DNA from: Thalassospira lucentensis
GTDB lineage: Bacteria > Pseudomonadota > Alphaproteobacteria > Rhodospirillales > Thalassospiraceae
NCBI RefSeq assembly: GCF_032921865.1
Contig: NZ_CP136684.1
Span: forward strand, 850,501 to 914,500
Reading direction: 5' to 3'
DNA length: 64,000 nt
In this document: positions 1-64,000 of the stretch, piece after piece
How positions within the stretch are numbered: the stretch's first letter is position 1
Layout of the letters: every line of letters begins with the position of its first letter
The notes under the pieces: model-generated
The model's input: only the letters and a program-made list of their open reading frames with translations
Told to the model about the DNA's origin: nothing
Databases searched by the model: none
Program-made: the position numbers and the translations under genes

Positions 1-596
1 GTGAATGGGTTATGCGCAAGGCCTGCGAAGAGGCCGTAACCTGGACCAACCCGCTTGGTATCGCGGTCAATCTGTCCGCAGTTCAGTTGCAGAACCTTGA
101 TCTGGCTCAGACAGTCGCCGGTATCCTTGACGAAACCGGACTGGCTCCGGAACGGCTTGAGCTGGAAATCACCGAAACCGCCCTGATCCACAATGCGTCC
201 AGATCACGCAAAATTCTGACCGAAATCAAGGCTCTTGGCGTTCGGATCGCGATGGATGATTTCGGGACCGGCTATTCGTCACTCGCAACCCTGCAGAACT
301 TCCCGGTCGACCGTATCAAGATCGATCAGTCATTCATCGCAAGACTGATGGCAAGCGAACAAGCGGTGGCGATTGTCCGTGCCGTGATCAATCTGGGCCG
401 CGACCTTAAACTCGAAGTCATCGCCGAAGGGGTTGAAACCGAGGATCAGGTCGCCTTCCTGACGGCCAATGATTGCGATGCGGTTCAGGGATACAAGTTC
501 GGTCATCCCCGTCCGATTGCCGACTATCAAACCACCGTCAGCGGGACCGCCGTCGCGGCGCAGCATCGCAGCATCGCGGGAATCGGCAGTAACTGA
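1..596 (+). CDS. EAL-domain c-di-GMP phosphodiesterase, C-terminal part (5' end outside window)
   Basis: The reading frame is open from the window edge (codons start at base 3), so only the last ~197 residues are visible; the Met at base 12 is internal. It is the C-terminal two-thirds of an EAL domain, which hydrolyses cyclic di-GMP to pGpG. Visible active-site blocks are VNLS, the metal-binding Glu in LEITE, the DDFGTGYSS loop, the Lys in RIKID, and AEGVE followed by VQGY. The EAL tripeptide itself and any GGDEF or sensor domains lie upstream. A ~25-residue low-complexity tail follows the domain. All catalytic residues that can be seen are intact, so it is probably an active phosphodiesterase. 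Confidence 0.93.
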   Translation, partial: EWVMRKACEEAVTWTNPLGIAVNLSAVQLQNLDLAQTVAGILDETGLAPERLELEITETALIHNASRSRKILTEIKALGVRIAMDDFGTGYSSLATLQNFPVDRIKIDQSFIARLMASEQAVAIVRAVINLGRDLKLEVIAEGVETEDQVAFLTANDCDAVQGYKFGHPRPIADYQTTVSGTAVAAQHRSIAGIGSN

Positions 597-819
597 GCCG
601 GTCCGGCTTCCCGATTCTGACGTTTTTATGCAGCGCACCATCAACCTTTGGTTATTTGTGACCAAATTCGATACAGAAAAGCTGGCCTTTTCCATCAGGT
701 TGAAAGTTTTTTGACGATTTTCAAAGGACAGCACTTGTATCGGGACCATATGCCTGCATATATTTCAACAGTGCGCCATACGGTGCATTTAAAGATACCT
801 GTCATAAGACGGAGTAAAA

Positions 820-942
820 ATGATGAATAAGCGCAAAGCCGTTGCTATCGCCGTTGCCCGTGAACAGCAGATTGCCCGTTCGATGGAAATCCTGTTTGCT
901 GGCACCATTCTGGCTCTGATTGCATCGCTTCTGATCCTCTGA
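820..942 (+). CDS. 40-residue single-span membrane peptide
   Basis: A small gene of 41 codons including the stop. A GGAG ribosome site at 811-814 precedes a double ATG (820 and 823) with normal spacing. The protein begins with a basic stretch (MMNKRK), continues with a short amphipathic segment containing AREQQIARS, and ends in one hydrophobic span of about 17 residues (ILFAGTILALIASLLIL) that reaches the last residue. This is the layout of a small inner-membrane peptide with a cytoplasmic N-terminus. It stands alone, with an inverted repeat at 974-1000 downstream. I do not recognise a family and assign no function. The evidence is the ribosome site and the coherent topology; conservation in related genomes was not testable here. 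Confidence 0.6.
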   Translation: MMNKRKAVAIAVAREQQIARSMEILFAGTILALIASLLIL

Positions 943-973
943 TCTTTTTTGTAACGCGCTTCGTCATTTAATC

Positions 974-1000
974 GGCCGTTAGCCATCCGGGATAACGGCC
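974..1000 (+). terminator. Hairpin downstream of the small membrane peptide gene
   Basis: A perfect 8-bp inverted repeat, GGCCGTTA (974-981) and TAACGGCC (993-1000), with an 11-base loop lies about 30 bases after the small gene's stop codon. No T-run follows, so it may stabilise a 3' end rather than act as an intrinsic terminator. Confidence 0.4.
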
Positions 1001-1140
1001 CCGAACGTTCAAGAACATTTTCATGAACAACCGCCGCCTTTTCATCGTTGCCATTACGCGAATTACCAGCCCGGTGGTCTGAGGACCCCGGGACGTGTCT
1101 TTTCGCCTTTTGGATACAATGAAAATGTGTGTGCATTGTC

Positions 1141-1467
1141 ATGACCGATCATGCCTTTCTCGCGCCGCTTGAAAGCGCGCAGCCGACCAAATCCGTTTAT
1201 TGTTTCGCCGTTCACGCCGCCGCAGAACCCGATGTGATGCCGCGTGTTCTTGAACTGTTCTCCAAACGCAATCTTGTCCCCGCAAGCTGGCATTCCACCG
1301 TCGCCGACGGCCATGCCGGTTTCAGCGAATTGCAGATCGATATCCAGATACAGCAACTTGAAACCAAGGTTGCCGAACATATCGCCCGGTGCCTGCGTCA
1401 GATCGTGCATGTGAATACGGTCCTGACCTCGGAAAAGGGATATTCCAACTCGGCACTTGGCGCTTAG
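1141..1467 (+). CDS. Stand-alone ACT-domain protein
   Basis: A 108-residue protein made almost entirely of one ACT-like ligand-binding domain (beta-alpha-beta-beta-alpha-beta). The stretch VMPRVLELFSKRNLVP, then an alternating beta strand (ELQIDIQI), then a helix and HVNTVLTSEKG resemble the small regulatory subunit of acetolactate synthase (IlvN/IlvH), but no catalytic subunit lies nearby. The ATG at 1141 is preferred over the in-frame ATG at 1129, although neither has a strong ribosome site. ACT domains typically bind amino acids and give feedback control. The partner and ligand cannot be read from the sequence. Confidence 0.7.
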   Translation: MTDHAFLAPLESAQPTKSVYCFAVHAAAEPDVMPRVLELFSKRNLVPASWHSTVADGHAGFSELQIDIQIQQLETKVAEHIARCLRQIVHVNTVLTSEKGYSNSALGA

Positions 1468-1547
1468 GTCTTGGACGCTTAGTCTGTTCGGGTCGCGGCG
1501 CTGCAATATGATCGTGTTGCAGCGCGCCCCAACCGACGGAGCCCGCC

Positions 1548-2411
1548 TTGACCTATCTTGACCATATCAAAGCCTGCAACAACGCCAATCCGGCACGCTA
1601 TGTGCCGTTCCGCATCAACGGAATGTCGATGGGGGCGCTACGTCCGGACTTCGCCACAGCCCTTGTATCGCTGGGGTCCGACTTTGTGCGCGACGACAAT
1701 GGTGAATTCTGTTTCGCGCCGCATATCGTCAATCTTGATGACCGCAACCGCGTGCTCGATACCGCGACCAGAGCACTGCGCGACAAGGGTGTGATCCGTC
1801 GCCTCCATGGTGAACGGTTCGATATCCGCCCGACACTGGGCCATGATCCCCTATGCCAGCTTGATCGATCCGCCATGCCCTATTTCGGGTTCCGGTCCTG
1901 GGGCGTGCATATGAACGGTTATGTGCGCAAGGGTAACGACATCCATATGTGGGTCGCCCATCGCGCCAAGGACAAACCGACCTATCCCGGCATGCTCGAT
2001 AACATGGTCGCCGGCGGACAGCCCGCCGGTCTTGGCTTTCAGGAAAACATGATCAAGGAATGCACCGAAGAAGCCGCCATTCCCGAAACCCTTTCCCGGA
2101 ATCTGAAGCCGGTCGGCACCATTTCCTATCTGTATGAAACCAACGAAGGGCTAAAACCCGATGTGATGGTCAATTACGATCTGGAACTGCCCGCCGATTT
2201 CGTCCCGCAATGTGCCGATGGCGAGGTCGAACGTTTCGAACTGCTTCCGCTGGCCGAAGTCGCCGAAATCGTACGCAAAAGTTTCGATTTCAAATTCAAC
2301 TGTGCGCTGGTGATCATCGATTTCCTGATCCGACACGGCTTTTTGACCGCCGATAACGAACCGGAATATTGCCAGCTCACGACCGGTCTTCATCGCAATA
2401 TTTTCAGATAG
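1548..2411 (+). CDS. Nudix hydrolase with N-terminal DUF4743 domain
   Basis: A 287-residue protein. Residues ~1-120 match the DUF4743 region found in front of Nudix domains related to eukaryotic thiamine-pyrophosphokinase-associated hydrolases. Residues ~120-265 are the Nudix fold. The Nudix helix is seen as GGQPAGLG followed by IKECTEEAAIP (about 156-179), keeping the metal-binding Glu cluster but with Lys for Arg and Ala for the late Gly. Relatives remove damaged or phosphorylated thiamine analogues; here that is family-level inference only. The start is TTG, supported by a GGAG site at 1538-1541 with six-base spacing. It is monocistronic, facing the minus-strand gene at 2448. Confidence 0.85.
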   Translation: MTYLDHIKACNNANPARYVPFRINGMSMGALRPDFATALVSLGSDFVRDDNGEFCFAPHIVNLDDRNRVLDTATRALRDKGVIRRLHGERFDIRPTLGHDPLCQLDRSAMPYFGFRSWGVHMNGYVRKGNDIHMWVAHRAKDKPTYPGMLDNMVAGGQPAGLGFQENMIKECTEEAAIPETLSRNLKPVGTISYLYETNEGLKPDVMVNYDLELPADFVPQCADGEVERFELLPLAEVAEIVRKSFDFKFNCALVIIDFLIRHGFLTADNEPEYCQLTTGLHRNIFR

Positions 2412-2447
2412 GGATTTGTCGATTTGTTCCGCGCGGAAACGCCTGAC

Positions 2448-2927
2448 TTATTGTTTGGTCGGCGGACCGCCCATAAGTGCGCCGACCGCCATCAGGGTCA
2501 GCTTGGCACGCAGTTCCGGGTCAAGCTTGTCCAGGTCTTCCTGCTTGGTGCGCATCGCGCTGAGCGCCTCGGAAATCAGCTTGGCGCGCTGATCATCGGC
2601 TGCGCTCGGCATCCGGCTTTTCTTTTTGCCGATCTTGGCATCGGCTTCTTCCAGTGCCTTCAGGATCGCTGTCTGCGGATCACTTGATGATTCTGTCAGG
2701 GTCTCGGCCAGGGCCTGGGCCCGGGCCTCGTCAAAGGACATGCCGCTTTCCTGATAGGCCATCGCCCGGTCTTCGATCCGGCGTGCCTGTTTGGCCTGGG
2801 CAGCGGTGCGGGCGGCCATATCGGGATCATTCAATTGCAGGGACTGCGCATCGCTATAGGCCTTCAGGGCCTCCCGTCCGCGTTTTCCAACGAAAACGCG
2901 CAGCAGCGTCTCCTTTAGCATTCCCAT
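2448..2927 (-). CDS. Conserved-looking hypothetical protein, helical and charged
   Basis: A 159-residue protein I do not recognise. It is Ala/Glu/Lys/Asp rich and predicted almost fully helical, with no signal peptide and one weakly hydrophobic C-terminal patch (LTLMAVGALMGG). A coiled-coil-like stretch covers about residues 37-75 (AARTAAQAKQARRIEDRAMA and following). The middle carries a basic run, KIGKKKSR. A GGGA ribosome-site-like motif precedes the ATG at 2927. It is a single gene between a convergent Nudix gene and the next minus-strand gene. Codon use matches its neighbours, so it is a real gene of unknown role, probably a cytoplasmic scaffold or regulatory protein. Confidence 0.65.
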   Translation of the reverse strand: MGMLKETLLRVFVGKRGREALKAYSDAQSLQLNDPDMAARTAAQAKQARRIEDRAMAYQESGMSFDEARAQALAETLTESSSDPQTAILKALEEADAKIGKKKSRMPSAADDQRAKLISEALSAMRTKQEDLDKLDPELRAKLTLMAVGALMGGPPTKQ

Positions 2928-3046
2928 TCATCATTCCCGCTATGGTTTGATTGCCTTTACCGCAAGACAACCATTATGCCCCCAAAGGGTTTCAAAATCA
3001 TTGCTTCAAATCCGCCGGAACGCGCCAGAACCACGATACCGGTCCG

Positions 3047-3508
3047 TTATATATGTTGCGCAACCCGGTCTTCTTCAATCTCAAGGATGTACCCGACCAG
3101 CGCTTCGCAATCCTCTGTGCCCAGATGTTCAAGATCGAAGACAAAATCAACATTGTCGCGCGCCGGATCGTCGGTTTTTCCGACGATGCCGAATTTGATA
3201 TATTCCGCATCAAGCGCGGCCAAGGACGATATCACATCGGCAACCCCCACCCGGTCTTCGGCTGTCAGTGACAAGCGGATCAGAACCAGAATATCGGCAT
3301 CGCAATCAACAGCCTGACGGGCAATCGATTGTGCATCGGAATTTTTCGGTGCGATATCAACGTCAAACCCGCCATCGGCAAACAGGGTTGCGACATGCTT
3401 GTGATGGGATTCTTCCACCGAAGATGCCGTCGCCAAAAGCAATCTGGGATGTCGGCCTTCCATTTCGGCAAAACGGGCAAGATTGGTCGCAAGTTCAGGA
3501 GACGTCAT
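3047..3508 (-). CDS. Methylmalonyl-CoA-mutase-type B12-binding domain homologue lacking the axial histidine
   Basis: A 153-residue protein. Its core (PRLLLA, then ATLFADGGFDVDIAP, then ARQAVDCDADILVL) closely follows the cobalamin-binding domain at the C-terminus of methylmalonyl-CoA mutases. In those enzymes a DxHxxG loop supplies the histidine that ligates cobalt. Here the aligned positions read SVEESH (residues 30-35), so the His is Glu and the Gly is lost; B12 binding is doubtful. The start at 3508 is chosen because an AGGTG site sits just upstream (3511-3518); a longer frame to 3637 has no such support. No mutase catalytic subunit lies in the window. It may be a non-B12 regulatory relic. 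Confidence 0.7.
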   Translation of the reverse strand: MTSPELATNLARFAEMEGRHPRLLLATASSVEESHHKHVATLFADGGFDVDIAPKNSDAQSIARQAVDCDADILVLIRLSLTAEDRVGVADVISSLAALDAEYIKFGIVGKTDDPARDNVDFVFDLEHLGTEDCEALVGYILEIEEDRVAQHI

Positions 3509-3643
3509 AACACCTCGCAGAAATAATCTGTCCGGGGCGGACAATTGGCAGCCCAGTATCCCAATGATATTCTGGAACTTCAAGCATTGCCGCGAGTTTT
3601 TCTGCATCGCTTCGCGCAAGCGCGATATGCCCGACACCGCTGC

Positions 3644-4306
3644 TCAGCCGCCCATTGTGGCTAAGGGATCAACTCCGATCACATGGGGATGAGCCCACAG
3701 GATGACGATATAAAGTCCGATCCCCAACACGATATCGCGCCAGCCAAACGCCCCCTTGGCAATTCCCGTCAGGTCAAACCGCCGAGTCCCGTCAAGGATT
3801 GCCTTATATTCCGCATCATCCATATGTCGGACGCGGATTTTTTCCATCCGCCAGAACCCCGCAATAGCAAAAACCGTCGCCCCGCCAAAGAACATGAACG
3901 CCACCAAATCGCCATTGGGCAGGATATGACCAAGCCCCCACAACATCATGCCCAAAAGCAACGGATGGCGCGTAAACCGGTTGATCCCGGGATGTGCCGG
4001 ATCAAAGCCCTTTTTTCGTCCGATCGACAGCGGACAGGGTTGAATAATTGCCGTTGCCCACAAAATACAGGCGGGCAGCATCAGTGTTATTGTCACGTGA
4101 TTTTGCCAGATTTCGTAGGGCCAGAGCGCAATGAAGTCTGCATTCTGCACTTCATAAATCACCCATCCCAATAGGAACAGCGACGTGATCGAGAACGTTA
4201 CGATATAGGCCCTATGACCGATCCTTGCCGTGATCCCGCCACGCAAAAGACCGGGCACGATATGCCCCGCCATAAAGACCACAACCGAAACGAAAAACCA
4301 TGTCAA
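3644..4306 (-). CDS. NnrU-family integral membrane protein
   Basis: A 220-residue protein with about six membrane spans. It starts with FFVSVVVFMAGHIVPGLL and carries the family's conserved NRFTRHPLLLGMMLWGLGH block (about residues 109-127), where two His residues in membrane context recall methyltransferase or haem-handling membrane proteins. The family is named from the denitrification-linked nnrU gene and is also related to a 15-cis-zeta-carotene isomerase, so function cannot be fixed; no nitrite or nitric oxide reductase genes are nearby. It is transcribed on the same strand as the B12-domain-like gene but with its own leader of 5' sequence. Confidence 0.85.
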   Translation of the reverse strand: MTWFFVSVVVFMAGHIVPGLLRGGITARIGHRAYIVTFSITSLFLLGWVIYEVQNADFIALWPYEIWQNHVTITLMLPACILWATAIIQPCPLSIGRKKGFDPAHPGINRFTRHPLLLGMMLWGLGHILPNGDLVAFMFFGGATVFAIAGFWRMEKIRVRHMDDAEYKAILDGTRRFDLTGIAKGAFGWRDIVLGIGLYIVILWAHPHVIGVDPLATMGG

Positions 4307-4520
4307 ATGACGATCTCCCCTTTACATTGACGCGCTGTCATGCAAATTGCGCATCTTTCCGCGTGCGCAAAGCCGGTCGGCAAACTGGCCCGAAATGGCT
4401 AAGACCCTTGCGCCGCGTGATATTAGCGGATACGTCTGTATCCCTGTTTGACTTCGGACAATAAGCACCTGCCTATGGATTTTCCACCGGGCAGACAAAG
4501 AAACACGGAATATACTCGAA

Positions 4521-4961
4521 ATGAGCTGGACGCCGGAAAAGATTGAATTGCTGACCTCGCTCTGGAATCAGGGCTGGACCACAGCACGCATCGGTGAAGA
4601 ACTGGGTGTTGGCAAAAACGCCGTCGTCGGCAAGGCTCACCGCCTTGGCCTGCCCAAGCGCCCCTCCCCGATCCAGCGTCGCGCCGAAGAAAGCGAGCCG
4701 AAAAAGGCCCCCGCACCCAAGGTACAAAGCAAAGGCATCAGTATCTTTGATCTGGGTGTCGGCATGTGCCGTTGGCCGTTTGGCGACCCGGGCGATGAAG
4801 ATTTCCATTTCTGCGGCAAAAAAATTGTGCCCGGCAAACCCTATTGTGACGAGCATTGCGCTGCTGCTTATCTGAACGGGAAAAACCCGCGCGAAGATGG
4901 CCCGCGGAACGTTCCGGGCCGCCCGAATGCACCGCATATGTCGCACGGCGCCAAAAAATAA
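4521..4961 (+). CDS. gcrA: GcrA cell-cycle transcription regulator
   Basis: A 146-residue protein beginning MSWTPEKIELLTSLWNQG. This helix-turn-helix with the continuing IGEELGVGKNAVVGKAHRLGLP is the signature of GcrA. GcrA is an alphaproteobacterial sigma-70 cofactor that activates promoters carrying CcrM-methylated GANTC sites. A linker of about 35 residues rich in Pro, Lys and Ala leads to a C-terminal domain with CRWPFGDPGDEDFHFCGK and further Cys and His residues, the RNA polymerase-binding half. Length is close to the Caulobacter protein. It is monocistronic and ends at a strong bidirectional terminator. No unusual features. Confidence 0.96.
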   Translation: MSWTPEKIELLTSLWNQGWTTARIGEELGVGKNAVVGKAHRLGLPKRPSPIQRRAEESEPKKAPAPKVQSKGISIFDLGVGMCRWPFGDPGDEDFHFCGKKIVPGKPYCDEHCAAAYLNGKNPREDGPRNVPGRPNAPHMSHGAKK

Positions 4962-5004
4962 CGGTTTCCGCCGGTCAATCAGACCAGCCGGTAAACGCCG
5001 AATG

Positions 5005-5037
5005 AAAAAGCCGCCCTCTTTCGACGGGCGGCTTTTT
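5005..5037. terminator. Bidirectional intrinsic terminator (gcrA / cpdB)
   Basis: A perfect GCCGCCC/GGGCGGC stem (5010-5016 and 5026-5032) is flanked by five A's on the left and five T's on the right. It can stop both gcrA on the plus strand and the phosphodiesterase gene on the minus strand. Confidence 0.9.
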
Positions 5038-5056
5038 CTTTTGCGATTAGGCGATC

Positions 5057-7039
5057 CTATTTCGACTGAAGGACATATTGGGCAAAGCCCGCCTCATCCT
5101 CGCCGACAAAGCTGATATTGTCGGGCGCATTCAGGGCCGACGATGCCTTGGGGCTCGTCACGAACGTTACCTTGGATGCCTCACCGATTGGTGCCAGGCT
5201 CCAGTTGCCATCGGCCTTCGGATCGATTTCCTTTTCCTCAAGGATGTAATTCGCCAGAACCGTTCGGTTTTCATCCGGGGCTTCGATAATGATGGTCGAT
5301 CCGTCCAGTCCCGGGAAATTACCGCCGCCGCTTGCGCGGTAATTGTTGGTCGCCACAACAAAATCCTGATCATCGGCAACAGGCTTGCCATCATAGGTCA
5401 GGTTGATAATGCGGTGCGCATCCTTGTTCACCACTTCGCCCGATGCGTTATAGCGCGCGGGCTGTGTCACATCGATCTGGTAATTGACCCCGTCGATGAC
5501 ATCAAAGTTATAGGTCGGGAATGTCTCGTTGATCAGCGGCTGTTCTTCAGTGCTGTTCGGATCGATCTGATTGAACTGCACGGCCGACATTTCAAGCCAT
5601 TCACGCACCTGCGCACCATCAAGCAACACCGCGCGCAACGTATTGGGATAGATATAAAGATCAGCAACGTTTTTAAGCGCGATCTTGCCTTGGGGGATAT
5701 CGGTGAAATATTCCGGGCCGCCACGGCCGCCGGCCTTGAAGGGTGCACCCGCCGACAGGATCGGCATGCCGTCATATTCGGATCCCTTCAGGATGCGTTC
5801 CAGATACCATTTCTGCGCATTGGTCACGATCTGGATCGACGGATCATCCGCCACCAGCGCAAAGAAGCTGTTGATCGGCGTTGCTGTCGTACCGACACCT
5901 TCGCGCATATAGGCAATTGTCGCCTCATGCTCTTCTTTCACCGCCTCGATCACTTCCGGATCGGCATCGACCAGCGGCGTGATATCGCGCCCTTCGCGGT
6001 GATAGATCGGACGTGCTTCCGAAAGGCTGTCTGTCACCTTCCATTCACCGGCATCATTGACCGAAAGCGTCAGATCAATAACGCCAAGATGGCTACCCCA
6101 AAAGCCCGGCATGACGGCAGCCACACCATTGATCGTCCCCTTGGCAAGGTCAACACCATCAATATCGGCATAGGTATCGGACGGGAAAACCGTATGGGCA
6201 TGGCCAAACAGGATGGCATCAATGCCGTCAACCTCACTCAGGTAAAAGGTCGCGTTTTCCTCCATGCCTTCGCGCGCCAGAGTCGACAGACCGGAATGCG
6301 GCACCGCAATCACGATATCCGCACCCTTTTCGCGCATTTCGGGCACGTATTTTCTGGCCATGTCGACGATGTCTTTGGTCACGACATGCCCTTCGAGATT
6401 GGCCTTGTCCCACTGCATGATCTGCGGCGGGACGAACCCGATTACGCCGACCTTTGCCTTGTGCTTTTTGCCGTCGCTATCGGTAAATTCACGATCAAGG
6501 ATCACATAAGGCTGGAAATACGGTTTGTCATTTTCCGCATCAGCGTCACCGTCATCGGCAAAGACATTGGCACTGACATAGGGGAACTTGGCGCCTGAAA
6601 GACTTTTGCCAAGAAAATCGAGACCATAGTTGAATTCGTGATTGCCGATATTGGCCGCGTCATAACCCAGCAGGTTCATCGCCTTGTAAACCGGGTGGAC
6701 CTCGCCCTCTTTCAGGCCGTGGCGCTTGGCCATGTAATCGCCAAGCGGGTTGCCCTGGATCAGGTCGCCATTATCAATCAGAACGACATTTTCCGCTTCG
6801 CCCCGGGCATTTTTCAACAGGGTCGCGACCTTCGCCAGACCAACCGTGTCAGACTCGCCGTCGCGATAATAATCATAATTGACCAGATGCGTATGGATAT
6901 CGGTGGTTTCCAGAATGCGCAGCGATACCGTGCTGTCGGCCAATGCCGTACCACTGGCAAGCGCCACGGTCAGGGATAAAACAGATCCCGCAAGGACACG
7001 ACCGACAAAGGTGCGACTGATCGGACGAAAATGTGACAT
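5057..7039 (-). CDS. cpdB: Periplasmic 2',3'-cyclic-nucleotide 2'-phosphodiesterase/3'-nucleotidase
   Basis: A 660-residue secreted enzyme of the CpdB/UshA 5'-nucleotidase superfamily. It lets the cell use extracellular nucleotides and cyclic nucleotides as phosphate and nucleoside source. After a signal peptide (residues ~1-34, ending near ALA-DST) comes the metallophosphoesterase domain with LETTDIHTH, NGDLIQGNP and GNHEFNYG, then VIAVPHSG and GHAHTVFP. The C-terminal nucleotide-binding domain covers about 360-660. The start at 7039 is chosen for an AGGAA site eight to nine bases upstream and because the signal peptide then begins normally; an ATG at 7069 and the long open frame beyond lack support. 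It is monocistronic. Confidence 0.94.
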   Translation of the reverse strand: MSHFRPISRTFVGRVLAGSVLSLTVALASGTALADSTVSLRILETTDIHTHLVNYDYYRDGESDTVGLAKVATLLKNARGEAENVVLIDNGDLIQGNPLGDYMAKRHGLKEGEVHPVYKAMNLLGYDAANIGNHEFNYGLDFLGKSLSGAKFPYVSANVFADDGDADAENDKPYFQPYVILDREFTDSDGKKHKAKVGVIGFVPPQIMQWDKANLEGHVVTKDIVDMARKYVPEMREKGADIVIAVPHSGLSTLAREGMEENATFYLSEVDGIDAILFGHAHTVFPSDTYADIDGVDLAKGTINGVAAVMPGFWGSHLGVIDLTLSVNDAGEWKVTDSLSEARPIYHREGRDITPLVDADPEVIEAVKEEHEATIAYMREGVGTTATPINSFFALVADDPSIQIVTNAQKWYLERILKGSEYDGMPILSAGAPFKAGGRGGPEYFTDIPQGKIALKNVADLYIYPNTLRAVLLDGAQVREWLEMSAVQFNQIDPNSTEEQPLINETFPTYNFDVIDGVNYQIDVTQPARYNASGEVVNKDAHRIINLTYDGKPVADDQDFVVATNNYRASGGGNFPGLDGSTIIIEAPDENRTVLANYILEEKEIDPKADGNWSLAPIGEASKVTFVTSPKASSALNAPDNISFVGEDEAGFAQYVLQSK

Positions 7040-7140
7040 GTGACTGGTTCCTGTTGAAGCGATGCTCATGCTCGAATTTATTATTGTTCGTTTGGTCAGG
7101 TTTTGAAGATTTTGCGAAAATACCAAGGCAAACACAAACA

Positions 7141-7170
7141 AAAACACCCGCACAGGATGGCGGGCGTTTT
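7141..7170 (-). terminator. Intrinsic terminator of the MFS gene
   Basis: CCCGC (7147-7151) pairs with GCGGG (7160-7164), and on the minus strand the stem is followed by a T-rich run. It separates the MFS gene from the cpdB promoter region. Confidence 0.7.
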
Positions 7171-7206
7171 CAGGATTGAAATTCTGCGCCAGGACGGAAC
7201 CGCTTT

Positions 7207-8493
7207 CTACTCCGCCGGCCGCAACATCGGCTGGTGGGATTTGTACCCCATCACCACCTCGTTCCCCGGTTCCGGATCGTGGGGCACATTCAGCGCCAGG
7301 ATCAGCGAAACCGCCGCCATCGCCGCCCCTGACAGGAACACCGCCGATGGCGATATCAGCCACAACATCCCGAACGCCACCGGGATAAACACCGCGGCAA
7401 TATGGTTGATCGTAAAACTTACACCGGCCGTCGATGAAATATCGGCCGGATCGGCGATCTTCTGGAAATAGGTTTTGATCGCAATCGCCATCGCAAAGAA
7501 CAGATGATCGATGACATAAAGCGCCCCGGCCAGCTTGTCGTTTTCGACAAAGGCATAAGACACAAAAACAATGAACAGACCGATATATTCAAATGTCAGC
7601 GCCTTGCGTTCACCCCATTTGCCAATCAGTTTCCCGATCTTGGGTGCCAGAACCATATTGATCGCATGGTTTAACAGGAACAGAAGCGTGATGGTTGCGG
7701 CGTCATAACCAAACTTCTCGACCATCAGGAACCCGGCAAACACCGTGAAAATCTGGCGGCGCGCCCCACTCATGAAGGTCAGCGCGTAATAAAGCCAGTA
7801 ACGTTTGCGCAGGATCAGCTTCTTGGTCTGCGGGTGGGCATCGGCAAATTTCGGAAACGCCATCCATGCAAATACAGCGGCGATAACCGTCAAGGCCCCG
7901 CCAAACAGATACACATACCGGTATTCAACATTCAGCAATTCCAGCATCGCCCAGACAATGCCAAACATCACCAGCGATGCGACCGATTTCGCCGAAAGCT
8001 GCCGGCCCATCACCATCGCGGTGCGTTCCTTTTTCACCCATTGCAACGACAATGCCTGCTGCATGGTTTCAAAATAATGGAACCCGATCGACATCAGAAC
8101 CGTGGTGCAATAAAGCCCGACGACAGTGGGGAAATAGCCCGAAATCGCCACCCCGATGCCCAGCACCAGAAGCGAGATCAGCGCAAAGGTCTGCTCGCGC
8201 AGGATGATCAGCACAAAAATCGCGGTAAAGGCCATAAAGCCCGGAATTTCACGCAACGACTGCAAAATTCCGATCTCGCGGCCGGTAAAATCCGCCATCT
8301 CGACCGAAAAGTTGTTCAAAAGCGCCATCCAGGTCGAAAATGACAGCGGCATCGCCGCCGCCATGAAAATCAGCAGCACCTCCGGGTTGCGCCATCCCTT
8401 GTGCGCAACAGCCGCACCCGACAGATCGGGATTGCCCGGCACCTCGATGGGGGCGGCGTGGGTGCTTGTTTCCGGTGGTAAATCCTTGGACAT
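7207..8493 (-). CDS. Major facilitator superfamily transporter
   Basis: A 428-residue protein with about 12 membrane spans after a ~38-residue polar N-terminal tail. The segments FSTWMALLNNFSVEMADFTG and the loop between spans 6 and 7 (PKFADAHPQTKKLILRKRY) fit an MFS permease; substrate is unknown. The start at 8493 is set by a GGGGAGA ribosome site immediately upstream (complement of 8498-8504), excluding the earlier ATG at 8508. It is transcribed divergently from an AraC-type regulator 138 bases away, so that regulator is the likely controller of this transporter. The final ~25 residues are polar. Confidence 0.88.
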   Translation of the reverse strand: MSKDLPPETSTHAAPIEVPGNPDLSGAAVAHKGWRNPEVLLIFMAAAMPLSFSTWMALLNNFSVEMADFTGREIGILQSLREIPGFMAFTAIFVLIILREQTFALISLLVLGIGVAISGYFPTVVGLYCTTVLMSIGFHYFETMQQALSLQWVKKERTAMVMGRQLSAKSVASLVMFGIVWAMLELLNVEYRYVYLFGGALTVIAAVFAWMAFPKFADAHPQTKKLILRKRYWLYYALTFMSGARRQIFTVFAGFLMVEKFGYDAATITLLFLLNHAINMVLAPKIGKLIGKWGERKALTFEYIGLFIVFVSYAFVENDKLAGALYVIDHLFFAMAIAIKTYFQKIADPADISSTAGVSFTINHIAAVFIPVAFGMLWLISPSAVFLSGAAMAAVSLILALNVPHDPEPGNEVVMGYKSHQPMLRPAE

Positions 8494-8631
8494 GATGTCT
8501 CCCCGCACGGAACCGGTGGCAATCGGGGCACGTGCTTTTATCTGTTTGATTGGAATGTCTTCAAACTAGCGTTGCGGCATACGTCTGTCTTGCGATAATC
8601 TGCCATCATATATTGCAAACAGGACATTCTC

Positions 8632-9423
8632 ATGGATGGATCACGGGATATCTCGAAATATCCGCAACATTCCCGTCCCCGGCCCGATCATTTGCCGCGC
8701 CCGGTTTATGTCCGCATGAGCGACCTTCCCGCCGGTTACAGTATCGGCGCGCACAGTCACGACTGGCATCAGCTGATTTTTGCCATCGAAGGTACCATGA
8801 CCGTCACCACCGCGGCTGGCATCTGGGTCGTCCCGCCCCAACGTGCGGTCTGGGTGCCGCCCGGTGTTGAACATGCTGTCGCCCATGCCACCTTCACCCG
8901 TGCGCGCCATATCTATATCGATAAGAATGCACCGGTTGAATTGCCTGATCGCTGCACCGTACTGGAAGTAAGCCCGCTTCTGCGCGAACTGATCCGGGCC
9001 GCGACCGAAATCCCGATTGAATATGACGAAGCCGGTTCGGATGGTCGGCTGATCCACGTGCTGCTTGATCAGCTAAAACCACCCAGAAACGATAACCTGC
9101 ATCTACCCGCCCCCAAGGACCTGCGTCTGGCGCGCATTTGCGAACAGTTGCAGGCCAATCCGTCCGATAACCGGACTCTTGATGAATGGTCACGTGATTG
9201 CGGTGCGTCGTCACGCACCTTGGCCCGGCTGTTTCAACGCGAAACCGGCATGCCGTTTCGCGACTGGCGGCAAAAGCTGCGCCTGCTTTACGCGCTTGAA
9301 AAACTGGCCCATCATCGACCGGTTACCGAGGTTGCCCTTGATCTCGGCTATGAAAACACCTCGGCCTTTATCGCAATGTTTCGCAAGGCAACCGGCAAAA
9401 CACCGGGCGGATATTACCGGTAA
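8632..9423 (+). CDS. AraC-family transcriptional regulator with N-terminal cupin domain
   Basis: A 263-residue protein. Residues ~25-100 form a cupin-like sensor domain (SIGAHSHDWHQLIFAIEG, then VWVPPGVEHAV, with the usual His residues). Residues ~160-263 are a pair of helix-turn-helix units (TLDEWSRDCGASSRTLARLF, then VTEVALDLGYENTSAFIAMF). This arrangement is common in regulators of drug or metabolite exporters. It is divergent to the MFS transporter gene and about 30 bases ahead of a GFA-fold gene, so it probably regulates the MFS gene and may be cotranscribed with the GFA gene. Confidence 0.92.
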   Translation: MDGSRDISKYPQHSRPRPDHLPRPVYVRMSDLPAGYSIGAHSHDWHQLIFAIEGTMTVTTAAGIWVVPPQRAVWVPPGVEHAVAHATFTRARHIYIDKNAPVELPDRCTVLEVSPLLRELIRAATEIPIEYDEAGSDGRLIHVLLDQLKPPRNDNLHLPAPKDLRLARICEQLQANPSDNRTLDEWSRDCGASSRTLARLFQRETGMPFRDWRQKLRLLYALEKLAHHRPVTEVALDLGYENTSAFIAMFRKATGKTPGGYYR

Positions 9424-9452
9424 CAAATAAACAGAACAGCAGGAGGAAACCC

Positions 9453-9812
9453 ATGAGCGAGAAATCATATACCGGCGGCTGCCAGTGCGGTGCCGTGCGC
9501 TATGCGGTCGACAAACTCGATCTTGACCACACCATCACCTGCAATTGTTCACGCTGCCAGAAACTTGGATCGGTCCTGGCCTTCACGCCGCGCGATAATT
9601 TCGTGCTGAAATCAGGCGAAAGCAATCTGACCGAATATCTGTTCAATGCCAGAAAGATCAGTCACCAGTTTTGCAAAACCTGCGGCATCCAAAGCTTCGC
9701 TTATGGCGAAATGCCCGACGGTGCCAAAATGGCCGCGATCAATGTCAATTGCCTTGACGATGTCGACCCGCGCAGCCTGACCCCGCATCAAGTCGATGGC
9801 AAAGATCACTAA
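9453..9812 (+). CDS. GFA-family (CENP-V/GFA fold) zinc protein
   Basis: A 119-residue protein of the family named after glutathione-dependent formaldehyde-activating enzyme. Zinc-binding cysteines appear as GGCQCGAVRYAV, CNCSRCQKLG and FCKTCGIQSF. A strong AGGAGG site (9441-9446) precedes the ATG. Members bind zinc in a Mss4-like beta fold; the formaldehyde-glutathione activity proposed for the founding member is not established for most of the family. The upstream AraC gene ends 29 bases before, suggesting one transcript. A second, diverged member lies at 19880. Confidence 0.9.
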   Translation: MSEKSYTGGCQCGAVRYAVDKLDLDHTITCNCSRCQKLGSVLAFTPRDNFVLKSGESNLTEYLFNARKISHQFCKTCGIQSFAYGEMPDGAKMAAINVNCLDDVDPRSLTPHQVDGKDH

Positions 9813-9831
9813 TAGCCCACTCACAATCCTC

Positions 9832-9851
9832 ATTCCCGCGAAGGCGGAAAT
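9832..9851. repeat. Degenerate copy of a dispersed palindromic element
   Basis: ATTCCCGC (9832-9839), a GAAG loop and GCGGAAAT (9844-9851) form an imperfect hairpin. The sequence matches the ATTCCCGC-GAAG-GCGGGAAT type of short palindrome scattered between genes in many proteobacteria. Only this copy was noticed in the window. Confidence 0.45.
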
Positions 9852-10019
9852 CCAGGTGGCAGCGCAGGAACACATGACAAGTTGATTTATCGACTGTTCG
9901 CGATCCCAACACCGACCACTGAGTTTCGCTCCACCCTGATATGAAAAAAACTCAGTATTTCACACGGCTTATTCGGGTTACTGCTTGATTGGCGGGACAT
10001 CCTTCCCGCGGAATGCAGG

Positions 10020-10955
10020 ATGATCCCGAAAATGGGCAGTGTATGGTCCGGGATCGGCTTGCGGCTTGCCGCCACCGGTCTGTTTGCAGTGATGAGTTTG
10101 TTTGTGCGTCTGGCCTCGTTCGAGGCACCGGTCGGGCAAATCATGTTCTGGCGAAGCTCCGTCGCCCTGATCCCTATTGTCCTGTATCTGATGTGGCGCC
10201 GCCAGTTTCCGCGTGGCCTTCGCACCGCCCGCCCGTTCGGTCATCTTAAACGCAGCACATTCGGCCTTGTGTCGATGTTCTTTTCGTTTCTGTCGCTGGC
10301 CTATCTGCCGCTCGCCCTCGCCACCGCACTTGGCTTCCTTGCCCCACTTCTGGTGTTGCCGGTCGCGATGATCATGTTGCGCGAAAAGCCCGGCATGGCG
10401 GTCTTCACCGCGACCTTTGCCGGATTTGGTGGCGTGTTTCTGATGCTGTGGCCGACATTCTCGACACCGGGCATTGATACAGGTGTGCTGATCGGCATTG
10501 GGGCCGGTCTTGCCATGGCAGTCACCACCGCCTTTGCCAAGGTCCAGATCAAGGCCTTGACCAGTACCGAATCATCAGGCACGATTGCATTTTATTTTGC
10601 CGTGATCTGCTCGCTTGGCGGGTTGCTGACCCTGCCGTTTGGCTGGGCCGATCCATCGCCTGAAATCCTGATGTGGCTGATCGGGGCCGGACTTACCGGC
10701 GGTCTTGCCCATATTTTCATGACCGAGGCACTGGCACGTGCGCCCGCATCCACATTGGCAGCATTCGAATATACAGCAATGATCTGGGCCCTGCTGCTTG
10801 ATGTCACGGTGTTTGGCCTGCTGCCCGAACCGGTTTCCCTGTTTGGTGCCTTCCTGATCGTGCTGGCAGCCGCCATCGTGATGTTTGGTGATCGGCTCGG
10901 TGTGCCGGTCCCCAAACCCGATATCGCCGCGGCACAGGCCAAGCAGGCGGAATAA
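10020..10955 (+). CDS. EamA/DMT-superfamily transporter
   Basis: A 311-residue protein with ten predicted membrane spans in two repeated EamA halves. Family features include the FWRSSVALIP segment after span 2 and LGFLAPLLVLPVAMIMLREKP before the second half. The C-terminal tail is short and rich in Ala, Gln and Lys. Members export amino acids, purines or other metabolites; specificity cannot be read. The ATG at 10020 has little room for a ribosome site, and Met-5 at 10032 is a possible alternative. It is monocistronic, convergent with the PanE-like gene. Confidence 0.88.
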   Translation: MIPKMGSVWSGIGLRLAATGLFAVMSLFVRLASFEAPVGQIMFWRSSVALIPIVLYLMWRRQFPRGLRTARPFGHLKRSTFGLVSMFFSFLSLAYLPLALATALGFLAPLLVLPVAMIMLREKPGMAVFTATFAGFGGVFLMLWPTFSTPGIDTGVLIGIGAGLAMAVTTAFAKVQIKALTSTESSGTIAFYFAVICSLGGLLTLPFGWADPSPEILMWLIGAGLTGGLAHIFMTEALARAPASTLAAFEYTAMIWALLLDVTVFGLLPEPVSLFGAFLIVLAAAIVMFGDRLGVPVPKPDIAAAQAKQAE

Positions 10956-11001
10956 CGCGGACAATCCGGAAAATGACCGGTCGACTCATCGGATGCCGGG
11001 A

Positions 11002-11892
11002 TCAGTCCCGGCGTTCGCGCAACTTCGTCATCGCATGCAGTGCAAGATTGGTCGGTGTTGCAATGCCAAGCTCCGTCCCCTTGCGCACGATATAACCGTT
11101 CAGGAAGTCGATCTCGCTGGTTTTGCCGCGCGCCAGATCCTGTGCGGTGGATGAATATTGCCCCGGCATGGTTTCGGCGATCTTTTCAATCGCACCCCAG
11201 ACGTCACCGGGCACCGTCACCCCGCATCCCTTGGCCACCGCAAGGCATTCATCAACCGCATTGCGCATGACATCCCAAATGCCTTCGCCCTGCACCAGCG
11301 CGCCGTAGGGCATCTGCGATATTGCCGATAACGCGTTATAGGCACAGTTCAAAATCATCTTGGCCCAAAGTGCACCTTCGGCATTGTCCGAAATCTCGAC
11401 CGGGATATGTGCCGGGCGCAGGGCCTCGGCGACTTTTTCACTTTGCGCAGACGTGCCGATCACCAGTTCGCCGCGCCCATGATGTTTGACATGCCCCGGA
11501 CCTTCCATGCTGGTCGCGACATAGACCACCGTCGGGATCACCGGCATGCCGATCACGGCAGATAACCGTTCGGCATTATCAACCCCGTTCTGAAGACTCA
11601 TCACGATGGTATCAGGGGTCAGAAACGGCTTGATCTGCGTCCCGGCATCGCTGGTATCAGTCGATTTGACACAGAACAGAACCAGACCTGCACCGGCAAT
11701 CGCGCTGGCGTCCGAACTGGCGCTCATTTCAATATACTGCTGTGTTCCACCAAATTCCAAAAGCAGTCCGTCGCGATTGACGGCATCAACATGGGCAGGC
11801 CGCCCGATCAGGGTTACATCATGCCCGGCACGCGCCAACATCGCCCCGTAATAACAGCCAACAGCCCCCGCCCCCATCACCGCGATTTTCAT
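11002..11892 (-). CDS. 2-dehydropantoate 2-reductase family protein (PanE/ApbA)
   Basis: A 296-residue NADPH-dependent oxidoreductase. The Rossmann nucleotide site is MGAGAVGCYYGAMLARAGHD at the N-terminus; LFCVKSTDT and SLQNGVDN follow, and the helical C-terminal domain carries WAKMILNCAYNALSAI with the catalytic-type Lys. Ketopantoate reduction for pantothenate and CoA synthesis is the founding activity. However, this paralogue sits 81 bases after a CaiB-type CoA-transferase gene on the same strand, and many such paralogues reduce other 2-oxo acids, so the exact substrate is uncertain. Confidence 0.85.
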   Translation of the reverse strand: MKIAVMGAGAVGCYYGAMLARAGHDVTLIGRPAHVDAVNRDGLLLEFGGTQQYIEMSASSDASAIAGAGLVLFCVKSTDTSDAGTQIKPFLTPDTIVMSLQNGVDNAERLSAVIGMPVIPTVVYVATSMEGPGHVKHHGRGELVIGTSAQSEKVAEALRPAHIPVEISDNAEGALWAKMILNCAYNALSAISQMPYGALVQGEGIWDVMRNAVDECLAVAKGCGVTVPGDVWGAIEKIAETMPGQYSSTAQDLARGKTSEIDFLNGYIVRKGTELGIATPTNLALHAMTKLRERRD

Positions 11893-11973
11893 GTCCGATA
11901 TCCTGCCTTGAATGAATGTTGCTGCCGATACCTTTTCATACCGGCGGGCATTCTGCCAAGCAGGAAGGTGGCA

Positions 11974-13200
11974 TCAGATAATCCCGGCTTCGCGCAATTT
12001 GGCAATCTGCATATCGCTAAGGTCCGCGACCTTGCGCAGGATTTCATCGCTATGCTGGCCCAGCATCGGCGGGGCGGTTTCACCGGCAATCGGTGTTTTG
12101 GAAAATTTGATCGGATTGGCAACCGTCGGCACCTTGCCCGCCGTTGGATGATCAAGGTACCGCACCGTATCGCGATGTTTGACCTGCGGGTTATCAAACA
12201 CCCGATCCAGCGTATTGATCGGGCCACACGGCACATTGGCCGTTTCCAGAATGGCAATCCAGTCGTCGGTGGTTTTCATCACCATCGCCTGACGGATTTG
12301 CGGCACCAGCGTTTCGCGGTTTGCCACCCGTGACCGGTTGGTGGCATATCGTGCGTCATCGGGCAAATGCTCGATCCCGGCAACGTGGCAAAAGCTTCTG
12401 AACTGGCTGTCATTGCCGACCGCAAGGATGATGTAACCATCCGCTGTCGGGAACGCTTCATAGGGCACGATATTGGGATGCGCATTGCCAAGCCGCCCCG
12501 GAGCCTTCCCGGTTGTCAGGAAATTCATCGCCTGATTGGCAAGGATCGCGGTCTGCACATCCAGCAATGCCAGATCGACATGCTGTCCCTCGCCCGTCGC
12601 ATCGCGGTGGTGCAGGGCTGCCAGAATACCAATCGTCGCATAAAGCCCGGTAAAGATATCGGCAACCGCCACCCCGACCTTCATCGGCTGCCCACCCGGG
12701 TCCTGATCCGGGGCACCGGTGATGCTCATAAGCCCGCCCATCGCCTGGATCATGAAATCATAACCCGGCCGGTCCTTGTACGGGCCATCCTGCCCGAAGC
12801 CGGTGATCGAACAATAAACGATCTTGGGATTGATTTCCGATAACGATGCATAATCCAGCCGGTATTTGGCAAGGCCACCGACCTTGAAATTCTCAATCAC
12901 CACGTCGCATTCAACGGCAAGTTTATGCAGGATTTCCTGCCCCTCGGGCTTGGTCATATCAATCGTCAGCGACTTTTTGCCGCGATTGGCCGACAGGTAA
13001 TAGGCCGCCTCGCTGGTATCGTTACCTGTAACGTCCTTGGCGTAGGGCGGGCCCCAGCCGCGCGTGTCGTCGCCCGCACCCGGACGTTCGATCTTGATCA
13101 CCTCGGCACCCATATCGGCCAATGTCTGACTGGCCCAAGGCCCCGCCAAGACACGCGAAAGATCAAGCACACGAAGTCCAGAAAGCGCGCTGGTCATCAT
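11974..13200 (-). CDS. CaiB/BaiF-type (class III) CoA-transferase, probably glutarate-specific
   Basis: A 408-residue family III CoA-transferase. It begins LSGLRVLDLSRVLAGPWASQ, carries the nucleotide-contact block RGKKSLTIDM (about 73-82), and has the ALLDVQTA stretch containing the catalytic Asp. It lies directly downstream of glutaryl-CoA dehydrogenase on the same strand. Homologues in that position are succinate/glutarate CoA-transferases that load free glutarate with CoA, so glutarate activation is the likely role (inference from context). A terminator-like hairpin lies between it and gcdH, so transcription from gcdH may be attenuated. The start at 13200 is a double ATG. Confidence 0.88.
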   Translation of the reverse strand: MMTSALSGLRVLDLSRVLAGPWASQTLADMGAEVIKIERPGAGDDTRGWGPPYAKDVTGNDTSEAAYYLSANRGKKSLTIDMTKPEGQEILHKLAVECDVVIENFKVGGLAKYRLDYASLSEINPKIVYCSITGFGQDGPYKDRPGYDFMIQAMGGLMSITGAPDQDPGGQPMKVGVAVADIFTGLYATIGILAALHHRDATGEGQHVDLALLDVQTAILANQAMNFLTTGKAPGRLGNAHPNIVPYEAFPTADGYIILAVGNDSQFRSFCHVAGIEHLPDDARYATNRSRVANRETLVPQIRQAMVMKTTDDWIAILETANVPCGPINTLDRVFDNPQVKHRDTVRYLDHPTAGKVPTVANPIKFSKTPIAGETAPPMLGQHSDEILRKVADLSDMQIAKLREAGII

Positions 13201-13220
13201 TCCATCCCAGGATCGTCATC

Positions 13221-13259
13221 AAAAAGGAAAAAGGGCGACACCAAAGATTGGTGCCGCCC
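13221..13259 (-). terminator. Terminator or attenuator between gcdH and the CoA-transferase gene
   Basis: An 11-bp stem (13233-13243 with 13249-13259, one mismatch) is followed on the minus strand by a T-rich run (complement of 13221-13232). It sits in the 72-base gap just before the CoA-transferase start, so it could limit read-through from gcdH. Confidence 0.8.
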
Positions 13260-13272
13260 GTCATCGAAGTCC

Positions 13273-14463
13273 TTAGCCCTCGGCGCTAAACGCCTGAATG
13301 CCGGTCTGGGCACGGCCAAGGATCAGGGCATGCACATCATGCGTGCCTTCATAGGTATTGACCGCCTCAAGGTTCATCGCATGACGGATGACATGGAATT
13401 CATCGGCAATGCCGTTGCCGCCATGCATGTCACGGGCAACACGGGCAATATCAAGCGCCTTGCCGCAGTTGTTGCGTTTCATCAGCGAAATCGCCTCGGG
13501 TGCAGCGGTTCCGGCATCGAGCATCCGGCCAAGCTGAAGCGCGCCCTGCAGACCAAGGGCGATTTCGGTCTGCATGTTCGCCAGTTTCAACTGGATCAGC
13601 TGATTGGCGGCCAACGGACGGCCGAACTGTTTGCGATCAAGGGTATATTGACGTGCTGCATGCCAGCAGAATTCAGCAGCCCCCATCGCCCCCCATGAAA
13701 TGCCGTAACGTGCCTTGTTCAGGCAACCGAACGGCCCGCCAAGGCCCTTGGCATTTGGCAGCATGTTTTCCGCCGGGACAAAGACGTTATCCATAACGAT
13801 CTCGCCGGTGATCGACGCACGCAGCGAAAACTTGCCTTCGATCTTTGGCGCGCTCAGACCCTTCATGCCCTTTTCAAGGATGAAACCGCGAATGACACCT
13901 TCGTCATCCTTGCCCCAGACGACAAACACATCGGCGATCGGGCTGTTGGTGATCCACATTTTCGATCCCGACAGGGTGAAACCACCATCGGCCTTGCGGG
14001 CGCGGGTTTTCATGCCGCCCGGATCGGACCCGTGGTCCGGCTCGGTCAGGCCAAAACAGCCGACCCATTCACCGGTCGCCAGTTTCGGCAGGTATTTCTT
14101 GCGCTGTTCTTCACTGCCATAGGCATAGATCGGATGCATCACAAGCGAGCTTTGCACCGACATCGCCGAACGATAGCCGCTATCAACACGTTCGACTTCG
14201 CGCGCGACAAGGCCATAGGCGACATGGTTGACACCCGGTCCGCCGTATTCTTCTGGGATGGTCGGGCCAAGCAGGCCAAGTTCGCCCATCTCGGTCATGA
14301 TTTCGCGGTGGAAAATCTCGTGCCGGTTGGCTTCGAGAACACGGGTCTGCAGGTTTTCCTGACAATAGGCGCGCGCCGCGTCACGGATCATGCGTTCTTC
14401 TTCGCTCAGCTGATCTTCAATCAGCAGCGGGTCTTCCCAGTGAAAAGGTGCGCGGCTTGCCAT
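13273..14463 (-). CDS. gcdH: Glutaryl-CoA dehydrogenase
   Basis: A 396-residue FAD-dependent acyl-CoA dehydrogenase. It oxidises and decarboxylates glutaryl-CoA to crotonyl-CoA in lysine, tryptophan and glutarate breakdown, passing electrons to ETF. Visible signatures are [18 protein letters not shown] and [16 protein letters not shown] (flavin and substrate contacts), [10 protein letters not shown], and the catalytic Glu in [10 protein letters not shown] (about residue 372). Glutaryl-CoA dehydrogenases are recognised by Arg and Tyr/Ser contacts to the distal carboxylate; the [20 protein letters not shown] block matches that subfamily. It is divergent from a LysR regulator at 14688 and upstream of a CoA-transferase gene. 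Confidence 0.95.
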
Positions 14464-14578
14464 CGTCCTGATCCCTTATGAAATTTTTGAAACCAAAGCA
14501 GGGATGACACCATAGAAGGGCGAGACGGCATCATCCCTGAAAGCTTATCGCTTCTGGGCTAAAGCTAGGGATTGGCAG

Positions 14579-14588
14579 GCAAGCTTGC
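14579..14588. promoter_or_regulatory. Palindrome in the gcdH/LysR intergenic region
   Basis: A perfect 10-bp palindrome, GCAAGCTTGC, lies in the middle of the 224-base divergent control region. It is a candidate regulator contact; no protein assignment can be made. Confidence 0.3.
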
Positions 14589-14606
14589 AAATGATAAATC
14601 GGATAT

Positions 14607-14623
14607 AGTTTATGCGTAAAACT
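14607..14623. promoter_or_regulatory. Candidate LysR-type operator (AGTTT-N7-AAACT)
   Basis: AGTTT (14607-14611) and AAACT (14619-14623) form an interrupted inverted repeat of LysR-box dimensions, 65 bases before the LysR gene start and about 145 bases before gcdH on the other strand. It would suit a regulator that represses itself and activates gcdH. Confidence 0.45.
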
Positions 14624-14687
14624 CATGAACTAGCGATAACAAGCCCAGATAAAGTGCAAATATCCTCATATTTCGAGCAATTAGATC

Positions 14688-15584
14688 ATGAGCCGCCGCA
14701 TCCCGAGCCTGAAAGCGCTGAGTTGTTTTGAGCAGACCGCCCGCTTTGGCAGCGCATCACGCGCGGCCGAGGAACTTTACCTGACACAAAGCGCGGTCAG
14801 CCGACAGATACAGGGGCTTGAAGACTGGCTGGGCTGCAAGCTGTTTGCCCGCCAGAAACAACGCCTCGTCCTGACATCAGAGGGCGAAAGCTATCTGCAG
14901 GCGATCCGCCCCGCACTGGATCAGCTTGAAACCGCGACCCTGACCTTCCTGTCGGGCGGAGCCGAGGGCGGGGTTCTGACCATTGCCGCCCCACCGACTT
15001 TCGGGTCACGCTGCCTGATCCCGCTGCTGCCCGATTTTCGCAGCACCCATCCCGACATTGTCATCAACTTCATTTCGCGGATCGGCATCCCCGATTTTGA
15101 CCGTGAACAGATCGACATTGCGGTTCTGTTTGGCGATGGAAACTGGCCGGGGCTGGATGCGCATTTGCTGCATGGCGAGGAAATGGTGCCGATCTGTAGC
15201 CCGAAGCTGATTGAGAATCTGGATTATTCACCAAAACCAAATAATCTTCGTGATTATTCACTTTTACACATAGCCACCCGCCCGCGTGGATGGAGCGACT
15301 GGCTGACCGCAAGTGGCCTTACCGATATTGATGGGGAAAACGGTCCGAAGTTCGAACATTTCACGATGGCGATGCAGGCTGCCATTGCCGGCCTTGGCGT
15401 GGCCTTGCTGCCGACATTCGCCATTGAGGACGAACTGGCCAATGGACGGATTGTCGCACCGTTTGGTCCGCCGCGCGCAAGCCCGTTTCATTATTACGCC
15501 ACCACCCCGACCGGCCGTGCTCGCAACCCGAAAATCCGGGCTTTCATGACCTGGCTTGATCAGCGCAAAAATCAGGAAGCATAA
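14688..15584 (+). CDS. LysR-family (GcvA-like) regulator, probable controller of the glutarate genes
   Basis: A 298-residue protein. The winged helix-turn-helix spans ~6-65 (LKALSCFEQTARFGSASRAAEELYL in pieces, then SAVSRQIQGLE), followed by a periplasmic-binding-like effector domain from about 90 (VLTIAAPPTFGSRCLIPLLP) with AAIAGLGVALLP near 230. The SRRIPSLKALSCFE opening and overall layout are those of the GcvA/amp-R subgroup. It is divergent to gcdH, the usual position of the glutarate-responsive regulator in proteobacteria. Effector identity is inferred. Confidence 0.92.
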   Translation: MSRRIPSLKALSCFEQTARFGSASRAAEELYLTQSAVSRQIQGLEDWLGCKLFARQKQRLVLTSEGESYLQAIRPALDQLETATLTFLSGGAEGGVLTIAAPPTFGSRCLIPLLPDFRSTHPDIVINFISRIGIPDFDREQIDIAVLFGDGNWPGLDAHLLHGEEMVPICSPKLIENLDYSPKPNNLRDYSLLHIATRPRGWSDWLTASGLTDIDGENGPKFEHFTMAMQAAIAGLGVALLPTFAIEDELANGRIVAPFGPPRASPFHYYATTPTGRARNPKIRAFMTWLDQRKNQEA

Positions 15585-15601
15585 AAGAAGAAAAAGAGCG
15601 A

Positions 15602-17047
15602 CTAGCTTGCCTTTTTGCCCTGAAGCGCGCGCAGCGCGTTCATACCGCGACGGCGCAGCAGATCGGCTTCTTCGGGGCCGTCGATGATTTCAAGAAGACG
15701 GACAATCGCCATCAGGTTGCGCTGCGCATTATCAAGTTCGTCAGCATCAAGCCGTCCCATGCCATCCACGCCGGCACGGCCAATCTGGTTCAGCTTTTTC
15801 TTGAGCTCGACCACCGCCTTGGTTGCCGAACTTTGGGCCGCCAGAACGTGGGAAATGCGCGCCGTTTCAGCAATCGCCTCGGCCGATTGTTCAGCGGCAA
15901 GAACCTTTTCCTCGTCAAAGGGCTGGGCGAAAATCGGGCGCACACCCTGACGGCCGGAACCCGGCCCCTGCTTGGTTTCAAGCAGCGGCAGGGCATCGAT
16001 GATGCGATCCGGACTGGCGCCAAACATGGTATTGGCCATCGCCTTGGATACGCGACGACGCGTTTCCAGCAATTTCTCGCCCCAGCGGCCATCCTTGCGG
16101 ATATTAAACTCGCGCGTGATCCGGGTGAATTCGGACGCATACCAGCGGGCAAGCGACAGGATGTGATGCTCGCCCTTGCCAGTGCCGATACCCTGTTCGA
16201 TCTCGGTCACGGTTTCGGCCAGAAGATCAATGATCAGATCGCCGGTGGTCGCCAGATTGGTGCTGGAAATTGTTCTGTCGTCGGCCTTGCTCGATAGCAC
16301 GCGGATCAGTTTGAAAAGCTCACTCGGACGCAGCAGACGCGCCAGAACCGCCAAAAGATAAACCGGTTCGTATCCCGGTTTTTCCTGCGAGATCTCAATA
16401 AACCGGTCGCGCAGCCAACTGATATCGGCCGTGCCCAGACTTCTGATCGGGGCCGATGGGAAACGTTTGCGCATCTGGGTGATTTCTTCGGCAACGTTCA
16501 GGATTTTGCCGATTTCCTCAAACGCACGAAGATGACTGCGCGAACCAAGCCGCGTTGCCAATGCACGTTCGGTTTTCACCCCATTAAGCGAATTCTCTAT
16601 TTCCTGCGCAATACAGACCGACGCCAGTTTCCACATCCGGCGTTCAGCCTGTTCGAGCATATCCTGATCGCGCTTGGCAGCCGCCTTTTCGATATCGGCA
16701 ATCGCCTTGGTCATTTCAGGACCACCGGACGTTTCGACCACCTTCCAGATCGGCATCAGTGATGAACGGCTGATGCGAATGCTTTTTTCCGCAGGTGGTG
16801 CCGACGTTAGCAAATCCTCAAACGGATCGCAGAACTGGCGCATCGGAGTTGGATATCGTTCCGGTTTTAACGATGCCAGACGCGGACGCAGAATTTGCAA
16901 AATCTGTTCATGGGGCAGCGGTAGCTTGGGGTCGGCACGGTCACTTTCGATCGCACGTGTAAAACGCGCGATTTCCGAACTGTTTAACGATTCAAACAGA
17001 TCGCCAAGCTGGGAAACACCCATATTTGCGGCATTTTCAACCTTCAC
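15602..17047 (-). CDS. Unrecognised helical protein, second gene of a two-gene operon
   Basis: A 481-residue cytoplasmic protein without signal peptide or membrane span and matching no family I recognise. It is mostly helical. A region of about 200-300 (SWLRDRFIEISQEKPGYEPVY and after) and a helical C-terminus from ~395 (AEQSAEAIAETARISHVLAA and ELKKKLNQIG) look coiled-coil like. A Gly/Pro-rich linker sits near 360-385. The GTG start overlaps the stop of the upstream gene (GTGA, 17044-17047), so the two proteins are translationally coupled and probably act together. It ends convergent with the LysR gene, 17 bases away. Confidence 0.65.
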   Translation of the reverse strand: MKVENAANMGVSQLGDLFESLNSSEIARFTRAIESDRADPKLPLPHEQILQILRPRLASLKPERYPTPMRQFCDPFEDLLTSAPPAEKSIRISRSSLMPIWKVVETSGGPEMTKAIADIEKAAAKRDQDMLEQAERRMWKLASVCIAQEIENSLNGVKTERALATRLGSRSHLRAFEEIGKILNVAEEITQMRKRFPSAPIRSLGTADISWLRDRFIEISQEKPGYEPVYLLAVLARLLRPSELFKLIRVLSSKADDRTISSTNLATTGDLIIDLLAETVTEIEQGIGTGKGEHHILSLARWYASEFTRITREFNIRKDGRWGEKLLETRRRVSKAMANTMFGASPDRIIDALPLLETKQGPGSGRQGVRPIFAQPFDEEKVLAAEQSAEAIAETARISHVLAAQSSATKAVVELKKKLNQIGRAGVDGMGRLDADELDNAQRNLMAIVRLLEIIDGPEEADLLRRRGMNALRALQGKKAS

Positions 17048-18210
17048 GCCGACTGCCTCCGGAACCGCTCCAGCCGGTCAACCATATCGGCGTCAATTTC
17101 ACCACTGCCCAGTTTGCGCAACTCGGACGCCCAAAGCATCTGGTTAACACGTACATCGACCCAGAATTCATATTCAAGTTTCTCAAGCTCTTCGATTGGC
17201 AGGACCGGTGCGAAACTTGCGATTTCCTCGACAATCTCGCGCTGGCGTGCCCTGTCATGCCCGGGGCGTGACCGCCACAAATCAATCAGTTCCTGCCATC
17301 CGTCAAGTACCCACCACAACCGGCCTATATCCTTTTGCAGATCGTCCCTGGCTTTGGACCAGTCTTTGAGAACCTTGCCAAGTTCATTATTCCACAAATC
17401 GATTTTGCGCAGCACCCGCACCGCATGATCGTTGGTTGCGCTGGCGGCATTGATCACACGGGTCGCCATGAAACGGAAATCTGACTGTTCGGAAATCGAC
17501 CATTCCTCAACATCACCGGCAAGTTTCTGCAAACCCAGCGCAAGAAGGCGAAGCGGCCCTTCACAACCTTCGATCCCAAGGCCGACCGGCGCGCTCAGGA
17601 CGCTCCACTCGCCAAGGGTATCAATGATCGAATCGTTTTCCAGACCGGCTGACGCCGCAAAGCGGTTCAATGCCTTGCGTGCGCGTATCTGGCCTTCCAT
17701 CGTCAGAAGGTCTTCGCGTTTCATGTCCTGAACGTCATTACCGCCAAGCTGGCGCAATGCCTGATACAGCAGGGTCAGTTGCCCGAGTTCGCGCGCGGCT
17801 TTTTCTTCCTTGTTGCCGGTAATCCCGGCACGCGCCAGCGCAACACCGCCAACACCGGTTACCGCCACCGCACGCGCATGTTCGCGCACAACTTCCGGGG
17901 TGAATTTTTCAAGCGTGATCAGGCGGTCAAACAGCATCCGGTCATGAACCGACAGGTCAAAAACCTCGCGCAGGGTTTCAAGCGGCATTTCATAGGTACC
18001 AAGCCCGCCCGAAAGCCCCGGCAGACTGACAAGCGTGCGACCGCTTTGGCCAATCAGCACACGGGCATAACGCAGGCTTTTGGTCGTGAAAGGTGTCCGC
18101 ACACCACGGGTAACGAATGACGCGGGCAAACAGGACAGTGCATCCGGCTGACCTGCACGACCAGAAGACGACATGCTTGCGTTATTATTTGCTAATTGCT
18201 GTTTGGTCAT
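17044..18210 (-). CDS. Unrecognised protein, first gene of a two-gene operon
   Basis: A 388-residue soluble protein I do not recognise. After ~30 low-complexity residues comes a beta-rich block (VTRGVRTPF, SLRYARVLIGQSGRTLVSLPG), then helices. A Gly-rich alanine stretch, AVTGVGGVALARAGITG (about 115-131), and a Trp-rich helix, LWWVLDGWQELIDLWRS (~304-320), are the most distinctive parts. The C-terminal quarter is charged and helical. The ATG at 18210 is the most upstream; Met-13 is possible. The stop codon overlaps the next gene's start, indicating a stable pair. Upstream (18211-18485) holds no gene and should carry the promoter. Confidence 0.65.
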   Translation of the reverse strand: MTKQQLANNNASMSSSGRAGQPDALSCLPASFVTRGVRTPFTTKSLRYARVLIGQSGRTLVSLPGLSGGLGTYEMPLETLREVFDLSVHDRMLFDRLITLEKFTPEVVREHARAVAVTGVGGVALARAGITGNKEEKAARELGQLTLLYQALRQLGGNDVQDMKREDLLTMEGQIRARKALNRFAASAGLENDSIIDTLGEWSVLSAPVGLGIEGCEGPLRLLALGLQKLAGDVEEWSISEQSDFRFMATRVINAASATNDHAVRVLRKIDLWNNELGKVLKDWSKARDDLQKDIGRLWWVLDGWQELIDLWRSRPGHDRARQREIVEEIASFAPVLPIEELEKLEYEFWVDVRVNQMLWASELRKLGSGEIDADMVDRLERFRRQSA

Positions 18211-18485
18211 TCTCGGCTTTGATCAACCCATCCCGACAAATTCTATTCGTTGGCCATCTGCGCTGTCAGGTTTACGCCACGAGTGCCGCTGCCAAGCTTA
18301 TACTATCGCGCAAGCCAGTCCATGACAAAGGAACCGGCATTTTGCAGATAAGCAGATTACCGGGACATGCTGATGAAACCCTTAACGTTCCGGATAGGTC
18401 AAACAAATCCGAAGATCAATGCCGAATGGTCACAAAAGTGCAGAAAGCCGCCTTGAAACAAGCACGTGCAACCATGAGCATGGCA

Positions 18486-19643
18486 TCACAGTGTTTCTTT
18501 CGCCTTTTCCCACGTGTTGACATAGGCCTTCCATTCCGCGCCGTCCGGAATGCTTTCGTCAATATTAACCATTTCCGCACAATCAATCATCACCGCCACC
18601 TCGTCGGTTTCGACCGGCACCCTGATCATGGTTTTCTGATACGAACATGGATGCGGTCCATGCGGGAAGCCGCTGGGATGGAAGGTTGCCATGCCCGGCT
18701 TGATATTGCCCCGGCTGTAGAATTCACCCCGGTGATAGAAGATGAATTCATCGAAATCCTCGTTCGAGTGATAGAACGGCACGCGAAGCGTCCCTGATTC
18801 ACCTTCGCCAATTTTCGGCACAAAGGTACTGATGGCAAACCGGTTGGCGACAAAGGTACTGTGTGCCGCGGGCGGCACCGGCTGGCCCGGTTGGCGGTCC
18901 TGTCGCAAATCGCGCCAGTTCAGCCGCACGACACTAAGATCCCCCTGCCAGCCCACCGCATCCAGCGGGTTATAGGGATAGGTCAGTGTCGAAATCGCAT
19001 TGCGACGCTTGATGTGAATTTCCCAATAGGCCTCGTCCTGCTGGGCGCGGAATTTATCGTCAATTCGTGGCACTTCAAAACGGGTCGGATTGATCGATGG
19101 ATGACCGGCTGACTGGGTTTCGTTTGGCAGGCCAAAGGCATCATTGGTTGCCTCGACAAACAGGAATTCCGATGGTTCGGATGCCTCGAACCGCCAGGCC
19201 GTACCGCGCGGCAGCAGGATGTAATCCCCATCACGATAGGGCATATGACCGTAATCGCAATAAAGTGCACCGTTGCCGTTATGCACAAAGGCCAGCGTAT
19301 CACCATCGGCGTTACGCGCCAGCGCATGCATTTTACCATCCAGCCGCCAGTAACGGACTTCCATCACCGCATTATGCAGAATGCGGCGCGCCTGCAACGG
19401 GCAATCCGGCCCGGCGGCCAACTTGTTCAGATCGAACGCCCGCGGTCGAAGCGGCCCTTCGAACGAGGCCCAGCCTGCCGGTGGGTGTTTATGATAAATG
19501 TGGGCAGATGGCCCAAGGAACCCGTTGCGTCCTATTTCGCGTTCATGAACGGTAACGGATGGGGAATTTGTTGAACCTGCGGCATTCTTGGACGCTGCAA
19601 CGCAATTGCCTTCGCTGTTCGGAAGACGAATCCAGTTCTTCAC
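18486..19643 (-). CDS. hmgA: Homogentisate 1,2-dioxygenase family enzyme
   Basis: A 385-residue cupin-fold iron dioxygenase that opens the homogentisate ring in tyrosine and phenylalanine catabolism. The three iron ligands are visible: His and Glu in FYHSNEDFDEFIF (His ~292, Glu ~299) and His in HPSGFPHGPHP (~328). N-terminal signature SAHIYHKHPP is present. The start is GTG at 19643: GGGAGG lies six bases upstream (complement of 19650-19655), whereas the earlier ATG has none. It is shorter than the ~440-residue classical enzyme, as in one bacterial subgroup. No fumarylacetoacetase or maleylacetoacetate isomerase gene lies beside it. Confidence 0.88.
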   Translation of the reverse strand: MKNWIRLPNSEGNCVAASKNAAGSTNSPSVTVHEREIGRNGFLGPSAHIYHKHPPAGWASFEGPLRPRAFDLNKLAAGPDCPLQARRILHNAVMEVRYWRLDGKMHALARNADGDTLAFVHNGNGALYCDYGHMPYRDGDYILLPRGTAWRFEASEPSEFLFVEATNDAFGLPNETQSAGHPSINPTRFEVPRIDDKFRAQQDEAYWEIHIKRRNAISTLTYPYNPLDAVGWQGDLSVVRLNWRDLRQDRQPGQPVPPAAHSTFVANRFAISTFVPKIGEGESGTLRVPFYHSNEDFDEFIFYHRGEFYSRGNIKPGMATFHPSGFPHGPHPCSYQKTMIRVPVETDEVAVMIDCAEMVNIDESIPDGAEWKAYVNTWEKAKETL

Positions 19644-19879
19644 CTGACACCTCCCGGCCGGATCGGCCATATGAAAGGGCTTGTCGGATTTGCCCGTTAT
19701 ATAAGGATATGTGCAGGCCCGGAGATTATTTCAAGGCGTGCAGGAAATTGCAAAAATACAACTTTTCGCTGCACCGGCAACAAGGAAGCCGTCAGGACGA
19801 AAATCGGCCGAAATCGACAATGGACGCCCGCGTGACCAAGGCACTAAACTTCCCGCTCCCTGATTGACTGGAGAAACCT

Positions 19880-20272
19880 ATGGATAAAATCACCGGTGGC
19901 TGCCTATGCGGCAAAGTCCGGCTTGTGGCAACGGGAAAGCCGTACCGGGTTGGCCTGTGTCATTGCCTTGATTGCCGGAAACATCACGGCACGCTTTTTC
20001 ACGCATCGGCGGTTTATCCCGAGGATGCGGTAACAATCGAAGGTGACGTCCGCGATTATCAGGGGCGCTATTTCTGCCCGACCTGCGGATCATCGGTTTT
20101 CGGGCATAGCGGGGATGAAATCGAAGTCAATCTGGGCGCGCTGGACGCACCCGATCAGTTAAAGCCCACCTACGAACTTTGGACGATCCGACGCGAAGGC
20201 TGGCTGCCGGAATTTCCGCTTGCGAAACGCTATGAACGGGATCGGGAAGGTACGGGTCGTTCTGAAGAGTAA
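19880..20272 (+). CDS. GFA-family (CENP-V/GFA fold) zinc protein
   Basis: A 130-residue zinc protein of the same family as the gene at 9453 but only loosely similar. Cysteine motifs are GGCLCGKVRLVA, CHCLDCRKHHG and YFCPTCGSSVF; the end carries the family's WLPEFPLAKRYERDR tail. A GGAGA ribosome site precedes the ATG by six bases. The role is unassigned. It is divergent from homogentisate dioxygenase, with 236 bases between them, and ends just before a tRNA gene on the other strand. Confidence 0.9.
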   Translation: MDKITGGCLCGKVRLVATGKPYRVGLCHCLDCRKHHGTLFHASAVYPEDAVTIEGDVRDYQGRYFCPTCGSSVFGHSGDEIEVNLGALDAPDQLKPTYELWTIRREGWLPEFPLAKRYERDREGTGRSEE

Positions 20273-20284
20273 GGCAAAAGGGGA

Positions 20285-20361
20285 TGGTGCGCCCGACAGG
20301 ATTCGAACCTGTGGCCCCCAGATTAGGAATCTGGTGCTCTATCCTGCTGAGCTACGGGCGC
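20285..20361 (-). tRNA. tRNA-Arg (anticodon CCT)
   Basis: Read on the minus strand, a 7-bp acceptor stem GCGCCCG/CGGGCGC encloses a D arm with AGCTCAGCAGGATAGAGC, an anticodon stem CCAGA/TCTGG with loop TTCCTAA (anticodon CCT, reading AGG), and a T arm with GGTTCGAATCC. The discriminator A and an encoded CCA end follow (20285-20288). Length is 77 with CCA. No integrase or attachment duplication is nearby. Confidence 0.97.
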
Positions 20362-20453
20362 ACTTTATCGGCAAGAGGCATTCAATTAGCAGCTTCGATA
20401 GCTGCGATCAATCCGGCAGCGAACCAAATTTGCCCTTCATTGACCAGAAACGC

Positions 20454-20479
20454 AAAAAGCCCCGTCATCTGCGGGGCTT
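20454..20479 (-). terminator. Intrinsic terminator after the lipid A deacylase gene
   Basis: GCCCCG (20459-20464) pairs with CGGGGC (20472-20477), and on the minus strand five T's follow (complement of 20454-20458). Confidence 0.85.
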
Positions 20480-20503
20480 GGTGCATCGTTCCAAACGCGC
20501 AGA

Positions 20504-21028
20504 TCAGTTAAAGATCGCGTCGATCGGAATCGCATAGGTCAGAGACAGAATTTCCGTACCCGGGTTTTCGTCGCCGATGCTGGCATTCGAAATGTGGGCA
20601 ATGCCGAGGCTCAGACGTTCGCGGCTGTCAAAGCGGAAGCCAAGCTCAAGGCCCGAACGGAATTCGATCCAGTGACCAAGGTCTTCGCCGTCACCCTGGT
20701 GATAGGCACCGACCGAGGTATAGATGCTTGAAACGAAGTGATCGCCCCAAAGCACATCCATCGCAATACCGCCATAACCGTGTGCCGCCTTGTCGCTGGT
20801 GACCATCAGGCCAGCAATCGGGCGGGCAACGCCAAACATCGCATGCTGGAAACGGTAATCAAGACGGAATTCAGCCGCCTCGTCATCCTGCGTGATATCA
20901 ACCATCCCGGTCGAAAATTCCAACAGGCCACTGTCATTGTTATTTCCAAGAAACTGCTGCGCATGTGCAGCCCCTGCAAAGCCCGCCACCAATAGCAGGG
21001 CCAGGATTTTCCCCAAAACCAACCGCAT
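20504..21028 (-). CDS. PagL-like lipid A 3-O-deacylase / acyloxyacyl hydrolase
   Basis: A 174-residue outer-membrane beta-barrel protein. A signal peptide of about 23 residues ends at AHA-QQF. The C-terminal part carries the family's active-site block HISNASIGDENPGTE (catalytic His and Ser, with the later Glu), preceded by IEFRSGLELGFRFD. Members remove the 3-O-linked acyl chain of lipid A, altering the cell surface and its recognition. The start at 21028 is chosen because a GAGGGG site lies upstream (complement of 21038-21043); the ATG at 21052 is likely not used. It is monocistronic, with a terminator on its 3' side. Confidence 0.88.
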   Translation of the reverse strand: MRLVLGKILALLLVAGFAGAAHAQQFLGNNNDSGLLEFSTGMVDITQDDEAAEFRLDYRFQHAMFGVARPIAGLMVTSDKAAHGYGGIAMDVLWGDHFVSSIYTSVGAYHQGDGEDLGHWIEFRSGLELGFRFDSRERLSLGIAHISNASIGDENPGTEILSLTYAIPIDAIFN

Positions 21029-21110
21029 CAACTTAGTCCCCTCTAAGATCATGTCGAGCGTATACTACCCAACCGTATGATATAGACAACAAAACAATGA
21101 ACCGGCTGTT

Positions 21111-22073
21111 CTAGTTTTTATCAAATCCGGTGCCATTAAAGGAGTTCGTGGCGCGCACAAGTTCACGCACGATCCCCGGCTCACTTGCCGCGTGACCGGC
21201 ATCCTCAACGATATTCATTTCAGCATCCGGCCATGTCGCGAGCAAATCAAACGCGGAAACCGGCGGGCAGACGATGTCATAGCGGCCCTGAATGATCCGG
21301 GCGGGCAAATGACGAATGCGATCCATATTCTGAAGTAACTGGTCGGGCGTGAAGAAACCCTTATTGACGAAGTAATGATGCTCCAGCCGCGCCAGCGCGA
21401 GTGCGATCCCGTCGCTTTCGAAATCCTCGACCAGACTGTCATCGGGAAGCAATGTGCAGCAGGTGGCCTCATAGCCCGACCATGCACGCGCCGCGGCAAT
21501 GGCAGCAGCTTCGCCTTCCTTACCGGCAAAGACATCACCAAATCGCTTCAGCAGGGCAGGACTTCCGGGATTGCGATCAAACCCCACAGCCGCAAGGAAT
21601 TTCTTCTCGGCCTCGGCAAAGATTTTGCCCATGCCATCCATGAACCAGTCGATTTCCTGATCCCGGCACAGGAATATCCCGCGCAGGACAAAGCCCAAGG
21701 CACGTTCCGGATGGGCCTGCCCGTAAGCCAGCGACAGCGTCGATCCCCACGAACCACCAAAGACCAGCCATTTATCAATACCGCGATCCTCACGAAGCGC
21801 TTCGATATCGCCGATCAGATGGTCGGTCGTATTGTTTTCAAGACTGCCGAACGGACGGGATTTACCGGCACCGCGCTGATCATGCAGGATCACCCGGTAT
21901 TTTTCGGGATCAAAGAAGCGCCTCGACTTGGGCGAGATCCCACCCCCGGGGCCACCATGCAGGAACACCACCGGAATGCCGTCGGGGTTGCCAAGTTCTT
22001 CCCAATAGATTTCGTGCCCGTCGGGCCGTTCCAGCCAGCCGGAATAAGCGGGTTCAATCTCGGGATAAAGCAT
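21111..22073 (-). CDS. pip: Proline iminopeptidase
   Basis: A 320-residue alpha/beta hydrolase that releases N-terminal proline from peptides in the cytoplasm. Family marks are FLHGGPGGG (oxyanion region), LHDQRGAGKS, the nucleophile in GGSWGS (Ser ~108), Asp in GRYDIVCPP and His in EDAGHAASE. Length matches the S33 family. It is preceded on the same strand by a diverged nuclease-like gene. A 14-base palindrome (22127-22140) lies in between and may control it. Confidence 0.94.
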   Translation of the reverse strand: MLYPEIEPAYSGWLERPDGHEIYWEELGNPDGIPVVFLHGGPGGGISPKSRRFFDPEKYRVILHDQRGAGKSRPFGSLENNTTDHLIGDIEALREDRGIDKWLVFGGSWGSTLSLAYGQAHPERALGFVLRGIFLCRDQEIDWFMDGMGKIFAEAEKKFLAAVGFDRNPGSPALLKRFGDVFAGKEGEAAAIAAARAWSGYEATCCTLLPDDSLVEDFESDGIALALARLEHHYFVNKGFFTPDQLLQNMDRIRHLPARIIQGRYDIVCPPVSAFDLLATWPDAEMNIVEDAGHAASEPGIVRELVRATNSFNGTGFDKN

Positions 22074-22126
22074 TGGGGAGCCTCTTGGAATCTATCGTCC
22101 CATTCTTCTACACGTCTAAAGTGTTA

Positions 22127-22140
22127 TTGGACAAGTCCAA
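22127..22140. promoter_or_regulatory. 14-base palindrome upstream of pip
   Basis: TTGGAC-AA-GTCCAA is a perfect palindrome located 54 bases before the pip start and just after the stop of the nuclease-like gene. Its position suits an operator; the regulator is unknown. Confidence 0.4.
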
Positions 22141-22146
22141 AGCCGT

Positions 22147-23085
22147 TCACGGCTGACCGACAGACTGTTCCACACACAGGGACGCCGGATTGGCAAGCTC
22201 AAGATAGGGGCCACCGCGGTCTTCGATCAGGCCGCGGACACGGATTTTCTGGCCGACCCAGTCTTCCATATACTGCCCGGTGGCGGCGATCGCGTCACGA
22301 CGGTCGCGGTCGATCATCACGGTGAAATCGTCGCGCCAGTTGGCACCGAAATTAAGATAACTGCGCCATTCCCGGTCTTCGATACGTTCAAGAATCCCGT
22401 CAATCACCGCAAACCGCCCGATGGCCTGCGCGGCATCGGGCAGATCACCCGCCAGCCCCGATGAACCGGCATAATGGTAAGCCGGGTTTTGGCTGGTCGC
22501 CCAAAGTCCGGCCTGCTGCGTCATGGCGGATTGTTCGGCTTTGATCAGGGTATCAATCGGGCGGCCGCCTTCGGGCAGAAGGATCACAACCCCCTGTTCC
22601 AGAAGCTTTTCCTGCCACAACCCGCCTGCGCCATCCTGCATGTCGGCAACGTGACGCCCGGCAAAATCCGGATTCTGGTCATATGCGACGAGGCCGGTGA
22701 TGGTATTGGCTGTGCCCTTCATCGCCACAAGCGCGGCATTTTCAAATTCCGGCACAAAGGCGATATCGGCCAGACGCCATAGGATATCGGCCTGCGCGGA
22801 TGTTATCAGGGCATCAACAGCATCAAAACTTGCCATTCGGACCGGCATGACGGGAAGATCACCGCCACGCGCGCCAGCCCCATCAGCATTGGCCACATCA
22901 ATTTTGGCAGAACCAAAGTCAGGGCCACATATCCATTCCTGTGCATGCGCGAGGGTGGACGTGACTGCACTCAGGGATGCCGCAAACAGGCACCCTGCAA
23001 CCCGAACAGCAAAGTTCGCCGCAAAATTTCCCGATTTTTGCGAATAGGTTTGATTGCTGCAAGATATTGATTGGCAAGCCAACAC
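22147..23085 (-). CDS. Diverged thermonuclease-like (SNase fold) exported protein
   Basis: A 312-residue protein with an N-terminal export signal (hydrophobic VAGCLFAASLSAVTS, cleavage near AHA-QEW). Residues ~95-205 resemble a staphylococcal-nuclease-type OB fold (RLADIAFVPE, NPDFAGRHVADM, LLEQGVVILL, IKAEQSAMTQQAGLWA). A second OB-like module lies at ~220-300 (WVGQKIRVRGLIEDR near its end). The usual Arg/Glu catalytic set of thermonuclease is not clearly kept, so nuclease activity is doubtful. The start is a GTG at 23085 without a good ribosome site and is uncertain by up to about 30 residues. Confidence 0.7.
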   Translation of the reverse strand: MLACQSISCSNQTYSQKSGNFAANFAVRVAGCLFAASLSAVTSTLAHAQEWICGPDFGSAKIDVANADGAGARGGDLPVMPVRMASFDAVDALITSAQADILWRLADIAFVPEFENAALVAMKGTANTITGLVAYDQNPDFAGRHVADMQDGAGGLWQEKLLEQGVVILLPEGGRPIDTLIKAEQSAMTQQAGLWATSQNPAYHYAGSSGLAGDLPDAAQAIGRFAVIDGILERIEDREWRSYLNFGANWRDDFTVMIDRDRRDAIAATGQYMEDWVGQKIRVRGLIEDRGGPYLELANPASLCVEQSVGQP

Positions 23086-23162
23086 GCGCTACCACATCGT
23101 AAGGGATAAAATGGCGTTTCCGGCAAAGGATACGCATCGCGGGCATAAGAGGAAAGACTTCA

Positions 23163-24644
23163 ATGAGCTGGCTTTTTCATCGCAAGACAAGACGATTGGC
23201 AACCGCCATTGGCGCACTTGGCCTGATTGCCGCCCTTGCGGGTTGCTCGACCAATCGTGCAACAGGCGAAGACAGCTTTACCGCCTTTATGTCCCCCGAG
23301 CAGGAAAAACAGGTCGGGGCCGAGGAACATCCGAAGATCGTCCGCGAGTTTGGCGGCGATTATGATGAAAAAGACCTGCAAAGCTATGTCACGGAAATCG
23401 GCAACAAGCTGGTGGCAGTATCCGAGGCACCGGATGAAAAATTCACCTTTACCGTGCTTGATTCACAGGTGATCAACGCCTTTGCACTGCCTGGCGGCTA
23501 TGTCTATATCACCCGTGGTCTGGCGGGACTTGCCTCGAACGAGGCGGAGCTTGCCGGGGTTCTGGCCCATGAAATCGGCCATGTGGTCGCCCGTCATTCC
23601 GCCCAGCGTTACAGCCGCGGTGTCCTGACGCAAATCCTTGCCGGGGGACTGTCGGCTGCCCTTGGCAGTGGCGCGGGCGATATCGTCGGTGCCGGGGCGA
23701 ATGCCTATCTGAAGTCGTTTTCGCGCGAACATGAATTTGAGGCCGACATGCTGGGCGTGCGTTACATCACGCGCGCCGGATATGACCCGGAAGGCATGGC
23801 ATCGTTCCTGAAAAAACTGCGTGCCCATTCGCGCCTGCAGGCGAAACTGGCCGGACGGTCACCCGACGAAATCGATCAGTTTGATTTCATGGCCACCCAC
23901 CCGCGGACCCTTGACCGGATCGAGCAGGCCCACAAAGCCGCCAACGTGACCCCGGTCGCCAATCCCGAAGTCGGCAGCGTGCGTTATATGCGGGCGATTG
24001 ACGGTATTATTTATGGTGATGGCCCGGATAACGGTTATGTGCGGGGCACTGCCTTTATCCATGTGCCGCTTGATTTCCGCTTTGACGTGCCCGACGGATT
24101 TTCAATGATCAACCAGCCCGATGCCGTCATCGCACAGGATGACGGCGGGGCGCAGATCGTGTTTGAAGGGGCGCCAAAGGCCAAGGGTGTCGGACTTGAT
24201 CAATATCTGGCACGTGGTTTTTCCAGCAAGATCGCGATCACCAATATCGAGAATATCGATATCAACGGTCAGGAAGCCGCCACCGGCTATGCCGACGTCA
24301 ATCTGAATTCCGGCGGGAAGGCACGCCTGCGTGTGGTCGTGATCCGGCACGGCGAAAACGCCTATCAGTTCCTGTTCATCACACCTCTTAATAAGGTCGA
24401 TGATTATAACGTGGCGTTACGCCGCACGACATACAGCTTCCGGCCGCTCACCCGCGAGGAACAGCAGAAATACCATCCGCTGCGGATCAAGGTGCGCGCG
24501 GTGAACCCGGAATATGACCTGTCGACCTTTGTCGGTCAGATGGCAGTATCACGCGAACCATCCGAAACCTTTGCCGTGCTGAACGGGCTTGAACCCGGCC
24601 AGCCACCGGCAACCAATTCGATGGTCAAAGTTGTGATTGATTAA
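23163..24644 (+). CDS. M48-family zinc metalloprotease lipoprotein
   Basis: A 493-residue envelope protease. The first 28 residues are a lipoprotein signal with lipobox LAGC (Cys-28), so it is probably anchored to the outer membrane on the periplasmic side. The M48 domain (~45-270) shows HEIGHVVARH (zinc ligands at ~136 and 140, catalytic Glu ~137) and the EFEAD motif with the third ligand. The rest (~280-490) is a beta-rich C-terminal extension in place of the TPR domain of E. coli BepA. It probably degrades or repairs misassembled outer-membrane proteins. The ATG is preceded by GAGGAAAGAC. It ends at a strong terminator. Confidence 0.9.
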   Translation: MSWLFHRKTRRLATAIGALGLIAALAGCSTNRATGEDSFTAFMSPEQEKQVGAEEHPKIVREFGGDYDEKDLQSYVTEIGNKLVAVSEAPDEKFTFTVLDSQVINAFALPGGYVYITRGLAGLASNEAELAGVLAHEIGHVVARHSAQRYSRGVLTQILAGGLSAALGSGAGDIVGAGANAYLKSFSREHEFEADMLGVRYITRAGYDPEGMASFLKKLRAHSRLQAKLAGRSPDEIDQFDFMATHPRTLDRIEQAHKAANVTPVANPEVGSVRYMRAIDGIIYGDGPDNGYVRGTAFIHVPLDFRFDVPDGFSMINQPDAVIAQDDGGAQIVFEGAPKAKGVGLDQYLARGFSSKIAITNIENIDINGQEAATGYADVNLNSGGKARLRVVVIRHGENAYQFLFITPLNKVDDYNVALRRTTYSFRPLTREEQQKYHPLRIKVRAVNPEYDLSTFVGQMAVSREPSETFAVLNGLEPGQPPATNSMVKVVID

Positions 24645-24647
24645 ACA

Positions 24648-24680
24648 AAAAGGGCAGCAAATCCGGTTTGCTGCCCTTTT
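24648..24680. terminator. Bidirectional intrinsic terminator
   Basis: A perfect 14-bp stem (AAAAGGGCAGCAAA, 24648-24661, with 24667-24680) closes a 5-base loop. A- and T-runs on the two sides serve both the M48 gene and the convergent phosphatase-like gene. Confidence 0.95.
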
Positions 24681-24698
24681 TATCTGACATTTTTCAAA

Positions 24699-25505
24699 TC
24701 AGCTTTCGATGCGATCAATGATCGTGCCATCACGGCCAATCGCAACGGCGATCAACTGACCACCCCGCCCGGCCCCGCCATCAATCGACAGGGTGAATTC
24801 GCGTTCCTGCAGGCCGACATTGCCCGGTGCCGATCCGCGCACGATCCGGCGGCAATCGTAATAACGGTCCGTGATGCTTTCAAACATCGACCCGCCCCAC
24901 CAGAAGGTATCCGTCTGCCCGGTCAGCGGACGCGATCCATCCAGCCCCGCATGAACAAAGATCAGCGATCCATCCGTGGCATAGGCTGCGTGTTTAAGAT
25001 CAGACAAAAGTGAACTGTGCCCGGGCTTTCTGCGGAAGGCTTCGCCGAACTGGCCGGTCCATTGCGAAATGGCGTGTGCACCCTGCCGCATCAGGGCCTG
25101 CGTATGCGACGGATCAAAGCCATAGGCCCGAAGTGTTCCAGCAATGCCGCGCGACAGCATCCAGTCAAATACCTCGCCCGGGTTGGGGGCGAAATGAATC
25201 TGCTGCAATTTACTGAGCATTTCTTCGCTCGCACCGCGCAGAAAGGCGATATCGGCGATATCAACACCATCTTTGGCAAGGAAATAGCGGCGGAACAGCA
25301 GCACTTCATTGATGGCGCCCGATACGGCCTCGGCCGTGCCATCGCCCCAGTAATTGCCAAGATAGATCAGACGATCACCTGCCGTGATTTTGCCCCGAAG
25401 CTTGCCATGAATGGCCTGCAGCGCGGCAAGATCGCCATTGATCGCACCAACGGTCCAAATTTTGTCCGCCGGTTTTATCGGTGCCAGAACTGCGCTCATC
25501 GCCAT
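24699..25505 (-). CDS. Metallophosphoesterase-fold protein with lost metal ligands (probable pseudophosphatase)
   Basis: A 268-residue protein with the order of motifs of the bacterial PPP-type phosphatases but with the metal ligands replaced. GDIHG reads GAING (~21-25), GDYVDRG reads GNYWGDG (~49-55), GNHEE reads GASEE, and the late GHTP reads GSAP. FVHAGL and the terminal DGGAGRGGQL are preserved. This loses both Asp ligands, the Asn and two His that bind the two metal ions, so hydrolysis is unlikely while the fold remains. It may bind a phosphoprotein or nucleotide or act as a scaffold. It follows carD on the same strand but behind a terminator, so it is probably transcribed separately. 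Confidence 0.75.
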   Translation of the reverse strand: MAMSAVLAPIKPADKIWTVGAINGDLAALQAIHGKLRGKITAGDRLIYLGNYWGDGTAEAVSGAINEVLLFRRYFLAKDGVDIADIAFLRGASEEMLSKLQQIHFAPNPGEVFDWMLSRGIAGTLRAYGFDPSHTQALMRQGAHAISQWTGQFGEAFRRKPGHSSLLSDLKHAAYATDGSLIFVHAGLDGSRPLTGQTDTFWWGGSMFESITDRYYDCRRIVRGSAPGNVGLQEREFTLSIDGGAGRGGQLIAVAIGRDGTIIDRIES

Positions 25506-25523
25506 AACGTGCCCAAAATAAAC

Positions 25524-25558
25524 AAAACCGGCCCAAGATTACCTTGTAGGCCGGTTTT
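25524..25558 (-). terminator. Intrinsic terminator of carD
   Basis: AAAACCGGCC (25524-25533) pairs with GGCCGGTTTT (25549-25558). The minus-strand T-run follows the stem, 39 bases after the carD stop. Confidence 0.9.
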
Positions 25559-25597
25559 TAAAAAGAGGTCTCTGTATAAGAAAGCTGTACAGACGTA

Positions 25598-26098
25598 TCA
25601 GGCAGCTTTCTGCAACAGTTTTTCGAGCTTGCCCGATGCCTTGTCCTTGTCGATCTTTTCGATCGCGGCCAGTTCATCAACGAGGCGTTCAAACGCTGCT
25701 TCGTAAATCTGGCGTTCAGAGAACGACTGTTCAGGCTGGGTGGCGGTACGATGCAGGTCACGAACCACTTCGGCGATCGAAACCGGATCGCCGGAATTGA
25801 TCTTTGCCTCGTATTCCTGCGCACGGCGCGACCACATGGTGCGTTTGACGCGTGCACGGCCCTTAAGGGTGATAAGCGCCGAGTCCATCTGTTTCTTCGA
25901 GGACAGCTTGCGCAGTCCGGAGTTGCCCACCTTATTGACCGGGACGCGCAAGGTCATGCGGCTCGATTCAAAAGTGATGATGTAAAGGCGCAATTCCTGA
26001 CCCGCGATTTCCTGGGTTTCCAGGCCATCAACACGGCCAACACCGTGTGCGGGGTAAACAACGTAATCGCCAACAGCAAAGGGCAACTTATCCGACAT
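25598..26098 (-). CDS. carD: CarD-family transcription regulator
   Basis: A 166-residue RNA polymerase-binding factor of the CarD/CdnL family. The N-terminal Tudor-like domain (FAVGDYVVYPAHGVGRV, then LRLYIITFESSRMTLRVPV) contacts the polymerase beta subunit. The helical C-terminal domain (WSRRAQEYEAKINSGD) touches the promoter's -10 upstream edge and stabilises open complexes, notably at ribosomal and growth-related promoters in alphaproteobacteria. The ATG at 26098 is preferred; the codon before it is TTG. GGAAGGA lies upstream. It sits between fdxA and a phosphatase-like gene on the same strand. Confidence 0.95.
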   Translation of the reverse strand: MSDKLPFAVGDYVVYPAHGVGRVDGLETQEIAGQELRLYIITFESSRMTLRVPVNKVGNSGLRKLSSKKQMDSALITLKGRARVKRTMWSRRAQEYEAKINSGDPVSIAEVVRDLHRTATQPEQSFSERQIYEAAFERLVDELAAIEKIDKDKASGKLEKLLQKAA

Positions 26099-26395
26099 CA
26101 AGCTTCCTTCCGGCCCAAACAGGCCTGGTCATTCAACTGTAACACTATAGACCCAGCGACGCGAAGAGCTTCACACGACCATGCTTTTGGCGAAGTCGCG
26201 GTTTTTGACAGGATATAATAACGGAGATCCGACTGCGCGGAGCGAGCCTGCCGAGCCCTTGAACGCGAGTTGCCCACAATAACACAAAGAGCCGGCCTAT
26301 CACAGATTTTTTCCGTGCGACCGGCTCAATGCAGCCATGCGCCAATAAAATTAGGGCACAAAAACAGTTGTTTTACAGGCGCTTAACGCGTGCGA

Positions 26396-26731
26396 TCAAT
26401 CACCGGCTCCCGGCGCTTCGCTAAGCAATTCAGTCTTGCCCGACTTGCCATTCCATTCGTCGGCATCGGCCGGTGCATCACCCTTGCGCGTAATATTCGG
26501 CCAGACTTCCGCGAATTTGCGGTTGATTTCGAGCCAGTTATCCAGATTCGGCTCGGTATCGGGAATAATGGCCTCGGCCGGACATTCAGGTTCACAGACA
26601 CCGCAATCAATGCATTCGTCCGGGTGAATAACCAGGAAGTTTTCACCTTCATAGAAGCAATCGACGGGGCAAACCTCGACGCAGTCCTGATACTTACACT
26701 TGATGCAGTTTTCTGTCACCACATAGGTCAT
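26396..26731 (-). CDS. fdxA: 7Fe ferredoxin FdxA
   Basis: A 111-residue ferredoxin carrying one [3Fe-4S] and one [4Fe-4S] cluster. The first cysteine set is C9/C12/C17/C21 in [14 protein letters not shown], the second is [12 protein letters not shown]. The C-terminal ~50 residues are an acidic extension typical of the proteobacterial 7Fe type. It acts as a low-potential electron carrier in the cytoplasm. The start at 26731 has a GGAG site eight bases upstream; the longer open frame to 26851 lacks one. It lies upstream of carD on the same strand, a common alphaproteobacterial pairing, but a 297-base gap separates them. Confidence 0.95.
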
Positions 26732-27040
26732 GGTGTAACTCCGTTCAGGTTGCGAGGCCGTGATGCGGCTGCGCCCGCGCTCGGCCTTGTTCTCTCTCGG
26801 GGATTGGGTTATCACGCACGACGCTTGTGTGCAACTCCAATAAAATCCCATTTTTTTTAGTAGTATTGCTCTTTCGACGCATTGCGATATCGCAGATTTT
26901 TAACGCGCATCGGACAGGCAAAATCGGCTTTGGGCGGAAAATACAGATTTCGTCGCCTTTTTCCAGTATTAGAAGCCGTGCAACAATTGCTTTTGACGCA
27001 TTAAGCACATAGTCTTGACTGTGCAAATGGTCATAGAGCC
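26732..27040. other. Gene-free divergent control region between fdxA and the PAS-GGDEF-EAL gene
   Basis: 309 bases hold no gene. A perfect 12-bp palindrome, TGCGATATCGCA, lies at 26883-26894, and runs of T (26850-26860) separate the two halves. The fdxA leader and the promoter of the signalling operon must both lie here. No clear -35/-10 pair could be fixed by eye. Confidence 0.4.
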
Positions 27041-29533
27041 ATGCAGGGGTGTGGATTGGCGGAGGGTAGCCTGAAAACGCAACGGCTCAGATGGCGTGAT
27101 CGCTTGTCTGTCAAACAGGCACGTGCAGCCGTCATAATCACCCTTTTGATTGGTCTGTTTTTCAGTTTTGCCCAAATTGCCTGGGACCTGCATGAAGAAC
27201 GCAACCTGATCGACAGGACCGTTAATCAGGTTTTGTCGACTTTGCGCGAATCCGCGACACAGGCGGCCTATGGCCTTGATGAAACGCTTGCCGCGCGCGT
27301 TGTATCAGGCCTGTTTGAGTACGAACCGGTTTACAGCGCAACCCTTCGCGACAATTTCGGCAATGTGCTGGCGCAACAGTCACGCCCGCAATCGTCATCG
27401 GGCCGCTCAGCCCTGACCGAAATGATGTTTGGTAACAACCAGCAATATGATGTTCCCCTTGAAATCGGCGAGAGTCGCGATCTTGTCGGGCATCTTGTGG
27501 TGCGGATCGATACCGACCTCATTGCTGACGGTTTTATCAATCGTGCAACCCGTATCCTGACATCTGGCATTTTGCGCAACTTCCTGCTCGGCCTTGCGCT
27601 GGTTGCATTCTTCTATCTGACCCTGACCAAACCGCTTTTGCGCATATCCCAGGCCGTCATCGGCATCGACCGCGACAATCCCGATGCCACCGGCATCACG
27701 GTTGCCCGCCACCATGAACGCGATGAACTGGGTCTGTTGTCGCACTCGGTCCGATCACTGGTTGACGGTATTGCGACCTCGCTTGGCAAATTGCGCCAGA
27801 CCGAACAGCAGATGCGCGATAACGAATCCCGTCTTCGCGCCATCGTCCAGAACGTTGCCGACGGCATCCTGACGATCACACCGGGCGGCACCATTGTTGA
27901 AATCAACAACGCATCCTTCCCTTTGCTGGGGCTTTCCGAAGACGAAACACCAAAAGGCCGGTCCTTTCTTGAATTCGTCGCCCCGCGTGCGATCCCGCAT
28001 TTCGAAGAATGCCTGACCGAACTTGCCGGTTTCCAGACGCGCGACCATGTGGCCGAACAACGCCTGACATTGCCACTGGTGCGTCAGGACAAGACCGAAA
28101 TTGAAGTCAGCGCGGCCTTCCGCCCAATCCCCGAGGCGGAAACACCGCTGATCACGGCTGTTCTGCACGATATTACAGCGCGCAAGCGCTACGAGGAACA
28201 ACTGGTCTATATGGCCAACCACGATGCGCTGACGAACCTGCCCAATCGCAGCATGCTCGAATACAGTCTGAAAACGGCACTGGAAGGTCGCAAGCGCGAT
28301 GCACAGGGACCGCGCGACCGGGCCACTGCCATCCTGTTTATTGATCTGGACCGATTCAAGCTGATCAATGACAGCCTTGGTCACAATGTCGGAGACTTGC
28401 TGCTTAAAGCCGTTGCCGACCGGCTGCGCCGGGTTGTCAGCCGACAGGAGGTCGTTGGCCGCCTGGGCGGGGACGAATTTCTGATCATCATTCCGCGCCT
28501 GCGCGAAACACAGGACGCCGCAACACTTTCGCAGGCGGTTCTTGATGCCCTGTCCCCGGCCTTTGATATTCAGGGGCGGCAATTGTTCATTACGCCGTCC
28601 ATCGGGATCGCCCTTTGCCCTGCCGACGGGGATGATTTCCCGACCCTGATGCGCAATGCCGATACAGCAATGTATAGCGCAAAGGCCCGTGGTGGCGGGA
28701 CCTATCACTTCTTTACCAAGACGATGAATGAAAGCGCGGTTGCCCGTCTGGCAATCGAGAACGATCTGCGCGAAGCCCTGGCACAGGGTCAGTTCGAACT
28801 TTACTACCAGCCTAAAATAGATCTGGCTTCCGGCGGTCTTGCCGGACTGGAAGCCCTGATACGCTGGAACCAGCCGGGGCGCGGATTTATTTCCCCGATG
28901 CAATTCATCCCGGTTGCCGAAGAAACCGGCCTGATCGGCAAGATCGGGGAATGGGTGCTGCGCCGGGTCTGTGACCAAATCCGCGAATGGGATCTGCTCG
29001 GCCTGCCGCCTGTCAGCATTGCGGTTAACCTGTCGCCCCGCCAGTTGATCGAAGGCAGGATTACCGAAACGATATCGCGCATCCTTGACGAAACCGCGAC
29101 ACCGGCATCACGTATTGTCCTTGAAATCACCGAAACGGTGATGATGCATGAAATCAAACGATCCGCATCAATCCTTGATGAATTGCGTAAACTTGGCCTG
29201 CAGATCGCCATTGACGATTTCGGTACCGGATATTCCTCGCTGGCCTATCTGAAACGGCTGCCGATCAATTCGATCAAGATCGACCGGTCGTTTGTCCGCG
29301 ATGTGACGACCGATCCCGACGATGCCGCGATCACAAATACGATTATCATCATGGGTCATAATCTGGGCCTGAAAGTCGTGGCAGAAGGTGTCGAAACCCA
29401 GGAACAGCTTGATTTCCTGCGTCAACATGGCTGCGACGAAATCCAGGGCTTCCTGATTTCCGAACCGCGACCGGCAAATATCATCGCCAAACAGATCGAA
29501 CAGCTTTCGCGCAAGGTTGCGCCTACTCTATAA
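27041..29533 (+). CDS. Membrane-anchored PAS-GGDEF-EAL c-di-GMP enzyme
   Basis: An 830-residue sensor. Two membrane spans (~30-48 and ~177-196) flank a ~130-residue periplasmic domain; a HAMP-like stretch follows, then a coiled segment, PAS (~260-385), GGDEF (~390-560) and EAL (~575-820). GGDEF motif GGDEF (476-480) is intact, but the I-site RxxD is RQEV, so product feedback is lost. EAL (604-606) and DDFGTGYSS are intact, so both synthesis and breakdown of c-di-GMP are possible. The ATG at 27041 lacks a clear ribosome site; GGAGGG at 27060 hints at a slightly later non-ATG start. It heads an operon-like run with a receiver, CheC and histidine kinase. Confidence 0.9.
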   Translation: MQGCGLAEGSLKTQRLRWRDRLSVKQARAAVIITLLIGLFFSFAQIAWDLHEERNLIDRTVNQVLSTLRESATQAAYGLDETLAARVVSGLFEYEPVYSATLRDNFGNVLAQQSRPQSSSGRSALTEMMFGNNQQYDVPLEIGESRDLVGHLVVRIDTDLIADGFINRATRILTSGILRNFLLGLALVAFFYLTLTKPLLRISQAVIGIDRDNPDATGITVARHHERDELGLLSHSVRSLVDGIATSLGKLRQTEQQMRDNESRLRAIVQNVADGILTITPGGTIVEINNASFPLLGLSEDETPKGRSFLEFVAPRAIPHFEECLTELAGFQTRDHVAEQRLTLPLVRQDKTEIEVSAAFRPIPEAETPLITAVLHDITARKRYEEQLVYMANHDALTNLPNRSMLEYSLKTALEGRKRDAQGPRDRATAILFIDLDRFKLINDSLGHNVGDLLLKAVADRLRRVVSRQEVVGRLGGDEFLIIIPRLRETQDAATLSQAVLDALSPAFDIQGRQLFITPSIGIALCPADGDDFPTLMRNADTAMYSAKARGGGTYHFFTKTMNESAVARLAIENDLREALAQGQFELYYQPKIDLASGGLAGLEALIRWNQPGRGFISPMQFIPVAEETGLIGKIGEWVLRRVCDQIREWDLLGLPPVSIAVNLSPRQLIEGRITETISRILDETATPASRIVLEITETVMMHEIKRSASILDELRKLGLQIAIDDFGTGYSSLAYLKRLPINSIKIDRSFVRDVTTDPDDAAITNTIIIMGHNLGLKVVAEGVETQEQLDFLRQHGCDEIQGFLISEPRPANIIAKQIEQLSRKVAPTL

Positions 29534-29597
29534 TCGGACCTATCCTTGCGGGTGGCGCTGATACCACAAAAACACAAACCGAAGATCCGAGAAAAAC

Positions 29598-29972
29598 ATG
29601 TCCCAGAAGCGATCCGTCCTGCTTGTCGATGACAGCAAATTTGCCCGACTGCTGGTTAAGGCCTTTATCACCAGCAACTTTGCCGACTGGCGGGTGGATG
29701 AAGCCGAAGAAGCCGAAAAAGCGCAGGCAATGGCCGCCGAGCACGCCTATGATTACCTTGTGATCGACTTCAACATGCCGGGCATGAACGGGCTGGAATT
29801 GGGCGAAAAGCTTCGCGCGGCTTATCCCGATGCTGCAATTGCGCTTCTGACCGCCAATATACAGAAGGAAATCCAGAACAAGGCGGCGGGACTGGGCATG
29901 GATTTCATTGCCAAACCGCCGACCGAAGAAAAGATTTGCGATTATCTGAAAGGCAAGGAAGCCGGGCGATGA
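29598..29972 (+). CDS. Single-domain response regulator (CheY-like receiver)
   Basis: A 124-residue receiver with no output domain. The acidic pair D11-D12 (VLLVDDS), the phospho-acceptor Asp-57 in VIDFNMPGMNG, Thr-85 in LLTAN and Lys-106 in AKPP are all in place, so it is phosphorylatable. It must act by protein contact. The stop codon overlaps the start of the CheC-type gene (ATGA, 29969-29972), which implies coupled translation and that the CheC protein dephosphorylates this receiver. It follows the PAS-GGDEF-EAL gene by 64 bases. Confidence 0.94.
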   Translation: MSQKRSVLLVDDSKFARLLVKAFITSNFADWRVDEAEEAEKAQAMAAEHAYDYLVIDFNMPGMNGLELGEKLRAAYPDAAIALLTANIQKEIQNKAAGLGMDFIAKPPTEEKICDYLKGKEAGR

Positions 29973-30595
29973 TCGATCTGAGCGAGCTTGAACATGACAC
30001 GATCAGTGAACTGATCAATATCGGGGTCGGTCGCGCCGCCGCGTCACTTTCGGAAATGGTCGATCAGCCGGTCGAACTGACGGTCCCGACGATTACCTTT
30101 GTCGAACGGTTTTCCGATTCAAACCTGACATCATCGCCCGAAGAAGTGGTTTCCGCCGTCAGCCAGACATTCGATGGCCCGTTCAAGGGCGAGGCGATGC
30201 TGGTTTTCCCCGAAAAACGCAGCCTTGAACTGGTGCGACGGTTGCTTAAGGTTGATGTGCCTCTCGATACCCTGACCGATCTGGAACAGGAAGCCCTGAT
30301 GGAGGTCGGCAACATCATCCTGAATGCCTGTCTTGGCAGTATTGCCAACGTTCTGGGCGAGCCGATCAATTGTTCGATGCCGACCTTCCGCAAACGCGAA
30401 ACCAAGGCGCTTTTGAATGATGAGGCCGCGTATGATACCACCTCGGGCAAGATGCCGGTTCTGATGATCCTGCATGTGCAATTCATGCTGCGCCAGAATG
30501 ACATTGATGGTTATGTGCTGTTTGTCATGGATCTTGACTCGATCCAGACCCTGAAGGAACTCGTGCGGCGTTTCCTTGAAAACTCGCTCGGTTAA
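29969..30595 (+). CDS. CheC/CheX-family receiver phosphatase
   Basis: A 208-residue protein. It carries both copies of the CheC active-site motif, E-x2-N: ELINIGVGRAA (Glu-14, Asn-17) and MEVGNIILNAC (Glu-112, Asn-115), the arrangement of a two-site CheC phosphatase. CheC proteins hydrolyse the aspartyl phosphate of receiver domains, usually CheY. Here no chemotaxis genes are near; the receiver gene overlaps upstream and a histidine kinase follows 14 bases after. The start at 29969 is chosen for the ATGA overlap rather than the ATG at 29936 inside the receiver gene. Confidence 0.9.
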   Translation: MIDLSELEHDTISELINIGVGRAAASLSEMVDQPVELTVPTITFVERFSDSNLTSSPEEVVSAVSQTFDGPFKGEAMLVFPEKRSLELVRRLLKVDVPLDTLTDLEQEALMEVGNIILNACLGSIANVLGEPINCSMPTFRKRETKALLNDEAAYDTTSGKMPVLMILHVQFMLRQNDIDGYVLFVMDLDSIQTLKELVRRFLENSLG

Positions 30596-30609
30596 CGGGC
30601 AGCAGCGCG

Positions 30610-32211
30610 ATGACAAAACCCACCTCCCCGATTGTCGATATCAAGGATGCCGCAGAAGCCGCCGACCTTTACGGCAATCTGCTTGATACAGCCGATGTCG
30701 GCCTTGTGGTGATCGGGGCAGACCGGGCCATCTGCCACTGGAACCAGTGGATGCAAAGCCGGTCGGGGATTTTGCACGAACAGGCAATCGGTAAACGGTT
30801 AAGCGCCCTGTTCCCCGAAACCCGCTTGGGGCGTCTGTGCCAGGCCATACAGGATTGCCTGGAATTCGGCATGCCTGCTGTGATTTCGCCGTCCCTTAAT
30901 CAGGGGGCCCTGCCGCTTCGTCCGCTGCCGCAATTTGCCGCGACATTTGAACGCATGGAACAATCCATCCGTGTTCATCCAATCACGACATCGCGCGGGG
31001 ACAAGCTGTGTTCACTGACTGTACGTGACGTCACACTTGCCGTGCAGCGCGACCGGCTTTTACGACAGCAGGCTGCCGAATTGGCCGAACTGGTGACCCA
31101 GACCCGACGCAGTGAAGACCGTACACGTGCGATTTTGCAAAACACCATCGATGCCATTCTGGTCGCATCCGATGACGGCAATATCGAACCGCTTAATGCC
31201 CGTGCTCAGGAACTCTGCGGTCCCGAAGGCGACCCGGAACTGAGCAACATCATCCGGTTTTTGCTCCCTGACAGCAAACATACCCCACCGCAACGCCCGA
31301 CTGCGGACCGTCTGTTGACCGATCTTGGCACAGGCGTGATCGAGGTTCTGGCCTGCACCAAAAACGGCCGCAACGTACCGCTTGAAGTCGCAATCAGCCA
31401 CTTTTCGGCTGACGGGCGTTATCATTACATCATCACCCTGCGAGACATTTCCCAGCGCAAACGCCATGAAATGGAAATCCAGCGCACCATGGCGGAACTG
31501 GAACGATCCAACAGCGAGCTTGAACAGTTCGCCTATGCCGCGTCCCACGATTTGCAGGAACCGCTTCGCATGGTGTCGAGCTATACGCAGTTGATCGCAC
31601 GGCGATACAAGGACAAGCTTGACGAAACCGCCGATGAATTCATTCATTATGCGGTCGATGGCACCCAGCGCATGCAGCGCATGATCGATGATCTTCTCAC
31701 CCTGTCGCGGGTCGGGCGGCATGGCAAACCGTTCCATGCAGTGCCACTTGACAGCCTGTTTGACGCGATTGCCGCCAATTTCCGGCGGGCGGGACTGGGT
31801 CCGGCGGGCAACATTGTTCGCGATGGCTTTCTACCAACCGTGACCGGTGATGCCAGCCAGCTTTTGCTGCTGTTCCAGAACCTTGTTTCGAACGGCCTTA
31901 AATACAGTGACCCCGACAAGGGCGAAGTCCGGATTTATGCCGGGGAAACCGATGAAAGCTGGAAGGTTTTTGTTGCCGATAACGGTATCGGCATCGAACC
32001 GCAATATCACGCGACAATCTTTGAAATCTTCAAACGTCTGCACGGTTACGGGGAATACGCCGGGACCGGCATCGGGCTTGCGATCTGCAAAAAAATCGCT
32101 GACCGGCATGGCGGGACGATCACGGTTGAAAGCGAACCGGGAAAAGGCAGCACGTTCTGCGTTGAATTGCCAAAAGAATTGCCGATTGTGATCGCACAAG
32201 AAAGCATGTAG
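30610..32211 (+). CDS. PAS-domain sensor histidine kinase (soluble)
   Basis: A 533-residue protein without membrane spans. A first PAS-like domain lies at ~15-145 and a second at ~165-290, then a HisKA dimerisation helix with YAASHDLQEPLRM (phospho-His-313) and an ATPase domain with the N box QNLVSNGLKYSD, the G1 box ADNGIGIEP and the G2 block GTGIGLAICKKI. It lacks a receiver or output domain, so the neighbouring single receiver is its likely partner. Being cytoplasmic it should sense an internal signal through PAS. It is the last gene of the run; its stop is six bases before an operator-like palindrome. Confidence 0.93.
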   Translation: MTKPTSPIVDIKDAAEAADLYGNLLDTADVGLVVIGADRAICHWNQWMQSRSGILHEQAIGKRLSALFPETRLGRLCQAIQDCLEFGMPAVISPSLNQGALPLRPLPQFAATFERMEQSIRVHPITTSRGDKLCSLTVRDVTLAVQRDRLLRQQAAELAELVTQTRRSEDRTRAILQNTIDAILVASDDGNIEPLNARAQELCGPEGDPELSNIIRFLLPDSKHTPPQRPTADRLLTDLGTGVIEVLACTKNGRNVPLEVAISHFSADGRYHYIITLRDISQRKRHEMEIQRTMAELERSNSELEQFAYAASHDLQEPLRMVSSYTQLIARRYKDKLDETADEFIHYAVDGTQRMQRMIDDLLTLSRVGRHGKPFHAVPLDSLFDAIAANFRRAGLGPAGNIVRDGFLPTVTGDASQLLLLFQNLVSNGLKYSDPDKGEVRIYAGETDESWKVFVADNGIGIEPQYHATIFEIFKRLHGYGEYAGTGIGLAICKKIADRHGGTITVESEPGKGSTFCVELPKELPIVIAQESM

Positions 32212-32216
32212 TTTTC

Positions 32217-32234
32217 GTTTACGTAAGCGTAAAC
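32217..32234. promoter_or_regulatory. Perfect operator-like inverted repeat before the MerR gene
   Basis: GTTTACG (32217-32223), a TAAG spacer and CGTAAAC (32228-32234) form a perfect 7+4+7 inverted repeat 15 bases before the MerR-family start. MerR regulators bind such elements within their own promoters, so autoregulation is likely. Confidence 0.75.
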
Positions 32235-32248
32235 CTGAACGGGATGTC

Positions 32249-32629
32249 ATGAACGACAGCTATTCCATCACCGACCTTGCCCGCGAGTTCGACGTCACGA
32301 CGCGTACCATCCGCTTTTACGAGGACCAGGAACTGATCGCGCCCGCGCGTCAGGGGCAGACCCGCATCTATAGCCAGCGTGACCGCGTGCGCCTGCGTCT
32401 GATCATGCGCGGCAAACGGCTTGGCTTTTCGCTTAAGGAAATTCGCGATCTGCTGGACCTGTATGATACGGACCGCAGCGAAATCATGCAGCTGACCATC
32501 CTTGTCGATAAGATCAATGAGCGCCGCGATACCCTGCGCAAACAGCGTCAGGATATCGACGCGACACTTGATGAACTCGATAAGCTCGAAGAAACCTGTC
32601 AGGAAGAACTGACCCGTAAATCGGGCTAA
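32249..32629 (+). CDS. MerR-family transcriptional regulator
   Basis: A 126-residue regulator. The N-terminal winged helix is SITDLAREFDVTTRTIRFYEDQ, followed by LRLIMRGKRLGFSLKEIRDLL and a dimerisation coiled coil (~75-125). There are no metal-binding Cys, so it is not a mercury- or copper-type sensor; this cysteine-poor form resembles LiuR-like regulators of branched-chain and fatty acid breakdown. No such genes adjoin it here. The palindrome at 32217-32234 is its presumed operator. Confidence 0.9.
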   Translation: MNDSYSITDLAREFDVTTRTIRFYEDQELIAPARQGQTRIYSQRDRVRLRLIMRGKRLGFSLKEIRDLLDLYDTDRSEIMQLTILVDKINERRDTLRKQRQDIDATLDELDKLEETCQEELTRKSG

Positions 32630-32656
32630 GCGGTAATACCTCAACACCCGACAGTA

Positions 32657-33067
32657 TCAGACGCCTGTGCCCGGCTCCCCGCCCTGTGTTACCGGGATGG
32701 ATGCGGGAATGCGCGACGGGCGTGACAGGATGAAACAGCTGACTGGAATTGCGACCAGCAACTGGATCATCACGATCCAGCGGTTTTCAACAAAGATCAG
32801 GGATGCGGCAATCACCACGACAAAGGCCGACATCGCCATGATCTTGGCCCGGCGATTGATCACGCCATGTTCGGTCCAGTGACGGATGGACGGGCCAAAA
32901 TGTGGATGGTTGTAAATCCACGCATGCAGGCGCGGCGATCCTTTGCTAAACAGCCAGGCCGCCAGCAGCATGAAGGGCGTCGTCGGCAGAATTGGCAGAA
33001 ACGCGCCCACAATGCCAAGTCCAACTGAAAGCCAGCCCAACGCCAGATAAAGATACGATGCCTGCAC
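32657..33067 (-). CDS. DUF454/YbaN-family small membrane protein
   Basis: A 136-residue inner-membrane protein with about three to four spans. The family signature is the N-terminal LGWLSVGLGIVGAFLPILPTTPF and a following LLAAWLFSKGSPRLHAWI. A basic loop (HGVINRRAKIM) precedes the last two spans. The function is unknown in the family. It ends 27 bases from the convergent MerR gene and is monocistronic. Confidence 0.88.
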   Translation of the reverse strand: MQASYLYLALGWLSVGLGIVGAFLPILPTTPFMLLAAWLFSKGSPRLHAWIYNHPHFGPSIRHWTEHGVINRRAKIMAMSAFVVVIAASLIFVENRWIVMIQLLVAIPVSCFILSRPSRIPASIPVTQGGEPGTGV

Positions 33068-33231
33068 GTCTTATTTCCTGTTTACAGCCCTGCCCGCCCC
33101 TGACAGGGTAAGTGCCTTCAATGTAGGTGGAATGCGATCGATTTTCAATCGACAGCACCCACCGGTTTCCGGGCATCCGCCGTGCAAATTCGCCGCACAA
33201 CTTATCGCCCCTATTACTTAGACGATCCGCC

Positions 33232-33648
33232 ATGCTCGAAATCTCAAATGATCTTTATCTTGATGAACGCCACCTGCAATTTCAGTTCGTGCGTGCATCC
33301 GGTCCGGGCGGCCAGAACGTCAATAAAGTATCGACCGCGGTTCAAATGCGCGTGCGCATCGATGATCTGACGGAATTGCCGCAACGCGTGCGTGATCGCC
33401 TGCGCGAACTGGCAGGCAGCAAGCTGACCAATGACGGGGAAATCATCTTTGACGCGCAGCGTTTCCGCACACAGGAACGCAACAAGCAGGACGCGATAGA
33501 ACGGCTTCTGGCGCTGCTGCGCAAAGCCGCCGAACGCAAAAAGTTCCGCGTCAAAACCCGCCCGTCCCTATCGGCGAAACGCAAACGGGTCGACACGAAG
33601 AAGAAACGCGGCGATGTCAAAAAGATGCGCCAGCGACCGATGGATTAG
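33232..33648 (+). CDS. arfB: Alternative ribosome-rescue factor ArfB (peptidyl-tRNA hydrolase)
   Basis: A 138-residue release-factor-like protein that frees ribosomes stalled at mRNA ends. The catalytic GGQ is at residues 26-28 in SGPGGQNVNK. The C-terminal ~30 residues are highly basic (KKFRVKTRP, KRKRVDTKKKRG), the tail that probes the empty mRNA channel. The ATG at 33232 gives the usual N-terminus (MLEISNDLYL); the long open frame back to 33127 is not needed. It is monocistronic and convergent with the TetR gene. Confidence 0.95.
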   Translation: MLEISNDLYLDERHLQFQFVRASGPGGQNVNKVSTAVQMRVRIDDLTELPQRVRDRLRELAGSKLTNDGEIIFDAQRFRTQERNKQDAIERLLALLRKAAERKKFRVKTRPSLSAKRKRVDTKKKRGDVKKMRQRPMD

Positions 33649-33662
33649 ACGACAAAGCCCGA

Positions 33663-34256
33663 TCACGAAACCGGGCATTTATGCAGCCAGTCATCCATCA
33701 GAGCCGCCATTTCCGAATTTTCCACGCCCGTCTGTGACAGCGACTGCCATGTCGCAAATTGCACCGCGTGCCGCGCAACAGCCTTGCACATTTTGCCCTT
33801 GCGTCGGGCATCGGGAAGGCTTGCCAGCACATCAACACACAGCATGTCGAGATAGGCATCAAAGCCCGTCATGTGTTCGTGAAGCGCCGCAACGCTCTCC
33901 TGATCCCGATAGCAATGATCCCACATATAGGCCGTTTCACCATAATAGTGATAAAGCATGCTAAGGATCGCAAGGCCCCAGTCACCCTCTGGCACCGACT
34001 CGCGCCATGATGTGGGATCGGGCGGCGGGCTAAGGCTCAGCCAATGTAACAAGCACGCATCAAGCAGTTCATTTTCTTCGGAAAAATGCCGATAGACCGT
34101 CAGGCGCTGCACACCGGCGCGGTCGGCAATGGCGCTGATGGTTGTGCGTGCAGGGCCGACTTCACCATGCAAACTCATCGCGGCCTCGACAATCTTCAGG
34201 CGCGTTTCATCTTCTTTTTCTGCGCGTAACGTCTTGTTGTATTTTCGCTTTTCCAT
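33663..34256 (-). CDS. TetR/AcrR-family transcriptional regulator
   Basis: A 197-residue regulator. The N-terminal helix-turn-helix is seen in TTISAIADRAGVQRLTVYRHFSEE. The C-terminal ligand domain has a long Leu-rich helix around AILSMLYHYYGETAYMWDHCY and no obvious cysteine pair. It is divergent to the acyl-ACP thioesterase-like gene with 282 bases between them. An AT-rich palindrome (TTTAATTAAA, 34256-34265) touches its start codon and is a possible self-operator. Confidence 0.88.
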   Translation of the reverse strand: MEKRKYNKTLRAEKEDETRLKIVEAAMSLHGEVGPARTTISAIADRAGVQRLTVYRHFSEENELLDACLLHWLSLSPPPDPTSWRESVPEGDWGLAILSMLYHYYGETAYMWDHCYRDQESVAALHEHMTGFDAYLDMLCVDVLASLPDARRKGKMCKAVARHAVQFATWQSLSQTGVENSEMAALMDDWLHKCPVS

Positions 34257-34538
34257 TTAATTAAACATCACTGTTCTCTTAAATTTAACCCAAGGGAACT
34301 GCATTCTTCGTTTTAAATGAACGCATTTGATCATTCATTTTTGATGGTTCCCCCGAAGGGCCACAAGATACACATGACGCAGCCCAACCCTGAATTTAAC
34401 CATCATCACCAGCTTTGCCGAAATGAGCAAGATGAACCTTCGGGACATCCCGGTTCGTATTGCGAATTTGCAGTCCGGATTTGCAAGCAGCCAACCGGGT
34501 TTCTATAACTGTCAGGGAATGACACAGGATTGGCCGAC

Positions 34539-35306
34539 ATGATCATCGATTGGGACGAAATCGCCAGACCGGCCCTGCCCGCCAATTGCGGATGGCGCGG
34601 CACCTATCGCGTGCGATATTCGGAAATTGGGGATAACGGCCTTGCGATGCTGTCGGCTCTTGCCGATTACATGCAGGATGCGGCTGGCTGGGGCGCCCGT
34701 ATCCTGAAACTGGCCTATGACGATACGGTGGATCAGGGCATAGCATGGGTGCTGGCACGCATGGTCATTCATGTGCGGCGCTATCCCGGCAATGGCGAGG
34801 ATATCATTGTCGAAACATGGCCATCCGGCGTTGCAAGACGTGTTGCCACCCGCGATTTCCGTCTGATCGATGGCAAGGGTGATGTGATTGCAGTCGCGCA
34901 AAGCTTCTGGGTGATGTTTGACCTGATTGAACGGCGCGCGGCAAGCTGGCCCGACTGGATCGAGGAAAGGCTGCCAGACCCGCCCGGCCCCAAGCTGATC
35001 GCACCGCCGTTTCGACCGCCCTTTACCAGCGACCCGTTACCCGAAATCGACAGCATAAAGGCCCGGCCATCCGACCTTGACCTGTATGGGCATGTCAACA
35101 ATGTCCGCCTGATGCAGTGGGTCCTCGGCGCAACCGGTGCGGATGCAAAACCGGACTTCCATCCCGAAAGCATCGATATCCAGTTCCGCACCGAATGCCG
35201 GGTACAGGAACGGGTCACGGTGCGCCAGAAGGACGGATTTGCCGCGATTACACGTGACAGTGATGGCACCGACCTTGTCCGGGCAAGCGTGACGCAGGCC
35301 TCATAG
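34539..35306 (+). CDS. Acyl-ACP thioesterase-family protein
   Basis: A 255-residue protein with two hotdog domains in one chain. The first (residues ~15-130) has YMQDAAGWGARIL, typical of the first helix of plant FatA/FatB-like thioesterases; the second has DLDLYGHVNNVRLMQWV. Such proteins hydrolyse acyl-ACP to release fatty acids. The start at 34539 is an ATG nine bases after AGGA (34526-34529); a TTG at 34530 is a less likely alternative. It is divergent to a TetR regulator and ends at a strong hairpin. Confidence 0.85.
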   Translation: MIIDWDEIARPALPANCGWRGTYRVRYSEIGDNGLAMLSALADYMQDAAGWGARILKLAYDDTVDQGIAWVLARMVIHVRRYPGNGEDIIVETWPSGVARRVATRDFRLIDGKGDVIAVAQSFWVMFDLIERRAASWPDWIEERLPDPPGPKLIAPPFRPPFTSDPLPEIDSIKARPSDLDLYGHVNNVRLMQWVLGATGADAKPDFHPESIDIQFRTECRVQERVTVRQKDGFAAITRDSDGTDLVRASVTQAS

Positions 35307-35343
35307 GGCCTTCAGGCCGGATTTCCATACCATTGCAGCGCAT

Positions 35344-35386
35344 GACGAACCGCCCGAAATCTCATGCCGTTTCGGCACGGTTCGTC
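35344..35386. terminator. Terminator-like hairpin between convergent genes
   Basis: GACGAACCG (35344-35352) pairs perfectly with CGGTTCGTC (35378-35386), and inside them CCGAAA (35354-35359) pairs with TTTCGG (35370-35375). It lies between the convergent thioesterase and aldehyde dehydrogenase genes. Confidence 0.7.
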
Positions 35387-35401
35387 TGTCCTTGTTTGAA
35401 A

Positions 35402-36817
35402 TTACCGCCCCATAATGACCTTCGGTTCAAGATGACTTTCCAACCCATGAACCCCATATTGACGACCGATCCCTGATTGCTTGAAACCGCCAAACGGTGC
35501 CTGTGGTTCGTGCTGGAAGCCATTTATGCAGACGCGCCCGGCATCAATGCGTTCTGCGACACGTCCCGCCCGCGCGGGATCGGACGACATCACATAGGCC
35601 GCAAGACCATAATCCGTATCATTGGCAATCGTTATCGCCTGCTCTTCATCTTCATAGGGGATCAGACAAAGAACCGGGCCAAAAATTTCGTCACGCGCAA
35701 TCGTCATGGCATTATCGACATTGCCAAACAGGGTCGGTCTAACGAAATAACCGCCAAGCCCTTCGGGGTGTCCTGGCCCGCCCGCCAAAAGGTCCGCACC
35801 TTCTTCGATGCCTTTGATAATATAGCCCTGTACGCGTTCATATTGTTTGCGACTGACCATCGGGCCAATACGTGATGCCGGATCGGTGGGCTCGGCGACC
35901 ACAATGTCATTCATCGCAGCAATCAGTTTTTGCGCAAGTTCATCATGCTTTTCACGCGTAACCAGCACCCTGGTACCGGCAATACAGGCCTGACCACTAT
36001 TCAAGAAGCCCGCAGTAAGAACAAGCGGAACCGCAGCATCAAGGTCGGCATCGTCAAGGATGATCGTTGGGGACTTGCCCCCAAGCTCAAGTGTTACCCG
36101 TTTCATGGTATCGGCACTGGCACGAAGGATATCTTTCCCCACCGCCGTTGAACCGGTGAAGGATATTTTTGCCACATCCGGGTTCCGGGCGATCTCCGCC
36201 CCAACTTCAATCCCGGTACCGGTCACAACATTAAGAACCCCTTTGGGCAGGCCTGCCACGTGCAGGCTTTCGCAAAGGATCTGGGTTTGCAATGCGCTCA
36301 TTTCACTGGGTTTGATAACGGTGCAGCAACCCGCCGCGATCGCGGTCGCAAGCCTGCTGGTGATAAAACCGACATTGCTGTTCCAGGGGATGATAACCCC
36401 CACAACCCCTATCGGGGTCATCACAACGTCGCTTGCCCGAATTTTCTGCGTGAAATCGTAACTTCCCAGTGCCTCAGCCATATCCAGAAAGTTCTGTGCT
36501 GCCATTTTCGTCCATTGCGGCATCATGGAAACCGGGCCGCCATACTCCTCGACCACGGCAGCCGTAATATCATCGGCACGCGCGACAACCGCGTCATAAA
36601 GGCGCCACAGCAATGCCAGACGGGTTTCTTTCGTACTTTGCGAAAAGGCCGGAAAAGCTGCTTTTGCAGCCGCAATCGCTTTCTGGGCATCGTCACGATT
36701 GGCAAGGCGCACCTGCCCGTTCACCATCCCCGTGGCAGGATTATAAAGATCAAAAAGCGCCGAACCCCTCGGCGTGACGAATTCGCCATTGATATAAATT
36801 TTATCGATCTGATGCAT
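35402..36817 (-). CDS. NAD(P)-dependent aldehyde dehydrogenase family protein
   Basis: A 471-residue enzyme. Cofactor-binding stretch IIPWNSN and IKPSEMSALQTQ, the FTGSTAVG loop, the general base Glu in LELGGKSP and the catalytic Cys in GQACIAGTR are present. It oxidises an aldehyde to a carboxylate; substrate is unknown. It is divergent from a LysR regulator with a perfect palindrome between them, so it is likely regulated by that protein. It is monocistronic. Confidence 0.94.
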   Translation of the reverse strand: MHQIDKIYINGEFVTPRGSALFDLYNPATGMVNGQVRLANRDDAQKAIAAAKAAFPAFSQSTKETRLALLWRLYDAVVARADDITAAVVEEYGGPVSMMPQWTKMAAQNFLDMAEALGSYDFTQKIRASDVVMTPIGVVGVIIPWNSNVGFITSRLATAIAAGCCTVIKPSEMSALQTQILCESLHVAGLPKGVLNVVTGTGIEVGAEIARNPDVAKISFTGSTAVGKDILRASADTMKRVTLELGGKSPTIILDDADLDAAVPLVLTAGFLNSGQACIAGTRVLVTREKHDELAQKLIAAMNDIVVAEPTDPASRIGPMVSRKQYERVQGYIIKGIEEGADLLAGGPGHPEGLGGYFVRPTLFGNVDNAMTIARDEIFGPVLCLIPYEDEEQAITIANDTDYGLAAYVMSSDPARAGRVAERIDAGRVCINGFQHEPQAPFGGFKQSGIGRQYGVHGLESHLEPKVIMGR

Positions 36818-36873
36818 ACCGTTTTCTCCTGTGCAGGGTCGTTGGAGAAAATCTAGGCAGTCACGATAATCCT

Positions 36874-36889
36874 GTTAATATAGATTAAC
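36874..36889. promoter_or_regulatory. Perfect LysR-box-like inverted repeat (GTTAAT-N4-ATTAAC)
   Basis: GTTAAT (36874-36879) and ATTAAC (36884-36889) form a perfect inverted repeat of the T-N11-A class, in the 101-base gap between the divergent aldehyde dehydrogenase and LysR genes. It is the likely binding site of that LysR protein. Confidence 0.65.
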
Positions 36890-36918
36890 CTGTATGTTAA
36901 ATTTCGAAAATCGGGACA

Positions 36919-37833
36919 ATGCATAAATCCGGCCTGACCGAACTGGAAGCCATCATCGCGGTTGCCCGCCGCGGCAGCTTTCGAGCAGCGGCACATGAAC
37001 TTGGCATGTCCCCCACTGCCTTATCCAATGCGGTTGCTGCTCTTGAAAAACGGCTTGATGTCCGGTTGTTCAATCGCACGACACGCAGCGTTTCGCTGAC
37101 AGAAGCCGGGGACCGGTTCATTGCCCGTATTGCGCCTGCAGTTTCAGAAATCGATCAGGCCGTCGAAAACATCAACGCGCATCGCAACACACCGGTTGGC
37201 CGACTTCGGATAAACAGTTTCGCATTGGCCGCGCGTGTTGTCCTGAAACCGATTATTCTGGAATATATGCGCCGCTATCCGGACATGAAGGTCGACATTG
37301 TCACCGAAGGGCGATTTGTCGATATTGTCGCCGAAGGTTTTGACGGGGGATTTCGCCTTACCGAAGAAGTTCCGCGCGACATGATTGCCGTCCCTGCCGG
37401 GCCGGAGATGAGTTTTGCCGTTGTCGGCGCACCGTCCTATTTCGCCGCACGCGAACGGCCCCAAACCCCCGACGACCTGCTTAACCATGAATGCATACGA
37501 TCCCGCCTTGGTAGCGGGGCGATCTATCACTGGGATTTCCGGTATAAGGATAAGATCCGCAGCATCGATGTCCCCGGGCAGCTTTGTCTGGATGAAGGGG
37601 AACTGCTTTTGCAGGCAGCAAGAGCCGGAGCAGGACTTGCCAATCTTCCGCTGTGGCTGGTTGAGGATGACATCCGAACCGGTCGCCTGATCCGCGTTCT
37701 GGAAGAATGGTCGATCAGTTATTCAAGGCTGGCATTCTATTATCCAAGTCGCAAAAACATATCAGCCGGTTTGCGTGCCTTCGTCAGCCTGCTACGCGAG
37801 ATCGAAGCAAAATCACGACACGGTAAACCCTGA
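36919..37833 (+). CDS. LysR-family transcriptional regulator
   Basis: A 304-residue regulator. The winged helix reads [27 protein letters not shown], and the effector domain begins at ~90 ([17 protein letters not shown]) and includes [19 protein letters not shown]. It belongs to the DmlR-like subgroup. Its own start is ~100 bases from the divergent aldehyde dehydrogenase gene and next to a perfect LysR box. Its last 21 bases overlap the 3' end of rnhB on the opposite strand. Confidence 0.92.
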
Positions 37834-38457
37834 TCCATCATCCGCTGGCAAATCCACAAGCAATTCGGCAATCGGCCTGAAACTGCGGCGGTGATGCAGG
37901 GTCGGGCCAACAATGCCAAGCCCGTCCATATGCTTTTTCACCCCATAACCGGCATTGCCATCCCAGCCGAAATGCGGATAGCGCACGGCAAGCCGGGTCA
38001 TGGCGCGGTCGCGCACGACCTTGGCAACGATGGATGCCGCCGCGATGGATAATGACCTGCCATCACCCTTGATGATCGTTTCGACCGCACAGGGCAACCC
38101 CGGGTCACGATTGCCGTCCACCAGCGCCTGATCGGGGCATTGCGGCAGGCGCGCCACCGCACGGCGCATGGCGACATATGTGGCCTGCAGGATATTGATC
38201 CGGTCGATCTCGCGGACAGATGCCGCACCGATGCCGACCTCGGCACAGCCCATGATCACCTCAAACAGAAAGTCGCGTTTCTTGACCGAAAGCTTTTTGG
38301 AATCGTTAAGTTCCCCCAGAAGGACTTCCGGCAACCGTTCATCGCGCGGCAGGATAACGGCCGCCGCAACCACCGGCCCGGCCAACGGCCCACGACCGAC
38401 CTCGTCGATCCCGGCGATCCGCCCGCAATACTGATCTTCGATGCTGAAATCCGGCAT
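37813..38457 (-). CDS. rnhB: Ribonuclease HII
   Basis: A 214-residue enzyme that cleaves RNA in RNA-DNA hybrids and removes single ribonucleotides from DNA. The N-terminal GIDEVGRGPLAGP supplies the acidic pair, NDSKKLS follows, and VDGN plus SIAAASIVAKVVRD complete the active site. Length is normal. Its 3' end overlaps the convergent LysR gene. An AGGAGGA site lies upstream of the ATG. Confidence 0.96.
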   Translation of the reverse strand: MPDFSIEDQYCGRIAGIDEVGRGPLAGPVVAAAVILPRDERLPEVLLGELNDSKKLSVKKRDFLFEVIMGCAEVGIGAASVREIDRINILQATYVAMRRAVARLPQCPDQALVDGNRDPGLPCAVETIIKGDGRSLSIAAASIVAKVVRDRAMTRLAVRYPHFGWDGNAGYGVKKHMDGLGIVGPTLHHRRSFRPIAELLVDLPADDGSGFTVS

Positions 38458-38513
38458 GTGAAACGCGTTCCTCCTGCCCTTGTCATAACAAGATCAGAGG
38501 CAGATCGGCAATG

Positions 38514-39029
38514 TCATCTATGAGGACGTTTTGCAAAATCATCTGCTGTGATCGCATATTGCACGATATCGTTGTCGTCCTTGTGAGGACACATGCCGAT
38601 CTTTCGCGCCACCGCAAGTGATCCGATATTCCGGGCATCGATACAGGCAATGAAACCGGGCAGTTTCATGTTTTCAAACCCATGCGCCAACAGGGCATTG
38701 GCGGCTTCGGATGCGTATCCCCTGCCCCAGAAAGCCGGTTTCAACCGCCAGCCGATTTCGATCTCGGGCCCAACCGCATCCTCGGGGATCAGCAGCACCC
38801 AGCCAATGAAACGATCCGGTTCCGTTTTTAAAAACAGCGACCAGTATCCAAGTCCCGGCCCGTAATCCATGGTGATGCGATCATGGATAAAGGCACGATG
38901 TTCGGTTTCGTCGGCCCACGGTCCCTGAACAAAGTCGGTCACACCGGGTTCACGATCCATCGCAAAGCAGTCTTCAAGATCATCCAGTGTTCGCGGACGC
39001 AGCCAAAGCCGTTCGGTTTCAAGGATCAT
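38514..39029 (-). CDS. GNAT-family N-acetyltransferase (RimJ/RimL-like)
   Basis: A 171-residue acetyltransferase. It starts ILETERLWLRPRTLDDLEDC, the usual opening of the RimJ/RimL branch. The acetyl-CoA loop is seen around WRLKPAFWGRGYASEAANALL, followed by CIDARNIGSLAVARKIGM. The target (a ribosomal protein or a small molecule) is not evident. An AGGAA site precedes the ATG. It lies upstream of rnhB on the same strand, 56 bases away, and may be cotranscribed. Confidence 0.9.
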   Translation of the reverse strand: MILETERLWLRPRTLDDLEDCFAMDREPGVTDFVQGPWADETEHRAFIHDRITMDYGPGLGYWSLFLKTEPDRFIGWVLLIPEDAVGPEIEIGWRLKPAFWGRGYASEAANALLAHGFENMKLPGFIACIDARNIGSLAVARKIGMCPHKDDNDIVQYAITADDFAKRPHR

Positions 39030-39055
39030 GCGGTTTTCCTGTTAACAGCATACCA

Positions 39056-39083
39056 AAACGGCACCGCATGAACGGTGCCGTTT
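39056..39083 (-). terminator. Intrinsic terminator of the Mrp antiporter operon
   Basis: An 11-bp perfect stem, AAACGGCACCG (39056-39066) with CGGTGCCGTTT (39073-39083), lies about 20 bases after the end of the last Mrp gene on the minus strand and before the GNAT gene. Confidence 0.85.
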
Positions 39084-39101
39084 GCAAATCTCCACCCGTG
39101 T

Positions 39102-39506
39102 TCACTTCTGATCGGGTTTGTATTCCTCGCTGGGGTCATAGCCATCCGGGCCGACCGGATCAAAGGTTGCCCAGCCTTCGTCCTGACCGCTTTTCGGAAG
39201 ATCCGCGTGCGGATCGACATGACGCAGCAAATAGGCCTTGGCGATCAGGTTCGCGGTGATCGGTGCCGTCAGGAACAGGAACAGCGTGATCAGCAATTCA
39301 TGAATGGTGAAATGCCCGCGTTCGATCCAGAAGAACAGCATCGATGCGATCAGGATTCCGCCAACGCCAACCGTGGTTGCCTTGGTCGGCGCATGAAGCC
39401 GCGGCAGCAATTCGCGCAGTTTGAGCATCCCGAACGACCCGATCAGCAGGAACAATCCGCCAATCACGATCAGAACGGAAATGACGAGTTCGGCAATAAA
39501 CGGCAT
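39102..39506 (-). CDS. mnhG: Mrp-type Na+/H+ antiporter subunit G
   Basis: A 134-residue membrane protein with three spans, last gene of the Mrp operon. Family features are GGLFLLIGSFGMLKLRELLPRLHAPTKATT and the following WIERGHF loop. The C-terminal ~40 residues are a polar cytoplasmic tail. The start at 39506 has GGGAGAGAG upstream, and the long open frame beyond has no support. MrpG is a small accessory subunit needed for full antiport activity. Confidence 0.93.
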   Translation of the reverse strand: MPFIAELVISVLIVIGGLFLLIGSFGMLKLRELLPRLHAPTKATTVGVGGILIASMLFFWIERGHFTIHELLITLFLFLTAPITANLIAKAYLLRHVDPHADLPKSGQDEGWATFDPVGPDGYDPSEEYKPDQK

Positions 39507-39517
39507 CGTCTCTCTCC

Positions 39518-39787
39518 CTATTCGATGATGTCGCCACGCAAGACGAACTTGCAATAGGCAACGGTGGAGACAAAGCCGAACATGGCAAACAGAAGCGCCC
39601 CTTCGAAATACATCGAGGTTGCGCGGCTGATCCCGTACAGCACCAGAAGGGCGATGGCGTTGATCGCCATGGTATCGACGGCCAGAACACGGTCCGCGAT
39701 GGTCGGTCCCTTGGCCAAACGCCACAAATTCATCAACAGGGCGACCGCCACACAGATAAAGCCGAAATTCAGCGCATATTCGATCAT
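39518..39787 (-). CDS. mnhF: Mrp-type Na+/H+ antiporter subunit F
   Basis: An 89-residue protein with three membrane spans. GPTIADRVLAVDTMAINAIALLVLYG in pieces is the subunit F signature, including the conserved Asp of the DRVLAVD segment. It ends 11 bases before mnhG and its start overlaps the stop of mnhE by four bases (ATGA). Confidence 0.93.
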   Translation of the reverse strand: MIEYALNFGFICVAVALLMNLWRLAKGPTIADRVLAVDTMAINAIALLVLYGISRATSMYFEGALLFAMFGFVSTVAYCKFVLRGDIIE

Positions 39788-40278
39788 TCGAAAATCTCCT
39801 TCAGACGGCCTTCATAGCGGGTCTTGATATCATCAACCACGCCCTGCGGGTCCGGCGCATGCAGGCAATGCACCAGAAGGCTTTTGGCATCGGCACTCAG
39901 ATCAATGGTCACGGTGCCCGGCGTCATGGTGATCGTCCCCGCAAGGGTCGTGATCGCCTCCGGCGAGGTCAGATCAAGCGGAACGACAACGCATTTCGTT
40001 TCAAGGCTTTCGGCCTTGCGAAACAGGATCAATCCGGCAACGACAACATTCGCCACCAGAATATCCCACAACACGATCAGGCCGTATTCGCAGATCGCAT
40101 AGGCATTGCCGACCTTTGGCGCGGCCGGCCAGAAACTTGACGTGATCAACGGCACCACAATCGCCAGGATCGCACCAAAGACCACGGCACCGGCCGATAT
40201 TTCATTGACCAGCAACACCCAGACAACCAGCAGGGCCAGCGACAGAAGCGGGTGGGGAAGACAACGTTTCAACATCAT
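39784..40278 (-). CDS. mnhE: Mrp-type Na+/H+ antiporter subunit E
   Basis: A 164-residue membrane protein with two N-terminal spans and a cytoplasmic alpha/beta domain. SSFWPAAPKVGN and the later AITTLAGTITMTPGTVTIDLS are typical of the family. The start is placed at the first ATG (40278) after AAGGA; the preceding GTG is possible. It is part of the antiporter complex; its role is structural. Confidence 0.92.
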   Translation of the reverse strand: MMLKRCLPHPLLSLALLVVWVLLVNEISAGAVVFGAILAIVVPLITSSFWPAAPKVGNAYAICEYGLIVLWDILVANVVVAGLILFRKAESLETKCVVVPLDLTSPEAITTLAGTITMTPGTVTIDLSADAKSLLVHCLHAPDPQGVVDDIKTRYEGRLKEIFE

Positions 40279-40298
40279 CACTATCCTTTCATCACCGC

Positions 40299-41834
40299 TT
40301 ACTGGCCAGGCTGTGTGGCGGGTATTTCACCCAGCACAGCCCGGATGTAATCCGTGGTGTCAAACAACTGCGCTGCCGTGCCCTGCAGGTAATCCATGAT
40401 CGGTGCTGCAAACACCGTCAGGGCAACAAGTGCACACAGCATTCCGCAGGCGGCAACGATCGGAAGAACCGGCCAATTTGCCCCCTCGACCTCGATCACA
40501 CCTTCAGCCGAGGCACTTTTCCAGAACAGGACACTGCCTGCACGGCCAAAACCGACAATGCACATCAGCGACGTCACAAGAATGACTGACCAGATCCAGA
40601 CAGACAGGTCGCTGTCACGTGCCGCATCAAGGATCATCAGCTTGCCGATAAAACCGCTAAGCGGCGGCATCCCGGCCATGGCGATGGCCGCAACAAAGAA
40701 CAGAACCGCCAGAAGCCCCGATTGATGGAAAACCGGTGCCGTTTCAAGTTTGTCGCCATAGATGGCCCCCCGGCGTGACGCCACCAGATCACCGATCAGG
40801 AACAGGGCCGCCCCGGCAAAGGTCGAATGCAGCAGGTAATAAAGACCGGCCGAAATGCTTTCGGGCGTAAACAGCGCGATGGAAATCAAAAGCGTTCCCA
40901 TCGATCCAATCACGGAAAACGCAATCAGGCCATTAAGCCGCTTGGCCGCCAGCACCCCGATCATGCCAATCGCCAGTGTGACAATCGCCGCAGGCAGGAT
41001 ATAGGGCTGTGCGAGCCATGCCATATCACCGGCATTTTCGCCAAAGCCCAGCGAGTAAACGCGCAGGATCGAATAGGCACCGACCTTGGTCATGATCGCA
41101 AACAGGGCAGCCACCGGTGCCGGTGCATTGGCATAAGTCCCCGGCAGCCAGAAATGAACCGGCACCAAAGCCGCCTTCACACAAAACACCAGAAGCAGGA
41201 TCAGCGCCCCGGCACGCAGCAACGCGGCATCACCGGCGGCCACCTGCGGCACCTGGATGGCCAGATCGGCCATGTTCAGCGTTCCGGTCACGGCATAGAT
41301 CATGCCGACCCCGACCAGAAACAGGGTCGAACCCGTCAGGTTGATGACGATATACTGCATGCCCGCCTTAAGGCGTTCCGCCCCGGCACCATGCAGCATC
41401 AACCCATAGGATGCGATCAGCAGCACCTCGAAGAAAACGAACAGGTTGAACACGTCACCGGTCAGAAACGCACCATTGACCCCCATCAACTGGAACTGGA
41501 ACAGGGCGTGGAAATGCTGGCCACGCTTGTCCCATTCGCTTGATGCAAACAGGATGACACCAAGACCGAGGATCGAGGTCAGAAAGATCATCATCGCCGA
41601 CAGGCGATCCAGTACGATCACGATCCCGAACGGTGCCGGCCAGTCGCCAAGTGCGTACATTTCCGGGTTGTTGTTATTGGCAAAAATCACCAGCGACAGA
41701 GTGACCGCCACAAGGGCAACGGTCGAGGTGATCGAGAATATGCGCTGCAGAACAATGTCATGCCGAACCGCCAGAACAATCAGGGCGGCCATCACGGCAG
41801 GCAGCACAATGGGAACGACAATCCAGTGACCCAT
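40299..41834 (-). CDS. mnhD: Mrp-type Na+/H+ antiporter subunit D
   Basis: A 511-residue, ~14-span protein homologous to NuoN/NuoM of respiratory complex I. The proton-pathway region FVFFEVLLIASYGLMLHGAG (about 110-129) contains the conserved Glu, and the Lys-containing span FCVKAALVPVHFWLPGTY follows. Its start shares one base with the stop of subunit C. It forms the likely ion pathway with subunit A. Confidence 0.95.
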   Translation of the reverse strand: MGHWIVVPIVLPAVMAALIVLAVRHDIVLQRIFSITSTVALVAVTLSLVIFANNNNPEMYALGDWPAPFGIVIVLDRLSAMMIFLTSILGLGVILFASSEWDKRGQHFHALFQFQLMGVNGAFLTGDVFNLFVFFEVLLIASYGLMLHGAGAERLKAGMQYIVINLTGSTLFLVGVGMIYAVTGTLNMADLAIQVPQVAAGDAALLRAGALILLLVFCVKAALVPVHFWLPGTYANAPAPVAALFAIMTKVGAYSILRVYSLGFGENAGDMAWLAQPYILPAAIVTLAIGMIGVLAAKRLNGLIAFSVIGSMGTLLISIALFTPESISAGLYYLLHSTFAGAALFLIGDLVASRRGAIYGDKLETAPVFHQSGLLAVLFFVAAIAMAGMPPLSGFIGKLMILDAARDSDLSVWIWSVILVTSLMCIVGFGRAGSVLFWKSASAEGVIEVEGANWPVLPIVAACGMLCALVALTVFAAPIMDYLQGTAAQLFDTTDYIRAVLGEIPATQPGQ

Positions 41835-42190
41835 CAGTTTTTGTCTCCTGCTTCGGAAGGCTCGCCAACCGGGCGACCGTCAACATGGTCATTACCGATT
41901 TCAAGATAGGCGCGGATTGACAGCACAACGATAAGTGCGGTCATCCCGAACGAAATCACGATCGCTGTCAGGACAAGTGCCTGGGGCAGCGGATCGGTGT
42001 ATTCCGTAACACCATCACGCAGGATTGGCGGCATATCGATGGTCAGGCGCCCCATGGCGAACAGGAAAACGTTCACCGCATAGGACAGAAGTGCCAGACC
42101 GATTACCACCGGGAAAGTACGACCACGCAGCAACATATAAGTGCCGCACATGGTCAGAAGCCCGATACTGCTTGCTACAAGAAACTCCAT
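41834..42190 (-). CDS. mnhC: Mrp-type Na+/H+ antiporter subunit C
   Basis: A 118-residue protein homologous to NuoK, with three spans. GLLTMCGTYMLLRGRTFPVVIGLALLSYAVN in pieces and DPLPQALVLTAIVISFGMTAL (second conserved region) mark it. The start at 42190 follows the AB gene's stop by four bases, and the stop overlaps the D start by one base. Confidence 0.94.
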   Translation of the reverse strand: MEFLVASSIGLLTMCGTYMLLRGRTFPVVIGLALLSYAVNVFLFAMGRLTIDMPPILRDGVTEYTDPLPQALVLTAIVISFGMTALIVVLSIRAYLEIGNDHVDGRPVGEPSEAGDKN

Positions 42191-42194
42191 GATA

Positions 42195-45065
42195 TCAGGC
42201 CTCTTTCTCAGCTGTCGCGACCTGCTGGGCCGCGGCGGACGGATCATGGTCCATCGGCTCGGGATTGATATCGACATGCTCGGCCATGCGTTCCACCTGC
42301 GACAGTTTGGCAAGGGCAAGGGTAACCGCCCCGACAACCGTCAGGAACACGCCAAGGTCAAAGCCCATGGCAGATGCCAGTTCAAATTCGCCGACAATCG
42401 GCAGATGAACATGGACAAAGCCACTGGTCAGGAACGGCAGCCCCGCCACCCAGGCCGAAAGACCCGTAATGGCCGCGGCAATCACACCCAACCCGATCAT
42501 GCCGTGATAATTGGCTTTCATGCGGTTCTGGGTCCAGCCAAAGCCCGACGCCATATATTGCATGACCAGTGCGACCGAAACGACCAGACCGGCGATAAAG
42601 CCACCGCCCGGTTCGTTATGGCCGCGCAGGAAGATGTAAACCCCCACCAGCAGCGCCAGCGGCAACATCACCCGCGTTGCAATGACCATCATCATCGGAT
42701 GGCGATCAGCCGACCGGCGATTATCGACCACCCAGCTTGCAAGACGTTTCGCCGCCTCACCCTGGGTAACCGTTTCAATCAGGGCAAAGATCGAAAGGGC
42801 GGCAATGCCAAGAACGATGATCTCGCCAAAGGTATCAAAACCGCGGAAATCAACGAGGATCACGTTGACCACGTTGGTCCCCCCGCCTTCGATTTTCGAA
42901 TTGGCCAGATGATAGGCTGAAATCGAATTAGGCAATTCACGCGTCATGATCGCCCAGACAGCCCCGCCCATGCCAAGACCGGCCGCGATTGCAATTACCC
43001 AGTCGCGGAACTTGCGTCCCGGCTGGCTTTCCTTCGGGGTTTCCTTTGGCAGGATGTTCAGCGCCAGCAACATCAGGATGACCGTCACCACCTCGACCGA
43101 GATCTGCGTCAGGGCAAGATCCGGTGCCGACAGATAGATAAAGCCAAGCGAGACGATCAAACCGATGACCCCCACCAGAAGCAGGGTCAGAAGCCGGTTG
43201 TGATGCATCGCGACCGCCGCGATACAGGTCCCGACCAGAAGCACCCAGCCAATGGCAGCGGGCGGTGAAACCGCCAGAAGTTCACGTGTGCCTGCGGTAT
43301 GATCCGGTTCGGCATAGAACCCCGAAAGACCGATGGCAATCGCGGCAAAGACCATAACCGCAAGATAGCGTTGCAGCGAACCGTTATGCAGATTGTCCGA
43401 TATCACACGGCAAAGCGCGACGACCTTGACGATCAGGCAGTCAAACATGGCCTTGGCGTCGGGCCGCGACAGGTTGGCCGTTACCGACATCAAACCGCCA
43501 TGGCGCAGCAAAAGCAACGCACCGCCGATAAGGGCAATCGTGCTCATGGCAAGTGCCGGGGTCAGCCCGTGCCAAAGTGCCAGATAATAGTCCGGAAGGT
43601 TCCCGCCCGTGACCGCATTGGACGTGGCCGCCACCAGCGGCCCGGCAATTGCTGCCGGGAACAAGCCGATCAGAACCACAAGAACCGTCAGGAATGCGGG
43701 CGGTGCCCACATGCCAAAGGGCGGATCATGGGGATGATGGGGCAGTTCATCACGGGTTTTGCCAAACCAGACATGGAAGATAAAGCGCAGCGAATAAGCA
43801 ACCGAGAACAGCGCGCCAACCGTCGCCAGCAACGGCACGATCCAGTTCTGATCAAGCCAGACGGTATGCCATGCTTCTTCCAGCATCATTTCCTTGGACA
43901 GGAACCCGTTTAACGGAATGATCCCGGCCATCGATGCGGCCGAAATGATCCCGATGGTCCCGGCAATCGGCATCAGGTTCAGCAACCCGCCCAGACGGCG
44001 AATATCGCGCGTCCCGGTTTCATGGTCGATGATCCCGGCGGTCATGAACAGAGCCGCCTTGAAGGTCGCATGGTTGATGATATGAAACACGCCCGCAACG
44101 GCGGCCATCGGCGTACCGAAACCAAACAGCATGGTCACAAGACCAAGGTGGCTGACCGTGGAATAGGCCAGAAGCCCCTTAAGGTCGTGTTTGAAGATCG
44201 CAATCCATGCGCCCAGCACCATGGTCACAAGACCGGCGGTCGCAACGATATAGAACCATTCCGGCGTTCCCGACAGAACCGGCCACATGCGCGCCATCAA
44301 AAAGATGCCCGCCTTCACCATGGTTGCCGAATGCAGATAGGCCGAAACCGGTGTCGGTGCGGCCATGGCATGCGGCAGCCAGAAATGGAACGGGAACTGT
44401 GCGGATTTGGTAAAGCAGCCCAAGAGGATCAGAACAAGGGCTGGCACATAAAGCGGTGACGCCTGGATCAGATCTGCATTTTGCAGGATCACCGTCAGGT
44501 CATAGGACCCGACGATATTTCCAAGGATCAGCATCCCGGCAATCATCGCAAGCCCGCCTGCCCCGGTAACGGTCAGCGCCATACGCGCGCCCTGTCGACC
44601 TTCGGGCAGATGTTTCCAGTAACCGATCAGAAGGAAGGATGACAGCGACGTCAGTTCCCAGAAAATCAGCAGAAGCAGAATGTTGTCCGACAGAACAATG
44701 CCGACCATCGCGCCCTGAAACAGCAGCAGGAACACATAGAACCGCCCCATCGGATCGTCTTTCGACAGATAGAAACGGGCATAAATGATGATCAGCAGAC
44801 CAATCCCCAGGATCAGGGTCGCAAACAGCAATCCCAGACCATCAAGGAAGAAGGTCACGTTCAATCCCAGTTCGGTCAGCCATTCATAGCGGACCTGAAA
44901 CACTTCTCCGCCAATAACGGCCGGCGCCTTGGCGATAAGCAGGATCAGGGCAAGCAGCGTGACCGAGCCGGTTGCTGTGGCGCACGCATTGCGCCCGGCC
45001 CTGATCATGACGGCGGGTAACACCGCCCCAAGGAAGGGAAGCAAAACAATGAGGGTGAGACTCAT
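42195..45065 (-). CDS. Mrp-type Na+/H+ antiporter fused subunit A-B
   Basis: A 956-residue membrane protein. Residues 1 to ~780 are subunit A, homologous to NuoL (FWELTSLSSFLLIGYWKHLP, GAFTKSAQFPFHFWLPHAM-like stretch, and the C-terminal A domain). Residues ~800-956 are subunit B, seen in FLRGHNEPGGGFIAGLVVS and TSGFVHVHLPIVGEFELAS. A and B are separate in Bacillus-type (group 1) operons but fused in group 2 (Pha/Mrp A'), as in Rhizobiales and Vibrio. The complex exchanges Na+ (or K+) for H+ and helps tolerate salt and alkaline conditions. AAGGG precedes the ATG; the operon promoter should lie in 45066-45244. Confidence 0.95.
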   Translation of the reverse strand: MSLTLIVLLPFLGAVLPAVMIRAGRNACATATGSVTLLALILLIAKAPAVIGGEVFQVRYEWLTELGLNVTFFLDGLGLLFATLILGIGLLIIIYARFYLSKDDPMGRFYVFLLLFQGAMVGIVLSDNILLLLIFWELTSLSSFLLIGYWKHLPEGRQGARMALTVTGAGGLAMIAGMLILGNIVGSYDLTVILQNADLIQASPLYVPALVLILLGCFTKSAQFPFHFWLPHAMAAPTPVSAYLHSATMVKAGIFLMARMWPVLSGTPEWFYIVATAGLVTMVLGAWIAIFKHDLKGLLAYSTVSHLGLVTMLFGFGTPMAAVAGVFHIINHATFKAALFMTAGIIDHETGTRDIRRLGGLLNLMPIAGTIGIISAASMAGIIPLNGFLSKEMMLEEAWHTVWLDQNWIVPLLATVGALFSVAYSLRFIFHVWFGKTRDELPHHPHDPPFGMWAPPAFLTVLVVLIGLFPAAIAGPLVAATSNAVTGGNLPDYYLALWHGLTPALAMSTIALIGGALLLLRHGGLMSVTANLSRPDAKAMFDCLIVKVVALCRVISDNLHNGSLQRYLAVMVFAAIAIGLSGFYAEPDHTAGTRELLAVSPPAAIGWVLLVGTCIAAVAMHHNRLLTLLLVGVIGLIVSLGFIYLSAPDLALTQISVEVVTVILMLLALNILPKETPKESQPGRKFRDWVIAIAAGLGMGGAVWAIMTRELPNSISAYHLANSKIEGGGTNVVNVILVDFRGFDTFGEIIVLGIAALSIFALIETVTQGEAAKRLASWVVDNRRSADRHPMMMVIATRVMLPLALLVGVYIFLRGHNEPGGGFIAGLVVSVALVMQYMASGFGWTQNRMKANYHGMIGLGVIAAAITGLSAWVAGLPFLTSGFVHVHLPIVGEFELASAMGFDLGVFLTVVGAVTLALAKLSQVERMAEHVDINPEPMDHDPSAAAQQVATAEKEA

Positions 45066-45244
45066 GAAAGACCCTTATATTTGGAAAACGCCGCAACGCC
45101 CCCAACGCGCAACAGCAAGAAAATTCTGGCAGAAAGTAATATTTGTGCTGAAAATGGTCAAGAAAACCCAAACGGCGCAGTTTTTTGCCTTCAGGTTGTC
45201 AAGTGATGCGGATCACCGACTCTTTTCGCTATTCCGGCTCAAAA

Positions 45245-46453
45245 CTATCGCCGCCCTCCCGCCAGTCGGATGGCTTCGGGCATGTTGCGCAATCGTCCCA
45301 TGGCGATAAAGCCCAGTAATGGCCCCACCGCCAGCATGGCAAACGCCCCCCACCAGCCAAAACCATCGGCAATCACCGGCACCAGATGGATCGATCCAAG
45401 GGCAATAAGAAAGCCGATGGCATTTTGCATGGTCAGCGCCGTTCCCACCTGATGGGGATCGGCCAGTTCGATCACGCAGGATGAAAATTGCGCAGAATCG
45501 GCAATCACCGAAATGCCCCAGACAATACAGACGACAATCAGGATCGGGACCGACGCATCGCCAAGCGCCCCGGCAACAAGGGCGCAGATGCCACTGACCG
45601 CCATTGCGGCCATGGTCACCGTCGTCCGCCCGATCCGGTCCGCCAGCAAACCACCCGCAAGGCTCCCGAACGCGCCGATACCAACAATCGCAAATGTCAG
45701 AAGCGCCGCCCAGATACCGGGATTATCAAATTCCCGCCCGGAAAGCGCCCCATACAGGAACAACCCGATCCAGCCCCACATGGCATACAGTTCCCACATA
45801 TGCCCAAAATACCCGTAACAGGCATGGCGCAGGGGTTTGTTCGACCAGATTTGGCCCACCATGCGCGGATCAAATCGCGGGGATTTTCCCGGCGTCCCAC
45901 CCAGTTTGACAAACAGGATCGCCACACCGGCGATATAAGCCGAAATACTGGCGATCACGATCACCATCCGCCAGTCAAGCGGCACTGCCACGGCAAACAG
46001 ATGCGGCAGGGCCGACCCCATGGTCAATGCACCGACCAGCAACCCAACCAGAAATCCCGTATCGCCGCGTGACCAGGTCGCGACCATTTTCATGCCGATG
46101 GGATAAATCCCTGCCATGCAGACCCCGGTAATCAGGCGAAGCCCGATCACAACCACCCCGTCGACCGGCACGGTCAGGATCAGAAGATTGGCGGTCGCAG
46201 CAATCAATGCGGATGCCGCCCAGAAACGCCTTGGCTCAACCCGGTCGGCCAGACCGAAAAACGCGCTGATCAAAGTGCCCAGTACAAACCCCAGCAAGAC
46301 CGAACTGGTAAACAGGGATGATTGCACCGCCCCCAGATCAAACTCGGCCCGCAATTGCGGCAATACCGCCGTTGCCGAAAACCACAGCGCAAGTGCCATC
46401 AACTGGCAAATCGTGATCATGCCAACGGCAAATGGTTTGCCTGCCTGCGCCAT
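45245..46453 (-). CDS. Major facilitator superfamily transporter
   Basis: A 402-residue protein with 12 predicted membrane spans. Early GLADRVEPRRFW (loop between spans 2 and 3, MFS motif A) and the mid loop GTPGKSPRFDPRM are recognisable, with FGYFGHMWELYAMWGWIG in the second half. The start at 46453 has GGGGA five to six bases upstream, rather than the ATG at 46471. Substrate is not known. It sits between the Mrp operon and the ABC/ligase cluster on the same strand. Confidence 0.88.
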   Translation of the reverse strand: MAQAGKPFAVGMITICQLMALALWFSATAVLPQLRAEFDLGAVQSSLFTSSVLLGFVLGTLISAFFGLADRVEPRRFWAASALIAATANLLILTVPVDGVVVIGLRLITGVCMAGIYPIGMKMVATWSRGDTGFLVGLLVGALTMGSALPHLFAVAVPLDWRMVIVIASISAYIAGVAILFVKLGGTPGKSPRFDPRMVGQIWSNKPLRHACYGYFGHMWELYAMWGWIGLFLYGALSGREFDNPGIWAALLTFAIVGIGAFGSLAGGLLADRIGRTTVTMAAMAVSGICALVAGALGDASVPILIVVCIVWGISVIADSAQFSSCVIELADPHQVGTALTMQNAIGFLIALGSIHLVPVIADGFGWWGAFAMLAVGPLLGFIAMGRLRNMPEAIRLAGGRR

Positions 46454-46540
46454 GCTTTCCCCTGTAATCATTCAAATTTATGCGCCATCATACATTGCCA
46501 AAGGGCAATGACCAGTGGCCCATGCACAAAACAAAAAAAT

Positions 46541-46564
46541 GCCGCCCGAACAAAGCCGGACGGC
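46541..46564 (-). terminator. Intrinsic terminator of the ABC/ligase operon
   Basis: GCCGCCCG (46541-46548) pairs with CGGACGGC (46557-46564) with one wobble, followed on the minus strand by a seven-T run. It lies ~95 bases after the PaaK-like gene. Confidence 0.85.
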
Positions 46565-46658
46565 ACCAAGTTTCCCGAGCGGGAATGAAACGGGTAGATA
46601 CCTTTTCGCAGTATCGGTCCCGTGACGGGACAACTGCAAAAAGGGTTCTGGCGGTTGC

Positions 46659-47894
46659 TCAGGAATAGTCGCGCTGGTCGTCGATCACCTTGCCATCATT
46701 GGGCAGACTGCCCGGTGTTGCGATTTCGACCCTGCCGCGCAGCTTGCAGATCGAATGCAGGCTATCCATCACCGCATCGGCACTGAACCCGGCGGCATCG
46801 GTTTCACAGGCCAGCGTCATGACATCGACATCGTTTTCACGGGTTACGACCAGACGGGCCTTGCCGATATCCGCATGGCGTTTGACGACCTCGGCAATCT
46901 GGTGGGGATGGACAAACATGCCTTTGACCTTGGTGGTCTGATCGGCACGGCCCATCCAGCCCTTGATGCGCATATTGGTCCGCCCGCACGGGCTTGGCCC
47001 CGATGCAATCGCCGAAAGATCACCGGTGGCAAACCGGATCAGCGGATAATCCATATTAAGGCTGGTAACAACGACCTCGCCCACCTCGCCCTCGGCCACC
47101 GGATCACCGGTACCGGGACGCACGATTTCAAGGATGATGTCCTCGGCAACGATCATGCCGCTTTTGGCATCGCTTTCATAAGCAATCAGGCCAAGATCGG
47201 CACTGGCATAACATTGCAGCATGGCAACACCGCGTTCGGCAAACCAGTCGCGCAATGACGGCGGCAATGCCTCGCCCGACACAAGCGCACGGGTGATGGA
47301 TGAAACATCCCCGCCCAGTTCGTCGGCCTTTTCCATCAGGATTTTCAGAAACGACGGTGTTCCGGAATAGCCGGTCGGTTTCAGGTCGGTGATCGCCTTG
47401 ATCTGGGCCTCGGTCTGGCCAACACCGGCCGGGATCACCGCACAGCCACACGCACGCGCGCCGCTGTCAAAAATGAAGCCGCCCGGTGTCAGGTGATAGG
47501 ACAGGCAGTTATGAATAATGTCGCCCGGCCGGAACCCGGCAGCAAAAAACGCGCGCCCCATCCGCCACCAGTCATCACCCTTGCCTTCGGGATCGTAAAT
47601 CGGCCCCGGGCTTTGGAAAATACGGCCAAGGGCCGGCACCGGTGTTGCATTCAACCCGGCAAAGGGCGGATTTTTCGCCTGCATGTCAATCAGGTCGGAT
47701 TTGCGCGTCACCGGCAGTTTTGCCAGTGCCTCGCGACTGTTGATCGTCTGCGGATCAACACCTTCAAGGATACGGCCAAACCCGGCGGCCTTGCTTTTTG
47801 CGTGATGAATAACCCGCGGCAATGCCGCCATCAAACCGGTTTCACGGTCTTTGGGGCTGCGGGTTTCACTGGCGTCAAAGTAGGTATTAAGCAT
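46659..47894 (-). CDS. PaaK-like AMP-dependent acyl-CoA ligase
   Basis: A 411-residue adenylate-forming enzyme of the phenylacetate-CoA ligase branch. It begins near YFDASETRSPKDRE, the family's opening, and shows the acyl-pocket stretch YHLTPGGFIFDSG, TGYSGTPSFLK, LQCYASADLG and RIKGWMGRAD. It lacks the P-loop variant of long-chain ligases and should activate a small aromatic or branched carboxylic acid to its CoA ester. The ATG at 47894 is chosen; a GTG at 47930, nine bases after the livF-type gene stop, is possible. It is the last gene of the transporter operon. Confidence 0.85.
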   Translation of the reverse strand: MLNTYFDASETRSPKDRETGLMAALPRVIHHAKSKAAGFGRILEGVDPQTINSREALAKLPVTRKSDLIDMQAKNPPFAGLNATPVPALGRIFQSPGPIYDPEGKGDDWWRMGRAFFAAGFRPGDIIHNCLSYHLTPGGFIFDSGARACGCAVIPAGVGQTEAQIKAITDLKPTGYSGTPSFLKILMEKADELGGDVSSITRALVSGEALPPSLRDWFAERGVAMLQCYASADLGLIAYESDAKSGMIVAEDIILEIVRPGTGDPVAEGEVGEVVVTSLNMDYPLIRFATGDLSAIASGPSPCGRTNMRIKGWMGRADQTTKVKGMFVHPHQIAEVVKRHADIGKARLVVTRENDVDVMTLACETDAAGFSADAVMDSLHSICKLRGRVEIATPGSLPNDGKVIDDQRDYS

Positions 47895-47939
47895 GGTGGC
47901 CGGGTCCGTTTTCTGGTCGTTACAAGGCACAGGCGCGTG

Positions 47940-48761
47940 TTAAAGCCAACGCTTGCGACGTTTGTACGATTTGATGTTCTTGAAGCTTTTGCGGTCTTCC
48001 GAACCGCCGCCAAGATAGAATTCCTTGACGTCTTCGTTGTTCAGAAGCTCGTCACGGGTGCCATCCAGAACCACCTTGCCGCTTTCCATGATGTAGCCGT
48101 AATCGGCAACCTTCAGCGCAAAATTGGCGTTCTGTTCAACGATCAGCATGGTGATGCCCTGCTCGCGGTTGATCTTTTCGATGATCCCGAACACTTCCTT
48201 CACCAGCAAGGGTGACAGACCCATCGAAGGTTCATCAAGCAAAATCATTTTCGGACGCGCCATCAACGACCGGCCAATCGCCAGCATCTGCTGTTCCCCG
48301 CCTGACAGATAACCGGCAAGCCCGGTGCGTTCGCGCAGACGCGGGAAATATTCAAACACCATGTCGATATCGTCCTTAACGCCCTTGTCCTTGCGGGTAT
48401 AGGCACCAAGCCGAAGGTTCTCGACACAGGTCATGTCTTCGATGATACGGCGGCCTTCCATGACCTGAAACAGGCCGGAACGCACGATATCCTCGGGGCT
48501 GCCATTGGCGATCTGCTGCCCCATGAAATTGATGTCACCTCGGGTAACCTTGCCATCCTCGGTCTTGAGCAAACCAGAAATAGCCTTGAGCGTGGTCGAT
48601 TTCCCGGCCCCGTTCGGGCCCAGAAGGGTCACGATCTTGCCCTGCGGAACTTCAAGCGATACCCCGCGCAGCACAAGGATCACCTCGTCATACACGACTT
48701 CGATATTGTTGACCGACAGCAACGGTTCTGCGGTTTCGATCTTGCGGGCGGGCTCTGACAT
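47940..48761 (-). CDS. Branched-chain-type ABC transporter ATP-binding protein (LivF family)
   Basis: A 273-residue ATPase. Walker A is LLGPNGAGKST, signature LSGGEQQM and Walker B MILLDEPS; HLVVEQ-like switch is LIVEQNANFAL. The ~25-residue C-terminal tail is unusually basic (SFKNIKSYKRRKRWL), not found in typical LivF. The start at 48761 follows AGGGG; the ATG at 48779 is less likely. It pairs with the LivG-type gene at 54227. Confidence 0.93.
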   Translation of the reverse strand: MSEPARKIETAEPLLSVNNIEVVYDEVILVLRGVSLEVPQGKIVTLLGPNGAGKSTTLKAISGLLKTEDGKVTRGDINFMGQQIANGSPEDIVRSGLFQVMEGRRIIEDMTCVENLRLGAYTRKDKGVKDDIDMVFEYFPRLRERTGLAGYLSGGEQQMLAIGRSLMARPKMILLDEPSMGLSPLLVKEVFGIIEKINREQGITMLIVEQNANFALKVADYGYIMESGKVVLDGTRDELLNNEDVKEFYLGGGSEDRKSFKNIKSYKRRKRWL

Positions 48762-48871
48762 GGTGTCCCCTTCAATCACGTTCTGATTACATCTCCCGGC
48801 GCCGGGGCGGGCGCGCTTTTCGCCACCCCGCCCCGAACACCTTCGGGAGACAGCCGTCTTCTGACTACGAC

Positions 48872-50110
48872 TTAATAGCCGAGCCAGTCGTCACGACGCG
48901 GCAGAGTTACCGTGGTCAGTTTTTCGACCGTCGGTTCACCACCCTTGGCACTGCCGTTATAGATATTCACGGTGTTGATGCCGCGATGATCTTCGGCCGT
49001 CCAGGTTGCCGGCATGCAGACACCTTCAAGACCTTTCGGCACCCAGTCGGTGCGGGCATACATCCCGGCCTTGATGTTTTCGCCGGTGATGCCGCCATTG
49101 GCCTTGGCCCATTCCATGGCTTCTTTCATGTAATAGACCGAGCAAATGCCGCGGATATAGTGGTGCGTACGGAACTGTTCGCCCGAGCTATCGGACATTT
49201 TCGAGATTTCACGCACCAGTTCCATGCCCGGTACGCCCTCGTCGGTCCAGAAGCTGGTCATCGCCGGGAAGACATAGTTTTCAACATCGCCGATGGTTTT
49301 CAGCGTTTCAAAGTCACCCGCCCAGATATTGGCGAGCCATTTCGGGGACGCGCCAACCGTGTCACACGATTTCACCAGCGAAACCACCGACGGGCCGAGG
49401 TTGCCAAGATATCCATAATTGGTTCCGGCTTCCTTGATCGTCAGGCACTGCGCCTTGAAATCGCCCGGCTTCATCGAAACAACAACCGGCTCGGTCACTT
49501 CAAAACCAAGTTCGGTCGCATATTCCGCACAGGCTTCTTTGGGGGCGTTCGGATACGGGTGGTTATCCCCGATATGCGAAAATACCGGCTTGCCAGAACC
49601 ACCCGATGTTTTCCAGTCTTCGGCAGCCCACTGAACCATTGCACGGCAGGCATCGGAATAGGATGCGCCATAGAAGAAGTTATAGGGGGCCGGCTTTGCA
49701 GTTTTCGGGTTTTTCGCGGTCGGATCGGTCAGATGGCCGGAATAGGATGCGGAATAGACCGGCACCTTGTCCTGGGCCACAAAGCTGATCAGGGCTTCGG
49801 TATCACCCGTACCCCAGCCCTGCATGGCGACCATTTCATTGCGCGAACGCCATTTTTTATAGTTCGCAATGGCCTGCGGCACCTTGTAGGCGTAATCCAC
49901 CGATTCAGAATCCAGAACCGTGCCGTCAATCCCGCCATGGGTGTTGACATAAGACAGTGCATCGCGAACCCCGTCGGCATAAAACTTGCCGATGAAGCCG
50001 GTGGCACCGGTGATATCCATCAGATGGCCGACGAATACTTCGTCTGCCTTGGCTGCCGTTACCGACAGGCCGGTTGCAACCATCGCGGTTGCAGCAATCA
50101 GTCTTTTCAT
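48872..50110 (-). CDS. Branched-chain-type ABC transporter substrate-binding protein
   Basis: A 412-residue periplasmic binding protein. The signal peptide is MKRLIAATAMVATGLSVTAAKA (about 22 residues); the mature part starts DEVFVGHLMDITGATG. The LivJ-like fold is recognised by this opening and by GTGDTEALISFVA and DGVRDALSYVNTHGG. The ligand need not be an amino acid: binding proteins of this family also take aromatic and short-chain acids, which would fit the two acyl-CoA ligases here. GGGAG lies about eight bases before the ATG. Confidence 0.92.
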   Translation of the reverse strand: MKRLIAATAMVATGLSVTAAKADEVFVGHLMDITGATGFIGKFYADGVRDALSYVNTHGGIDGTVLDSESVDYAYKVPQAIANYKKWRSRNEMVAMQGWGTGDTEALISFVAQDKVPVYSASYSGHLTDPTAKNPKTAKPAPYNFFYGASYSDACRAMVQWAAEDWKTSGGSGKPVFSHIGDNHPYPNAPKEACAEYATELGFEVTEPVVVSMKPGDFKAQCLTIKEAGTNYGYLGNLGPSVVSLVKSCDTVGASPKWLANIWAGDFETLKTIGDVENYVFPAMTSFWTDEGVPGMELVREISKMSDSSGEQFRTHHYIRGICSVYYMKEAMEWAKANGGITGENIKAGMYARTDWVPKGLEGVCMPATWTAEDHRGINTVNIYNGSAKGGEPTVEKLTTVTLPRRDDWLGY

Positions 50111-50220
50111 CACGACGTCTCCCTTGGACGTTTTCATCAACGATATAGCCTCCCGGTCTCCCCCGATTTTGATCCTGCCCCTTTTGTGTTTTTTAGCGGG
50201 GCGGGTTTCGGCGGTAATTA

Positions 50221-51294
50221 TCAGTACGAGAAGGGATAAAGCTTCCAGTACGCCCTGATCTGCTGCCAGCGGTGCGCGAGCCCGTCCGGTTCGAAGATCA
50301 GGAAAAGGATGATGGCCAGACCGATCGCCATCTCCTTGATATAGGCCAGTCCATCGGTCACAGCCGTTGAATTGGCCCATTCGAAAACACTTAAAAGCCC
50401 GACACCGTTTTCCATGACTTCCGGCAGCAGAACCATGAAGACGGTCCCCATCAGCGTGCCCTTGACCGAGCCAAGACCGCCAATGATGATCATGCCCAGA
50501 AACTGGATCGACAGCAGGATGGTAAAGCCCTCGGCCGAGACAAAGCCAAGATAGTGGCCATACATCGCCCCGCCGACCCCGGCATAGAAGGATGAAATCG
50601 CAAAGCTCATCAGACGATATTTCGTCAGATTGATGCCCATGATTTCCGCTGAAAGATAATGATCACGTACCGCAACAAAGGCACGGCCATCACGGGTCCG
50701 CATCAGGTTCGTGCCCAGCAGATACATGATCACAAGGAAGAACAGGCAGACATAGAAGAAGCTGAAATCATCCAGCACTTCATAACCGAACACATTGACC
50801 GGGTTCGCCGCCGCCCCATAAGACCCGCCGGTAAACCAGTCGGCCCGGGCAAAGAAATCTTCCAGGATGAACTGGGCGGCCAATGTCGCAATCGCCAGAT
50901 AAAGCCCCTTGATCCGGGCAGCAGGCAGACCGAACAAAAGCCCGACAGCCGCCGTCATAAGCCCCGCCAGCGGGATCGACAGCAAAACCGGAATGCCGGT
51001 CGTATTGTTGATCCAGGCGGATGCGAATGCGCCAAAGCCAAAGAACGCCGCATGACCCAACGAAATCTGCCCGGTGAAACCGACCAGAATATTCAGACCA
51101 AGGGCGGCAATCGCAAAGTACGAGATCTGAATGAACAGGTTGACGTAATAGCCATCCAGAACAAACGGGATCAGGGCGGTTGCAATCACACCAAGGATCG
51201 CGGCATTGCGCACAAAGGTGGTGTCGAAAATCCGCGTATCCTGTCGATAGGTGGTGCGAAAATCACCGCAGGGACGCATCGAAAATCCAGCCAT
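50221..51294 (-). CDS. Branched-chain-type ABC transporter permease (LivM family)
   Basis: A 357-residue permease with about nine to ten spans and a polar ~25-residue N-terminus. Family blocks are LGLNILVGFTGQISLGHAAFFGFGAF and the EAA-type loop KGLYLAIATLAAQFILED, followed by GGLGSVKGTLMGTVFMVLL. It ends close to the substrate-binding gene (110-base gap) and follows the LivH-type gene. Confidence 0.92.
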   Translation of the reverse strand: MAGFSMRPCGDFRTTYRQDTRIFDTTFVRNAAILGVIATALIPFVLDGYYVNLFIQISYFAIAALGLNILVGFTGQISLGHAAFFGFGAFASAWINNTTGIPVLLSIPLAGLMTAAVGLLFGLPAARIKGLYLAIATLAAQFILEDFFARADWFTGGSYGAAANPVNVFGYEVLDDFSFFYVCLFFLVIMYLLGTNLMRTRDGRAFVAVRDHYLSAEIMGINLTKYRLMSFAISSFYAGVGGAMYGHYLGFVSAEGFTILLSIQFLGMIIIGGLGSVKGTLMGTVFMVLLPEVMENGVGLLSVFEWANSTAVTDGLAYIKEMAIGLAIILFLIFEPDGLAHRWQQIRAYWKLYPFSY

Positions 51295-51312
51295 AACGTA
51301 TTACTCCGCCCC

Positions 51313-52206
51313 TTAGATGCGTTCGATGTCTTTGGTGCCAAACAGACCGTATGGCTTGATGCAAAGAATGATGATCAGCACATAGAACGGTGCGATCGAA
51401 AACAGGTTGCCCCAGTGCAGATACTGACCGTCGACAAACTCGGCGGTGTTTTCCAGAAGACCGATGATCACACCGCCGACAATCGCGCCGATGATTGAAT
51501 CAAGCCCGCCCAGAATGACCGCCGGGAAAACCTTGATCCCGATCACCGAAAGCGCGGATGAAACCCCGTTGACCATCCCGATCACGATACCGGCAACACC
51601 CGATACCAGGGCTGAAATCGCCCAGGACATGGCAAACACGGTCTTGACGGAAATACCAAGGCTTTGCGCGACCTGCTGGTCAAAGGCGGTGGCCCGCATC
51701 GCAAGGCCCAGCTTGGAATATTTGAAGAACCAGTAGAACGCCGCCATGATCACCAGCGAGATCACGAAACTCATGATATAGGCGGTTTCGATCTGCATGC
51801 CGAAAAGGTTGATCGACCGTTCGCTAAACACCTGCGGATAGGTCGCGGTGGTCGCACCGAATATCCATTTCGTTGCCGCCTGGAAAAAGATCGAAAGCCC
51901 GATCGTCACCATGATCACCGAAATGATCGGCTCGCCAATCATCGGGCGCAGCACCACCATTTGCAGGACAATGCCAAACGCCATCATGAACAGCAATGTG
52001 AACAGGAACCCAAGCCAGAAGGGCATCTGCATTTCCACCAGAAACGCATAACAAACCCATGCCCCGATCAAAAGAAACTCGCCCTGTGCGAAGTTCACGA
52101 TCTGGGTCGATTTGTAAATCAGCACGAAACACATGGCGACCACGCCATACAATGTTCCGACAATCAGCCCGTTAAGCAGAAGCTGAAACAGAAGTTCGAA
52201 ATTCAT
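51313..52206 (-). CDS. Branched-chain-type ABC transporter permease (LivH family)
   Basis: A 297-residue permease with about eight spans. LNGLIVGTLYGVVAMCFVLIYKSTQIVNFAQGEFLLIG in pieces is the LivH opening, and GLDSIIGAIVGGVIIGLLEN the later conserved loop. The start at 52206 is an ATG with AGGGATG upstream; the ATG at 52236 is not used. It is 68 bases after the ligase gene on the same strand. Confidence 0.93.
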   Translation of the reverse strand: MNFELLFQLLLNGLIVGTLYGVVAMCFVLIYKSTQIVNFAQGEFLLIGAWVCYAFLVEMQMPFWLGFLFTLLFMMAFGIVLQMVVLRPMIGEPIISVIMVTIGLSIFFQAATKWIFGATTATYPQVFSERSINLFGMQIETAYIMSFVISLVIMAAFYWFFKYSKLGLAMRATAFDQQVAQSLGISVKTVFAMSWAISALVSGVAGIVIGMVNGVSSALSVIGIKVFPAVILGGLDSIIGAIVGGVIIGLLENTAEFVDGQYLHWGNLFSIAPFYVLIIILCIKPYGLFGTKDIERI

Positions 52207-52274
52207 GTTGCCATCCCTGTAATGGCGGCCCCGCAACCTTTATGGCATTTGGGGCGCACTGTTTTATCGCTGCC

Positions 52275-54224
52275 TTATTCGGCGGCTTTGGGGGCCGTCT
52301 GTGCGGCCTTGTCCCCGTCCAGATCGACGACCTTCACACTTGTCTGGATGCGGGTTTTTGACCCGTCCTGGAAGGTGATCATGGTGTCGATATCAACCTT
52401 TTCATTGCCAGCATAAACCGCGTCGATGATGTCGGCGTATTTTTCCGCAACCACGCTGCGGCGAACCTTGCGGGTACGCGTCAGTTCGCCGTCATCGGCA
52501 TCCAGTTCCTTGTAAAGCAGCAGAAACCGCTTGATGCGCTGGGCTTCCGGCAGGGTTTCATTCACCTGACGGATTTCATCAACGATCATGTCATAGACCT
52601 GCGGCTGGGCTGACAGATTGGTATAGTTGGTAAAGGCAATCCCGCGCTGCTCGGCCCATTTCGCCATGATCGAATAACGGATGCAGATCATGGTCGACAG
52701 GAACGGCAATCCCTTGCCAAGGATCACGGCCTCGGCAATGAAGGGCGAGAATTTCAGTTTGTTTTCAATAAACTGCGGCGAAAAACGCACACCTTTGGAT
52801 GTTTCCGCCAGATCTTTCAGGCGATCAATCACCACAAGATGCTTGTTGCCTTCCTTGAAGTAACCGGCATCGCCCGTATGCATCCAGCCATCCCGGACAT
52901 CCTCGTCATAGGCCGCCTGGTTTTTATAATAGCTGGTAAACATGCCCGATGTGCGCGCAACAATCTCGCCAACGCCGTTTTCATCGGTATTGATGATTTT
53001 GATTTCCGAATTGTCGAACGCGCGCCCGACCGTATCGAAATCAATGTCGTCGGGCTGATGGATGGTATAGGCACCGCAAAGTTCGGTCTGCCCGTAAAGC
53101 TGGCGCAACGGCACGCCCATGGCATGAAAGAACTTGAAGGTTTCCGGCCCCATCGCCGCCCCGCCGGTCGCCGCCGACCGCAGATTGGAAAAGCCCAACC
53201 GGTCCTTTAACGCATTCATCAACAGGACATCGGCAACCCTGGAATGACCGCCGCCATCAAGGGCTGTGCGCGCCAGAGCCATGCCGAAATCATACATTTT
53301 CTGTTTGAACAGGGTCGCATCCATCATGCGTGCCCGCACATCGGCGGCAATGGCTTCCCAGACGCGCGGCGCCAGCAGGACGAAGTTCGGTCCGATCTCG
53401 CGAAGATCGGCCATCATGGTTTCCTGTTCTTCGACAAAATTGACGATCTGGCGACTGATCAGCGACTGACCGACGACATAAACCTGTTCCATGATCCATG
53501 GCAGCGGCAGAACCGAAACATAGTTGTCACCCGGATATTTCGGGTCGGCCCGCAAATAGGCCGCACAGTGATCAAGGAAATCACCGGCATTCAGCATCGC
53601 CATTTTCGGCTTGGACGTCGTGCCTGACGTGGTGCACAGGATCGCGCATTCATCACCGCGCGTATCGGCCACCATGCCGTCATAGGCACCGGGGTCTTTT
53701 GCCTCGACCGCACGGCCAAGCTCGTAAAGCTTTTCGATATCCATCAGGCGCGGGTCTTCGTATTTCCGCATCCCGCGCGGATCGCAATAAACGATATGTT
53801 CAACCGTCGGAATCTGGTCGGCCAGTTCCAGAAGCTTGTCACACTGTTCCTCGTCCTCGGCGATCAGAACCCGCGCACCGGAATAGGTGATCAGATAGGC
53901 GACTTCTTCATGAAGGCTGTCCCGATACAGGCCGACCGACATGGCACGTAGCGCATGGGCGGCAATTTCGCCCCAGACCCATTCCGGGCGGTTTTCGCCG
54001 ATAACGCCGATCACATCACCGGGCTTGATGCCCATATCGCGCAGGCCAAGCGCCATCCATTTGACGCGGTCGTTATAATCTTTCCACGTGAATTCCTGCC
54101 AGATGCCGAATTCCTTTTCGCGCATGGCAATTTCGTCGCCCCAGTGGCGCGCGTTATAAGCCAGCACCTTCGGAAAGGTATCAAGCGCCTGCACATCGGC
54201 ATAATCGGGTGTATTGCTGCTCAT
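52275..54224 (-). CDS. AMP-dependent acyl-CoA synthetase (long-chain type)
   Basis: A 649-residue adenylate-forming enzyme. The P-loop is LCTTSGTTSKPKMAM, the acyl-binding part LYGQTELCGAYTIHQPD and the domain-hinge GWMHTGDAGYF; RKVRRSVVAEKY near the end carries the late basic residues of the C-terminal subdomain. It forms acyl-CoA from a carboxylic acid with ATP. It lies inside the ABC operon, two bases after the LivG-type gene, so imported acid may be activated at once. The C-terminal ~20 residues are Ala/Lys rich. Confidence 0.92.
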   Translation of the reverse strand: MSSNTPDYADVQALDTFPKVLAYNARHWGDEIAMREKEFGIWQEFTWKDYNDRVKWMALGLRDMGIKPGDVIGVIGENRPEWVWGEIAAHALRAMSVGLYRDSLHEEVAYLITYSGARVLIAEDEEQCDKLLELADQIPTVEHIVYCDPRGMRKYEDPRLMDIEKLYELGRAVEAKDPGAYDGMVADTRGDECAILCTTSGTTSKPKMAMLNAGDFLDHCAAYLRADPKYPGDNYVSVLPLPWIMEQVYVVGQSLISRQIVNFVEEQETMMADLREIGPNFVLLAPRVWEAIAADVRARMMDATLFKQKMYDFGMALARTALDGGGHSRVADVLLMNALKDRLGFSNLRSAATGGAAMGPETFKFFHAMGVPLRQLYGQTELCGAYTIHQPDDIDFDTVGRAFDNSEIKIINTDENGVGEIVARTSGMFTSYYKNQAAYDEDVRDGWMHTGDAGYFKEGNKHLVVIDRLKDLAETSKGVRFSPQFIENKLKFSPFIAEAVILGKGLPFLSTMICIRYSIMAKWAEQRGIAFTNYTNLSAQPQVYDMIVDEIRQVNETLPEAQRIKRFLLLYKELDADDGELTRTRKVRRSVVAEKYADIIDAVYAGNEKVDIDTMITFQDGSKTRIQTSVKVVDLDGDKAAQTAPKAAE

Positions 54225-54226
54225 GT

Positions 54227-55036
54227 TCAGGCCACCTGCTCGTCTTCATCGGTTGCGTCATCATCTTCGCCGAGATAGGCCTTTTTGACATGGGCATTCG
54301 CCATGACTTCTTCGGGCAGGCCGGCCGCAATCTTGCGCCCGAAATCAAGAACCATGACCCGGTTGGAGATATCCATCACCACCCCCATGTCATGTTCGAT
54401 CATGACAACCGTCATGCCCCATTCTTCGTTCAGGTCGATGATAAAGCGCGCCATGTCCTCTTTTTCCTCGAGGTTCATGCCCGCCATCGGTTCATCCAGC
54501 AGGATCAGATCGGGGCGCAACGCCACCGCACGCGCCAGTTCAACCCGCTTTCGCAGACCATAGGATAGCGTTCCCGCCGTTGCCTTGCGGATATGGGAAA
54601 TTTCAAGGAAGTCGATCACATCCTCGCAGAAGCGCCGATGTTCAAGCTCTTCCTTCTGCGCGCCGGAAAACCAGTAAAGCGGCCCGGTCAGGCAATTATT
54701 TTTCAAAAGATGGTGCCGCCCGACCATGATGTTATCAAGCACACTCATATGGCCAAAAAGCGCCAGGTTCTGGAAGGTACGGCCAATGCCCAACTCTGCG
54801 CGGTCATTGGGTTTAAGCCCCGTGACATCCTTCCCCTTGAAGGCAACGGACCCGGTGGTCGGCTGATAGCGACCCGAAATGCAGTTAAGCATCGATGTCT
54901 TGCCAGCCCCGTTCGGACCAATGATTGAAAACAGCTCGCCGGGCTGGACGGAAAAGCTGACATCGCTCAGCGCGCGCACGCCGCCAAACACAAGCGACAC
55001 GTCGCTGATCTGCAAGATGGGACCCTGTGACGTCAT
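54227..55036 (-). CDS. Branched-chain-type ABC transporter ATP-binding protein (LivG family)
   Basis: A 269-residue ATPase. Walker A GPNGAGKTS, the LivG-type region IGRTFQNLALFGHMSVLDN, signature LSYGLRKRVE (not the canonical LSGGQ) and Walker B LILLDEPMAGMN are visible. A short acidic C-terminal tail (GEDDDATDEDEQVA) is unusual. It is the first gene of the operon; the promoter should lie in the 800-base gap above 55036. It shares the pore with the LivF-type partner at 47940. Confidence 0.94.
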   Translation of the reverse strand: MTSQGPILQISDVSLVFGGVRALSDVSFSVQPGELFSIIGPNGAGKTSMLNCISGRYQPTTGSVAFKGKDVTGLKPNDRAELGIGRTFQNLALFGHMSVLDNIMVGRHHLLKNNCLTGPLYWFSGAQKEELEHRRFCEDVIDFLEISHIRKATAGTLSYGLRKRVELARAVALRPDLILLDEPMAGMNLEEKEDMARFIIDLNEEWGMTVVMIEHDMGVVMDISNRVMVLDFGRKIAAGLPEEVMANAHVKKAYLGEDDDATDEDEQVA

Positions 55037-55840
55037 AACGTCGCTTATCCTCCCTGACTTGGGCCGCAGGCATCCTTGTGTCCGGTTGACCGGATCAAAG
55101 GTGGATACCCCGTGCCTCTTGTTCAGTTTCCCTGATGATGTGCCGGTTTTTATTTGCCCCGGACCTTACGGAAACCGGGCTTGGCACATTTAATACGTAT
55201 TTAAGTACCAATTTCAGCAAATCACGTCAACGTGTTGCACAGCAACGGATTGAGACTTTTCACAAATTCGCGCTGCACAATTTTTGCGTTCTGGTCTGAT
55301 GAATGCATTTCCACCTATAATTCCGTAAGGTCATCGTGGCACAACCCGGAAACCGAAAACCCTGAAATTATTGCGCCGCACCATTGAGGCACCTGTTCGC
55401 GCTGCACCACGTGCATTCCGGCAAACCCCGAAATTGCCCCCTTGCACAGTCAGGCGGCCACCCGATTCGTTGCCGTTTGGACAGGCTTCTCCCCTTATTG
55501 GACAGGTCGCCTTCTACATTCGAGTCTTTCCAAACTGGACGGTGACCCCGTGGACTCGCAAACGATGTCCGGGCGGATTTGCGGCGTTTTTCACCGGAAT
55601 CACATACCTTGCGATTGCCATTACACGCCAGCCATTCACCAATTCATTGTTATCGCAGGGATTTCAAGAATGACCCTTTTGCGGGTCTGGACTTTCGGGG
55701 GGAATTGTGGTGTAACCCCGTGGCACATACATATGTAGCCGTGACCCGCGTCACGAGAAACAGATAGCCCACCGCTCGGCGCTCCGACGGTCGGGGTGTC
55801 TTGTCACGACAAGCCCTTTAACCACCTTGAGGAGGGTCTG
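55037..55840. promoter_or_regulatory. 804-base gene-free region ahead of acnA, with several palindromes
   Basis: No gene is convincing here. Structure found: TACATATGTA (55728-55737) and CGTGAC-CCGC-GTCACG (55740-55755) stand side by side ~85 bases before acnA. A direct repeat TTGGACAGG occurs at 55477-55485 and 55498-55506, exactly 21 bases apart. AATACGTATT palindrome lies near 55193-55202. Divergent promoters for the ABC operon (minus) and acnA (plus) must lie here. The region is unusually long for this genome segment. Confidence 0.5.
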
Positions 55841-58528
55841 ATGTCCATTTGTGGCAAAGACAACCTGCAAACGCGCCGCACGCTGAAAGTCGGGGATAAA
55901 TCCTACGACTATTACAGCCTTAAAGTTGCTTCCGAAAAAATCGGCGACGTTTCCAAACTTCCGTTTACGCTGAAGGTCGTTCTGGAAAACCTTCTGCGTT
56001 ACGAAGACGATTTCACTGTCAAAACCGACGATGTCAAAGCTGTCGTGGAGTGGCTCAAATCCCGTACGAGCTCGCACGAGATCAACTATCGTCCGGCCCG
56101 CGTCCTGATGCAGGACTTCACCGGCGTTCCCGCCGTTGTCGACCTTGCCGCGATGCGCGATGCCGTCGTCAAAATGGGTGGCGACGCCCAGAAGGTGAAC
56201 CCGCTTTCACCGGTTGACCTCGTCATTGACCACTCGGTCATGATCGACTTCTTCGGCACCGACGACGCACTCGACAAAAACATGGAAGTCGAGTTCGAAC
56301 GTAACGGCGAACGCTACGAGTTCCTGCGCTGGGGCCAGAATGCGTTCAACAATTTCCGCATCGTCCCGCCGGGGGCAGGTATCTGCCACCAGGTGAACGT
56401 CGAACATCTCGCCAAGGTCGTCTGGACCGGCGAAGATGACAACGGCAAAACCGTTGCCTATCCTGATACGCTGGTCGGTACCGACTCTCACACCACCATG
56501 GTCAACGGCCTTGCCGTTCTGGGCTGGGGTGTTGGCGGTCTCGAAGCCGAAGCCGCAATGCTCGGTCAGCCGATCTCGATGCTGATCCCCGAAGTCGTCG
56601 GTTTCAAACTGACAGGCTCGATGAAAGAAGGCATCACCGCAACCGACCTCGTGCTGCGCGTCGTTCAGATGCTCCGCGAAAAAGGCGTTGTCGGCAAGTT
56701 CGTCGAATTCTATGGCGACGCACTTGACCATATGAGCCTGCCGGATCGTGCGACCATCGGTAACATGGCACCGGAATACGGTGCGACCTGTGGCTTCTTC
56801 CCGATCGACGATGAAACGCTGAACTACATGCGTAACACCGGCCGCTCCGAAGAACAGATCGCACTGGTCGAAGCATATGCCAAAGAACAGGGCATGTGGC
56901 GCGACCCGAGCTTCGAAGCAGAATATACCTCGACCCTTGAACTCGACATCTCGACCGTCGAACCGGCCCTGTCCGGTCCGAAACGCCCGCAGGACCGCGT
57001 TCTGCTGAAAGATGCCGTTTCAAGCTTCACCAAGACCTTTGCCGATATGGCACCGGGTGTTGATGCGGATCGTTCTGTTCCGGTTTCGAACGAAAACTTC
57101 GCAATGAAAGACGGTAACGTCGTTATTGCCGCCATCACGTCCTGCACCAACACCTCGAACCCGAGCGTGCTGATCGCAGCCGGCCTGCTGGCGAAAAAAG
57201 CGGTTGAACTCGGCCTGCAGCGCAAACCGTGGGTGAAAACCTCGCTCGCACCGGGCTCGCTGGTTGTTGCCGACTATCTCGAAAAAGCCGGTCTGCAGTC
57301 CTATCTCGACAAGCTTGGCTTTAACGTTGCCGGTTTCGGTTGCACCACCTGTATCGGTAACTCCGGTCCGCTGGCCGACCCGATCATCGAGGCAATTGAC
57401 GGCAACGACATGCTCGTTACCGCCGTTCTCTCGGGCAACCGTAACTTCGAAGGCCGCATCAGCCCGCAGGTCAAGGCAAACTACCTTGCCTCCCCGCCGC
57501 TGGTTGTTGCCTATGCCATTGCCGGTAACCTGAAGGTCGATCTGAACAAAGACCCGATCGGTACCGACAAGAACGGCAAAGACGTCTTCATGAAAGACAT
57601 CTGGCCGACCAACAAGGAAATTGCGGACACCATCGCGTCCTCGATCTCTGCTTCGATGTACAAGGATCGTTACGACAACATCTTTGCCGGCCCGAAACCG
57701 TGGCAGGAAATCGAAGTCACCGAAGGCGAAACCTTCGATTGGGATGGCAAATCAACCTACGTCCAGAACCCGCCTTACTTCGTCAATATGGCGAAAGAAC
57801 CGGGTGAGTTCTCGGAAGTTCATGGTGCACGTCCGCTCCTGATCCTGGGTGACTCTGTCACCACCGACCACATTTCTCCGGCCGGTTCGATCAAGGCAGA
57901 AAGCCCGGCAGGTGAATACCTCAAGGCTCATGGCGTCGAAGTTCGTGACTTCAACTCCTACGGCGCACGCCGCGGGAACCACGAAGTCATGATGCGCGGT
58001 ACCTTTGCCAACATCCGTATCCGCAACGAAATGGCACCGGGCACCGAAGGTGGTGTTTCGGTTCATTACCCGTCCGGCGAACAGGGCTGGGTCTATGATG
58101 TTGCCATGCGTTACCAGGCAGAAGGCACCCCGCTGGTTGTCATCGCTGGTAAGGAATACGGCACCGGTTCGTCCCGTGACTGGGCAGCCAAAGGCACCAA
58201 CCTGCTTGGCGTCAAAGCTGTTCTGGCCGAAAGCTTCGAGCGTATCCACCGCACCAACCTGGTCTGCATGGGCGTCCTGCCGCTGCAGTTCAAGAACGGT
58301 GAAGGTCGTGCGACTTACAAGCTTGATGGCACCGAAGTCTTCGACGTTCTGGGTATCGGCAACGGTATCAACCCGATGCAGGACGTTACGGTTCGTATCA
58401 CGCGCAAGGATGGCTCCACCGAAGAGGTCATTGCCACCTGCCGTATCGATACCGAAAACGAAGTCCTTTACTACCAGAACGGCGGCATTCTGCAGTTCGT
58501 TCTGCGTAACATGATGAAAGCGGCCTGA
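55841..58528 (+). CDS. acnA: Aconitate hydratase A
   Basis: An 895-residue [4Fe-4S] enzyme that interconverts citrate and isocitrate in the TCA and glyoxylate cycles. Cluster cysteines appear in [10 protein letters not shown] and [10 protein letters not shown]. The opening [21 protein letters not shown] and the late [19 protein letters not shown] match the AcnA (IRP-type) family. The start at 55841 has a GAGGAGGG site five bases before it. Codons are strongly biased compared with neighbours (many GGT, CGT, GAA), which suggests high expression. It is preceded by a long palindrome-bearing leader and ends at a hairpin. Confidence 0.97.
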
Positions 58529-58562
58529 TTTCTCCTGAAATCAGAAGCTGACTGAATGCGAA

Positions 58563-58591
58563 ACACCCCCGCCTTTTATGGACGGGGGTGT
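58563..58591 (+). terminator. Intrinsic terminator of acnA
   Basis: ACACCCCCG (58563-58571) pairs with CGGGGGTGT (58583-58591) and seven T's follow. Confidence 0.92.
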
Positions 58592-58754
58592 TTTTTTGCA
58601 GGAACCTGCACCTTTAAATTGCGCCAAATCCAAACCACATCTATCCATTGATTTATAACAAGTCAGCCATCCCGACGATTTGCTAGGGATGAGGCTAGAC
58701 CAGAAATGCCCGCAAACCGGGTGCCAGACAGGATTTGGACAGCAACAGGTTATT

Positions 58755-61319
58755 ATGACGCGCCCCAGTTTTTCGGATGGCAAGCCTCCCCACCTGACAG
58801 TAGGTACGATTTCCCCCGGCATTGTGTTGCGCTGCGGGCCGGAAACCGCCATTGGTCAGGCCATCGACATGATGCGCGAAGCCAATTGCAGCTCCATCAT
58901 TGTCACCAGGGATCATCTGCCGGTCGGAATCTGGACGGAAAAGGATTGCCTGTCCCTGCCGGCCGACTGCGAAGCCACCCTGAACGAGCCGATATCAAAA
59001 TGGATGTCGGCCCCGGTCCACAGCATTTCCGTCCACGCCACGCCCGAGGCCGCGATCATCCGCATGCGCGAACGCCATGTCCGCCATCTGGTCACCGTGG
59101 ACGAGGAAAACCGCCTTGCCGGCATCATCAGCCAGTCGGATCTGATCCGTCAGCAGGGAAGCTGGCGCAAGCTTGGCGATGGTGATGTCGGTGCCGCCAT
59201 CCGCCGCACGACAATCTTTGTCGATGGCGATATTGCGATGTCGGAACTGCGCGCCCGCATGCATGACGCCAAATGCGACTGCGCGATTGTTTATGATCCG
59301 TCGGTTGCGACCGACCCGGTCGCCATGCTTGATCACACCGGGATCATCACCGAACGCGATATCCTGCGCAATCTGGCCAATGGCGATCACGCAATCCCCG
59401 CCATCAAGGTCGCCAGCCGTCCACTGCGCGTTATTTCCGCCAGGGCCAGCCTGAACAATGCCCGCGACACGATGCTGGCCGAACATATCCGCCATCTTGC
59501 CGTCATTGATGAAGCCGGCAACGTGATCGGCGTTCTGTCATTTGCCGATCTGCTGGAATTCATCGAACAGGACTACTTCGCCCATCTCCGGTCCGTGATG
59601 GAAGGCCGCGATGTCGAACTGAGTGCAGCCCGCCGGTCGCTGTTTCTCGCCGACAAGATCATTGAAACCTCGCCCGACGGGATCATGGTCTGTGCCGCCG
59701 ACGGCACGATCGAACTGGTCAATCCTGCCTTCACGCGCGTGACCGGCTACACCGCCAGCGATGTGATCGGCAAGAACCCGAATATCCTGCAATCCGGTCG
59801 CCAGTCCCGCGAATTTTATACCGCGATGTGGCGCGATATTGCGCGACAGGGCAAATGGGAAGGCGAAATCTGGAACCGTCGCAAATCCGGCGAAATTTAT
59901 CCCGAATGGCTGTCAATCATCGCAATCCGCGATGCCGATGGCCAGATCAGCCAGTATGCGTCGATCTTCACCGATATCAGCGAACGCAAGAAAAACCGCG
60001 AGGATATCCTGCGGCTTGCCCATATTGATGAACTGACCGGCTATCCCAATCGCCGCCGCTTCCTTGAGCTGCTGGCACATGGCATCGGTGAGTCCCGGCG
60101 CAAGGGAACGCGCCTGACGATCCTGCTGCTTGATATCGATAATTTCCAGCGGGTGAACAACACATTGGGCCACGGTGACGGCGACGATGTTCTGGTCGAA
60201 GTTGCGCGTCGCCTGCATCGCCGTCTGGATCAGGGCGGGGTTCTGGCACGTGTCGGTGCGGATGAATATGCCATCCTGCTGTCAGGCGGCCAATCTGCCG
60301 ACGATGATGCCGCACTGGCCGACGATCTTCTAAAGGCGTTAAGCCAGCCGCACCGCACCAGCAAGGGGCAGGAAATCTATCTTTCGGCCAGCATCGGCAT
60401 TGCATCATTCCCCCACGATGCCAACGATACCGCCAATCTTTTGCGCAATGCCGAAATTGCCATGATGCAGTCCAAGGAACAGGGGCGAAACCGCTTCAGC
60501 CGCTATAACCGCGCCAGCCATTCACGCAGCGATACCGACCTTGCCCTTGAAACCGCATTGCGTCGCGCCCTGGACCGGGATGAATTTCATCTGGTCTATC
60601 AACCGCAATTCGAAGCCCGTACCGGCAACCTGCACGGGGTCGAAGCCCTGTTGCGCTGGAACCATCCGGAACGCGGCCCGATCCCGCCAACCGTGTTCAT
60701 TCCCGTGGCCGAGGAAATCGGCGTCATCGGGGAACTGGGCCGCTGGGTACTGCGCCATGCCTGCCGACAGGCCGTTTCATGGCGCGAAAAGGGCCTGCAC
60801 AACATCACCATGGCGGTGAATGTCTCGGTTCAGCAATTCTATGGCACGGTTGATCTCGCCGACCAGATCAGAACAATCCTGGTCGAAAAGGGCATGGCTG
60901 CCGACCGGCTGGAAATCGAAATCACCGAAAGCCTGTTCATGCAGAACATTGATGAAATGCGCGCCAACATGCAGCGCATTCGCGATCTCGGCGTCAAAAT
61001 CGCCCTGGATGATTTCGGTACCGGCTTTTCCAGTCTCAGCTACCTGCGCAAACTGCCCTTTGACACGATCAAGATGGATCGCAGCTTTGTAAGCGACATC
61101 AATCAGGGGCGTGAAGGCAGCACGCTTGCGATCACCATCCTCAATATGGCGCAGAACCTGCGCAAAAAATGTGTCGCCGAAGGTGTCGAAACCAACGCCC
61201 AGCTCACGCTTCTGCGCGATGCCGGCTGTGACTACATTCAAGGCTACCTCATGGGAAAACCGATGAGTGCCGATGACATTTTCGACCTGTCACAGCAAAG
61301 ATCGGCCGAAGCTTCCTGA
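58755..61319 (+). CDS. CBS-PAS-GGDEF-EAL protein with degenerate GGDEF motif
   Basis: An 854-residue soluble protein. Four CBS-like repeats fill residues ~17-275, a PAS domain ~295-410, GGDEF ~415-585, EAL ~595-845. The GGDEF motif reads GADEY (501-505), with no I-site RxxD; cyclase activity is doubtful though GTP may still be bound as an allosteric ligand. EAL (630-632), ITE and DDFGTGFSS are intact, so it is probably a c-di-GMP phosphodiesterase gated by adenine nucleotides (CBS) and a PAS signal. The start at 58755 is chosen over 58680 on ribosome-site grounds (AGG 8 bases before). It is monocistronic, after acnA's terminator. Confidence 0.9.
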   Translation: MTRPSFSDGKPPHLTVGTISPGIVLRCGPETAIGQAIDMMREANCSSIIVTRDHLPVGIWTEKDCLSLPADCEATLNEPISKWMSAPVHSISVHATPEAAIIRMRERHVRHLVTVDEENRLAGIISQSDLIRQQGSWRKLGDGDVGAAIRRTTIFVDGDIAMSELRARMHDAKCDCAIVYDPSVATDPVAMLDHTGIITERDILRNLANGDHAIPAIKVASRPLRVISARASLNNARDTMLAEHIRHLAVIDEAGNVIGVLSFADLLEFIEQDYFAHLRSVMEGRDVELSAARRSLFLADKIIETSPDGIMVCAADGTIELVNPAFTRVTGYTASDVIGKNPNILQSGRQSREFYTAMWRDIARQGKWEGEIWNRRKSGEIYPEWLSIIAIRDADGQISQYASIFTDISERKKNREDILRLAHIDELTGYPNRRRFLELLAHGIGESRRKGTRLTILLLDIDNFQRVNNTLGHGDGDDVLVEVARRLHRRLDQGGVLARVGADEYAILLSGGQSADDDAALADDLLKALSQPHRTSKGQEIYLSASIGIASFPHDANDTANLLRNAEIAMMQSKEQGRNRFSRYNRASHSRSDTDLALETALRRALDRDEFHLVYQPQFEARTGNLHGVEALLRWNHPERGPIPPTVFIPVAEEIGVIGELGRWVLRHACRQAVSWREKGLHNITMAVNVSVQQFYGTVDLADQIRTILVEKGMAADRLEIEITESLFMQNIDEMRANMQRIRDLGVKIALDDFGTGFSSLSYLRKLPFDTIKMDRSFVSDINQGREGSTLAITILNMAQNLRKKCVAEGVETNAQLTLLRDAGCDYIQGYLMGKPMSADDIFDLSQQRSAEAS

Positions 61320-61327
61320 CACAGACA

Positions 61328-61354
61328 AAAGGGCGGGGAAATTCCCCGCCCTTT
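61328..61354. terminator. Bidirectional intrinsic terminator
   Basis: AAAGGGCGGGG (61328-61338) pairs with CCCCGCCCTTT (61344-61354), with A/T runs on both sides. It separates the EAL gene and the convergent NSS transporter gene. Confidence 0.9.
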
Positions 61355-61381
61355 GCATTTCCGATGCTTTGAAAAGCTGGC

Positions 61382-62719
61382 CTAAAGCACGCCAAGCCCC
61401 TTCAGCAGAATGAAGGCAATCGCAAGCGGTGCGATGAACTTCACGATAATGCCCCAGGCATTGATCCAGCCCGGCACCACACCATTATGGGCAGCGATGT
61501 CTTCCTTGGCCTTGCCCCAGACAACCCAGCCGACAAACAGCGAGATGAACAGACCACCAATCGGCAGCAGCAATTTCGAGCTGATGTAATCCATCAGATC
61601 AAAGAAGCCGAGGCCAAAGATGGTGAACTCGCCCATGATGCCAAGCGACAGCGAGGACGGAATCCCCAGCAGGAAGATAATCACACCCACCACGATTGAT
61701 GCCGATTTGCGGCTGATGCCACGGTCATCGACAAAATAGGCGACAACCACCTCAAGGATCGAAACCGCCGACGTCAATGCCGCAATACCGAGCAGCAGGA
61801 AGAACATGAACGCAAAGACCGATCCCATCGGCATATGCGCAAACACCGCCGGCAGCGTGATAAAGGTCAGGCCCGGCCCCGCACTTGGATCAAAGCCGAA
61901 TGCAAACACGGCTGGCAGGATCAGAAGACCCGCCATCACCGCAACCGAGGTATCAAGCAGCGTCACCCAACCGGCCGAACTTGCGATATTTTCCTTTTTG
62001 CTCAGATACGAGCCATAGGTAATCATCGCCCCCATCCCAAGCGAGAGCGAGAAGAACGCCTGCGAAAGGGCTTCCGATACCGTCGTCCACGTGACTTTGG
62101 AAAAGTCCGGCGACAGCAGGAAGGCAATACCTTCGCCTGCACCCGGAAGCGTTACCGAACGCACGATCAGGATCAGCAACAGCGCAAACAGGGCTGGCAT
62201 CAAAATCTTGGACGCGCGCTCGATCCCCGAACCGACACCCGCCAGAACCACAAAGATCGTCAGCGCCATGAACAGCGCATGATAGATCAGCGGCGAAACA
62301 GGATCGGAAATGAACCCGCCAAAGATGCTGCCCAATGCGGCCGGGTCCTCAATCGCAAGCGCCCCGGTGATCGATTTGACCATGTAGGAAATCGTCCAGC
62401 CGGCAACGACGCTGTAAAATGACAGGATGATAAAGGCCGCCGCGACACCACAGAAACCAACCAGCGGCCAGACGCCGCCTTTAAGCTTCGCGAACGCACC
62501 AATCGCATTCTTTTCCGCCATCCGGCCGATAACCATTTCAGCCAGCATGACCGAAAGCCCGATGGTAAAGACCAGCGCCAGATAAATCAGCAGGAAGGCG
62601 CCACCGCCATTCTCGCCCGCCATATAGGGAAACTTCCAGATGTTGCCCAGCCCCACGGCCGACCCGGCAGCCGCCAGGATAAAGCCGAGGCGTGAACCCC
62701 AATGCTCTCGTTTAATCAT
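61382..62719 (-). CDS. Sodium-dependent neurotransmitter-symporter (NSS/SNF) family transporter
   Basis: A 445-residue protein with 12 predicted spans. The N-terminal GSAVGLGNIWKFPYMAGENGGGAF (in pieces) is the family sodium- and substrate-binding first span. The second and third spans follow (FLLIYLALVFTIGLSVMLAEM). Bacterial members such as LeuT import amino acids with Na+; substrate here is unknown. The ATG at 62719 is used, a TTG at 62728 being in frame upstream. It could draw on the sodium gradient maintained by the Mrp complex. The leader (62729-63000) holds no gene. Confidence 0.93.
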   Translation of the reverse strand: MIKREHWGSRLGFILAAAGSAVGLGNIWKFPYMAGENGGGAFLLIYLALVFTIGLSVMLAEMVIGRMAEKNAIGAFAKLKGGVWPLVGFCGVAAAFIILSFYSVVAGWTISYMVKSITGALAIEDPAALGSIFGGFISDPVSPLIYHALFMALTIFVVLAGVGSGIERASKILMPALFALLLILIVRSVTLPGAGEGIAFLLSPDFSKVTWTTVSEALSQAFFSLSLGMGAMITYGSYLSKKENIASSAGWVTLLDTSVAVMAGLLILPAVFAFGFDPSAGPGLTFITLPAVFAHMPMGSVFAFMFFLLLGIAALTSAVSILEVVVAYFVDDRGISRKSASIVVGVIIFLLGIPSSLSLGIMGEFTIFGLGFFDLMDYISSKLLLPIGGLFISLFVGWVVWGKAKEDIAAHNGVVPGWINAWGIIVKFIAPLAIAFILLKGLGVL

Positions 62720-63000
62720 TGCCTGCAAACCTTTCTTGGACCGGCATCCACGGAAAGTCGCTCCCGCCGCAGTGCCTGTTCCTCATTTTTCTGTATAAAC
62801 GCAAAGGTGATTTCACCTCACGCATTCCGTGAAGACCTGTTGCCCCCTTTCGGAATTGACCGGAGCTAATAACACCAATCTTCCGAAATCTCCTGTCTAA
62901 ATTCCCGGATTTCACGCAAAAATCGGTCGTTTTGGCGCATACGGGCCTTTCAACGCCTTGTGATTGGTGGTTGATACGCATTTTGGGGCATCATCAAGCC

Positions 63001-63744
63001 ATGAAACAGCTTCGCCCCCTTATCATCATGCTTGCAACCGCGTTTTTCGGTGGTTTTTCGACCGCATATGCAGCCGAATCCACTTCACCCCGCGCCGTGA
63101 TCGAGCTTTACACATCCGAAGGATGCAATTCCTGCCCCCCGGCGGATCGCGTCCTTTACGAATTAAATCAGGAACGTAGCGACCTTCTCGCACTGTCCTT
63201 CCATGTCGATTACTGGAACTATCTTGGTTGGGAAGACCCGTTTTCCAGTGCCGCCAATACGGAACGCCAACGTGATTATGCCGGTCGCATGCGCGAACGT
63301 TATGTCTATACCCCGCAGGTCGTGATCAATGGTGATCATGTCGTGCGGGCCACCGCCAAAAACCAAATCGTCACCACCAGCGATGAAACCACCCCGCTTC
63401 GGCAATGGGCGGAACTGGCCCTGCAATCGGATAACCGTGCCACGCCCGCCAATGGCAAATTGAAACTCGGCATGGTCGATACCCCACCCGCCGGTCAATC
63501 CTACCAGCTTTGGCTGATCGGCTTTGATCGCGAACATGAACGCGATGTCCGGTCTGGCGAAAATGCCGGTCGGCGTCTGGTTCACGCCAATGTCGTGCGC
63601 GAAATGATCGATCTCGGTCAGTGGGATGGCACGCAGCGCGAACTTGATTTCGCCCTGAGCCAGCCTTGTGACGGTGGTGTTGTGGTTCTTGTTCAGGAAG
63701 GCCGCGGCGGCCCGGTTCGAAGCGCTTCGGTCATCCGCTTCTGA
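63001..63744 (+). CDS. DUF1223 thioredoxin-fold exported protein
   Basis: A 247-residue secreted protein. Signal peptide ~1-25 (ends YAA-ESTS). The mature domain opens VIELYTSEGCNSCPPADRVL, where the CNSC motif resembles a thioredoxin-like active pair but is not a canonical CxxC of Trx. YWNYLGWEDPFSS and YTPQVVING follow; the DUF1223 family is placed in the thioredoxin-like clan and is often next to acnA in alphaproteobacteria. The role is unknown, perhaps thiol chemistry in the periplasm. No strong ribosome site is visible. It ends at a 14-bp hairpin. Confidence 0.85.
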   Translation: MKQLRPLIIMLATAFFGGFSTAYAAESTSPRAVIELYTSEGCNSCPPADRVLYELNQERSDLLALSFHVDYWNYLGWEDPFSSAANTERQRDYAGRMRERYVYTPQVVINGDHVVRATAKNQIVTTSDETTPLRQWAELALQSDNRATPANGKLKLGMVDTPPAGQSYQLWLIGFDREHERDVRSGENAGRRLVHANVVREMIDLGQWDGTQRELDFALSQPCDGGVVVLVQEGRGGPVRSASVIRF

Positions 63745-63758
63745 TTATCTGTCCTTCT

Positions 63759-63806
63759 GCCAAACGCCGCAGCCGGTTTTTGATCGCTGCGGCGTTTGGC
63801 GTTTCT
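63759..63806 (+). terminator. Intrinsic terminator of the DUF1223 gene
   Basis: A perfect 14-bp stem, GCCAAACGCCGCAG (63759-63772) with CTGCGGCGTTTGGC (63787-63800), is followed by GTTTCTTT. Confidence 0.9.
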
Positions 63807-63924
63807 TTGGATTGATTTGAAACAATGTCATCACATCCAATGTCGGATAAAGCATGATTAATCACCCCGGACGCGTTATAGAAAACGCATATCCGGCATG
63901 AATTCCGACAGTCAAACGAGTTAG

Positions 63925-64000
63925 ATGACAGTTTTTACCGGTTCTGATCTGACCTGTCTGCGTGGCGAACGTCTGGTCTTTGGCGATCTTTCCTTTGGCG
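63925..64000 (+). CDS. ccmA: Haem exporter ATP-binding protein CcmA, N-terminal fragment (3' end outside window)
   Basis: Only 25 codons are in the window. They read MTVFTGSDLTCLRGERLVFG then DLSF. The LRGERLVF stretch is the conserved opening of CcmA, the ATPase of the CcmABCD haem-release complex for cytochrome c maturation, and acnA-DUF1223-ccm neighbourhoods are common in alphaproteobacteria. Walker motifs lie beyond the window edge. Confidence 0.75.
   Translation, partial: MTVFTGSDLTCLRGERLVFGDLSFG

Follow-up and report, generated by a model that had tools for sequence, protein, structure and literature searches.

A lone receiver, a CheC-type phosphatase and a shared PAS subtype as a putative signalling unit in Thalassospira and other flagellated Pseudomonadota

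What might a CheC-type phosphatase do beside a lone receiver, behind a c-di-GMP enzyme and away from any chemotaxis operon? This question is raised by four intact genes of Thalassospira lucentensis, all on the + strand at positions 27041-32211 of the window (the whole 64,000-nucleotide stretch of DNA that was analyzed). They encode, in order, a membrane PAS-GGDEF-EAL protein (27041..29533, 830 aa), a lone CheY-like receiver or REC (29598..29972, 124 aa), a CheC-type phosphatase (29969..30595, 208 aa) and a PAS*-PAS-HisKA-HATPase histidine kinase (30610..32211, 533 aa), where PAS* is a PAS subtype common to REC-CheC neighbours. The original prediction that these genes form one run was borne out, as was the predicted overlap of the receiver and CheC genes: the CheC start codon lies over the receiver stop codon (ATGA, 4 nt, 29969..29972, + strand), and the two genes are likely to be translationally coupled. 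Although the longest CheC ORF begins with a TTG at 29936, the in-frame ATG at 29969 was taken as the start because it overlaps the receiver stop and because aligned relatives begin at or near this position. The survey of gene order in relatives that had been proposed found the same one-strand order (GGDEF-EAL, REC, CheC, kinase, MerR) in the window and in 23/23 Thalassospira loci (L031-L053, including one whose title says only "Rhodospirillales bacterium"), and the arrangement is therefore not due to chance. The same genes had been described as a complete phosphorelay. The kinase, the lone receiver and CheC, whose two active sites are intact, do form one conserved unit, but a Pfam scan found no Hpt or hybrid receiver, so that the genes encode a two-component pair plus a phosphatase and not a phosphorelay.

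The product of the second gene is a receiver domain alone (E-value: 7e-21). With its acceptor aspartate (D57) and conserved lysine (K106), and with a kinase carrying HisKA and HATPase domains, it has the makings of a HisKA-type two-component pair. It contains the signature T85-A-N-I-Q89 (29850..29864, + strand), which marked the CheC-linked receivers examined and was absent from all others at these loci. In the form [T/S][A/G][N/D]xQ, a motif chosen on these same data, the signature was present in 67/67 CheC-linked receivers and 0/96 others (counts that omit Thalassospira loci L032-L053). A narrower first version, [TS]AN.Q, had matched 39/47 adjacent and 0/20 fused receivers and was then widened. 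Among loci added later, the wider form was present in 11/11 linked and 0/8 unlinked receivers, a test that is only partly independent as these loci are mostly fusions resembling ones already seen.

The third gene product has two E-x2-N sites, each with a proline 23 residues further on, as is characteristic of the CheC family: D10-x3-E14-x2-N17 with P40 (29996..30019, + strand) and E108-x3-E112-x2-N115 with P138 (30290..30313, + strand). D10, E14, N17, P40, E112, N115 and P138 are invariant in 23/23 aligned CheC sequences. Four residues before the second-site glutamate the CheC consensus has D or S, and the Thalassospira protein has E108. An AlphaFold2 model (pLDDT 79.7) has the CheC fold when compared with Thermotoga maritima CheC (1xkr; TM 0.84, rmsd 2.6), and the profile match to 1xkr is strong (E-value: 3.5e-23). 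Based on these conserved residues and the modelled fold, we infer that CheC dephosphorylates the receiver. The fold and both E-x2-N sites are common to T. maritima CheC, CheC-CheD (2f9z), FliY (4hyn) and CheX. Unlike these phosphatases, Thalassospira CheC is encoded outside a che operon, with a signature receiver and PAS*; no CheD match was found in its own genome at an E-value of 0.001, and a CheC-CheD adaptation system of the Bacillus type was thus not detected. In a 2008 review by Muff and Ordal, some CheC classes were reportedly proposed to work outside chemotaxis.

The kinase has two PAS domains, HisKA and HATPase. It is probably soluble, because a scan of its 533 aa found no hydrophobic segment. 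Its H-box, HDLQEP, has E at H+4, a position usually taken by T or N; HDLQE was found in the window and in 23/23 Thalassospira loci, and the Thr or Asn expected of a kinase-borne phosphatase was found in none of them. When the H+4 residue was read in 30 of the 32 HisKA domains of the genome, it was T in 12, N in 8, Q in 5, S in 2 and E in 1 (the REC-CheC-linked kinase), with no H-box His in the other 2. CheC may be the main phosphatase in Thalassospira, because phosphatase-competent HisKA kinases have Thr or Asn where this kinase has Glu. For CrdS, the published work describes A, Q and D at H+4 as abolishing phosphatase activity, and the kinase activity of N375D as not measurable (PMC3510030); Glu at H+4 could therefore impair the kinase as well. 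The broader idea that partner kinases generally lack a phosphatase motif of their own, and hence need CheC, was rejected, as many CheC-linked kinases have HEIRT. Among CheC-linked kinases the H+4 change was seen in Thalassospira (E) and at L082 (Q), with 17/60 linked kinases left unjudged because the H-box pattern matched nothing in them.

It had been thought unusual for CheC to act on a receiver away from che genes, and to be combined with a c-di-GMP enzyme. The survey did not support the first of these views. CheC-profile matches were found in 105/398 Pseudomonadota genomes; across 55 genera (of the 50 with a CheC match, the 45 with a listed position, plus 10 further genera), a receiver adjoins or is fused to CheC in 49 and a c-di-GMP gene is adjacent to CheC in 21. 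The main text of c-di-GMP gene surveys of Azospirillum and of alphaproteobacterial orders (PMC5845226, PMC9756655) has no occurrence of "CheC", and at the level of listings the open-licence literature yielded no paper that deals with REC-CheC-PAS or with CheC next to GGDEF, which is weak evidence of absence. The pairing of CheC with a receiver away from che operons is thus not rare in itself; the receiver signature, the PAS*-bearing third gene, the exchange of partners and the co-occurrence with FliM look new.

The statement that no chemotaxis genes are present applies to this neighbourhood: none of CheA, CheB and CheW lies beside the locus, and the eight neighbours scanned fall into different families. 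The genome has a single H-kinase_dim (CheA-type) match, located at C2 2.51 Mb, and the window spans C2 0.85-0.91 Mb. The statement does not extend to the relatives, in which CheA or CheB is found in the flanks in 19/55 genera and FliM in 86/86 CheC genomes with a completeness of 90% or more (counted by eye from match lists), compared with 145/252, uncorrected for phylogeny. These figures would suit a side branch of chemotaxis in which the receiver is an extra motor-binding CheY, phosphorylated by the linked kinase (and perhaps by CheA) and cleared by CheC, with the c-di-GMP gene a mere operon neighbour. The second-best profile match of the receiver, to T. maritima CheY (E-value: 5.7e-24), points the same way; the best is to the receiver-GGDEF protein 3luf (E-value: 1.9e-24). 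Azospirillum brasilense also supplies a case. Its CheC relative (41.5% identity), which we take to be the CheC of the che2 cluster (CheC, CheA2, Cle2, Cle3), is followed by a PAS*-bearing kinase and has a CheA gene close by, but unlike the Thalassospira CheC it has no signature receiver ahead of it. The published account of che2 counts a CheC in the operon and leaves its function unknown (PMC8561660). Against a side branch, T. lucentensis has, besides its separate CheA-type locus, matches to the CheZ family, of which one lies close to a single-domain receiver (C2 2.563 Mb), and a purely motor role would not predict adjacent c-di-GMP genes in 21/55 genera. We consider this explanation unlikely.

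The third gene usually begins with PAS* and continues as a kinase, GGDEF or GGDEF-EAL protein, or with nothing further. In the window, PAS* occupies kinase residues 21-165 (30670..31104, + strand), and the locus accordingly has a [TS][AG][ND]xQ receiver, CheC and, in the next gene, PAS*. A single phmmer query retrieved the N-terminal parts of proteins adjoining REC-CheC, among them kinases, GGDEF proteins and GGDEF-EAL proteins, and the PAS* profile is present in 49/55 genera. Among 150 CheC matches listed, PAS* lies at most 700 nt downstream in 110 and within 1600 nt in 11 more, which are first copies of tandem CheC pairs, while 29 have no listed PAS* nearby; the count had been 109/115 before 35 matches, mostly second copies per genome, were added. 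Of the 398 Pseudomonadota genomes, 105 have CheC, 118 have PAS* and 101 have both, uncorrected for phylogeny. Inspection of 20 of the 41 listed PAS* matches without a listed CheC nearby found CheC at 12, none at 7 and a contig end at 1. At four alphaproteobacterial loci with REC-CheC-kinase (L061, L062, L081, L126), PAS* was not found. Generic PAS noise was rejected as the source of these matches, since 2/56 unlinked HK/GGDEF proteins matched, 23 of these controls being Thalassospira GGDEF-EAL proteins, so that the independent control is nearer 32. One of the two matches is weak (L062_7268, E-value: 3e-6), and the other, a strong one, is the partner gene of L057 within a run-on ORF. In the T. 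lucentensis genome there was one PAS* match at an E-value of 1e-10 among the 10 of 31 first-look candidates that were scored. A deposited PAS structure from a sensory box histidine kinase of Vibrio cholerae (3mxq) matches the PAS* profile (E-value: 8.1e-29), and it ranks first when the PAS* model is compared with known structures (Z 13.7, rmsd 2.2; 104 residues aligned at 28% identity).

Magnetospirillum provides an instance of the exchange of partners. Window kinase residues 23-292 align to residues 12-276 of the L058 GGDEF-EAL protein (32% identity, E-value: 9e-39); judged from this alignment, the same sensor precedes GGDEF-EAL in Magnetospirillum and a kinase in Thalassospira, a domain swap. 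At L142, L151, L162, L172 and L175, and again at L207, L217 and L225, REC-CheC fusions are immediately followed by standalone PAS* proteins (145-162 aa), which means that PAS* must also work in trans. These proteins would fit a scheme in which PAS* is an input that controls CheC alone or in cis, as CheD does in Bacillus, and the level of the receiver is the sole output. The missing CheD would fit as well, but the frequent fusion of PAS* to GGDEF or a kinase would be left unexplained, and we regard this scheme as improbable.

The upstream protein of the window has PAS, GGDEF (E-value: 2.6e-44) and EAL (E-value: 4.7e-80) domains and two hydrophobic segments, which start near residues 22-32 and 172-182. 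Its GGDEF motif (28466-28480, + strand, residue 476) and EAL motif (28850-28858, + strand, residue 604) are intact, DDFGTGY is found at residue 725, and no RxxD inhibitory site precedes GGDEF in the 830 aa. The protein thus has the catalytic motifs expected of an active GGDEF-EAL enzyme. Among the loci compared, its gene lies upstream only in Thalassospira (24/24, including the window). On a CheC tree, partner type (kinase vs c-di-GMP) changes at least five times, which led us to reject the c-di-GMP link as a single lineage-specific accident; the tree is a quick one, with SH-aLRT support only and several long branches, L091 (104 aa) dropped and Thalassospira reduced to 4 rows, and the "both" and "other" rows are excluded from the count. 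An ordinary two-component system with a spare phosphatase, beside a GGDEF-EAL gene fixed by chance in one genus, would agree with that restriction to Thalassospira and with the 64-nt gap between the GGDEF-EAL and REC genes, but it is very unlikely given the c-di-GMP genes that repeatedly adjoin REC-CheC elsewhere, the changes of partner on the tree and a gap whose + strand has no terminator-like site.

The reading we favour, and hold to be slightly more likely than not, is that REC is phosphorylated by the kinase and reset by CheC, and that REC-P and CheC act through PAS* on motility and c-di-GMP. We infer its biochemistry, docking and output from features that were computed, namely gene order, intact motifs, folds, co-occurrence, the signature and the domain swap. 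Specifically, the soluble PAS*-PAS kinase would sense an internal cue and phosphorylate the lone receiver at D57, and CheC would strip the phosphoryl group through its two E-x2-N sites and so set the duration of the signal. A receiver without an output domain must act by binding. As PAS* is usually found with REC-CheC and joined to a kinase, GGDEF, GGDEF-EAL or nothing, we propose that PAS* is a docking site for REC-P, or for REC-P in complex with CheC, and that docking governs any domain to which PAS* is joined. For Thalassospira the result would be feedback to the kinase itself, and for relatives of the Magnetospirillum type, as for lineages whose REC and CheC are fused, direct control of the synthesis or breakdown of c-di-GMP. 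A likely second output is the GGDEF-EAL protein whose gene lies just upstream in Thalassospira, although its PAS domain is not PAS* and the proposed docking leaves it unexplained. The setting of the REC-CheC-PAS* unit would be flagellar motility. REC-GGDEF response regulators of the PleD and WspR type also link receiver phosphorylation to c-di-GMP, but in these the receiver is fused to GGDEF, whereas in REC-CheC systems it stands alone or is joined to CheC, and the GGDEF protein carries PAS*.

More tentatively, and with less confidence than we attach to that reading, REC-CheC-PAS* may be a separate and widespread cassette of flagellated Pseudomonadota, in which a dedicated PAS docking adaptor reads the phospho-receiver (with or without CheC) and can be plugged into a kinase, a diguanylate cyclase or a phosphodiesterase, or used in trans. 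If so, two-component systems would be wired in a way that is new, through a PAS domain that reads a receiver/phosphatase pair and has its counterpart in a receiver signature, and with PAS* as the reader, one phospho-switch could be re-plugged into different outputs while itself remaining unchanged. This is a possible explanation for the occurrence of proteobacterial CheC genes away from chemotaxis operons, with the signature marking their receivers, and it connects a two-component switch of flagellated bacteria with c-di-GMP in a way that can be tested.

The GGDEF-EAL (27041-29533), lone receiver (REC, 29598-29972), CheC (29969-30595) and histidine kinase (30610-32211) genes of the original prediction are all present and intact on the + strand. 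The predicted overlap of REC and CheC was borne out: the CheC start, taken as the ATG at 29969, shares 4 bases with the receiver stop codon. The gap between the GGDEF-EAL and receiver genes is 64 nt, its + strand carrying 0 of the 10 terminator-like sites found by scanning, and the CheC-kinase spacing is 14 nt; a scan for sigma-70-like sites found none in the region. CheC was present in 29/29 genomes of the family sample (all from the single genus Thalassospira), and the window CheC matches the T. xianhensis protein at 100% identity. Gene order and strand (GGDEF-EAL, REC, CheC, kinase, MerR) are kept in all 23 fetched Thalassospira loci, the MerR-family regulator (32249-32629, +) lying 37 nt past the kinase gene and in the same place in each. 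Two more GGDEF genes lie approximately 30 kb either side of that in the run (window ~60018-60494, +, and G000:C2:849765-850253 on the same contig), although the whole 4.7 Mb genome contains just 30 GGDEF matches.

The window CheC is genuine by both sequence and fold. Its two x-x3-E-x2-N sites are present, each with its proline, and D10, E14, N17, P40, E112, N115 and P138 are invariant in an alignment of 23 sequences (23/23). A profile from these sequences matches Thermotoga maritima CheC (1xkr; E-value: 3.5e-23), and the AlphaFold2 model (pLDDT 79.7) superimposes on the same structure with a TM-score of 0.84. In a wider set of 83 CheC domains, E14 and N17 are each kept in 81. In 20 REC-CheC fusions, site 2 carries D in place of E112 in 19 and S in place of N115 in six.

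CheC outside chemotaxis had been held to be unusual, a view that did not survive wider searches, which show CheC to be common outside chemotaxis operons. As a query, the window CheC matched 14 of 385 Alphaproteobacteria genomes, while the CheC profile matched 105 of 398 Pseudomonadota genomes. The statement that chemotaxis genes are absent stands insofar as the module lies outside a che operon here, but the module belongs to flagellated cells. FliM was found in 100/105 CheC genomes (the five without it being 71-80% complete) and in 170/293 genomes without CheC; among genomes at least 90% complete, these figures are 86/86 versus 145/252. In the genome carrying the window, the one CheA-type match is at 2.51 Mb of the contig, CheZ-family matches occur in three places (one at ~2.56 Mb near a single-domain receiver) and CheD had no match. 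Two more CheZ-family matches, one spanning a stop codon, lie within ~5 kb of each other at G000:C2:951357-956575.

Across loci from 55 genera, CheA or CheB occurs within the examined flanks in 19 and CheC has a receiver adjacent or fused in 49. A kinase gene follows CheC in 30 genera, and 21 have an adjacent c-di-GMP gene, two of these also having a kinase-type locus; the window was scored as "kinase" because its GGDEF-EAL gene sits beyond REC. Neither partner was found in six genera; at one such locus (L162) a standalone PAS* (see below) follows, and at another (L138) a 231-aa PAS* ORF overlaps a kinase ORF, perhaps through a frameshift. Six Magnetospirillum-type loci (L054-L059; Pfam check on 4/6) have the order REC, CheC, PAS-GGDEF-EAL. 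One of these (L054), whose closest neighbour on the CheC tree is L058, comes from a contig that is assigned to a Stygiobacter MAG and is probably mis-binned. A GGDEF gene immediately follows 14/20 REC-CheC fusions, whose genomes we infer to be Gammaproteobacteria. At two fusion loci (L151, L164) a Cache-sensor-type GGDEF or GGDEF-EAL gene lies directly upstream, an arrangement recalling Thalassospira, where REC is likewise preceded by a c-di-GMP gene of membrane type. L080, L081, L133, L147, L150, L152 and L160 have two CheC genes, the second either forming a tandem pair with the first or lying after the kinase.

Receivers linked to CheC carry the motif [TS][AG][ND]xQ at the conserved receiver Thr/Ser (47/47 adjacent and 20/20 fused receivers, versus 0/96 other receiver domains of the same loci), although this motif was chosen, and once widened, on the data in which it was counted. 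In loci fetched later, it was present in 11/11 fused receivers versus 0/8 others. The window REC reads T85-A-N-I-Q89. In two Azospirillum loci (L060, L063) a receiver of a different type sits after the kinase.

The third shared element is PAS*, a PAS subtype at the N-terminus of the kinase (residues 21-165). Used as a single-sequence query, the first 165 residues match the N-terminal parts of proteins that adjoin REC-CheC in other lineages, among them kinases, hybrid kinases, GGDEF proteins and GGDEF-EAL proteins. Of the downstream partners detected, only four (L061, L062, L081, L126) fall outside a profile built in two rounds, which also matches standalone 145-162 aa proteins after REC-CheC fusions (L142, L151, L162, L172, L175). 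Pfam identifies generic PAS alone in the first half of the window kinase, with a longer generic match in some relatives. The PAS* model (pLDDT 87.7) has a PAS fold, with 3mxq, a Vibrio cholerae sensor-kinase PAS, as its best structural match (Z 13.7, rmsd 2.2 over 104 residues; profile E-value: 8.1e-29). Because many other PAS structures follow close behind, the fold alone tells little, and PAS* is set apart by its sequence profile. Four hybrid PAS* kinases without CheC (L212, L213, L214, L223) directly follow a lipoprotein-like ORF with a HEIGH motif, resembling an M48 peptidase. That the window has an ORF of similar kind at 23163-24644, ~5 kb before REC, is probably a coincidence.

Of the same 398 Pseudomonadota genomes, 118 contain PAS* (threshold E 1e-10) and 105 contain CheC; the two occur together in 101, with four having CheC only and 17 PAS* only. 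Among the 150 CheC matches listed, 110 are followed by a same-strand PAS* no more than 700 nt away. For 11 others, each the first copy of a tandem pair, PAS* lies within 1600 nt, whereas the remaining 29 lack a listed PAS* nearby, 23 of them from a second batch consisting mostly of further copies within a genome. Among PAS* matches listed, 41 lack a listed CheC nearby; of 20 fetched, 12 have REC-CheC or CheC directly upstream, seven do not and one is at a contig edge. The link is therefore strong but not absolute, in counts that ignore phylogeny. CheC relatives also occur on large plasmids (L060-L063 and others): of 31 plasmid records with CheC, 16 are from Azospirillum, and PLSDB predicts seven as conjugative and three as mobilizable. 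The REC-CheC-PAS* module may therefore be able to travel.

Residues 23-292 of the window kinase align with residues 12-276 of the Magnetospirillum-type GGDEF-EAL protein of L058 (32% identity, E-value: 9e-39), spanning both PAS domains and the linker, and the two genes occupy the same position. A quick maximum-likelihood tree built from 83 CheC domains requires at least five changes of partner type between kinase and c-di-GMP. Among the loci compared, Thalassospira is the sole lineage in which a c-di-GMP gene precedes REC and a kinase gene comes after it.

The H-box of the window kinase is HDLQEP. In CrdS (PMC3510030), phosphatase activity depends on the residue at H+4 (N, or T in part), and the substitutions compared, A, Q and D, each abolish it; N375A retains kinase activity, but N375D showed none. 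Of 30 HisKA domains read in the genome carrying the window, 20 have T or N at H+4 and the window kinase alone has E. If the kinase is active, CheC would thus be the reset device; this would be a local refinement, as other CheC-partner kinases keep T. Most likely, the kinase passes phosphate to REC, which CheC then resets. REC must act by contact, the partner most constantly in reach being PAS*, which would read REC, CheC or both. In Thalassospira only, a plausible second target is the GGDEF-EAL protein encoded upstream, which lacks PAS*. The original observation was right and its surprise misplaced: what stands out is the combination of CheC and PAS* with a REC signature that is conserved, joined to an interchangeable output.
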